Assembly: GCA_027025615.1 (NCBI GenBank)
Contig: JALVQM010000300.1
Location: 1 to 35,156 of the forward strand
DNA length: 35,156 bases
Direction of reading: 5' to 3'
Source: Desulfobacteraceae bacterium
Lineage (GTDB): Bacteria; Desulfobacterota; Desulfobacteria; Desulfobacterales; Desulfosarcinaceae
Part shown: positions 1 to 35,156 of the stretch, one piece after another
Numbering within the stretch: the stretch's first letter is position 1
Layout of the letters: the number at the start of each line of letters is the position of its first letter
Made by a program: the position numbers and the translations under genes
The notes under the pieces: model-generated
What the model was told of the DNA's origin: nothing
The model's database searches: none
What the model saw: only the letters and a program-made list of their open reading frames with translations

Positions 1-795
1 TGATTACGCCCCTCATGATTGTGCATCCGAACTCCTTGGGGTTTGATTACCATCAGCCGCTATATTTTTGTGGCAATTTGTTTCATATTTTATCAGAGAA
101 AATTATACGAACAAGCATTTTCTCCATGATACAAAGTCAACCCTTCAAGATGACACAAACAGCAATATCCGAGAACCTGGTGAAAACTTCACAGCTGATC
201 AGTTTCAGGAAGAAGATCTGTAGTTGGGCATAGTAGCAAAAAACAGAACCCGCTAACAACAACGATATGCAATACTATGGGAAAACTTCATACTCCCACT
301 TTACAATTGACAAAACCGATGAAGAACTTTTATGATTTTTTTCAAAGCTTAAAGGGCCGTCCTTCATAAAACCGGCTTGGTCCCGGGACCGAAGCATTTC
401 CCTGTCAGCCTGCTACCTGTTCCGAACTTGACAAAAGCCTGTATTTCGTGGATGCCGATTTTCAATGCAGCCGATTCCAAGTGCTGAAGATGACGACATG
501 GTCAGGGATGCTATTGTGAATCAAAATTATTATTACTGCTGCAAACGCGTCTTTATCCAATTCCGACAGATGTGGATCTTTTCAAATAATTGGCATATTC
601 ATGAAAAGTTTTGTTCAGCTCCAGGCTGCGAAAGGCAAAACTTCAAGATAGAAAACCCTTATGACAGCGGAGAAAAACAGCTTATTTTTCGACAGGCAAC
701 TTACAACACCGGATTGAATTATTGGCAGGGCGAAATAGCGGCGCCGGCTCTGATGATGGAAAAGCCTGGTTGCTAAATAAAAGGATAGAACAGTA

Positions 796-1344
796 ATGAT
801 GAACAAAGCAATTTTCAAAGCTTGTATACTGATTGTAGTAGTCTTTTTAGGATCATCAATCGTTATTGCGAAAGGAGAAGTAGCCATGCAGATATCAAGC
901 AGTGCTTTTAGCCACGAACAGAAAATCCCTACAAGATTCACCTGCGATGGCCAGGATATTTCACCGCCGCTTTCCTGGCAGCAGGTCCCTTCGGAGACAA
1001 AAAGCCTTGTATTAATCTGTGATGATCCCGACGCTCCGATGGGTACCTGGGTTCACTGGGTGTTTTATGATATCCCGCCCGGCGTCAGTCAATTGCCGGA
1101 AAACATAGAGCCGGCCCAACATCCAGCCGTGGGCGGGACCCAGGGAACAAGTGATTTTGGACGAATCGGTTATGGAGGACCATGCCCACCTTCGGGAACC
1201 CATCGCTACTTTTTCAAACTCTATGCTCTTGACACAGTCTTGGATCTGCCTCCCGGACAGACAAAAAAGCAAGTCCTGGCTGCCATGCAGGGCCACGTTC
1301 TGGCTGAAGCGACCTTGATGGGCAAATACAGCCGCAGCAACTGA
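796..1344 (+). CDS. YbhB/YbcL-type PEBP (Raf kinase inhibitor-like) family protein with N-terminal signal peptide
   Basis: ORF with hydrophobic N-terminus and PEBP motifs: FTCDGQDISPPLSW, DDPDAPMGTWVHWVFYDIP, GGPCPPSGTHRYFFKLYALD. Confidence 0.93.
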   Translation: MMNKAIFKACILIVVVFLGSSIVIAKGEVAMQISSSAFSHEQKIPTRFTCDGQDISPPLSWQQVPSETKSLVLICDDPDAPMGTWVHWVFYDIPPGVSQLPENIEPAQHPAVGGTQGTSDFGRIGYGGPCPPSGTHRYFFKLYALDTVLDLPPGQTKKQVLAAMQGHVLAEATLMGKYSRSN

Positions 1345-1345
1345 T

Positions 1346-2260
1346 ATGATCAGACGCATTCTGCTTTGGACAGCCGGCAGCCTTGTTGTAATAGGCGTGC
1401 TGTTCACTATCCGGCTTGCAGTTGTAGATACTTCTCTGGTTAGACGACTTGAAAAAAGCAGAGCTTGCCGCGCTTGCGATCTTTCTTTTGCCAAATTGGC
1501 CGGTGCAAACCTGGCCCGGACCGATTTTAGTGGAGCAGACCTGCGCAGGGCGGATTTGCGTGGAGCCAACCTTAAAGGGGCTCTCTTTGTCAATGCCAGG
1601 ATCAGGGGCATAGTGCTTGAGAACGCCATCCTTGACAAGGCTATTTGGGTTGGCGGCCAAGAATGTGGCCCTGGTTCCAGGGGACTTTGCCTTACCAAAC
1701 AACTGCAACAGCTGCTGGAAACAGGCCAATGCAAAGGCTGCTATCTCGCAGGTGCCACCCTGGAAGCATTGGACCTGTCAGGCGCCGACCTCCAGGGAGC
1801 CGACCTCAGGCAAGCTCAACTTGCCGGGGCAAAATTGACAGTTGCCGACCTTGGAGGCAGCAACCTAAGCAGTGCTTACCTGAAAGCGGCAACTTGCATT
1901 AAAACCAATTTCAGCCTGTCCGACCTTTCTCATTGTGACATGGACGACGCCGACCTGGAACAGAGCTACTTGCGTGGCGCTGTTCTGAACTGGGCCACCG
2001 CCAGCAAAGCGAATCTGGCAGAGGCAGACCTTGCCGAAAGCGTAGGCCGTTATGCCAAATTCAACGGCTCTAACCTGACTGGTGCCAACCTCTCGGGAGC
2101 CGACCTGCGGCAGGCAGATTTCAGCAATGCCAATCTGGCAGGAGCTGTTTTGAAAAATACCCAATTGGACGGGGCAAATTTTAAAGGAGCTGATTTAAAT
2201 GGTGCAGTTTGGAGCGATGGAAGAATCTGCGGCCCCGGCTCAATCGGCAAATGCCGATAA
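1346..2260 (+). CDS. Pentapeptide-repeat protein with N-terminal membrane anchor
   Basis: Many A(D/N)LxX repeats (GADLRRADLRGANLKGA, SGADLQGADLRQAQLAGAKL). Hydrophobic N-terminus. Two modules, each opening with CxxC and closing with CGPGSxGxC. Confidence 0.9.
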   Translation: MIRRILLWTAGSLVVIGVLFTIRLAVVDTSLVRRLEKSRACRACDLSFAKLAGANLARTDFSGADLRRADLRGANLKGALFVNARIRGIVLENAILDKAIWVGGQECGPGSRGLCLTKQLQQLLETGQCKGCYLAGATLEALDLSGADLQGADLRQAQLAGAKLTVADLGGSNLSSAYLKAATCIKTNFSLSDLSHCDMDDADLEQSYLRGAVLNWATASKANLAEADLAESVGRYAKFNGSNLTGANLSGADLRQADFSNANLAGAVLKNTQLDGANFKGADLNGAVWSDGRICGPGSIGKCR

Positions 2261-2332
2261 AGCAACAAATCGAAAAACTCAGTCACTATCCGGCCTGTTC
2301 TGCGCCCTCGAATATACAGGCGAAGTTCTATG

Positions 2333-2347
2333 CAGACCAGTGGTCTG
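2333..2347. promoter_or_regulatory. 15-bp perfect palindrome CAGACCA-G-TGGTCTG, candidate operator for the cluster GntR/FadR-type regulator
   Basis: Exact inverted repeat read in the sequence, just upstream of a sigma70-like promoter in front of the hydroxyproline cluster. Confidence 0.45.
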
Positions 2348-2363
2348 ATGACCTGAATATTGC

Positions 2364-2391
2364 TTGACAGACATGACTGCTTTTATATAAA
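2364..2391 (+). promoter_or_regulatory. Candidate sigma70 promoter (TTGACA - 16 nt - TATAAA)
   Basis: TTGACA at 2364-2369 and TATAAA at 2386-2391, immediately upstream of the activase gene. Confidence 0.5.
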
Positions 2392-2424
2392 GTTAGATAG
2401 ATATTATTGACAGGAACTGGTAGG

Positions 2425-3231
2425 ATGACCAGATGTGAAGTCCCCAAAATATCCGCTACCATATTTAAAATCAAGCGGTACGCTATCCATGATGGACCTG
2501 GTATCAGGACCACTGTTTTTCTCAAAGGCTGCCCTTTGAGGTGTTTTTGGTGCCATAACCCTGAAGGACAGGCTTTCGAGCCCCAAGAAATCGCCGGGGG
2601 ACCGGCAACCGGAGGTAAACCCCAGATCGCAGGTTGGCCTGCAACTGTTGCCGAAATTATCTCCGAAATTGAAAAGGACCTTGTTTTTTTCGATGATTCA
2701 GGCGGTGGAGTTACTTTTTCCGGCGGCGAACCCCTGGCCCAACCTGATTTTCTGATCTCCCTGTTGGCTGCCTGCCGCCAACGCAACCTGCACACAGTAC
2801 TGGATACGTCCGGTTTTGCTGAACAGGAAACTTTCATGGCCGCTGCCAAATTGGCAGACCTGGTGCTTTTTGATCTAAAGGCAATGGATCCTGAACTGCA
2901 TCATAAGGTTACCGGGGTAGACAACCGCCAGATTTTGAAAAATTTTAATGCTGCCTGCCAGGCCGGGATCCCCATGCGGGTAAGGGTACCCCTGGTACCA
3001 TCGGTCAGCACCACTGCTGAAAACCTATCACACCTGGCCGATTTTCTCACGTCGCAACCCCTGATTTACCCTGTTGACCTGCTACCTTACCATGACATCG
3101 GCCTTGATAAATATCGCCGCCTGGGCCTGGGCAGCCGGATAAGAAAAATTGTCAAGCTCAGCGACCAAGAAATAAATCTGGCAAAACAAATTTTATCTGA
3201 CAGCAAACTTGAAGTCTCTATTGGAGGTTAA
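2425..3231 (+). CDS. hypE: Radical SAM glycyl-radical-enzyme activating enzyme (HypE-like)
   Basis: GCPLRCFWCHNPEG (CxxxCxxC), DGPGIRTTVFLKGCPLRC, GGGVTFSGGEPL, FDLKAMD. Directly upstream of the glycyl radical enzyme. The ORF track starts at TTG 2407; ATG 2425 is the alternative used here. Confidence 0.93.
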   Translation: MTRCEVPKISATIFKIKRYAIHDGPGIRTTVFLKGCPLRCFWCHNPEGQAFEPQEIAGGPATGGKPQIAGWPATVAEIISEIEKDLVFFDDSGGGVTFSGGEPLAQPDFLISLLAACRQRNLHTVLDTSGFAEQETFMAAAKLADLVLFDLKAMDPELHHKVTGVDNRQILKNFNAACQAGIPMRVRVPLVPSVSTTAENLSHLADFLTSQPLIYPVDLLPYHDIGLDKYRRLGLGSRIRKIVKLSDQEINLAKQILSDSKLEVSIGG

Positions 3232-3232
3232 A

Positions 3233-5596
3233 ATGACACCCCGTGTTTCAGCATTGCGCCAGCAAAGTCTTGAGGCCGTTCCGACCATTTCGGCTGAACG
3301 GGCCTTGCTGGTTACTGAGTTTTATCAAACCGGTATTGCCCAGAAGGTCTCGCCACCTGTCCAGCGGGCCATGGCTTTCAGGTACATCCTCGAAAACAAG
3401 ACAATCTATATCGGCGATGGAGAACTGATCGTGGGTGAGAGGGGACCGGCACCCAAAGCGACTCCCACCTATCCTGAAGTCTGCCTTCACAGCGAACAGG
3501 ATTTACAAATCCTCGACCAGCGCCCCAAGGTTCCCTTCAAAGTCAACCAGTCCACCTTTGAAGCCTATCGTCATAAAATAATACCATTTTGGAAGGGCAA
3601 GTCCATGCGCGAGAAAATCTTCGCCAGCATGGATCAATCATGGCTTGCCGCATACAAGGCCGGAATTTTTACCGAGTTCCAGGAGCAAAGAGCCCCCGGC
3701 CATACGGCCATGGGAGACAAAATTTATCACCTGGGCATGGATGACCTGAAAGCCCAAATCAAAGCCACAGGCGACAAACTGGATTTCGTTAACGATCCCA
3801 AGGCCCTGGACAAACTCGAACAGCTTAAGGCCATGACCATTGCCGCCGACGCGATCATCAAATACGCCCAACGCCATGCAAAGGTGCTGGCCCAAATGGC
3901 AGCCGGTGAGCAGGATCCGGACAGGAAAGCCGAACTGCTGGAAATGCATCGAATTTGCAACAAGGTCCCCCGTAAGGCACCTGAAACTTTCTGGGAGGCC
4001 CTCCAGTACTATTGGTTCGTGCACGTTGGAGTAATTACCGAGCTAAACCCCTGGGATGCTTTCAACCCCGGACGGCTTGACCAACATTTGTGGCCTTTTT
4101 ACAGGCGCCAGCTGGAAGACGGCAGCCTTTCTCCCGAACAGGCCCACGAGCTTCTATGTTGTTTCTGGATTAAGTTCAACAATCATCCTGCCCCTCCCAA
4201 GGTCGGTGTGACCGCTAAAGAAAGCAACACTTACGTGGATTTTGCCCTGATCAATCTTGGCGGAGTGGACCGTGAAAACCAGGATGCGGTCAATGAAGTT
4301 TCATACCTGATCCTTGATGTTATCCAGGAAATGCGTCTGCTGCAGCCTTCTTCCATGGTACAGGTAAGCAAAAAAAACCATGATCGTTTTCTGGCCCGGG
4401 CTTTGGAAATAGTCCGCACCGGTTTCGGCCAGCCATCGATTTTCAACACCGAAGCTATCGTTCAGGAGCTTATCCGCCAGGGCAAAAGAGTGGAAGATGC
4501 CCGTATGGCAGGTGCCAGCGGATGTGTCGAGGCCGGCGCTTTTGGCAAAGAAGCCTATTTTTTAACCGGTTACTTTAACTTGCCAAAGGTTCTTGAAATT
4601 ACTTTGAACAACGGGGTAGACCCGCAAAGCGGTCTGAAAATAGGGGTTGAGACAGGTGATCCCGGCGACTGGCAAAATTTCCAGGAACTGGTGGAAGCCT
4701 TCAAAATCCAACTCCAACATTTTATAGACATAAAAATCAGGGGCAACAATATCATCGAAAGATTAAACGCCAAGTACATGCCGGTGCCCTTTTTGTCTTT
4801 GCTCATCGATGACTGCATTGCCAACTGCAAGGACTATAACGCTGGAGGTGCCCGTTATAACACATCATATATCCAGGGTGTTGGTCTGGGCAGTATCACA
4901 GATGCTCTGGCAGCCATAAAATATCAGGTCTTCGACACCCAGGCCACGTCGATGGAAAACCTGCTTGTTGCCCTGGAACGTAATTTCGAGGGTTATGCCG
5001 ATCTGCATTATGATCTTATCCACCACAGCCCCAAGTACGGCAACGACAACGAGTATGCCGATAACATATGTAAACTTGTTTTCGAAGTCTTCTTCTCGGC
5101 TGTGGACGGTCGTCCAAACACCCGCGGCGGATTCCATCGGATCAACCTTCTTCCGACCACCTGTCACGTATATTTCGGAAGCGTTATCGGTGCCACAGCC
5201 GACGGCCGCAAGGCCGGCACCCCCCTTTCAGAAGGAATATCGCCGGTCCAGGGCGCTGACCTGAACGGGCCAACGGCCGTTCTTAAATCGGCCTCAAAAA
5301 TTGACCACCTACGAACAGGCGGGACTTTGCTCAATCAGAAGTTTTTACCTCAGGTCCTTTCCGACCGGAAAGGAATCAACAAGCTGGTACACCTGATTCG
5401 ATCTTATTTTAAGCTCGACGGTCATCATATCCAATTCAACGTGGTCGACGGCAAGGTGCTGCGCAAAGCTCAAGAGCACCCTGAACAGTACCGCGACCTG
5501 ATTGTCAGGGTTGCCGGCTACAGTGATTATTTCGTTGACTTGACGCCCGAGCTGCAGGAAGAGATTATAAAACGAACTCAGCATGCAGAACTTTAA
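3233..5596 (+). CDS. hypD: Glycyl radical enzyme, trans-4-hydroxy-L-proline dehydratase (HypD)-like
   Basis: C-terminal glycyl radical motif RVAGYSDYF. Active-site loop GASGCVEAGAFGKEAYFLTGYFNLPKVLEITLNNG with the Cys-Val-Glu of HypD. NPWDAFNPGRLDQHLWPFY and QRAPGHT also match HypD as recalled. ATG at 3233 follows a GGAGG ribosome-binding site. Confidence 0.92.
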   Translation: MTPRVSALRQQSLEAVPTISAERALLVTEFYQTGIAQKVSPPVQRAMAFRYILENKTIYIGDGELIVGERGPAPKATPTYPEVCLHSEQDLQILDQRPKVPFKVNQSTFEAYRHKIIPFWKGKSMREKIFASMDQSWLAAYKAGIFTEFQEQRAPGHTAMGDKIYHLGMDDLKAQIKATGDKLDFVNDPKALDKLEQLKAMTIAADAIIKYAQRHAKVLAQMAAGEQDPDRKAELLEMHRICNKVPRKAPETFWEALQYYWFVHVGVITELNPWDAFNPGRLDQHLWPFYRRQLEDGSLSPEQAHELLCCFWIKFNNHPAPPKVGVTAKESNTYVDFALINLGGVDRENQDAVNEVSYLILDVIQEMRLLQPSSMVQVSKKNHDRFLARALEIVRTGFGQPSIFNTEAIVQELIRQGKRVEDARMAGASGCVEAGAFGKEAYFLTGYFNLPKVLEITLNNGVDPQSGLKIGVETGDPGDWQNFQELVEAFKIQLQHFIDIKIRGNNIIERLNAKYMPVPFLSLLIDDCIANCKDYNAGGARYNTSYIQGVGLGSITDALAAIKYQVFDTQATSMENLLVALERNFEGYADLHYDLIHHSPKYGNDNEYADNICKLVFEVFFSAVDGRPNTRGGFHRINLLPTTCHVYFGSVIGATADGRKAGTPLSEGISPVQGADLNGPTAVLKSASKIDHLRTGGTLLNQKFLPQVLSDRKGINKLVHLIRSYFKLDGHHIQFNVVDGKVLRKAQEHPEQYRDLIVRVAGYSDYFVDLTPELQEEIIKRTQHAEL

Positions 5597-5612
5597 AAGC
5601 CGAATATAAACC

Positions 5613-6317
5613 ATGGTATTCCAAGCTATCCGCAAAAGCACAGCCCCGGAAATGGTGGCTCGACAAATCCTGGAAAAAATTTCCCGGGGTGAACTTGAAC
5701 CCGGACAACGCCTTCCATCCCAGAGAGATCTGGCCAACGCCCTGGCCGTGGGTCGATCTTCTGTACGAGAGGCCATAAACGCTCTGGTAGTAATGGGTTA
5801 TCTGGAGGTAAAACATGGAAAGGGCACTTTTGTAGCCGCCAGGCTGCCTTCTGAAAAAAACGCAGTCCAGAAGCTGGGTTCAGCCCTGGAAACCGGCAGC
5901 CTGGTAGATTTAATGGAGGTCCGACAACTGCTGGAATGCAAATCCGCCGCCCTGGCGGCAGAACGGGCCGATCAGGAACAAATCGAACGTCTGCAGGCCA
6001 GCCTGCGAGCCATGGAAACAGCAGACACTGATTACAAGGCATTTTTAAAAGCCGACCTGGGTTTTCATTCTGTCCTTGCCGAAGCCGCCGGCAATTCCAT
6101 CATCTGTGAAATGATGAAACTGATTACCAGCAAAGTAAGCCGGCAGCACGCACGCCTGCGTACCGGCTTGCTCTCTCCTGAATACCGCCGGCGTTCAATC
6201 TCCACTGCAACCAAGGTGGTTGCCGCAATTGCCGCGGGAGACCAGAAACAGGCCAGGCGGCAAATGGAACTTCATCTAGGGCTGATTGCAAGCGAATTAA
6301 AAGACATAGTTCCCTGA
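5613..6317 (+). CDS. GntR/FadR-family transcriptional regulator (winged helix plus FCD domain)
   Basis: ISRGELEPGQRLPSQRDLANALAVGRSSVREAINALVVMGYLEVKHGKGTFV, followed by FCD-type helices (MEVRQLLECKSAALAAERA, DLGFHSVLAEAAGN). Confidence 0.95.
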   Translation: MVFQAIRKSTAPEMVARQILEKISRGELEPGQRLPSQRDLANALAVGRSSVREAINALVVMGYLEVKHGKGTFVAARLPSEKNAVQKLGSALETGSLVDLMEVRQLLECKSAALAAERADQEQIERLQASLRAMETADTDYKAFLKADLGFHSVLAEAAGNSIICEMMKLITSKVSRQHARLRTGLLSPEYRRRSISTATKVVAAIAAGDQKQARRQMELHLGLIASELKDIVP

Positions 6318-6334
6318 AGGAGGCTGAAACATAT

Positions 6335-7294
6335 ATGCAAATACGAATCCTTTCCGCTGATGAGGTACGCCAGGCCCTTTCAATGGAGCAGGCAATTGAA
6401 ATCATGGGTTCGGCGTTCGGCCAATACTCGGCCGGCCACGCCACAGTACCCCTGAGAACAAGGCTGGAAACAGAACGCGGAGTCTCTCTGATCATGCCCG
6501 CGTTCTTGCACACCAGCAGGGACTTGGCAGTCAAGATAGTCTCTGTCTACGACCGGAATTCTTCCATGGGTTTGCCCACCATCAGTGCAATGGTCGTCGC
6601 ACTGGATGCGGAAACCGGTATGCCCCTGGCCCTGATCAATGGCGAAACTTTAACCGCCTTGCGCACCGGGGCTGCCGGCGGGCTTGCGGCCCGGTTGCTC
6701 AGCCGCAAAAATTGCCGAACCCTGGCCCTTTTTGGAGCAGGGGTTCAGGCCGAAGCCCAGCTTGAAGCGGCAATGCAGGTACGCGATATCGAAAAAGTAC
6801 TACTGGTAGACCCCAACGAGCAAAAAGCCCGGGAATTGGCTGGCCTGGTTTCCAACCGGCCCGGAGCCCCCAGGGTTGAAATTATAAATGACCCTGACAG
6901 GGCCGCAGCCTCCGCTGATCTCATAATAACCGCCACCACATCATCACGGCCCTTGTTCGATGGCACGCTGGTCAAACCCGGCACTCATGTCACCGGCATT
7001 GGATCTTTTACTCCTGAAATGCAGGAAATCGATTCTCACCTGGTAAAAAAATCCCTGGTGGTAGTCGATTCCCGCCAGGCCTGCCTGGCTGAAGCCGGAG
7101 ATATCATCGCCGGCGGCGGCAAAATTGACGCTGAAATCGGAGAGATCGTCAACGGCTCCCATCCCGGAAGGACAGACGATTTCCAGACAACCTTTTTCAA
7201 ATCGGTAGGTATAGCCGTCCAGGATGCGGCAGTAGCTGCTGCAATCCTGAAATCCGCTGCCGTTAAAAACCTTGGCACATCCATTCAATTATGA
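6335..7294 (+). CDS. Ornithine cyclodeaminase/mu-crystallin family protein, candidate delta1-pyrroline-2-carboxylate (ketimine) reductase
   Basis: Family motifs: [78 protein letters not shown]. Confidence 0.88.
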
Positions 7295-7493
7295 TGTCCC
7301 GGCAAAAAGCTCGATACCTTTTTTATGCGTCGTGCTGCGGCGGAAACCAGGTGCGAGGTTTGGACCACATCGCCCGGCACCTGCGTTTGCCAAAGCCTGA
7401 TCTTTTTGCCTGGGGATCGACTGTTATCAACTTCTTTCACCTTCCACATTTTGCATTACAATTTGCTTTCTTAAATAGTTGAGGTGAACAAAT

Positions 7494-8543
7494 ATGCAAT
7501 CAGACATACTGAAACCCATGGCTGAATGGCAACCGCCGGACAACTGGCAGCAAATTACTGCCATTGACTGTCATACCGCCGGAGAACCTTTCAGGGTAAT
7601 TACCGCCGGCCTTCCTCCCATTAAAGGCGCCACTATTCTCGAACGCCGGCGTTACTTCAGGGAGCATTACGACCGGCTGCGTACCATGCTGATGTGGGAA
7701 CCCCGGGGGCATGCCGACATGTACGGATGTATTGTTACCGGGCCTGTCAGCCGGGAAGCGGATTTCGGCGTGCTGTTCATGCACAATGAAGGGTATTCCA
7801 CCATGTGCGGTCATGGCATAATCGGCATTGCTACAGTAGCCCTGGAAACCGGCATGCTGGCCATGGACGGTCCTGAAACACGGGTCGGCATAGATACCCC
7901 GGCAGGCCTGGTCACTGCATGGGGCCATTGCGAAAACGGCAGGGTGAAAAGCGTATCATTCAACAATGTGCCCTGCTTTGCACCGGCCATCGACCAGCTA
8001 GTAAAAGTGCCCGGACTTGGTAAAGTACATTATGATCTGGGTTTTGGAGGGGCTTTCTACGCCTTTGTTGATGCTGACCGGCTGGGACTCGACACCAGTC
8101 CCGGCGGTTTTGGCGAACTGATCCGTCAGGGTATGGCAATCAAGCGTTCTATAATGGACAACGTGGTTATCGAGCACCCCCTGGAACCAGACCTTTCCTT
8201 TCTGTACGGCACTATATTTACTTCTGCCGCCAAAAAGCCGGGAGTTCACAGTCGACACGTATGTATTTTTGCCGAAGGACAAGTTGATCGCAGCCCAACC
8301 GGCACAGGCGTAAGTGCGAGACTTGCAATTCTTTATCGCAGGGGTGAAATCTCGAAAAACGATTCACTCAGCATCGAAAGTATAATCGGCACCCGCTTTA
8401 AGGGCAAGGTGATTGCAACGACAAGCTTCGGTCCCTATCAAGCTGTAATTCCCCAAATAGAAGGATCAGCCCATATAACCGCTGTCAACCGGTTCGTAGT
8501 CGATCCTGCAGACCCACTGGCCCGGGGCTTTATCTTGCGCTAA
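7494..8543 (+). CDS. Proline racemase superfamily, trans-3-hydroxy-L-proline dehydratase-like
   Basis: CHTAGEPFRV, MCGHGIIGIATVALETG (C105) and DRSPTGTGVSARLA. The second catalytic Cys of racemases is replaced by Thr (T269), as in trans-3-hydroxyproline dehydratases. Confidence 0.88.
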   Translation: MQSDILKPMAEWQPPDNWQQITAIDCHTAGEPFRVITAGLPPIKGATILERRRYFREHYDRLRTMLMWEPRGHADMYGCIVTGPVSREADFGVLFMHNEGYSTMCGHGIIGIATVALETGMLAMDGPETRVGIDTPAGLVTAWGHCENGRVKSVSFNNVPCFAPAIDQLVKVPGLGKVHYDLGFGGAFYAFVDADRLGLDTSPGGFGELIRQGMAIKRSIMDNVVIEHPLEPDLSFLYGTIFTSAAKKPGVHSRHVCIFAEGQVDRSPTGTGVSARLAILYRRGEISKNDSLSIESIIGTRFKGKVIATTSFGPYQAVIPQIEGSAHITAVNRFVVDPADPLARGFILR

Positions 8544-8559
8544 GATAAAAGGAGAAAAA

Positions 8560-9831
8560 TTGCACTTGTCGGCCACCTTCCGCATTCTGCTGGTTTTCGC
8601 CTTGATCCTGCTGGTGATCAAACGCCTGTCCCTGGGCAGCGCTTTTACCCTGGGCGCAGTAATTCTTGGCTTCATCTTTGGCATGACCCCTTTGGAACTT
8701 ACAATTTCAATGTGCAGAGCCTTGATCCACCCTAAAACTCTGGCCCTGTCATTGGTGGTCAGCCTGATCCTGGTACTTTCCCACAGCATGGAAGCAACCG
8801 GCCAAATGGAACGCCTCCTTCAAGGATTCAAGGGCCTGGTGGCCAACCCTTTGCTAAACCTGGCCATGTTTCCGGCTTTGATCGGCTTGCTACCCATGCC
8901 TGGAGGCGCTGTTTTTTCGGCCCCCATGGTAAAAAACCTGGGACGCAACCGAGGACTTGACAAGGTCCAGCTCAGTTTTCTCAATTACTGGTTCAGGCAT
9001 ATATGGGAGTACTGGTGGCCCCTTTATCCGGGAGTGCTGCTGGCTACCACCCTGGCCGACATGGATATCTGGACCTATGTCCTGCTGATGATACCCCTGA
9101 CCCCGGTTGCCGTTGCCGCCGGATGTATTTTTGTCCGCAACCCATCTGCTTCAACGTCGGATCCAAAACTTGAAGCTACAATCGCCCCCCGGTTTGCCCC
9201 TTTTTTAAAGGAACTGGGTCCCATAGTCACTGTAATCGCTGGAGGCCTCGGAGCCGGGTTTTTGCTTTCCCTTGTGATTTCAAAGGTTGCCAAGGAGCTT
9301 GGGCTTATTCTGGCTCTGGTTGTTGCCATCGGTCTGGTCTGGCACAGCGGCAAACTTTCCGGAACCGAAAGGATCCGGATGATAGTCAACAAAAAACTGC
9401 TCAGCATGTATTACATGGTTTCGGCCGTATTGATATTCAAAGAAATCTTGCAGGCAAGTGGTGCGGTAAATCAAATAAGCCGTGAATTGATCTCCTGGAA
9501 TATTCCCATGGTCCCCATCAGTATCATTTTGCCCATGCTGGTAGGGGCTGTTTCCGGAATCACGATTGCTTTTGTAGGTACCACTTTTCCCATTATTTTT
9601 GCCTTGCTGCAAACCCTTGGACAAAATGAGCACCTGCCGGCCTTTCTGATGCTGGCCACGACTTCCGGTTTCGTGGGGGTACTGGTCTCACCCCTGCATC
9701 TTTGCCTGCTGCTTTCCAATTCTTTTTTCAAGGCCCCACATACAGCAGTGTATCGCCTTATTGGTCCGGCTGCAGCCATTTTACTTTGCACCGCACTGGT
9801 TTATTTCTCAATCCTGTATTATATTATCTAG
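8560..9831 (+). CDS. DUF401-like multi-pass integral membrane protein, putative permease
   Basis: Multiple hydrophobic segments; LLPMPGGAVFSAPMVKNLG and NYWFRHIWEYWWPLYPG resemble the DUF401 family. TTG start with an upstream GGAG. Confidence 0.8.
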   Translation: MHLSATFRILLVFALILLVIKRLSLGSAFTLGAVILGFIFGMTPLELTISMCRALIHPKTLALSLVVSLILVLSHSMEATGQMERLLQGFKGLVANPLLNLAMFPALIGLLPMPGGAVFSAPMVKNLGRNRGLDKVQLSFLNYWFRHIWEYWWPLYPGVLLATTLADMDIWTYVLLMIPLTPVAVAAGCIFVRNPSASTSDPKLEATIAPRFAPFLKELGPIVTVIAGGLGAGFLLSLVISKVAKELGLILALVVAIGLVWHSGKLSGTERIRMIVNKKLLSMYYMVSAVLIFKEILQASGAVNQISRELISWNIPMVPISIILPMLVGAVSGITIAFVGTTFPIIFALLQTLGQNEHLPAFLMLATTSGFVGVLVSPLHLCLLLSNSFFKAPHTAVYRLIGPAAAILLCTALVYFSILYYII

Positions 9832-9905
9832 AAGCATGACTAACCTCTGAAAACCGGTCGATGAAACCCCCATTGGTCTTCAGACTTCAGCCAAGGAGAG
9901 CGGCC

Positions 9906-10127
9906 ATGACCATCCATAATGTCAAGGTATTTGAACCGTATCCTTTTGCAGTGGGACAAAAGATCAATATAACCTCAGGACCCCGTAAGGGAGACTGGGA
10001 AGTCGTCGCCGTGGATGATAAAAATGTCACTTTGCGCTGTCCAGTCTCCCACAGGCAGTTCACATGGCGCCGTTTTTGCTACCTGGTGCAGGAAAAAGAC
10101 CAGGAAATCTGGCCTGTTTTGGAATAG
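9906..10127 (+). CDS. Small conserved-looking hypothetical protein (73 aa)
   Basis: ORF MTIHNVKVFEPYPFAVGQKINITSGPRKGDWEVVAVDDKNVTLRCPVSHRQFTWRRFCYLVQ..., with AAGGAG upstream of ATG 9906. In line with flanking genes. Confidence 0.65.
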   Translation: MTIHNVKVFEPYPFAVGQKINITSGPRKGDWEVVAVDDKNVTLRCPVSHRQFTWRRFCYLVQEKDQEIWPVLE

Positions 10128-10171
10128 GCAGGTGCCCAAAACTACTGGAAACCATGCAACAGGAGTGAAAA

Positions 10172-10693
10172 ATGTCCAAACATGCCCTTATAATCGTTGA
10201 TATGCTTAACGATTTTATCCGTCCTGAAGGAGCTCTTTACTGCGGACCACAGGCCGAGGCTATCGTCGATTTTATAGCCGGACGCCTGCAGCATTATCGC
10301 AATACCGATCAGGCGGTTATTTTCCTGCACGACTCACACCAGCCAAACGACATGGAATTTGACAAGTTTCCCAGGCATTGCGTTGCCGGAACCTGGGGCA
10401 GCCAGATAATATCCGAGCTTGCTCCCCGAAAGGGAGAAATCACCATTGCCAAAACCCGTTACAGCGGCTTTTTCGACACTAACCTTGAACAGGTGTTACG
10501 TGAACTCAGCCCGGAACTGGTGGAGGTTGTTGGGGTGTGTACTTCCATCTGCGTCATGGATACTGTCGGCGGCCTTGCCAACCGTGACTACCGGATTCTG
10601 GTGCCTAAAAAGGGGGTGGCCGATTTCGACCAGAATTTTCACGAATTCGCCCTTAAAAGAATGCGACAACTATATGGAGCCCAGGTTCAATGA
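10172..10693 (+). CDS. Isochorismatase-family cysteine hydrolase, likely nicotinamidase
   Basis: ALIIVDMLNDFI, HDSHQPNDMEF, HCVAGTWG, VVGVCTSICVMDT. Overlaps the start of pncB. Confidence 0.88.
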   Translation: MSKHALIIVDMLNDFIRPEGALYCGPQAEAIVDFIAGRLQHYRNTDQAVIFLHDSHQPNDMEFDKFPRHCVAGTWGSQIISELAPRKGEITIAKTRYSGFFDTNLEQVLRELSPELVEVVGVCTSICVMDTVGGLANRDYRILVPKKGVADFDQNFHEFALKRMRQLYGAQVQ

Positions 10694-12030
10694 ATCCGGA
10701 ACAGCCCACCAGCCCGCTTTTCACTGACTTTTATGAACTGACCATGGCAGCCGCCTACTTTTCCAGGAATCTTGAAGCCGACGCCACCTTTTCCCTTTAT
10801 ATCAGACCCAACCGCAGCAGATCCTATTTTGTAGCTGCAGGACTTGGCCCTGTAATCGAAAATCTCATTCGTTGGCGATTTTCAAAAAGCGACCTGGAAT
10901 ATTTACGCCAGCTGGGTCACTTCAGCCCGGATTTTTTAAATTATCTTGCAAACCTGAAATTCACCGGCACTATCCGGGCCATGGCCGAGGGAACCGTTTT
11001 TTTCGCCAACGAGCCCCTGCTGGAGCTAACCGCTCCCATTATCCAGGCCCAACTTCTTGAAACCTACCTGATCAACAGTATCGGCACCGCTACCCTTATT
11101 GCAACCAAGGCGGCTCGTTGCCTCCATGCCGCCCGGGGCAAAGCCCTGGTTGACTTTTCCCTGCGCCGCTGCCAGGGAAACTCCGCCGGGTTGACTGTGG
11201 CCCGCAGCTCCTACCTGGCAGGCTTTTCCGCCACCAGCAACGTACTGGCCGGCAAGCTTTATTCAATTCCAATTTCAGGCACAATGGCTCATTCCTATGT
11301 TCTGGCCTTTGAAAAAGAAATCGATGCCTTTCGGTCTTATGCCAAAGCCTTTCCTGACAATACTGTTTTGCTGATAGATACTTACGACAGCCTCCGGGGA
11401 GCGTCCAATGCCATAACCGTGGCCAAGGAAATGCGCGCCAGGGGCCATAAATTGACAGGGGTCCGCCTGGACAGCGGTGAAATGGCGGAGTTAAGCCGTA
11501 AAGTTCGTACCATGCTCGACCAAGCCGGTCTGGAGGATGTCAAGATATTTGCCAGCAGCGGTCTTGATGAATACAAGATCGAATCTCTTTTACAACGAAA
11601 CGCCGCCATCGATGCTTTTGGTGTAGGCACAAAAATGGGAGTATCGGCTGACGCCCCTTACCTTGACATAGTATATAAAATGGTGCGCTGTGCCGGCAAA
11701 GACGTGCGTAAACTAAGCCCCGGAAAGGCCAACCTGGCAGGTGAAAAACAGGTTTTCAGGATAGAAGGCAAAGACGGCCACTGGCAGGAGGATATCCTGG
11801 CCCGGGCCGACGAAGAGGGCATCCCCGGTGCCACCAGCCTTCTCCGGCCAGTTATACGCAACGGCCGCAAGGTCGCCCCCCTGCCAGACCTTGAAGCCGG
11901 CCGGTCACATTTCCAGGCCCAGTTTTCCCGCCTCGACCGGCGTTTTAAAGATACAACCCCGGCCGCCACTTATCCGGTTACCATCAGCCCTCTTTTGAAA
12001 AGACTTCAGGCCAAAGACTCCGGGCAATAA
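10690..12030 (+). CDS. pncB: Nicotinate phosphoribosyltransferase
   Basis: LFTDFYELTMAAAYF, DFSLRRCQG, LIDTYDSLRGASNAI, GVRLDSGEMAELSRKVR, FGVGTKMGVSADAPYLD. Confidence 0.95.
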   Translation: MNPEQPTSPLFTDFYELTMAAAYFSRNLEADATFSLYIRPNRSRSYFVAAGLGPVIENLIRWRFSKSDLEYLRQLGHFSPDFLNYLANLKFTGTIRAMAEGTVFFANEPLLELTAPIIQAQLLETYLINSIGTATLIATKAARCLHAARGKALVDFSLRRCQGNSAGLTVARSSYLAGFSATSNVLAGKLYSIPISGTMAHSYVLAFEKEIDAFRSYAKAFPDNTVLLIDTYDSLRGASNAITVAKEMRARGHKLTGVRLDSGEMAELSRKVRTMLDQAGLEDVKIFASSGLDEYKIESLLQRNAAIDAFGVGTKMGVSADAPYLDIVYKMVRCAGKDVRKLSPGKANLAGEKQVFRIEGKDGHWQEDILARADEEGIPGATSLLRPVIRNGRKVAPLPDLEAGRSHFQAQFSRLDRRFKDTTPAATYPVTISPLLKRLQAKDSGQ

Positions 12031-12032
12031 AA

Positions 12033-12054
12033 AACCACCCCGTAAGGAGTGGTT
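12033..12054. terminator. Candidate bidirectional terminator hairpin between convergent pncB and livF
   Basis: AACCACCCC-GTAA-GGAGTGGTT stem-loop with one mismatch, flanked by an A-run on the left; a short T-stretch occurs a few nt to the right. Confidence 0.65.
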
Positions 12055-12094
12055 CGGTTTTCAAGGATCTGTTTTCCCGGTGTCGTTCCTCCTG

Positions 12095-12802
12095 TTAAAT
12101 TCCCAGGTAAGCCTTGCGCACCTGTTCATTGGCCATGAGGTTTGAAGCCGTATCCGACATGGTAATCTGCCCATTTTCCATAACATAGCCTCGGTGGGCT
12201 ACCTGGAGAGCCAGGTTGGCATTCTGTTCAACCAGGAATATTGTCGTCTTGTTTTCACTGTTCACCTTGCTGATAATCTCGAAAATTTGCTTTACCACCA
12301 GGGGAGCCAGGCCCAGTGAAGGCTCGTCGAGCAAAAGCAGGCGGGGTTTGGCCATCAATGCCCTTGAAATGGCCAGCATCTGCTGCTCACCGCCCGACAA
12401 GGTGCCGCCGGCTTGGTTGCGTCGTTCAGCCAGGATGGGAAAAAGCTCGAAGACATAGTCAAGGTCACGCTTGATTTCTGCCTTGTCATTGCGCAGGAAA
12501 GCCCCCATGTCGAGATTTTCCAGCACAGTCAGGTAAGGAAAAATCCGCCGGCCTTCAGGGACCTGACAAATCCCCAGGGACACAATCTGGTTGGCCGGCA
12601 TTTGGTGAATCGGCTTACCTTCAAAAATAATTTCACCGGCCCGGGCAGGCACAATCCCACAGACCGACATAAGGGTTGTAGTTTTGCCGGCACCGTTGGC
12701 TCCAATAAGGGTAACTATTTCCCCCTCTGCGATTTGGAGATTAATTCCTTTCAAGGCTTGGATATTGCCGTAAAAAGTTTGTACATTTTTCAGTTCAAGC
12801 AT
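12095..12802 (-). CDS. livF: Branched-chain amino acid ABC transporter ATP-binding protein
   Basis: MLELKNVQTFYGNIQALKGINLQIAEGEIVTLIGANGAGKTTTLMSVCG, LSGGEQQMLAISRALMAKPRLLLLDEPSLGLAPLVV. Confidence 0.97.
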   Translation of the reverse strand: MLELKNVQTFYGNIQALKGINLQIAEGEIVTLIGANGAGKTTTLMSVCGIVPARAGEIIFEGKPIHQMPANQIVSLGICQVPEGRRIFPYLTVLENLDMGAFLRNDKAEIKRDLDYVFELFPILAERRNQAGGTLSGGEQQMLAISRALMAKPRLLLLDEPSLGLAPLVVKQIFEIISKVNSENKTTIFLVEQNANLALQVAHRGYVMENGQITMSDTASNLMANEQVRKAYLGI

Positions 12803-13583
12803 TGATGTCTTCTCCAAGGTACGCTTTGATAACGGCAGGATCGTTTTTGATCTGCTCAGGTGATCCTTCGGCAATTTTGCGGCCGTAATCTACTACGTAG
12901 ATCCTGTCCGACAGGCTCATGACAAGCTTCATATCATGCTCGATGAGCAGAATACAAATGCCTTCCTCGCCTCTGATCCGCAGAATCAGTTCATCAAGTT
13001 CCATAGTCTCCTGATTGTTCATTCCGGCAGCAGGCTCGTCCAGAAGCAAAATGAAAGGTTCGGTGGCCATGGCCCGGGCTATCTCCAGTCGCCTTTGGGC
13101 GCCGTAAGGAAGGTTCTTGGCAAATTCATTGACGTATTTTTCCAATCCGACTTTTTGCAACATTCTATAACTGTCTTCAACCAGTTGGGATTCTTCCTTG
13201 CGTACCTTGGGTGGCCGAAAAACGGCGCCCGGAATACCGGCCCGCAAACGGCAATGACGACCAATCATGACATTTTCCAGTACTGTCATGTTAGGAAAAA
13301 GACGAATATTCTGAAATGTTCGTGCCATCCCGTTTTCGGTGACCTGGTTTGGTTTCAAACCGTTGATACGCACAGCCTTGCCTTCTGGTGAAACAAGGCG
13401 CATATCGCCTTCGGTCGGGCTGTATATCCCGGTTATGCAGTTGAAAAAAGTGGTTTTGCCGGCCCCGTTGGGACCGATCAAGGCCACGATCTCTCCATGG
13501 TTGACTGTCAAATCGATACTGTCAAGTGCTCGCAACCCGCCAAAATCCATGGTCAGGTTGGTAACTTCAAGCGCAGGTGCCAT
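12795..13583 (-). CDS. livG: Branched-chain amino acid ABC transporter ATP-binding protein
   Basis: LIGPNGAGKTTFFNCITGIYSPTEG, ARTFQNIRLFPNMTVLENVMIGRH, LLLDEPAAGMNNQET. Confidence 0.97.
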   Translation of the reverse strand: MAPALEVTNLTMDFGGLRALDSIDLTVNHGEIVALIGPNGAGKTTFFNCITGIYSPTEGDMRLVSPEGKAVRINGLKPNQVTENGMARTFQNIRLFPNMTVLENVMIGRHCRLRAGIPGAVFRPPKVRKEESQLVEDSYRMLQKVGLEKYVNEFAKNLPYGAQRRLEIARAMATEPFILLLDEPAAGMNNQETMELDELILRIRGEEGICILLIEHDMKLVMSLSDRIYVVDYGRKIAEGSPEQIKNDPAVIKAYLGEDINA

Positions 13584-13586
13584 ATG

Positions 13587-14813
13587 CTACTGGTCCTTGG
13601 TTGTTTCGTTGAATCCCTTGAATTGATAAACTTTGCGCACGTCGGAAATTATTCCTCCGGGCCTGAAAACCATCATAATAATCAGGGCGGCGCCAAACAT
13701 CAGCATGCGATACTCGGAAAAAGCCCGCAGGTATTCGGGCAGCAGGATTAAAACCAGGGCGCCGCAAATAACCCCCACAATTGACCCCATGCCTCCCAGA
13801 ACCACAATACACAGAATTATGATCGACTCCCAAATGGTAAAGCTGGCAGGATTGATAAAGGTGGTTTTGGCGGCAAAAACCACGCCTCCCATTCCGGCCC
13901 AGGTAGCTCCCAGGGCAAAAGCGCTGAGCTTGGTTTTGGTTTTATCGATTCCCATGGCCTGGCAGGCGACTTCGTCCTCGCGCAAGGCCATCCAGGCCCG
14001 GCCGATCCTGGAATCCTGCAGGCGTCGAACAACGAAAATAGTAAACACCGTCATCCCGATCATAAGGTAATAAATATAAATGTGAACCTGATGCAGGTTC
14101 ATCTGGATACCAAACAGTCCCGGCCTTGGGATGTTGGCAATACCGGAAGGGCCAAAGGAAAATTCATTCCAATTTTCCAATACCAGCCTGATGATCTCTC
14201 CAAATCCCAGGGTAACGATGGCCAGATAATCACCCCTCAGGCGCAGGACCGGAAATCCGAGCAGGATACCAAAAAGCATGGCCAGTCCTGCACCGATGGG
14301 CAGCACTGTCCAAAAACCCAGCCCGAAATGGTAATTCAACAGGGCGTAGCTATAAGCCCCGACCGCATAAAAGGCTACGTATCCAAGGTCCAACAGACCA
14401 GCCAGGCCGACCACGATGTTGAGACCCAATCCAACCACCACGTAAATCAGCGCGGTTGTCATTATGTTTACCTGGTAGAGGGAAAAAACCAGGGGAAAGG
14501 CAATAGCAAATAAACAGATTATTATCAGAGCCGGACGGCTGAAGCGCTTTTCGTGAATAAGTCTTTGGGTCAGGGGAACCTTAAGGTCCTGGCCTTCTTC
14601 GGCCTGCTTCATTCCCATCTCTTTTTTGCGCAACATATAGCGCCAGATAAAAGAAAGGAAAAAACTGCCCACCCCCACCATGAACATTCGTGACCAGCGC
14701 CATTCAACCTTGCCGTAAATTGTATTGACCTTGATCACCATGATGGGAAAGGTCAAAAACATGAACCACAAGGAAACCAAGAACGATTTTTTCAATTCTT
14801 TGACATTAAACAT
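13587..14813 (-). CDS. livM: Branched-chain amino acid ABC transporter permease
   Basis: VGLGLNIVVGLAGLLDLGYVAFYAVGAYSYALL, LRGDYLAIVTLGFGEIIRLVLENW, VVLGGMGSIVGVICGALVLILLPEYLR. The longer start at 14840 is also possible. Confidence 0.96.
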   Translation of the reverse strand: MFNVKELKKSFLVSLWFMFLTFPIMVIKVNTIYGKVEWRWSRMFMVGVGSFFLSFIWRYMLRKKEMGMKQAEEGQDLKVPLTQRLIHEKRFSRPALIIICLFAIAFPLVFSLYQVNIMTTALIYVVVGLGLNIVVGLAGLLDLGYVAFYAVGAYSYALLNYHFGLGFWTVLPIGAGLAMLFGILLGFPVLRLRGDYLAIVTLGFGEIIRLVLENWNEFSFGPSGIANIPRPGLFGIQMNLHQVHIYIYYLMIGMTVFTIFVVRRLQDSRIGRAWMALREDEVACQAMGIDKTKTKLSAFALGATWAGMGGVVFAAKTTFINPASFTIWESIIILCIVVLGGMGSIVGVICGALVLILLPEYLRAFSEYRMLMFGAALIIMMVFRPGGIISDVRKVYQFKGFNETTKDQ

Positions 14814-14850
14814 GATTTTCCCAGTGCCCCAAAAGGCCACATGCTTGAGT

Positions 14851-15759
14851 TTAAACCTTGTCGGTATCTTTACGTCCCAAAATTCCGGACGGGCGGAAAA
14901 TAAGAATCAGGACAAGAAAAATAAAAGCAAAAACATCTTCATAATCGCTGGAAATATACCCTGTGAAAAAACTTTCGGTCCATCCCAGCACCAGGCTGCC
15001 CAGAACGGCCCCCGGCATGCTCCCGATACCTCCCAGAACCGCGGCCACAAAAGCCTTGATACCGGCAATGAAACCTATATAAAAATTTATCTGCCCGATG
15101 TGCGAAGCTATCAATACCCCACCAAGGGCAGCGGTAGCGGATCCGATGATAAAAGTGACCGAAATCACCCTGTCCACGTCCACTCCGACCAGCATGGCCA
15201 TTTGCTGGTCCTGGGCTGTTGCCCGCATCGCCTTGCCCATCCGGGTAAACTTGATCAGAACAGTAAGGGCTACCATTACAATCGCGGTGGTTACATAAAT
15301 CACGATTTCCGAAGATCGGACAATGTGTTCCACTGGTTTTAAAAACTCGAACTCAGGGATCAGGTTGGGAAAGGGGAGAAAATCAGAAGTCTGCGCCAGC
15401 AAAACATAATTCTGCAAAAACAACGAGACACCAATGGCACTGATCAGAGCCGAAAGGCGCGGTGCATTCCGCAGGGGCTTGTAGGCTATCTTTTCAGCTG
15501 TATAACCATAGGCCGATGAGTATACCACCGCAGCAATGGAGGCTATTACCAGGATGGCAATCTGATTCCATCCCATCAGAGTCAACACCCCGGCAACAAT
15601 CAAGGCGGTAAAGGCCCCGATCATGTATATTTCACCGTGGGCGAAATTGATTAACTGGATTATACCGTAAACCATGGTATAGCCCAGGGCGATCAGGGCA
15701 TAAATACTGCCCCGGGTAAGGCCTCCCAGGAAAAGTTCGAAAAAATACTCGAAATCCAT
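14851..15759 (-). CDS. livH: Branched-chain amino acid ABC transporter permease
   Basis: GLTRGSIYALIALGYTMVYGIIQLINFAHGEIYMIGAF, MRATAQDQQMAMLVGVDVDRVI, AAVLGGIGSMPGAVLGSLVLG. Confidence 0.97.
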   Translation of the reverse strand: MDFEYFFELFLGGLTRGSIYALIALGYTMVYGIIQLINFAHGEIYMIGAFTALIVAGVLTLMGWNQIAILVIASIAAVVYSSAYGYTAEKIAYKPLRNAPRLSALISAIGVSLFLQNYVLLAQTSDFLPFPNLIPEFEFLKPVEHIVRSSEIVIYVTTAIVMVALTVLIKFTRMGKAMRATAQDQQMAMLVGVDVDRVISVTFIIGSATAALGGVLIASHIGQINFYIGFIAGIKAFVAAVLGGIGSMPGAVLGSLVLGWTESFFTGYISSDYEDVFAFIFLVLILIFRPSGILGRKDTDKV

Positions 15760-15842
15760 CGAAAACCATTGCTCCCTTGCGTCTGACCGAATATGGCCGT
15801 GAGCCCAGGCCGGGAAATTTGCCCGGCCGTCCCAGGTAATAT

Positions 15843-15884
15843 CAAAAAATCAGGGAACAAGCAGACGCCGGCCTGTTCCCTGAT
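15843..15884 (-). terminator. Intrinsic terminator/attenuator between livK and livH
   Basis: Perfect 11-bp inverted repeat ATCAGGGAACA (15849-15859) / TGTTCCCTGAT (15874-15884), followed by a T-run on the minus strand. Confidence 0.8.
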
Positions 15885-15903
15885 ATGCCTGGAATGACAC
15901 AAT

Positions 15904-17034
15904 TTATTTAACTTCTATGTATTTTCCACCCTTGACCCGGTACATGGCGAAACCTACCCCGATGGCATCTCCGCGTTCATCAAAACGAATCTTGCCCAGC
16001 GGGGTGTCCACGTACTGTGTACGCAAAGCCTTTACGATAGCATCGTAATCTGTGCTGCCCGCTTTTTCGATGGCATTCAGAAGGGCCAGAGCGGCAGCAT
16101 ATGCATTTTCGAAAAACGCTCCCGGATCACTGCCATAAGCCTTGACATGTTCGGCACGGGCTTTGATGGTCAACGGGTTCTTGGAAACATCTTTAGGACC
16201 AGTAGCGTAAACACCTTCGGCATACTGCTTGGCCACCTTGATAAAGGTATCGTCTTTAACGCCGTCATCGGAGATAAAATAGGTTTTCATCTTCTTTTTG
16301 CGCATCTGGGTGACGATCTTGGAGGCCTCGGGATGATATCCCCCAAAGATAACGGCTTCGGCCTTTTTACGCTTGATCTTCTGGACCACAGCAGAATAGT
16401 CCACGGCACCAGGGGTTATACCTTCATAAAGAACGACCTTTGCACGAGGATCTTTTTCCAGAAAACCTTTGGCGAATTCGGCCAAACCCTTGCCGTAATC
16501 GCCCTTGTCATGCAGTACCGCAATTCGTTTTACTTTCAATACGTTGAGGGCAAACTCGACTTCCAGCTTTGCCTGGGCATCGTCCGAAGCGATAGTCCTG
16601 AAGAAATTGGGATAATTGCCGCTTTGGGTCAAGGCCGGGTTGGTAGCAGAGGGTGACATAACCACTATTTTGGAGTCCTTATAAATTCCCAGGGCCGCCT
16701 TGGTGGCACCAGAACAAATATGCCCCAGAACTACGTTGACACCGGCACCAACCAGTTTTGTCGCCGTGTTGGCCGCCACTTCAGGCTTGCAAACATCGTC
16801 TTCAACGATCAGTTCTACCTTTTTGCCCAGTACACCACCCTTGGCATTGATGTTTTTAACAACAAGTTCGGCTGCTTTTACGGTCGGAATTCCGTAAGAG
16901 GCCAAGTCACCACTGTGGGGACCTGCAACTCCAAGCTTAATGGTATCGGCAGCTATGGCCGGACCACTTACCACAGTCAAAAACGCTGCTGCAACAATAA
17001 GTACCAGCAACTTTGCAAAATGCTTTTTCACCAT
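15904..17034 (-). CDS. livK: Branched-chain amino acid ABC transporter substrate-binding protein
   Basis: Signal peptide, then DTIKLGVAGPHSGDLASYGIPTVKAAELVVKNINAKGGVLGKKVELIVEDDVCKPEVAANTATKLV, typical of Leu/Ile/Val-binding proteins. Confidence 0.96.
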   Translation of the reverse strand: MVKKHFAKLLVLIVAAAFLTVVSGPAIAADTIKLGVAGPHSGDLASYGIPTVKAAELVVKNINAKGGVLGKKVELIVEDDVCKPEVAANTATKLVGAGVNVVLGHICSGATKAALGIYKDSKIVVMSPSATNPALTQSGNYPNFFRTIASDDAQAKLEVEFALNVLKVKRIAVLHDKGDYGKGLAEFAKGFLEKDPRAKVVLYEGITPGAVDYSAVVQKIKRKKAEAVIFGGYHPEASKIVTQMRKKKMKTYFISDDGVKDDTFIKVAKQYAEGVYATGPKDVSKNPLTIKARAEHVKAYGSDPGAFFENAYAAALALLNAIEKAGSTDYDAIVKALRTQYVDTPLGKIRFDERGDAIGVGFAMYRVKGGKYIEVK

Positions 17035-17127
17035 TGTCTCCTCCTCGCTTCAATATGTTTGATTAGAATGAACGAACATAGCTTATAGACATCTTGTCGA
17101 GAGCCAGTCAAGCTTAGATGACTCAAT

Positions 17128-17757
17128 TCATCCTTGCTCGGACGCATATATAACCACCAAAGCCCGCGAAGGGCCTTCCTCGATGCTACGCAGGGCATGG
17201 GGTATACCGGAATCAAAGTAGATGCTGTCACCTGTCGCAAGTTCTATGCGTTGGTCTGCTCCGATAAACTCCAGGGATCCTTCGGTTACATGCAGAAATT
17301 CTTCCCCGGGATGAGTGTAATAGTTGAGCTTGGCATTGTCCACCGGGTTGAAAGTCACCATAAACGGCTCCATGTGACGACGAGCAATGGGCCGTGCCAA
17401 TGAAACGTAAGTATACCCACCGGGTGAAGATTTACGTATCAGTTCATTGAAATCGGCGGAACGGTCCGCCTGCCTGACAACCGAAATACGCTGGTTTGGT
17501 TCAGTTTCCCTGAAAAAATACCCTATGGTAACCCCCAGAGCCTTGGATATCTTTATCAGGGTTGCCAGGGGAGGAGCAATGACATCGTTTTCGATTTGTG
17601 AAAGCAGGGATTTGGACAACCCCGTCAGATCAGAAACATTTTGGAGAGTCAAGCCCCTTGCACGCCGGCGACGGCGGATTTTGTTGCCCAGGGCAAGGGC
17701 ATCGACCTCTTTCTTTACATCCTGGTCACTTGTTATGGGAACTAGCGGCTCTTTCAA
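17128..17757 (-). CDS. XRE-family transcriptional regulator with C-terminal cupin domain
   Basis: N-terminal HTH (IRRRRRARGLTLQNVSDLTGLSKSLLSQIENDVIAPPLATLIKISKALGV) and C-terminal cupin (YYTHPGEEFLHVTEGSLEFIGADQRIELATGDSIYFDSGIPHALRS). Confidence 0.94.
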   Translation of the reverse strand: MKEPLVPITSDQDVKKEVDALALGNKIRRRRRARGLTLQNVSDLTGLSKSLLSQIENDVIAPPLATLIKISKALGVTIGYFFRETEPNQRISVVRQADRSADFNELIRKSSPGGYTYVSLARPIARRHMEPFMVTFNPVDNAKLNYYTHPGEEFLHVTEGSLEFIGADQRIELATGDSIYFDSGIPHALRSIEEGPSRALVVIYASEQG

Positions 17758-17855
17758 TGCTTATTCTTTCAGGAAAGCGGTTTGCAGTTTTCTTTTAAAG
17801 AGCTTCTATTTAATAAATTAGATTTAGTACTGGCCTATTAAGTCAAATTTTTATT

Positions 17856-17881
17856 GATGTCAAACAAAATTTGGTGACATC
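17856..17881. promoter_or_regulatory. Inverted repeat GATGTCA-N12-TGACATC, candidate operator upstream of the XRE-cupin regulator
   Basis: Exact 7-bp arms read from the sequence, in the AT-rich region between divergent regulator and nadK. Confidence 0.4.
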
Positions 17882-18249
17882 GGACAGGCTACAACCCACT
17901 TTATTTAAAACTATTAAGGTAAAAATACAAGCTCGTAGCCGGATAGTTAAAAATGACCAAGAGCAGCGTCTGGCAAAAACGGCCAGAATCATAATCGCCT
18001 CCGCAAGACAGAAGCAGTTATGCACTCGGCGAAACGGGCCGTAAGGAACCGATTTTTCCCGGCCGGGGCCGGATACGTCGGTTCTCCTAAAAATCATTTA
18101 GGAACAACGGTAACGAAAATGCTTGCCGCTAAACAACCATTAGCTTATAAGCCAATAAATTGGTGTTCCGGGACAATATCAGGCACCAATGTTGTTTGCA
18201 AAATCTTCAACATGATTGTTCGGCAACAGTCTGCAATTCAGGATGGATA

Positions 18250-19104
18250 ATGCGAAAACGTATTGGCCTGGTTGTCAAAAACGACCCCAAAGCCCAGAAA
18301 ACAGCATTTAAGTTCACAAAATGGCTTCAGGACCGTGGCCTGGAAGTAGTCCGGAAAGACGGATCCGGCAGTAAGTCGGCAAAGACCAAATATGCGTCCA
18401 AGGCTCCGGCTGATTTGTACTGCGTGTTTGTCCTGGGAGGAGATGGAACCTTTCTTAGCGCAGTGCGCTGGATTGGGGACCAGGCAATTGCCGTTATGGG
18501 AATCAAGTTCGGCGAGGTAGGATTTTTAGCCGAAACCCTTGAAGCCCAATTCTTCAACGCTGCTGAAAGAATTTTAGACCACGGTTTCAGCACCTTTCCG
18601 CGTATGCGGCTTACCATAGATATCTACTGCAACGGAACTTTTCTAAAACGGGAAACAGTGCTCAATGACATGGTAATTAATAAGGGAGCCTTGGCCCGGC
18701 TGGCACAAATCGAGACCTATATCGACGACTACCATCTTACCGATTTCAGGGCCGACGGGTTGATTGTTGCAACCCCAACAGGTTCTACGGCTTATTCACT
18801 GGCCGCCGGAGGGCCCATAATAAATCCTTCGGTGCCGGCTATTCTTCTGACCCCCATCTGCCCGTTTACCCTTACCAACCGACCGTTGATAGTACCGGAA
18901 ACAGCTACAATCAAGATCCGGCTGGCGAGAGATTCTTCTGATATCATGTTGACCTGCGACGGCCAGGTAGGCATTCCTATCGACCAAAGCCACACCATCA
19001 CAGTCCGCAAAAGCGCCAGTGACTTACATATGATTCAATTACCGGGCCAGAATTACTATGAAATCCTCAAAACCAGGTTGAAATGGAGCGGCGGCCGCAG
19101 CTGA
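18250..19104 (+). CDS. nadK: NAD kinase
   Basis: [76 protein letters not shown] 18250 preferred to the upstream 18160 start. Confidence 0.94.
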
Positions 19105-19107
19105 AAA

Positions 19108-20148
19108 TTATTCACGCAGGCGGGACTTGTTGTGGTCGGCCGGAGGCACCCGGGGTAAGTTTCCCCTGATAAGGACGTTTTTCTCAAGTGAACGTACAAC
19201 ACTGTCTATCCGCTTGACTCCATCACGAATTTCTTGAATACCGTTAAGCGCCCCCCGGGTAATATGCGGTACATCCCGGCTGCCTACCTCAACGTTGTCC
19301 AAAATGACTCTCAACGATCCGACTGCCTCACGCAAATTAACCACGATCTGTCTGATAGCTGCAAGGCTGGACCCCAAATCAGCTCCCGCCTGTTTGAAAG
19401 AAGCCAGGTTCTGGTTTACCAACTTCATGGTTTCAGGGGTTTGGGAAGTCGCCCTGCCCAAATCAGCCAAAATACTATCCAAACTGGCCAAGCTCTTCCT
19501 GATGGCATCCAGAAGCTCACGGGAATTGATCAAGGCCCCCAATGTGCCCCGCCCAGACTCCAGGTCATCGGTAATGGCAGCCACGTTGGCACTTATCCTG
19601 CGGACATTTTCCAGTGTTCCCAGCAACGGCCCGTCAGGGGCGCGAAGCTCTTCGATCAACCTGGCTAAATTCTGAATGGCAATCACTGCCATTTTGGCTG
19701 TTTTTTCAACCTGGAACTCAGTCAACAAATCATCCAGGGAGCGCTTTTCCCGGGAAGGTATTTCGCCTTTCTCCGGCAAAAGCGGGGCCTTGGATGACCC
19801 GGGAATTATGGAAACATACTCAGAGCCGATAAAAGTTGGACTCTCCACGACACAAACACTGTCTGTCCTTATTCTTGAAGAATATTTTTCCAGGATAGCC
19901 AGGGTAACCCGCACCTTGTCTTTTTCAAGGCTGATATCTTTTACTTTTCCAATGTCAGTCTTGTACAGCTTAACAGCCGCATTTTTCTGCAGGTTATAAT
20001 TCTGATCAAATGTTGTGTAATAGACCACGTAAGTCTGGAACCATCCCTCACCTCTGCCGATTACAACCAGGGCTGCGATCGTAAGTCCAAGCACAACGAC
20101 CATAAATAAACCAACCATTTTTTCCCTGGTTGTATAGTCCGTATCCAT
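19108..20148 (-). CDS. MlaD/Mce-family lipid transport substrate-binding protein
   Basis: N-terminal TM helix, then an MCE domain (AAVKLYKTDIGKVKDISLEKDKVRVTLAI, SPTFIGSEYVSIIPGS) and a long helical C-terminal region. Confidence 0.9.
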   Translation of the reverse strand: MDTDYTTREKMVGLFMVVVLGLTIAALVVIGRGEGWFQTYVVYYTTFDQNYNLQKNAAVKLYKTDIGKVKDISLEKDKVRVTLAILEKYSSRIRTDSVCVVESPTFIGSEYVSIIPGSSKAPLLPEKGEIPSREKRSLDDLLTEFQVEKTAKMAVIAIQNLARLIEELRAPDGPLLGTLENVRRISANVAAITDDLESGRGTLGALINSRELLDAIRKSLASLDSILADLGRATSQTPETMKLVNQNLASFKQAGADLGSSLAAIRQIVVNLREAVGSLRVILDNVEVGSRDVPHITRGALNGIQEIRDGVKRIDSVVRSLEKNVLIRGNLPRVPPADHNKSRLRE

Positions 20149-20198
20149 ATTTTCAGCCTTATCGACTTGTAAATTAATATATTAAGGTATTACAGACC

Positions 20199-20876
20199 TC
20201 AGGCATATCGCAAACATCCTTCCGCTAAAACCAGGTGACGATTGGCTGCCTTGCGAAAAAATGCATCCCCGCCGGAAGTAAAGACCAGCGGAACCGACTT
20301 TAAAATAAATTCTTCCAGAACCCGGCGAACGACCTGAAAACGCCTGTCAGTAACCAGATCGCCGGGTCTGTCTATCAAAATTATTTCAGGATTTTTGGAC
20401 AACTCCCGCACAATGACCGCCAATTGAATATCAACCTGGTCCAGTTCCGAAGGCCTAAGTTCAATTTTCCGCTCAAGGTCAAGCAGTTGACATAGCACTT
20501 TTTCTTCCGCCCCAAGTCCAATAGAAAAAGAGTTTCCGAAATACCATTTCATTAAAAGCAGATTTTCCCTTATGCTCAGGTTGCTGATCAGGGACGCATC
20601 TTGAGCGATATAACTGATACGCCTTTTGCACTCAAGCAAATCTCGATAATCATCTGTACGGTGCTCGTGGCCCAGGAAAAAATACCTGCCGGCGTCCGGC
20701 TTTTCCAAAGTAGCCAGAGCCCGCAGCAAAAGCAAACCGTCAGCCGGATCACTTGATTCCAGGTATACAACTTCTCCCGGGCCAATGGTCAATGAACACT
20801 TTTTGAGGCCATGGCCCGCTTTTTCAGAGGCGATTACATAATCTTCTATGGCCACTTTCGAAGCATTACGATTCAT
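20199..20876 (-). CDS. MlaF-like ABC ATP-binding protein homologue with degenerate catalytic motifs
   Basis: ABC-ATPase framework (ISYIAQDASLISNLSIRENLLL, NPEIILIDRPGDLV) in an operon with MlaE- and MlaD-like genes. Walker A, signature, Walker B Glu and H-loop are not conserved. Confidence 0.82.
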   Translation of the reverse strand: MNRNASKVAIEDYVIASEKAGHGLKKCSLTIGPGEVVYLESSDPADGLLLLRALATLEKPDAGRYFFLGHEHRTDDYRDLLECKRRISYIAQDASLISNLSIRENLLLMKWYFGNSFSIGLGAEEKVLCQLLDLERKIELRPSELDQVDIQLAVIVRELSKNPEIILIDRPGDLVTDRRFQVVRRVLEEFILKSVPLVFTSGGDAFFRKAANRHLVLAEGCLRYA

Positions 20877-21649
20877 AAATAAAACACCAGCGAAACAAAT
20901 ATATTAATTATCATACAATACAAAAATGACTCCACGGCGGCCTTTGAGGTGGCCATGGGGACATCATTTATTCTTTTGCCAACCTCAAATCCTCGTTGCA
21001 GGCATGTTACCGCGATCACAATTCCAAACAAAACCGCTTTAATAAAACCGACCAACAGATCCGCAGGAGCCATGGACTTTGTGATTTGATCAAGAAAATT
21101 GTCGAGTGGAATCCGGGTCAACATCCAGACCGCAACATATCCTCCTGAAATTGCAACCATGTCAAAAACGACAAAGAGACAGACCATGGCTGTGGTCAGC
21201 CCCACAAGACGAGGTACGCAAATGACCCGCATTGGATCAATTCCGTTTAATTCTATGGCCTCCAACTCACCCAGCACCCGCATGTATCCTGTTTCAATTG
21301 TGACTGCAGTGGCAGTCCTTAGAATGACAATAAGTGCGGTAATAATGGGGCCCAACTCACGAAATATCAACAAAACAGCTGTCCGTGAAAAATTGTACTG
21401 ACCTGAAACCTTGGCAACTTGAAGCAAAATCATTGAGCCTGTAAGCAAGGCAACCGGTAAAATTACCGCCATTGCCTGAACGGCGGTAAAGAAAATCTGA
21501 TCGATAGTAATCCGGCGGACCATGAGCCTGCCTGAACTTGACCGCTGCCTCATGGTAACAAAAATTCGCCATGCCAGGGCGCAAAGTTTCAGCAGGTGAT
21601 CTGTTGCGTGGAGGGTTTTATGGCCAATTGTACCTAAAAATGTTTGCAT
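20873..21649 (-). CDS. MlaE-family ABC transporter permease
   Basis: AVQAMAVILPVALLTGSMILLQ, ELGPIITALIVILRTATAVTIETGYMRVLGELEAIELNGIDPMRVICVPRLVGL. Overlaps the next gene by 4 nt. Confidence 0.93.
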   Translation of the reverse strand: MQTFLGTIGHKTLHATDHLLKLCALAWRIFVTMRQRSSSGRLMVRRITIDQIFFTAVQAMAVILPVALLTGSMILLQVAKVSGQYNFSRTAVLLIFRELGPIITALIVILRTATAVTIETGYMRVLGELEAIELNGIDPMRVICVPRLVGLTTAMVCLFVVFDMVAISGGYVAVWMLTRIPLDNFLDQITKSMAPADLLVGFIKAVLFGIVIAVTCLQRGFEVGKRINDVPMATSKAAVESFLYCMIINIFVSLVFYL

Positions 21650-21849
21650 TGGATCGTACGGTTGCAGGCTGTTTTCCCCTATGCAATATTTCTTGGCCGG
21701 TGATCAACAAAAGATAGACTGTTTATCGGCTGTTTATCCTTGATTCACCCGCCAAAAATCCAAGCATAGATGATTATTGACTTGTAATGTGCTCTTACAG
21801 TATAGGGTAACAAAGGTCAATGAATTCACTAATGTTTTGAATTTTCAAT

Positions 21850-22728
21850 ATGAAATTTTTTTTAAGTTTGATTGCCTCATTTTGCGTTGTTATGGTCGGC
21901 TTGACAACGGCATCTACTGATTGTCAATTCAACGGCCGCTATCTTGAACAACTGGACAACGGAACAATCGACTGGACCGACTTTAAAATAACCGCCTGGA
22001 ACTCGGATAACTGCACGAATCTAGATAGCCCCCAAGTCAATTCCCAGCTTGCCTCTACGGGCAGCTTCCAGCCACAAGCTGTTACTGAACTGATGAACAT
22101 TGTACTTTCACTGCCGGTCGACTCCAATAGCCGTGTCAGTGACAGAATCTCCGGCAACCGTTTAATAAGGAGCCAGCTTGAAGAAATAATCACTTCAAAG
22201 CCAACAACCGTGCTGGCAAATGATCAAACTATCGCTTTGCAATTCAATCTGAAGGGCGCTTTTTTGCAACTGCTCCTTCCGGAGGAAATCAAGCAGCTTT
22301 CTGAAATTCAAACAGTAACAACAAAGACCAAAGGCAAAACCAGCCAACAGCAACCAAATAAATATTCCGGTCTGGTAATAGATGCCAGGGCTATAAAAGC
22401 CTCACCGGCTCTGGTTCCCGAAATCAGGGATGAAAACGGTCGACAGATTTATGGAACGGCATTTATCAGCCGTGAGTTTGCCGTCCAGTATGGGGCCGGC
22501 CTTTATGCTTGCTGCATGAATGAAAAGGTAAAGCAGAAGGTGGGCAAAAACCCTCTGTCAATCAGAGCTTTGAAAGCCATTGGCCCAAACCAGTCCACCC
22601 TGGTGGTAAGCAATGGAGACGCTGCCAAGCTGCGCAGTGTTTCCTCCCATCTCAGTTTTTTAAAACAAGCCAGAGTGGCAATCCTGCTCAGTGAAGAAAA
22701 TCCTCCACTGGACAAAGGAAAACCATGA
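21850..22728 (+). CDS. LPP20-like exported protein
   Basis: Signal peptide. The C-terminal part (YSGLVIDARAIKASPALVPEIRDENGRQIYGTAFISREFAVQYG...VVSNGDAAKLR) matches my recollection of Desulfobacterota LPP20-type proteins. Confidence 0.7.
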   Translation: MKFFLSLIASFCVVMVGLTTASTDCQFNGRYLEQLDNGTIDWTDFKITAWNSDNCTNLDSPQVNSQLASTGSFQPQAVTELMNIVLSLPVDSNSRVSDRISGNRLIRSQLEEIITSKPTTVLANDQTIALQFNLKGAFLQLLLPEEIKQLSEIQTVTTKTKGKTSQQQPNKYSGLVIDARAIKASPALVPEIRDENGRQIYGTAFISREFAVQYGAGLYACCMNEKVKQKVGKNPLSIRALKAIGPNQSTLVVSNGDAAKLRSVSSHLSFLKQARVAILLSEENPPLDKGKP

Positions 22729-23156
22729 AAATGATATTTTCAAAACCGGCAGGGCATTGTCTTTTCAGGAAAATTACTCCCATTTTTCTAGCTTTGATGA
22801 CAATTTGGCTCACAGGATGCGGTCCGGAGGCAATTGTACTGCGTTCCGGGCTGGATACTCCTGCCCAGCATGTGGCCAATGGAAATCGCTTTTTGAAAAA
22901 CGGGAAAACAGATGCTGCTATACGTGAATTTAACCGCGCCCTCGAACTGGCTCCGAATTATTCACCGGCCTATGTAGGCCTTGCCATTGTCAAGGGCCAA
23001 AATGGCGATATCGAAGGCGGCCTGTCTCTTATGGACAAGGCTGACAAGCTTGCCAAAACAAAAGCTGAAATTCAAACCGTTGACACCGGGTTCTGTACCC
23101 TTTACCGCCTCAAACGCCAACGACTGAGAAACACCCCGTCGGCAGCGGCACCCTGA
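22725..23156 (+). CDS. TPR-containing lipoprotein
   Basis: Lipobox-like LTGC, followed by a TPR motif (AQHVANGNRFLKNGKTDAAIREFNRALELAPNYSPAYVGLAIVKGQNGD). Overlaps the upstream gene stop. Confidence 0.82.
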   Translation: MKMIFSKPAGHCLFRKITPIFLALMTIWLTGCGPEAIVLRSGLDTPAQHVANGNRFLKNGKTDAAIREFNRALELAPNYSPAYVGLAIVKGQNGDIEGGLSLMDKADKLAKTKAEIQTVDTGFCTLYRLKRQRLRNTPSAAAP

Positions 23157-23227
23157 AACCTTTTCAGGCAGGCATTCGTTCCGCCCCCCGCCCGGGCAAA
23201 AACCGGTATTGGTCCACCACTGTTATC

Positions 23228-23374
23228 TAACAGGCTGTCGAAAAACGTCATGAGCGCAGGTCAGACAAGGCAAAATCCGACGAAAAAGCGCAGTTTATTG
23301 GTAATAAATGAGCATTTTGAGGAGGATTTTAACGCCCTATGGCCAAGCGTAATAGTTTTTCAAGAGCCTGCTAA
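23228..23374. repeat. MITE-like palindromic intergenic repeat element
   Basis: Imperfect terminal inverted repeats AACAGGCTGTCGAAAAACGT / AGTTTTTCAAGAGCCTGCTAA. Nested symmetric arms AAAATCC/GGATTTT and TTTATT-GGT-AATAAA are centred at about 23301. Confidence 0.8.
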
Positions 23375-24825
23375 TATCGATAATGACCCGGTTTAAAAGG
23401 CCCCTCAACCGGTACCCCCAGGTACTGCGCCTGTTTGGGAGTTAAACGTTCCAATTTTACGCCCAATTTTGTAAGATGCAACCTGGCAACTTCTTCGTCC
23501 AGCTTTTTAGGCAGGGTGTAAACCTTTTTAGCGTATTCTTTTGTAGCAAGCTCAATTTGTGCCAAGCACTGGTTGGTAAAACTGTTGCTCATTACAAAAC
23601 TGGGGTGGCCCGTAGCACAACCCAGATTGACCAGTCTGCCTTCAGCCAGGACAATTACACTTCGTCCTGATTTCAATGTCCACTTGTCCACCTGGGGTTT
23701 TATGTTTTCCCGCCTGCATTCAGGTGTGGTTTCCAGGTAGCGCATTTCTATTTCACTGTCAAAATGACCTATGTTGCAAATTATAGCCTCGTCTTTCATC
23801 TGCTCCATGTGACTGCCGGTTATGACGTCACAACAGCCAGTGGCCGTAACGAAAATATCGCCGACAGGAGCAGCTTCATCCATGGTAACCACTTGAAAGC
23901 CTTCCATCGCCGCCTGAAGGGCACAAATAGGATCAATCTCAGTGATCAATACCCGGGCTCCATATCCCCGCATTGACTGGGCGCAACCTTTGCCCACATC
24001 ACCGTAGCCGCAAACCACGACCACTTTGCCGGCCACCATCACGTCTGTGGCCCTCTTGATGCCATCGGCCAGAGACTCCCGGCACCCATAAAGATTATCA
24101 AACTTGGACTTGGTCACCGAATCGTTTACATTGAAAGCCGGAAACAAAAGCTGACCACTTTTTTCCAGTTGATACAAGCGATGAACTCCGGTCGTTGTTT
24201 CCTCAGAAACCCCGCGTATTTTTTCAGCTATACTTGTCCAGAACCCCTTGTTGCGCTGGTGGGACAGCCGCAGCCTTGCAATCAGACACCGCATGTCCTC
24301 ACTATCGTATTCAGCATCCAAAAGGGCGGGGTTTTTTTCCACCGCCACACCCTGATGCACATAAAGGGTAGCATCACCACCGTCGTCTACAATAAGATCA
24401 GGGCCGCCGCCATCGGGCCAGATCAAGGCCTGTTCGGTACACCACCAGTATTCTGCAAGGGTTTCGCCCTTCCAGGCAAAAACAGCTGCCGAGCCTTTCT
24501 TGGCTATGGCGGCGGCGGCATGATCCTGGGTGGAAAAAATGTTGCAGGATGCCCAGCGTATATCAGCGCCCAGTTCCCTGAGAGTATCGATGAGCATTGC
24601 GGTTTGAATCGTCATGTGCAGGCTGCCTGTTACCCGCATTCCTTTGAGTGGCTTCCGGGGTCCATATTTTTCCCGCACAGCCATCAAACCGGGCATTTCG
24701 TTCTCGGCCAGTTGCATTTCCTTCAAACCCAGTTCAGCCAGGGAAATATCGGCTACCTTATGGGGCAGCTTTGGATCGTATCCCGGCACCTCTGCTAGAG
24801 GTTTGATATTGTAAACCGCTTTCAT
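23371..24825 (-). CDS. ahcY: Adenosylhomocysteinase
   Basis: [91 protein letters not shown]-terminal [10 protein letters not shown]. Confidence 0.98.
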
Positions 24826-24840
24826 ATGGTTTGCCTCCTT

Positions 24841-26010
24841 TTAAAGACCGGCTTTTTCACGAATCACATCTGCCATATTCGTGTTTTCCCAAGTAAATTC
24901 GGCCTCGCTCCGACCGAAGTGTCCATAAGCCGATGTCTGCCTGTAAATCGGACGCAGCAGATCAAGGTATTCAATAATAGCAGCCGGACGCAGATCCCAA
25001 ACTTCGCGCACTATCTCTTCCACCCTGGCTTTGGGCACATTTCCGGTCCACATCAAATCGACCATCACTGAAACAGGTTCGGCTACCCCTATGGCATAAG
25101 CAAGTTGTACTTCACACTTTTTTGCACAACCGGCGGCTACTATATTTTTGGCGATGTGTCGGGCCATGTACGAAGCGCTGCGGTCTACCTTGGAAGGATC
25201 CTTGCCCGAAAAACAACCCCCTCCATGGCTTCCCTGGCCCCCATAAGTGTCTACGATGATCTTGCGACCGGTCACGCCACAGTCCCCCATGGGACCTCCA
25301 ACGACAAAACGCCCGGTGGGATTGATAAAATATCGCGTATCACCGTCAATCATCTCGGATGGAATGACTTTCTTAATAACTTCCTCTATAACCGCCTCAC
25401 GCAGTTCTTCATATGTCACATCCGGTTTGTGTTGGCTTGAAACGACGATTGTATCAACTCGTTTGGGCACCCCGGCTTCATATTCTATGGTAACCTGGCT
25501 TTTGCCGTCAGGCCTTAAAAAATCCAGCGCACCATTTTTTCTTACTTTAGCCAACCGGCGGGTAAGCTTGTGAGCATACATTATCGGCATGGGCATCAGC
25601 TCAGGTGTTTCATTGGTGGCAAATCCGAACATAAGCCCCTGATCTCCGGCACCCTGGTCCTTGAACAGCCCCTGACCTTGGTTTACACCCTGGGCTATAT
25701 CCGGAGACTGGTGATCAATACTGGTTATCACCGAGCAAGTACGCCAGTCGAAACCCATCTGGGATGAGGAATAACCAATTTCGCGTATTGTACTGCGGAC
25801 TATTTCGGGCATATCTACGTAACACTCGGTTGTAATTTCACCGGCAATAAAAGCCAGACCTGTAGTTACCAAGGTTTCACAAGCGACACGGCAATTGGCA
25901 TCCTTGGCGATGATTGCGTCCAGGATTGAATCTGATATGGCATCGGCAACCTTGTCAGGATGTCCCTCGGTTACAGATTCAGAAGTAAATAAAAATTTTT
26001 CGTCAGCCAT
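24841..26010 (-). CDS. metK: S-adenosylmethionine synthetase
   Basis: [68 protein letters not shown]. Confidence 0.98.
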
Positions 26011-26040
26011 GGTGTGCATCTCCTATAATTGATTTTCGAA

Positions 26041-26102
26041 CTTGGGATCTCCAAGAATCCGGTTGTTTCCATTCATGACAGCAGCTTCACAGGAAAGCCG
26101 CT
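26041..26102 (-). promoter_or_regulatory. Candidate structured 5' leader of metK (unclassified)
   Basis: Two stem-loops on the minus strand: AGCGGCTT-TCCTGTG-AAGCTGCT (26080-26102) and CTTGG-AGATC-CCAAG (26041-26055), close upstream of the metK start. Confidence 0.3.
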
Positions 26103-26335
26103 TTCACCTTTAAAAATCCATACCACCGACGGTTGCCAAATACAACTTTTCATCTCCTTTGTTTTATTTTGACAAGATACTGGTCCGGATTCAAAAGATG
26201 ACTTGCGATCATTTGCTCTCGGCTCTACCAACTGCTTGACATCGTTCAAGCTAGTCTGTTATGTGTCCTCCTTGCGTCAGTATTGCTTTTTGTAACCCCG
26301 ATTGACCTGCCAGACTTTATCTTATGCAGGATTAA

Positions 26336-26596
26336 ATGGTTTTTGAATACGAAAAAAACCGCTCGTGGGTTGAAAATTTAACCTTGGTTATGCAGCTGGG
26401 CCTGACAATGGCGGGAAGCATAGCCTTTTGTTTCCTGATTGGTCGCTTCCTGGACAGATGGCTCGGAACCAAGGGAATTTTTATCGCCATATTCACGCTT
26501 CTGGGAGTTGTTGGAGGAGCCGTCACGGCATACCGCCAAATAAAAGAGAGTATGCCAGGGGTAAAAGACAATACTGAAAATAATAGCAAGCCGTAG
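26336..26596 (+). CDS. atpZ: AtpZ/AtpI-type F0F1 ATPase accessory subunit
   Basis: LTLVMQLGLTMAGSIAFCFLIGRFLDRWLGTKGIFIAIFTLLGVVGGAVTAYRQIK; two-TM AtpZ-like protein at the head of the atp cluster. Confidence 0.85.
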   Translation: MVFEYEKNRSWVENLTLVMQLGLTMAGSIAFCFLIGRFLDRWLGTKGIFIAIFTLLGVVGGAVTAYRQIKESMPGVKDNTENNSKP

Positions 26597-26613
26597 AACA
26601 GGAATTCTGTCCG

Positions 26614-27012
26614 GTGAAAAACACCTTGCATGATACTTGTGTTACCACTATGGTTCTGGCCATTGTTTCTGCTCTGATTCTCAACTGGCTGGTTTCACCG
26701 GCAGCTGCTGCAGGAATTGTCCTCGGCGCCGTCTTCAGTGCACTCAACTTCATTCTTATTCCGCTTGGCTGGCGTTTTTGCCTTGCAGCTGACCGCAAAA
26801 GGGCCAGCGCACTTTCACTGGCCAGTATTGTCGGGCGCTACCTGATTCTCAGTTTGCCTTTGGTTTTTTCCGCCAACAGCTCCAGGGTAAGTTTCCTGAC
26901 TACTGCTGTCGGGATCATGGCTGTTCAAATTTATCTTATCGCCTCGCACGCTGCCGGTAAGCTAAAACTGGCTCTGTTCGGGGAAACCAGGAAAGGCGAA
27001 TCCATTAAATGA
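26614..27012 (+). CDS. atpI: AtpI-like ATP synthase subunit I
   Basis: Four predicted hydrophobic segments and position directly before the a subunit; ATGA overlap with atpB. Confidence 0.75.
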   Translation: MKNTLHDTCVTTMVLAIVSALILNWLVSPAAAAGIVLGAVFSALNFILIPLGWRFCLAADRKRASALSLASIVGRYLILSLPLVFSANSSRVSFLTTAVGIMAVQIYLIASHAAGKLKLALFGETRKGESIK

Positions 27013-27683
27013 ACGACCTGGGCAAAGTTCATCAACTGGTTTTTAAGGCTGGAGATTTCAATTTTGTCTTCAATCTGGAAGCCATAGCAATGACTTTGAT
27101 TGTTATCATTGTTCTTTTGGCTTTTGCCATCCTGGCCACCCGCAAGCGCGATTTTTTGCCACGCCCGTTACAGGTGCTGGGGGAAATCTTTGTTTCCCAG
27201 TTCTACCAGTTGACTGAAGACGCTCTGGACAAGAAAATGGCGGCCAAATACGCACCCATGATCTGCTCTTTGTTCATGTTCATGCTGATTTCCAATTGGT
27301 TGGGAATCATCCCTCACCTTGAAGAACCGACCAAAGATTTAAATACGCCCCTCGGGCTTGGTATAATGGGCTTCTGTATCGCCCATTGGGCAGGTATAAA
27401 GACCAAAGGTTTCAAAAACTACATCAAAGAATATTTTCAACCGATTTTTTTCATGATGCCCCTCAATCTGATTGGAGAGCTGGCCAAAATCGTATCAATT
27501 TCGTTTCGTTTGTTCGGCAACATCATGGGTGGTTCGATCATTATCCTCGTGGTATCGCATCTTTGCTACAGTCTTGTTTTGCCTCCTTTTCTTAATGCGT
27601 TTTTCGGATTGTTCGTGGGAACCATTCAGGCATTTGTTTTTACTATGTTAACAGTGGTTTACATTTCGGTGCAAGTAAAATAG
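27009..27683 (+). CDS. atpB: F0F1 ATP synthase subunit a
   Basis: MFMLISNWLGIIPHLEEPTKDLNTPLGLGI and LIGELAKIVSISFRLFGNIMGGSIIILVV, with the essential stator Arg in SFRLFGN. Confidence 0.96.
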   Translation: MNDLGKVHQLVFKAGDFNFVFNLEAIAMTLIVIIVLLAFAILATRKRDFLPRPLQVLGEIFVSQFYQLTEDALDKKMAAKYAPMICSLFMFMLISNWLGIIPHLEEPTKDLNTPLGLGIMGFCIAHWAGIKTKGFKNYIKEYFQPIFFMMPLNLIGELAKIVSISFRLFGNIMGGSIIILVVSHLCYSLVLPPFLNAFFGLFVGTIQAFVFTMLTVVYISVQVK

Positions 27684-27692
27684 GAGACCACA

Positions 27693-28661
27693 TTGGACCT
27701 GATAGCCTCTGGAAAAATGGCTGCCTTTTTCAGCTCTGGAATATGCATTGGACTCGGTGCAGTGGGTGCCGCCATAGGTGAAGGTTATACGGCTGCTATT
27801 GCTAATCGAGCTGTTTCCAGGAGTCCTGAACGCTCGGGTGACATCCTCAAAAACATGCTGGTCGGGCAGGCGGTGGCTGAATCGGCTTCCATTTTTGCCC
27901 TGGTTATTGCCATCCTGTTGTTGTTCATGGATATTGAAGGTCATGGTGTTTTACAAAGCGCCGCTCTTCTCGGCGCTGGTTTGAGTATGGGATTCGGTGC
28001 CATGGGAGCCGGCATTGGAGCCGGTTTTCCCGGAGGTCAGGCTTGCCTTGGAATTTCACGTCAACCTCAGGTAACATCTTCACTGACGACCAACATGCTG
28101 ATAGGGTCGGCAGTCTGCCAGACACCGGCCATATTTTCCATGGTGGTTGCACTGATGCTCGTCTTCATGAATTTTGATCAAACACCGGCCGCTCCAGGGT
28201 GGGCTGCCATGTTGGGAGCCGGCCTGAGCACCGGTCTGGCTGCCATCGGGTCAGGCTACGGAGGGGGGCTGGCCGCCGGAGCAAGCTGTGAGGGCATTGC
28301 CCGTCAGCCAAGAACAGTCGGGCAGGTAACCACCACCATGCTGGTGGGGCAAGCTGTTGCTCAAACCCCGTCGATTTTCGGCCTTTTGGTCAGTTTTATA
28401 TTGATGTTCAAAACATTTGCGGCGTCTTCAGCCCTGGCTCCGGCAATGGGACTGCTTTCAGCCGGTTTGTGTATGGGCTTGGGGGGCATCGGTCCAGGCA
28501 TCGGCAATGGTTCAGCCGCTGAATCGGCCGTCAGGTGGGTTGCCCGTAACGTAGAGCAGTCCGATGTTCTGATGAGGCTGATGCTGGTGGGCCAGGCGGT
28601 TTCACAATCAACAGCTATTTATGCGATGGTAATCAGCCTGGTGTTGATATTTGTCGTCTAA
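27693..28661 (+). CDS. Four-hairpin fused F-type ATP synthase c subunit
   Basis: 322 aa made of four tandem c-like hairpins of about 80-81 aa with repeated GxGxGxG (TM1) and GQAVA(E/Q) (TM2) motifs. TTG start with GGAG ribosome-binding site. Lies between atpB and a canonical c subunit. Confidence 0.93.
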   Translation: MDLIASGKMAAFFSSGICIGLGAVGAAIGEGYTAAIANRAVSRSPERSGDILKNMLVGQAVAESASIFALVIAILLLFMDIEGHGVLQSAALLGAGLSMGFGAMGAGIGAGFPGGQACLGISRQPQVTSSLTTNMLIGSAVCQTPAIFSMVVALMLVFMNFDQTPAAPGWAAMLGAGLSTGLAAIGSGYGGGLAAGASCEGIARQPRTVGQVTTTMLVGQAVAQTPSIFGLLVSFILMFKTFAASSALAPAMGLLSAGLCMGLGGIGPGIGNGSAAESAVRWVARNVEQSDVLMRLMLVGQAVSQSTAIYAMVISLVLIFVV

Positions 28662-28687
28662 CATTAAATTTGTAAACGGAGGAAACA

Positions 28688-28936
28688 ATGGCTATCGAAG
28701 GTGCAGATCTGATTAAGGCAGCGGCTTTTCTAGGGGCAGGAATCTCCATGGGCCTGGGTGCAATAGGACCCGGCGTTGGCGAAGGCATGGTGGCAGCCAA
28801 GGCCTGCGAGGCCATCGGTAAAAATCCCAAGGAAGCCGGACTGTTGACCAGAACAATGCTGGTTGGCCAGGCAGTTGCAGAATCCACCGGAATTTACTCT
28901 CTGGTGATCGCATTGCTGTTGCTGTTTGTCGTTTAA
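28688..28936 (+). CDS. atpE: F0F1 ATP synthase subunit c (single hairpin, two-carboxylate motif)
   Basis: 82 aa: GAGISMGLGAIGPGVGEGMVAAKACEAIGKNPKEAGLLTRTMLVGQAVAESTGIYSLVIALLLLFVV. E32 and E65, with S66. Confidence 0.97.
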   Translation: MAIEGADLIKAAAFLGAGISMGLGAIGPGVGEGMVAAKACEAIGKNPKEAGLLTRTMLVGQAVAESTGIYSLVIALLLLFVV

Positions 28937-28991
28937 TCGGCCAATTTCCGGTCGTATTTCAAAAACATAGATTTTGCGGGGGACGCCCAGG

Positions 28992-29444
28992 ATGTCCATC
29001 GTCAGCAATATTGCCCTTATTTCCATCAACGCTACGCTGGTGGTACAAGTTCTCCTTTTTTTGCTCCTGGTATGGTTGCTCAACCGGATCATGATCAAAC
29101 CACTGCGCCTGATTATGGCGGAACGAAAAGAGCATCTTAAACGCATAGAAAGCGACATTCTGTCGGCCCGCCAGGACCACCAGCAGCTGGAGGAAGAAAT
29201 ACACGCCCAGGAAGCTGAAGCCCGACGGGAGGGACTCCGGATCAGGCAGGAGCTTGAAACCGATGGCTTCAACGCTGCCGCAGAAATCCTGGATCAGGCT
29301 CGCCGGCAAATCGCGTCCCAAAGAGAAAAAACCATGGCAGATATCAATAAAGCCCTGGATAAAGTCCGCTCTGAAATGGAAACCGAGGCCCAGCAGCTTG
29401 CCACCAGGATTATGGAGATTGTGCTTAACCGGAGGCTGTCATAG
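28992..29444 (+). CDS. F0F1 ATP synthase subunit b' (b-type stator)
   Basis: N-terminal TM helix (VVQVLLFLLLVWLLNRIMIKPLRLIMAERKEHLKRIE), then a long charged coiled coil. ATG 28992 preferred to the ORF-track start at 28974. Confidence 0.85.
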   Translation: MSIVSNIALISINATLVVQVLLFLLLVWLLNRIMIKPLRLIMAERKEHLKRIESDILSARQDHQQLEEEIHAQEAEARREGLRIRQELETDGFNAAAEILDQARRQIASQREKTMADINKALDKVRSEMETEAQQLATRIMEIVLNRRLS

Positions 29445-29445
29445 C

Positions 29446-30027
29446 ATGAAACGAAAAATCATACTAATATTTCTGGCCGTATTAATTATCCCGACTGTCT
29501 TTCCCCTCGGGAATCACGTCGTTTTGGCAGCCGAAAGCAGTGGTTTCAATCGTGCAACTTACGATATTATAATGCGTTGGGTAAACTTTCTGATCCTTGC
29601 AGCCCTGCTTATAAAATACGGCCGCGGTCCCATAATGAACTTTCTCAACGGACAGAAAGAACAGATCAAAGAAGAAATATCCCAATTAGAAGCCAAGAAA
29701 AAACAGGTTGTAGAGCAAATAGAAGAAGCCCGCATCCTGCTAAAACAGCGCGCCGACCGTATAGAGCAGATAAAACAGAAAATCATTGCCGATGGAACCC
29801 GGGAAAAAGAACGAATTATTAACCAGGCACGTCGTGAAAGCCAGCATCTTCTGGAAAGTGCCGGTCACAAAATGGAGCACCAAATCCGTCAGGCCCGCGA
29901 AACTGTTAGGGCTGAAATGATTGATCAGGCGGTTGCCTTGGCTACCAAACGCCTGCCGGAACTAATGACCCAGGCTGATTCTGAAAATCTTGTCGCCAAA
30001 TTCATTGAAGCAACAGAAAAATTTTAA
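29446..30027 (+). CDS. atpF: F0F1 ATP synthase subunit b
   Basis: Signal-like N-terminus, TM helix, NFLNGQKEQIKEEISQLEAKKKQVVEQIEEA and a long coiled coil. Starts 2 nt after the b' stop. Confidence 0.9.
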   Translation: MKRKIILIFLAVLIIPTVFPLGNHVVLAAESSGFNRATYDIIMRWVNFLILAALLIKYGRGPIMNFLNGQKEQIKEEISQLEAKKKQVVEQIEEARILLKQRADRIEQIKQKIIADGTREKERIINQARRESQHLLESAGHKMEHQIRQARETVRAEMIDQAVALATKRLPELMTQADSENLVAKFIEATEKF

Positions 30028-30256
30028 GGAATCCAACAGCCCATTATCCCTGTCAATACATCCTCCAACCTGAACGACTTTTTACGGCTCTTTTCAAATC
30101 GGCCGGTGATTTAAATATCAAATAAGATCGCAACAATTCCTAATTTGTTAAAAGATGGACTTGATTTTCCATAGCCACAAGAGTATGCAATTTGCCTTGT
30201 TCCTCAACAAAGCTGCATCTAAACCGATAACTGTTTGATTTGAAAGGAAGATACTC

Positions 30257-30976
30257 ATGAAAAATTCACAAAAAGGATCTGTCTCCATTGAAGAATTCGT
30301 GCGCAATATCACCAAAAAATGGGAAGAAATGCATTCTGACGAGTTCAAGAAACTTGAGGCAGACCTACCGGTAATTACAGTCAGCATGGAACCGGGAAGT
30401 GGAGGCTGCCTGATTGCCAAGGAAATTGCCAGCCAGCTTGGTTTTGATTTTTTCCATCGCGATATAATCCATAAAATAGCCGAAAGTGCCCGCATAAGCG
30501 CCAAGGTAATAGAATCTCTTGAAAAAGAACGCCTTTCAGGTGTCCAGGATTTTATTGCTTCCCTGGTAAAAGATTCCTATATTCATCCCAGTATTTACCT
30601 CGAACATTTGATGAAGATAGTCTCTACCATTGGCAAACACGGTCGGGCGGTGATTGTAGGGCGGGGGGCCAACTTTATCCTTCCGCCTGAAGAGCGCTTC
30701 AGTGTAAGGGTCATAGCTCCACTGGAAACCCGTATCGCCAATGTGACCCGACTTTTCGGTGTGCCAAGCGATACGGCAAAAAGGCGGATAATGATCCGCC
30801 AGTCGAAGCGCCAGGCGTTTGTCCGCCAGAGCTTCAATGCCGACATCAACGATCCCGGCCATTACGACCTGGTGATCAACTCCGGCAGAATGAATGTTGA
30901 ATCAGCGGTAGAAGCTGTGATTGGAGCCGTGGTTGGATGTCTTGGGAAAAACAAGAAAGGTATGGTTGTCAAGTGA
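30257..30976 (+). CDS. Cytidylate kinase-like family protein
   Basis: VITVSMEPGSGGCLIAKEIASQLGFDFFHRDIIHKIAESARIS, AVIVGRGANFILPPEERFSVRVIAPLETRI, YDLVINSGRM. Confidence 0.85.
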   Translation: MKNSQKGSVSIEEFVRNITKKWEEMHSDEFKKLEADLPVITVSMEPGSGGCLIAKEIASQLGFDFFHRDIIHKIAESARISAKVIESLEKERLSGVQDFIASLVKDSYIHPSIYLEHLMKIVSTIGKHGRAVIVGRGANFILPPEERFSVRVIAPLETRIANVTRLFGVPSDTAKRRIMIRQSKRQAFVRQSFNADINDPGHYDLVINSGRMNVESAVEAVIGAVVGCLGKNKKGMVVK

Positions 30977-32145
30977 ATCACTCCGGGGAAGTAATTACAT
31001 CTGATCAGCAGCCACCGCTTCTTCTGGTAAAAGGTGGTCATGTCTATACACCCCAAGACCAGGGTGAATTGGATATCTTGACATGTGATGAACGTATCCT
31101 GAAAATAGCCCCGCGGATCGACCCACCCCCTGGTATTGCCGTTAAAATAGTCGACGCCCGGAAAAAGTTGGTCATTCCAGGCCTGATCGACCTCCATGTC
31201 CACCTGCTTGGGGGAGGAGGTGAGGGTGGTTTCGGCACCCGTATGCCTGAAATCAGTTTGAAGACCATACTTGAAGCTGGTGTAACTTCGGTGGTAGGGT
31301 GCCTTGGAACGGATGACGTTACCCGCAGGCTCGAAAGTCTGCTCGCAAAGGCCCTCCAACTCAGGGACGAAGGAATATCCGCTTACATTTATACCGGCTC
31401 CTACCATGTCCCTCCGCCGACCATTACCGGCAGTATCCGCAAGGACATAGCCTTGATAGACCCTATTGTCGGGGTCGGCGAACTGGCCATATCCGACCAC
31501 CGCTGTTCCCAGCCGACTTTTGAAGAATTTGTCCGGATTGCAGCCGAGGCCCGTACCGGTGGCATGATCGGGGGCAAAGCCGGACTTGTCCACCTGCACG
31601 TGGGCAACGGCGAAAAACGCTTATCACTGCTTATAAAAACGGTTAAAGAAACTGAAATTCCTATTGGCCAGTTTCTGCCCACCCATGTCAACCGCACGGC
31701 GGAGCTGTTCGAGCACGCCCTGGAATTTGCCCGGATGGGGGGCAATATCGATCTCACCGCAGGCTCAGCAGCCCTTGCCTTTGGACTGGATACCACTTCG
31801 GCCCTTGAAATGATAAGCAAAGAAAACATAAACCTAGATCAAATTACCCTCAGCTCGGACAGCAACGGCTCCATGCCGATTTTCAATTCCAGGGGTCAAT
31901 TGGTCCGCTTGGCGGTTGGTCAAATTAGTGTTCTTCCAAAGGCCTTGCGAAGTCTGCACGCCTCCGGGATGCCTTTGGATCAGGCCCTTTGTCCGTTCAC
32001 GGCAAACCCGGCCAGCAGGCTGGGCCTTGCCCGGCGCAAGGGACGCCTTGAACCCGGGATGGATGCCGATATTATTTTGCTTGATTCAACAAACCTGGAA
32101 ATTGACACAGTGATCGCCAGGGGCAAGTTGATGCTACCCGTTTAA
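30973..32145 (+). CDS. iadA: Beta-aspartyl (isoaspartyl) dipeptidase
   Basis: KLVIPGLIDLHVHLLGGGGEGGFGTRMPEI, YTGSYHVPPPTITGSIRKDIALID, ISDHRCSQPTFEEF, KAGLVHLHVG, LPTHVNR, LSSDSNGS. GTG start overlapping the upstream TGA is inferred. Confidence 0.93.
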   Translation: MNHSGEVITSDQQPPLLLVKGGHVYTPQDQGELDILTCDERILKIAPRIDPPPGIAVKIVDARKKLVIPGLIDLHVHLLGGGGEGGFGTRMPEISLKTILEAGVTSVVGCLGTDDVTRRLESLLAKALQLRDEGISAYIYTGSYHVPPPTITGSIRKDIALIDPIVGVGELAISDHRCSQPTFEEFVRIAAEARTGGMIGGKAGLVHLHVGNGEKRLSLLIKTVKETEIPIGQFLPTHVNRTAELFEHALEFARMGGNIDLTAGSAALAFGLDTTSALEMISKENINLDQITLSSDSNGSMPIFNSRGQLVRLAVGQISVLPKALRSLHASGMPLDQALCPFTANPASRLGLARRKGRLEPGMDADIILLDSTNLEIDTVIARGKLMLPV

Positions 32146-32159
32146 CAAGAATAACTCTC

Positions 32160-33245
32160 ATGAATCCCATAAAAGAAATTATTGAGCTTACAAAAAAACT
32201 GATCAGTTTTCGATCAACCCACGACCGTCCTGAAGAAATCCGCAAATGTTGTCTGTTTGTCTCCGACTGGTTTGCCGTTCACGGAATTGAACACCGCTGC
32301 ATAGAAAACTCCGGCTATCTTTCTCTGGTGGTCATGCCCAAACCAGATTACACACCGGTTCTGCTCATGTCCCACCTGGATGTGGTGGCAGGTCCCGGGC
32401 AACTTTTCATCCCCCGGATGGAAGGCAATATTCTTTGGGGCCGGGGAAGCATTGATGACAAATATGCCGTTGCCCTGTCCATGGTTTTGTTAAAAGAAAT
32501 ACTTGCCCAACGGCCAGGTGCCGATAGCAACTGGCCCGTAGGCCTGCTGATCACCAGCGATGAAGAAATCGGCGGCAAACAGGGCGCCGGCAAAATACTG
32601 CCTTCGATTCGCACCGATTTTGGCATCGCCCTGGACGGAGGTCGTCCCGGCAGCATAGTAGTCAAAGAAAAGGGTATTCTAAAAATACGACTGACAACCC
32701 GGGGGAAAAGCGCCCATGGCAGCCGGCCCTGGCTGGGAAAAAATGCAATAACGGCCCTGCTAGCCGACATCCAGGCTATCATGGGATTATTCGAACCCTA
32801 TCCTGATGACCCGGGCCACTGGCACCGCACCTGCAACGTGGGACTCATCAGCGGCGGCCGGGTTTCCAACCAGGTTCCGGACCTGGCAGAAGCAATCCTG
32901 GATGTACGCTTTACAGAAAATGACAACCCTGACCTTCTGGTGGCTGAAATGCAAGCCGCTGTCCAGGGTACCCTGGTGGTTGAAGAAAGGGCGCAAATGC
33001 TTGTTTCGCGCCCCTCAAGCCACCTTGATCTTTTGCTTGAATGCTGCCCCGGCGCCAGTCTAGAGGCTGAACATGGCAGCAGTGACGCCCGCTATCTAAC
33101 CCAATTCGGCATGAACGGTGTGGTCTGGGGAGCAGACGGCCAAATGAGTCAACATTCGGACAATGAACATGTCCTGGTTCCCAGTATTGAACTTGTATAT
33201 CAGCGCCTTTTACAGTTCATTAAACAGTTGGACAAAACCGGCTGA
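32160..33245 (+). CDS. M20-family peptidase (ArgE/DapE-like)
   Basis: VLLMSHLDVVAGP, LWGRGSIDDKYAVALSMVLLKEIL, LITSDEEIGG, GKSAHGSRPWLGKNAI. Confidence 0.92.
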   Translation: MNPIKEIIELTKKLISFRSTHDRPEEIRKCCLFVSDWFAVHGIEHRCIENSGYLSLVVMPKPDYTPVLLMSHLDVVAGPGQLFIPRMEGNILWGRGSIDDKYAVALSMVLLKEILAQRPGADSNWPVGLLITSDEEIGGKQGAGKILPSIRTDFGIALDGGRPGSIVVKEKGILKIRLTTRGKSAHGSRPWLGKNAITALLADIQAIMGLFEPYPDDPGHWHRTCNVGLISGGRVSNQVPDLAEAILDVRFTENDNPDLLVAEMQAAVQGTLVVEERAQMLVSRPSSHLDLLLECCPGASLEAEHGSSDARYLTQFGMNGVVWGADGQMSQHSDNEHVLVPSIELVYQRLLQFIKQLDKTG

Positions 33246-33391
33246 TGATGAAATGCGTTTCAGCGCACAACACCATTAATGCATTGACCTGCCGTTATGA
33301 CTACGGCTGTTTCCACCAGGGCGAAGTAACTTTGAATTGATATACCCACATCTATCCAGCGGCAGACTGGTCTATGATCTCTGTCAAGGCT

Positions 33392-34420
33392 TCACTTGGC
33401 ATGCCGGGAAATTAAAGCCTTGATATCGTCAACAATGGCCTGTCCGTCCAGGCCTTTGGCACTTGCCTGGGCAATCCATTTTTGCGATATAGGTTTAAGA
33501 CGTTGATACCATTTGGCTTTTTCAGATGCAGCCAGTTCTATCACCTCAACCTGGTACTTCTCTTTGGACCACTGCATGGCTTCAAGGACGTGTTGGTCCA
33601 TGTAGCGGCCCGTCCATTCGGCCTGTTCAGCCATTAATTCGTCCAGAACCTGCTGAACATCCTTGGGAAGCTTGTTCCAGGAATCCATATTCATCACCAC
33701 GGCAAAGGGATAAATGGCTGTGTTGGTCATGGTTACATGGCGGCAAAGCTCAGCAAAGTTAAAATCTTTCATAACTTCCAGAGATGATAACAAGCCTTTG
33801 ACTACGCCTTTCTGCAAAGCCTCCGGTACCGCCGGCATGGGCATCCCCACCGGGTTGGCGCCCAGGGCCGCAAGGACCTGGGCTGCCCCGCCCGAGCCCC
33901 GCAGATCCAAGCCCCGCAGGTCTTTCAAGGTCCTTATGGGCACTTTAGACATGATATTGGTGGGAGCACTGGTGAAAAGAGTCAGGACCTTGACCCCGGC
34001 AAAAGCCTTGGGCTGGTATTTTTTATACAAATCAAGCAGAACCAAACTCCCAGTTCTGGCATCAGGGATACCCAGCGGCAGGCCGGTGGCATTTGTCACC
34101 ATGAAACGCCCCGGCTGATAAGCCATGCACAAGCATCCGATATCGGCCTGACCGGCAATGACTCCGTCAAGCATGGCTTTTGCTCCCAGCAGGGTACCTC
34201 CGGGGAAAGTATCGATTTTCACTTTCCCGGCAGTTCTTTTTTCCACCTCTTTTTTCCAGTGTTCCATTTGAACGCATGGAAAAGTGTTGGCCGGCGGGAA
34301 ATTGGCATAGGTAAGCCGGACAACCGAATCTCCCGAATATGCCGGCCCGGGAACCAGCATACAGGCAGCCAGTGCCAGAATCATCGACAATTTAACCAAC
34401 CTGGGCAATGCAGTTAACAT
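33392..34420 (-). CDS. dctP: TRAP transporter substrate-binding protein (DctP family)
   Basis: Signal peptide. VRLTYANFPPANTFPCVQMEHWKKEVEKRTAGKVKIDTFPGGTLLGAKAMLDGVIAGQADIGCL is typical of DctP proteins. Confidence 0.93.
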   Translation of the reverse strand: MLTALPRLVKLSMILALAACMLVPGPAYSGDSVVRLTYANFPPANTFPCVQMEHWKKEVEKRTAGKVKIDTFPGGTLLGAKAMLDGVIAGQADIGCLCMAYQPGRFMVTNATGLPLGIPDARTGSLVLLDLYKKYQPKAFAGVKVLTLFTSAPTNIMSKVPIRTLKDLRGLDLRGSGGAAQVLAALGANPVGMPMPAVPEALQKGVVKGLLSSLEVMKDFNFAELCRHVTMTNTAIYPFAVVMNMDSWNKLPKDVQQVLDELMAEQAEWTGRYMDQHVLEAMQWSKEKYQVEVIELAASEKAKWYQRLKPISQKWIAQASAKGLDGQAIVDDIKALISRHAK

Positions 34421-34452
34421 GGAAATCCTCCCTTTTTTATCATTATGGAAAA

Positions 34453-35156
34453 TCAGCTGGAATGGCCTTGGTTGCCGTTGCGTTTGTCGAAAACGCGCTG
34501 GCTCTTGCGCTCAGTCCGGGGGAGACTACCGGGATCGACAATTTCCACATGGCAGCGCACAAGTATCTTGCGTCTGATCTCGGCTTCCACCGCCCGGGCA
34601 AGCTGGTGATTTTCAGCGACAATTTCATTGTCAACCCGTTCTACTTTCACCGTCATCATATCCCGGCCATCTTTACCATGGGCCAGATGAATCTGGTATT
34701 CACTGCCAACACCCGCTATGGTACTCAAAACGTGGTCTATCTGGCTGGGATAAATATTGACTGCCCGATAGATGAACATATCGTCGGTCCGTCCCATGAT
34801 TCGATCATGGCGCGGGAAACCGACCCCGCATTCACAGGGGCCATCTATAATTCTGGTAAGGTCATGGGTTCGATACCTGATCAGGGGGCTGCCTTCTTTG
34901 CGTAATGTTGTAACCACCAATTCACCAAAAGTTCCTGGAGGCACCGGCTGCAGGCTTTCGGGATCAAGGATTTCGAAAATAAAGTGGTCGGCCCAGTAAT
35001 GGATACCGTTATGGTATTGGCAATCGATGCCTGTACCAGGACCGTAAAGTTCAGTCATACCGTAAATATCATGGATGTGCTCGACCCCCATCAGTTCACC
35101 AATACGCCGGCGCATGGCATCTGAGCAACGCTCAGCGCCCATTATGATTTTTTGAA
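34453..35156 (-). CDS. Phenylacetate-CoA ligase-like adenylate-forming enzyme (C-terminal part, truncated by window edge)
   Basis: IIMGAERCSDAMRRRIGELMGVEHIHDIYGMTELYGPG, LVVTTLRKEGSPLIRYRTHDLTRII, IMGRTDDMFIYRAVNIYPSQIDHVL. The reading frame stays open to the window end. Confidence 0.92.
   Translation of the reverse strand, partial: QKIIMGAERCSDAMRRRIGELMGVEHIHDIYGMTELYGPGTGIDCQYHNGIHYWADHFIFEILDPESLQPVPPGTFGELVVTTLRKEGSPLIRYRTHDLTRIIDGPCECGVGFPRHDRIMGRTDDMFIYRAVNIYPSQIDHVLSTIAGVGSEYQIHLAHGKDGRDMMTVKVERVDNEIVAENHQLARAVEAEIRRKILVRCHVEIVDPGSLPRTERKSQRVFDKRNGNQGHSS

Follow-up and report, generated by a model that had tools for sequence, protein, structure and literature searches.

The direction and energy source of lipid transport by Mla and MCE systems are debated. 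In the Escherichia coli transporter MlaFEDB, residues R52, L96, Y108, E112 and R157 of the ATPase MlaF contact the coupling helix of the permease MlaE (PMC7784689), and the MlaF substitution K47R abolishes ATPase activity together with function in complementation (PMC5016091); ordinary Mla therefore needs ATP, and an operon of this type with a dead NBD must work differently. ATP-free MCE systems do exist, with PqiA and LetA having no ATPase domain (PMC12436622), and SbmA/BacA (SLiPT) is an ABC-type membrane domain that operates free of ATP, driven by the proton gradient (PMC13316013). These systems are precedents for both halves of the proposal made below. A literature search, with most subscription journals outside its reach, returned no account of a Mla or MCE system whose NBD is dead.

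Encoded in the window (the whole stretch of DNA analysed, 35,156 nucleotides) is an operon of three genes in the order MlaE–psiF–MlaD, in which the second gene, named psiF here, specifies an NBD of the ABC type; its operon partners are referred to as psi-MlaE and psi-MlaD (Table 1). On balance, MlaE–psiF–MlaD is probably a paralogous transporter of the Mla/MCE type in which psiF is a pseudo-ATPase with a structural or gating role in an ATP-independent lipid conduit. The source genome carries dsrA, scoring over the curated cut-off, and is therefore of the sulfate-reducing type; its assembly is fragmented (509 contigs, 88% complete, 5.9% contamination).

Table 1 Positions of the psi operon, of segments within psiF and of nearby genes in the window
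Feature	Positions	Strand	Remarks
psi-MlaE, diverged MlaE-type permease, 258 aa	20873..21649	(-)	First gene of the operon; Pfam MlaE 1.3e-47
psiF, putative pseudo-ATPase, ABC NBD of 225 aa, all catalytic motifs lost	20199..20876	(-)	Start overlaps MlaE stop
psi-MlaD, N-terminal TM helix, one MCE domain, ~200 aa C-terminal helix	19108..20148	(-)	Pfam MlaD 6.7e-14
Former Walker A of psiF, residues 41–48, SSDPADGL (canonical GxSGxGKS/T)	20733..20756	(-)	Alignment; AlphaFold model
Retained MlaE-facing segment of psiF, residues 87–115, ISYIAQDASLISNLSIRENLLLMKWYFGN	20532..20618	(-)	Least variable part of psiF; entropy; permutation test; contacts from PMC7784689
Former signature of psiF, residues 146–150, DQVDI within ELDQVDIQLA (canonical LSGGMKKR)	20427..20441	(-)	Alignment
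Former Walker B of psiF, residues 169–172, DRPG (family consensus [E/D]RPE)	20361..20372	(-)	Alignment
Secreted protein, 292 aa	21850..22728	(+)	Matches no Pfam family; oriented divergently to the operon
ahcY and/or metK (S-adenosyl cycle)	23371..26019	(-)	A few kb from the psi operon

The psi operon and the fold of psiF

The coordinates, strand and motif strings given for the psiF reading frame in the earlier note, which was made from the DNA letters alone, are all correct. That note also took the genes to be translationally coupled, which fits the junction of psi-MlaE and psiF, where stop and start overlap as ATGA (20873–20876), and does not fit that of psiF and psi-MlaD, which are separated by 50 nt.

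By sequence, psiF is an ABC NBD, matched by the ABC_tran profile (PF00005) at 7.8e-8, above the Pfam cut-off. An AlphaFold2 model built on an alignment of 57 sequences adopts the ABC NBD fold (pLDDT 94, pTM 0.90), and a Foldseek search with this model retrieved FtsE, YbbA, MacB and MlaF (TM ~0.70–0.84, E down to 1e-17). The polypeptide stops at the last NBD strand, so that the C-terminal extension with which MlaF reaches MlaB and the opposite MlaF is absent, and no MlaB-like reading frame was found among the genes adjoining the operon. In canonical NBDs the helix following the first P-loop strand begins near the GK pair. As the equivalent helix begins at residue 44 in the model of psiF, the anion-binding loop appears, at the level of secondary structure, to have been replaced by an early helix turn.

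Loss of the catalytic motifs

Ten key residues were scored in 57 aligned psiF proteins and in 27 canonical MlaF proteins from the same genome set. Alignment of psiF to MlaF is gap-free across the motif region, and residue numbers are those of E. coli MlaF (K47, S146, E170), at which positions the psiF of the window has G47, D146 and R170. This alignment upholds the earlier reading that Walker A, the signature, the catalytic glutamate and the H-loop histidine are lost. Both the Walker A lysine and the catalytic glutamate are missing from all 57 proteins, the former replaced mostly by alanine (41) or glycine (8) and the latter by arginine (42) or glutamine (7), and P-loop G6 has become aspartate in 42/57. 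The signature is gone, its second and third positions being mostly N, R, S or D and P, D or S, respectively (LDQVD in the window). The D-loop aspartate is left in 4/57 and the H-loop histidine in 6/57; an aspartate or glutamate is left at Walker B in 49/57. Each psiF keeps between zero and three of the ten key residues, with none kept in 26 of the 57, against ten of ten in 27/27 canonical MlaF. The motif loss is far beyond chance.

Contrary to the earlier view that only the Q-loop remains, glutamine occurs at this position in 3/57 psiF, and Q92 of the window is a local survivor; a conserved Q-loop as a remnant of function is thereby ruled out. Also rejected was a covarying salt bridge between the P-loop aspartate and the Walker B arginine: the two are paired in 30/57 proteins, and the aspartate is found with Q, G, N and other residues as well.

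Selection on psiF and its operon partners

Pairwise dN/dS is 0.08–0.38 for psiF, 0.06–0.27 for psi-MlaE and 0.07–0.35 for MlaD, with values from pairs of saturated dS less reliable; psiF is under purifying selection, and the constraint that the earlier note would have looked for is thus present. It changes faster than MlaE, and between the source genome and its nearest relative identity is 88% for canonical MlaF and 65% for psiF.

Compared with canonical MlaF, the loss of conservation averages +1.83 bits at the nucleotide positions and +0.63 bits elsewhere (0 of 20,000 permutations) and is smaller, at +0.20 bits, in residues 87–115 (permutation test, p = 0.012); because the permutations assume independent columns and take the rows as they stand, they indicate the direction of the shift and do not yield phylogenetically corrected p-values. 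Among the 40 least variable positions of psiF, two are nucleotide columns and 14 fall within residues 87–115, the corresponding figures for canonical MlaF being 18 and 7. This segment, from the Q-loop to the X-region, lies opposite the permease's coupling helix. At the positions of the MlaF contacts, psiF has R/K at 52 (54/57), L/M at 96 (55/57) and R at 157 (57/57); other contacts are altered, with E112 of the NBD changed to Y/F/W and E127 of MlaE to H/N. By sequence, constraint has left the nucleotide site, with the fold and the MlaE-facing surface of psiF kept.

The partner proteins

Belonging to the MlaE family (PF02405, 162.6 bits against a cut-off of 22.5), psi-MlaE still has its coupling-helix segment, ELEAIELNGIDP, as well as five invariant residues, R111, E119, E128, R147 and K204, of which R111, E128 and R147 are present in 48/48 proteins. 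In a tree, the 48 psi-MlaE form one branch separate from 28 canonical MlaE (SH-aLRT 100). Inside the order, the psi-MlaE tree largely tracks family groupings, and therefore fits vertical inheritance with losses.

An N-terminal TM helix and an MCE domain (PF02470, 6.7e-14) place psi-MlaD in the MCE/MlaD family. Its model has a low mean confidence (62), with the MCE domain confident; in Foldseek the best matches are Mce1 chains (1e-11), and the MlaD core is matched with a TMt of 0.84–0.88. The helical part differs in length between members mostly in steps of 7–14 residues and ends in a conserved NLPP...LR motif (in fuller form IRxNLPP...DAGLRP), which suggests that the C-terminal part is coiled or tubular, built as a tube of repeats whose end serves for docking.

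Distribution, neighbourhood and ancestry

A match to psiF is present in 33 of 60 related genomes, and all ~30 strong matches are without catalytic motifs. In a profile search of 192 sampled genomes of the class to which the source genome belongs, 55 matched at 1e-25 or better; one of these (G117) was discarded as an intact LolD-like protein. The family is thus found in about 54/192 genomes, all within one order. The earlier note had reckoned with homologues that keep intact Walker motifs; every psiF homologue examined lacks them. In the wider phylum, dead members are sparse and occur in the families f75 (five genomes), f117, f144 and f64, in a search whose threshold may exclude weaker ones. 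A more distant dead NBD beside MlaE (L159 in G512) scores just below the main family, and weaker members probably exist under the threshold applied. Searching genome contigs with the single psiF protein gave only four weak, unrelated ABC matches, and a plasmid search with psi-MlaE gave only MlaE of the canonical type, below 60% identity.

The arrangement MlaE–psiF–MlaD is found in every locus with enough flank read. From its distribution, the psiF family is old and appears to be vertically kept. No constant partner or ligand gene adjoins the operon; the flanks vary by lineage and hold a CHASE2-cyclase, a TPR lipoprotein, metK/ahcY or a secreted protein with no assigned family. Homologues of the secreted protein in the window (31–52% identity) occupy the same place in four other loci (L099, L100, L102 and L103). 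The proximity of ahcY and/or metK is seen across several distant genomes (L095, L099, L102, L103 and L105), and a CHASE2-adenylate/guanylate cyclase gene divergently adjoins the operon in others (L088, L101 and L104; three other families).

In all bootstrap trees (100%), psiF forms a single group, lying nearer LolD, MacB and FtsE types than MlaF, and its best profiles are FtsE-like. A clade uniting psiF with MlaF is not rejected (AU test, p = 0.06); the branches are long, and placement relative to the MlaF clade is therefore unreliable. The description of psiF as a Mla-like NBD, as first proposed, stands insofar as the gene is encoded with MlaE and an MCE protein; descent from MlaF does not follow from the profiles and trees. 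We accordingly regard psiF as MlaF-like in position and docking, its descent from MlaF being unproven.

Canonical Mla systems in the same genomes

Most genomes with psiF also carry one to five canonical MlaE (PF02405 E < 1e-63), and the MlaF beside these is intact wherever the adjacent locus was read. A second MlaF elsewhere that could pair with this MlaE had been envisaged in the earlier note; the source genome has two intact MlaF, each with its own adjacent canonical MlaE. Seven genomes (G074, G165, G170, G175, G188, G204 and G348) have psi-MlaE and no canonical MlaE, and no protein in them reaches a true-MlaF score (controls E < 1e-93; best matches 1e-59 to 1e-53 or none), at a completeness of 81 to 97%, which leaves some doubt for any one genome and less for all seven. 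Of these, G165 is a single contig, in which the best non-MlaF match is MalK-like. Pairing with an intact MlaF is therefore not general among psiF proteins, and as a general rule it is unlikely.

The only MCE domain found in G074, G170, G175, G188 and G348 is that of one MlaD, and the psi operon can therefore be the only Mla/MCE system. Proteins of the MlaC family, which has other roles too, are present in five of the seven genomes. In G170 and G348, in which the psi operon is the sole MCE system, no MlaC-family protein was found.

A proposed mechanism and its alternatives

The earlier proposal of a pseudo-ATPase, perhaps structural, in a system that transfers lipid passively or with energy from another source is supported by the relatives of psiF, of which all those examined are without the motifs, and by the constraint seen in dN/dS. 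On the strength of its sequence, psiF almost certainly does not hydrolyse ATP, though an unorthodox site might still bind some nucleotide. It is very likely to be docked on MlaE, and homology of MlaE and MlaD makes a lipid the likely substrate. As the parts that handle ATP are all lost and the protein has long been kept, the transporter probably moves lipids without an ATP motor of its own; we lean slightly towards an ATP-independent conduit over a purely regulatory or storage role. The MlaE dimer would rest its coupling helices on a pair of psiF subunits, which would provide a scaffold or gate and no motor. MlaD would assemble into a hexameric MCE ring that leads into an extended helical tube resembling that of Mce1, and lipid would pass between the inner membrane and this tube with no ATP spent. 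The drive may be the lipid's own gradient, or an ion gradient, a periplasmic partner or another source; the operon itself reveals no energy source.

Weighed against this ATP-independent conduit, a regulatory adaptor is the alternative with most to recommend it, although we consider it improbable. Here psiF would bind another small ligand or a protein and, as a sensor or lock in the cytoplasm, control whether MlaE is open or shut. The changes at the old site are consistent across the family (G6 to Asp in 42/57, Lys to Ala in 41/57, Glu to Arg in 42/57, and the motif [E/D]RPE[DN]F) and new near-invariant residues, E158 and K161, have appeared, so that the surface looks rebuilt rather than decayed; against a sensor of this kind stands the lack of a constant partner or ligand gene beside the operon. 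Less probable still is a heteromeric transporter, in which psiF would be the degenerate NBD half and ATP would be hydrolysed on the same MlaE dimer by an intact ATPase, MlaF or another, encoded elsewhere in the genome; mixed NBD pairs with one degenerate site are a known theme in ABC exporters (for example, PMC12038006). The two intact MlaF of the source genome could serve this purpose, but each adjoins its own canonical MlaE, and the seven genomes described above have the psi operon with neither canonical MlaE nor an ATPase of MlaF grade. In known mixed pairs, moreover, the degenerate half still binds nucleotide, whereas the Walker A, signature and D-loop of psiF are all gone, and no composite site could therefore form.

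That psiF is a cryptic ATPase, powering transport with ATP bound at an unorthodox site, is very doubtful. The kept fold and the acidic Walker B residue in 49/57 would allow it, but the glycine-rich loop, lysine, signature and catalytic base are absent, the histidine is missing, the aspartate gained at the P-loop would be expected to repel phosphate, and the predicted loop gives way to an earlier helix start. Practically no weight attaches to a decaying gene, whether a recent pseudogene or a sequencing or assembly error: the 509 contigs of the source assembly might raise the suspicion, but it is ruled out, since over 50 genomes, single-contig ones among them, carry uninterrupted frames that have lost the same motifs, dN/dS is well below 1 and the fold is confident.

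The conduit reading extends, with a slightly better than even chance of being right, to a phylum-level lineage of lipid transporters of ABC architecture that would be permanently ATP-independent, with the NBD dimer as scaffold or gate and a flux that runs passively or on some other gradient, and that would be the sole Mla/MCE system in some genomes. A natural, selected and full ABC architecture without a working ATPase would provide a direct test of ATP-free lipid movement by MlaE and MlaD, and equally of what an NBD does beyond hydrolysis. For members of the psiF family, a database annotation of the 'ATP-binding protein' type is incorrect.

Comparison with known systems

With MlaFEDB or MlaFED of E. 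coli, Pseudomonas and Acinetobacter, the psi system shares a permease of the MlaE family with the coupling-helix segment, the MCE protein MlaD, an NBD of ABC fold at the place of MlaF in the operon, and the contact positions R52, L96 and R157. It differs in that the NBD is dead in every member and shorter (225 against 269 aa), lacking the C-terminal extension of MlaF, in the lack of a MlaB gene, in the gene order E–F–D, in the long C-terminal helix of psi-MlaD and in a permease on its own deep branch. Mycobacterial Mce1 (YrbE–Mce) likewise has an MlaE-type permease and MCE proteins with long C-terminal helices, and is the best match to the psi-MlaD model, but comprises six different Mce proteins and, unlike the psi operon, runs on an intact ATPase. 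The NBDs of FtsE, LolD, MacB and YbbA are the closest solved folds and the best single-sequence matches to psiF; their catalytic motifs, however, are intact, and their permease partners are of the FtsX/MacB type, not MlaE. PqiABC and LetAB (YebST), like the system proposed here, conduct lipid through MCE proteins and have no functional ATPase (PMC12436622), but their inner-membrane proteins, PqiA and LetA, are not permeases of the ABC kind and no subunit there has an NBD fold. The psi transporter may be seen as the counterpart to SbmA, in which the NBD and the coupling helices were lost together; the psi system keeps both, with the NBD dead, and this joint retention argues that the NBD still has a mechanical role.

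What the first reader, a model, noticed from the sequence alone, without database searches (positions are those of the whole stretch)
27693..28661. Four-hairpin fused F-type c subunit in which only the first hairpin keeps the ion-binding carboxylates
Seen directly: four tandem c-like hairpins (about aa 11-80, 88-161, 168-241 and 249-322). At the essential TM2 carboxylate position, hairpin 1 has E63 (GAA 27879-27881), while hairpins 2-4 have Q143 (CAG 28119-28121), Q224 (CAA 28362-28364) and Q305 (CAA 28605-28607). Spacing is 80/81/81 aa. At the TM1 co-ligand position they have E30, A110, G191 and N272. The pattern is the same in all three later hairpins and the frame is intact, so it looks selected rather than like random decay. 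Established knowledge: V-type and Acetobacterium woodii c1 subunits have two hairpins with one ion site, giving lower ion-to-ATP ratios. I do not recall a described F-type c subunit with four hairpins and one site. Inference: incorporation into the ring would dilute ion sites strongly, favouring ATP-driven ion pumping or operation at high ion-motive force.
Basis: partly seen in the sequence, partly recalled or inferred. Interest (0 to 1): 0.93.

Follow-up and report, generated by a model that had tools for sequence, protein, structure and literature searches.

The report
Multi-hairpin ATP-synthase rotor subunit, mostly siteless
Many sulfate-reducing and related bacteria make an ATP-synthase rotor protein of two to six fused units of which usually only one or two can carry an ion, always beside a normal rotor gene; this should change how many ions the motor needs per ATP, and runs against lab results in which one such blank unit killed the motor.

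Summary
It is not an artefact. 132 distinct full-length relatives, nearly all from Desulfobacterota (closed Desulfosarcina widdelii genome included), have 2 to 6 hairpins. In 130/132 the blank hairpins form one unbroken block starting at hairpin 2; at non-first hairpins the site is Gln in 333, Glu in 70, Ser in 1. Blank and live hairpins are under equally strong purifying selection. A normal one-hairpin, two-carboxylate (Na+-type) c gene lies in the same cluster, nearly always next door, with a much stronger ribosome-binding site. In the window's order the cluster is an Fo module without F1 genes; in two other families c3, c4 and c6 sit inside complete F1Fo operons, some in genomes with one gamma gene only. 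Best reading: a hybrid rotor (few c_n, many c), as in Acetobacterium woodii but extended from one blank hairpin to up to five, lowering ions per ATP. Rotor incorporation and stoichiometry are inferred, not shown. New variant of a known kind.

The parts
27693..28661 (+). c4: fused four-hairpin F-type c subunit, 322 aa; site residues E30/E63, A110/Q143, G191/Q224, N272/Q305
   Evidence: AlphaFold2 pLDDT 94.5, pTM 0.90, helical throughout; best solved relative A. woodii c1, 4bem_J
28688..28936 (+). c: normal one-hairpin c subunit, two-carboxylate Na+-type site (GEG...AEST), strong SD GGAGG before ATG
27009..27683 (+). subunit a (atpB), with the conserved Arg in SISFRLFGN; its TAG stop overlaps the c4 ribosome-binding region
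   Evidence: PF00119 E=5e-51, alignment, sequence
28974..29444 (+). subunit b'
   Evidence: PF00430
29434..30027 (+). subunit b
   Evidence: PF00430
26336..26596 (+). AtpQ-like (ATPase_gene1) small membrane protein
   Evidence: PF09527
26614..27012 (+). AtpI/AtpR-like membrane protein
   Evidence: PF03899, below gathering cut-off

Best explanation
The gene encodes a fused c subunit that is built, together with the neighbouring one-hairpin c, into a mixed ('hybrid') Na+-type rotor ring. Each c_n brings one or more live sites and an unbroken arc of blank Gln hairpins, so the ring keeps its hairpin number and geometry but carries fewer ions per turn. With one c_n per ring the number of blank hairpins (1 to 5 across the family, 3 here) sets the ion/ATP ratio: for an 11-hairpin ring 8 ions per turn here (2.7 per ATP) and 6 (2.0) for c6. 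In the window's lineage the cluster encodes a spare Fo (a, c4, c, b', b) without F1 and most likely docks on the F1 encoded elsewhere, giving the cell two Fo gears on one F1; in other families it is the Fo of a complete F1Fo operon. Shown: gene, conservation, site pattern, partner c, operon contexts, selection. Inferred: incorporation in the ring, stoichiometry, Na+ specificity, F1 sharing, physiological direction.
For: Complete operons (a - c_n - c - b' - b - delta - alpha - gamma - beta - epsilon) with c3 (L209, L211, L216), c4 (L215) and c6 (L210, L217, L218, L219); G258, G247, G388 and G408 have one gamma only. Partner c with strong SD. Blank hairpins contiguous from hairpin 2 in 130/132; TM1 acid present in 0/334 hairpins without a TM2 acid and in 66/70 with it. 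Purifying selection in blank hairpins. A. woodii precedent: 4bem has 9 c2 chains and 1 c1 chain, and its blank hairpin also reads Gln-Thr (C. aceticum c1 likewise, PMC7911925). Best PDB sequence hits are Na+ rings. Genomes with c_n in the order carry one more subunit a than gamma in 89/111, at least one more in 99/111, against 8/105 without. In four genomes with one a and one gamma the only a found is the c_n-linked one (G005, G127, G133, G209). Engineered double mutations are tolerated better when adjacent (PMC8809890), in line with a contiguous arc.
Against: A single E56Q in a fused c10 ring of Bacillus PS3 abolished synthesis, pumping and DCCD-sensitive hydrolysis (PMC8809890), so three to five Gln hairpins in a row may not be passable. 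No protein-level evidence. Stoichiometry rests on SD strength and analogy; c_n could also be translated by coupling to subunit a. A/V-type ATPases were not searched for in the 'single gamma' genomes.
Confidence: 0.62

Rival explanations
1. Ring of c4 only (for example three c4 = 12 hairpins, 3 ions per turn): an ATP-driven Na+ pump with about 1 ion/ATP able to build very steep gradients; the neighbouring c serves elsewhere or is a minor component.
For: F1-less module separate from the main I-a-c and F1 genes; the geometry 4 x 3 = 12 fits.
Against: c accompanies c_n and has the stronger SD; hairpin numbers 2, 3, 4, 5 and 6 interchange at least about 25 times on the tree of subunit a, which a homomeric ring of fixed size would not easily allow; c_n is in the only F1 operon of some genomes, where synthesis at about 1 ion/ATP (about 520 mV) is implausible.
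Confidence: 0.12
2. c_n is an assembly or size factor: the fused arc nucleates the c-ring or fixes its diameter and its orientation relative to gamma/epsilon, the loss of sites being a tolerated by-product.
For: Low predicted translation relative to c fits one per ring; strong purifying selection in hairpins without a site; frequent changes in hairpin number.
Against: Does not explain why the replacement is Gln in 333 of 334 blank hairpins, nor the joint loss of the TM1 acid and the single contiguous block.
Confidence: 0.15
3. The F1-less module is a stand-alone Na+ channel or leak, or a regulated brake, rather than part of an ATP synthase.
For: No F1 genes in the cluster in the window's order.
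Against: Homologous c_n clusters run straight into full sets of F1 genes in two other families; b and b', which hold F1 in known enzymes, are retained; in four genomes it carries the only a subunit found beside one gamma.
Confidence: 0.07

Closest known systems
Acetobacterium woodii / Clostridium aceticum hybrid rotor, subunit c1 (PDB 4bem)
   Same: F-type operon with one fused c and a normal c; hairpin 1 live, next hairpin blank with Gln-Thr; Na+-type site; best sequence and fold match of c4.
   Different: c1 has two hairpins with one blank; here 2-6 hairpins with up to 5 blanks, a two-carboxylate (Glu/Glu) rather than Gln/Glu site, and in the window's order a separate Fo without F1.
Fusobacterium nucleatum two-carboxylate Na+ c-ring (PMC3692424; PDB 3zk1)
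   Same: Glu in TM1 plus Glu-Ser in TM2, as in hairpin 1 of c4 and in the neighbouring c.
   Different: Single-hairpin c, homomeric 11-ring with a site in every hairpin.
V-type c / NtpK (E. hirae 2bl2) and archaeal multi-hairpin K subunits (Methanocaldococcus, 3 hairpins; Methanopyrus kandleri, 13)
   Same: Tandem fused hairpins; NtpK has one site per two hairpins (PMC2359735).
   Different: V/A-type enzymes; M. kandleri keeps a site in all 13 hairpins; by sequence and gene context c4 is F-type.
N-ATPase (alternate F1F0)
   Same: Additional F-type Fo in bacteria that already have an ATP synthase; an AtpQ-like gene is present.
   Different: N-ATPase operons carry their own F1 genes (D. widdelii example, L116) and a normal c; that is a separate third cluster in these genomes.

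Membership tests
F-type c subunit (ATP-synt_C) | c-type hairpins scoring above curated cut-offs | tested here: met
   PF00137, four stretches; TIGR01260 140 bits against a cut-off of 44
F-type c subunit (ATP-synt_C) | Encoded among F-type Fo genes (a with conserved Arg, b, b') | tested here: met
F-type c subunit (ATP-synt_C) | Acidic ion-binding residue in TM2 of every hairpin | tested here: not met
   only hairpin 1
Hybrid F/V rotor (A. woodii type) | Fused multi-hairpin c and single-hairpin c in one F-type cluster | tested here: met
   c4 at 27693-28661 and c at 28688-28936; both kinds found together in 128 loci
Hybrid F/V rotor (A. woodii type) | Fused subunit has exactly two hairpins with one site | tested here: not met
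   four hairpins here; 2-6 in the family
Hybrid F/V rotor (A. woodii type) | Both subunits assembled into one ring | not testable with these tools
   needs purified enzyme
V-type c subunit | Two hairpins, part of a V/A-type operon | tested here: not met
Two-carboxylate Na+ c-ring | Glu in TM1 and Glu-Ser in TM2 | tested here: met
   hairpin 1 of c4 aligned with 3zk1 and 1yce; the neighbouring c has the same residues
Two-carboxylate Na+ c-ring | Na+ transport | not testable with these tools
   biochemistry needed
N-ATPase | Operon atpDCQRBEFAG with its own F1 genes | tested here: not met
   no F1 genes around the cluster

The most novel reading that the evidence does not exclude
A rotary ATP synthase with a built-in variable gear: evolution adds, removes or blanks whole hairpins of one fused rotor subunit, giving a contiguous ion-free arc of one to five hairpins (up to roughly 165 degrees) that the motor crosses each turn without ion transport. 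In the window's lineage two interchangeable Fo sectors of different ion/ATP ratio, and perhaps different ion, share one F1.
Probability: 0.4. Interest if true: 0.93.

Novelty: new variant of a known kind. Interest (0 to 1): 0.84.

Why it matters
The ion/ATP ratio is a central constant of bioenergetics and is normally changed by ring size. Here nature seems to change it by blanking positions within a fused arc, many times over in one phylum, including organisms with closed genomes and cultured isolates. It puts a long-standing question within reach: how many consecutive positions of a rotary motor can lack the carboxylate and the motor still couple? In an engineered ring one was too many (PMC8809890); these organisms appear to live with up to five, some with no other F1. 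The F1-less Fo modules also raise the untested idea of swapping Fo sectors on one F1.

Tried and rejected
Assembly artefact or frameshift: rejected, closed genomes and many independent species agree. Pseudogene or decay: rejected by dN/dS and the invariant Gln. V-type identity: rejected by profile hits and gene context. N-ATPase: rejected, that is a separate cluster. Simple one-way loss of sites from three to one: not supported; on the tree of the neighbouring subunit a, hairpin number and site number each change at least about 25 times, in a tree with many weak forks. Hairpin-by-hairpin identity did not settle which hairpin arose from c, though hairpin 4 is closest to the neighbouring c where it keeps Glu. 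A first, cruder count of start codons and SD motifs was replaced by the pairing-energy comparison. Literature searches found no description of F-type c subunits with three or more hairpins; the review most likely to mention distribution (Brandt and Mueller 2015) and the A. woodii structure paper are not held. No proteomic evidence for c4 was found.

Full report
OBSERVATION. The open reading frame 27693-28661 (+) is intact and encodes 322 aa. Pfam places four ATP-synt_C domains in it. AlphaFold2 with 43 aligned sequences gives a confident all-helical model (pLDDT 94.5, pTM 0.90); the best match by fold and by sequence among solved structures is Acetobacterium woodii c1, 4bem_J.

SURROUNDINGS. 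The cluster reads AtpQ-like (26336), AtpI-like (26614), a (27009), c4 (27693), c (28688), b' (28974), b (29434), followed by a cytidylate-kinase-like gene. No F1 gene is near. In the same genome a second a and c pair lies on contig C136 and the F1 genes (b', b, delta, alpha, gamma, beta) on contig C71. The c beside c4 has Glu in TM1 and Glu-Ser-Thr in TM2; the c on C136 has Gln in TM1 and Glu-Ser-Leu in TM2, so the two Fo sectors probably differ in ion-site chemistry.

DISTRIBUTION. A scan of genome contigs gave 60 loci, almost all Desulfobacterales, including the closed Desulfosarcina widdelii genome. In the order 111 of 216 genomes have a c_n, and in a phylum-wide sample more appear in about ten further families. 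Reading the fetched loci gave 132 distinct full-length proteins: 4 with two hairpins, 14 with three, 90 with four, 18 with five and 6 with six. Sites per protein: 1, 2 or 3. The commonest pattern (TM1/TM2 residues) is EE|SQ|GQ|NQ; the extreme is EE|AQ|GQ|NQ|NQ|NQ.

RULES OF THE FAMILY. In full-length proteins hairpin 1 keeps the TM2 Glu. Hairpin 2 is Gln in 131 of 132. In 130 of 132 the blank hairpins are one block starting at hairpin 2. At non-first hairpins the residue is Gln 333 times, Glu 70, Ser once. The TM1 acid is absent from all 334 hairpins that lack the TM2 acid and present in 66 of 70 that keep it, so a site is kept or given up as a unit. These counts are not corrected for relatedness, but on a tree of the neighbouring subunit a the hairpin number and the site number each change at least about 25 times (quick tree, many weak forks). 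Between close relatives dN/dS is about 0.03-0.1, no weaker in blank hairpins than in hairpin 1.

PARTNER c. A one-hairpin c with a two-carboxylate site lies in the same cluster, almost always directly downstream (in G042, L122, c follows a, and c4 has moved behind b). Upstream of c there is nearly always a strong Shine-Dalgarno; c_n has a weak one or follows the stop of a directly. Pairing energies favour c in 126 of 128 pairs. Inference: c is made in excess, and c_n is a minority part of the ring. In the A. woodii crystal the ratio is nine to one (chains of 4bem), with 10 sites per ring (PMC7793690).

LINK TO F1. In two families outside the window's order the c_n cluster continues directly into delta-alpha-gamma-beta-epsilon: c3 in L209, L211 and L216; c4 with one site in L215; c6 with one site in L210, L217, L218 and L219. 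Of these genomes G258, G247 (a single contig), G388 and G408 have one gamma gene only, so their only F1 belongs to a c_n operon. In the window's order the cluster lacks F1: genomes with c_n have at least one more a than gamma in 99 of 111 cases against 8 of 105 without c_n. In four genomes with one a and one gamma (G005, G127, G133, G209) the only a found is the c_n-linked one; they are drafts, so absence of a second a is not proven, although G127 and G200 of one genus agree. The simplest reading is that the F1-less module works with the F1 encoded elsewhere. This is inferred.

MECHANISM. The Na+ F-rings characterised up to that paper have 11 hairpins (PMC3692424). One c4 in such a ring leaves 8 sites, 2.7 ions/ATP; c6 leaves 6, or 2.0. 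At 50 kJ/mol for ATP the needed ion-motive force is 141 mV for a full 11-ring, 194 mV with c4 and 259 mV with c6; a ring of c4 only would need about 518 mV (arithmetic under stated assumptions). Such a rotor spends fewer ions per ATP when the ion-motive force is high, and pumps against a steeper gradient in reverse. In an engineered Bacillus PS3 ring a single Gln killed all activity, while two conservative Asp substitutions were better tolerated next to each other than apart (PMC8809890). The contiguous arc agrees with the second result and conflicts with the first, so subunit a, the ring or F1 of these enzymes must differ in a way that lets the arc pass, or c_n is not in the working ring. Six Desulfobacteraceae strains make the Na+-pumping Rnf2 complex constitutively (PMC11887813), so a Na+ circuit for such an Fo exists in related organisms.

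VERDICT. Real, conserved and selected; a strong extension of the hybrid-rotor idea. Confidence in the hybrid-rotor reading 0.62; the one-c_n-per-ring detail is weaker. Nothing here is shown at protein level.

Noticed in passing
27681-27695: c4 starts at TTG, also in its nearest relative (L007), with the SD overlapping the stop of subunit a; most relatives start with ATG and have hardly any SD.
   Followed up: yes
L174 (G352): A two-hairpin c with both sites intact (EE|EE) beside a normal c: a possible duplication intermediate.
   Followed up: no
L122 (G042): Gene order a-c-b'-b-c4: the fused subunit has moved behind b.
   Followed up: no
L062: Three-hairpin c_n (EE|SQ|GQ) in a contig labelled Candidatus Methylomirabilis, outside Desulfobacterota; transfer or mislabelled bin.
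   Followed up: no
L112 (G000:C71): What looks by eye like a bactofilin gene lies directly upstream of b'-b-delta-alpha-gamma-beta in the window's genome.
   Followed up: no
L164, L158: Rare exceptions: Ser instead of Gln in hairpin 4 (L164), and a live hairpin 3 followed by a blank hairpin 4 (EE|GQ|EE|SQ, L158).
   Followed up: no
2407-5596: Looks by eye like a glycyl radical enzyme with its activase; not searched against a family library.
   Followed up: no
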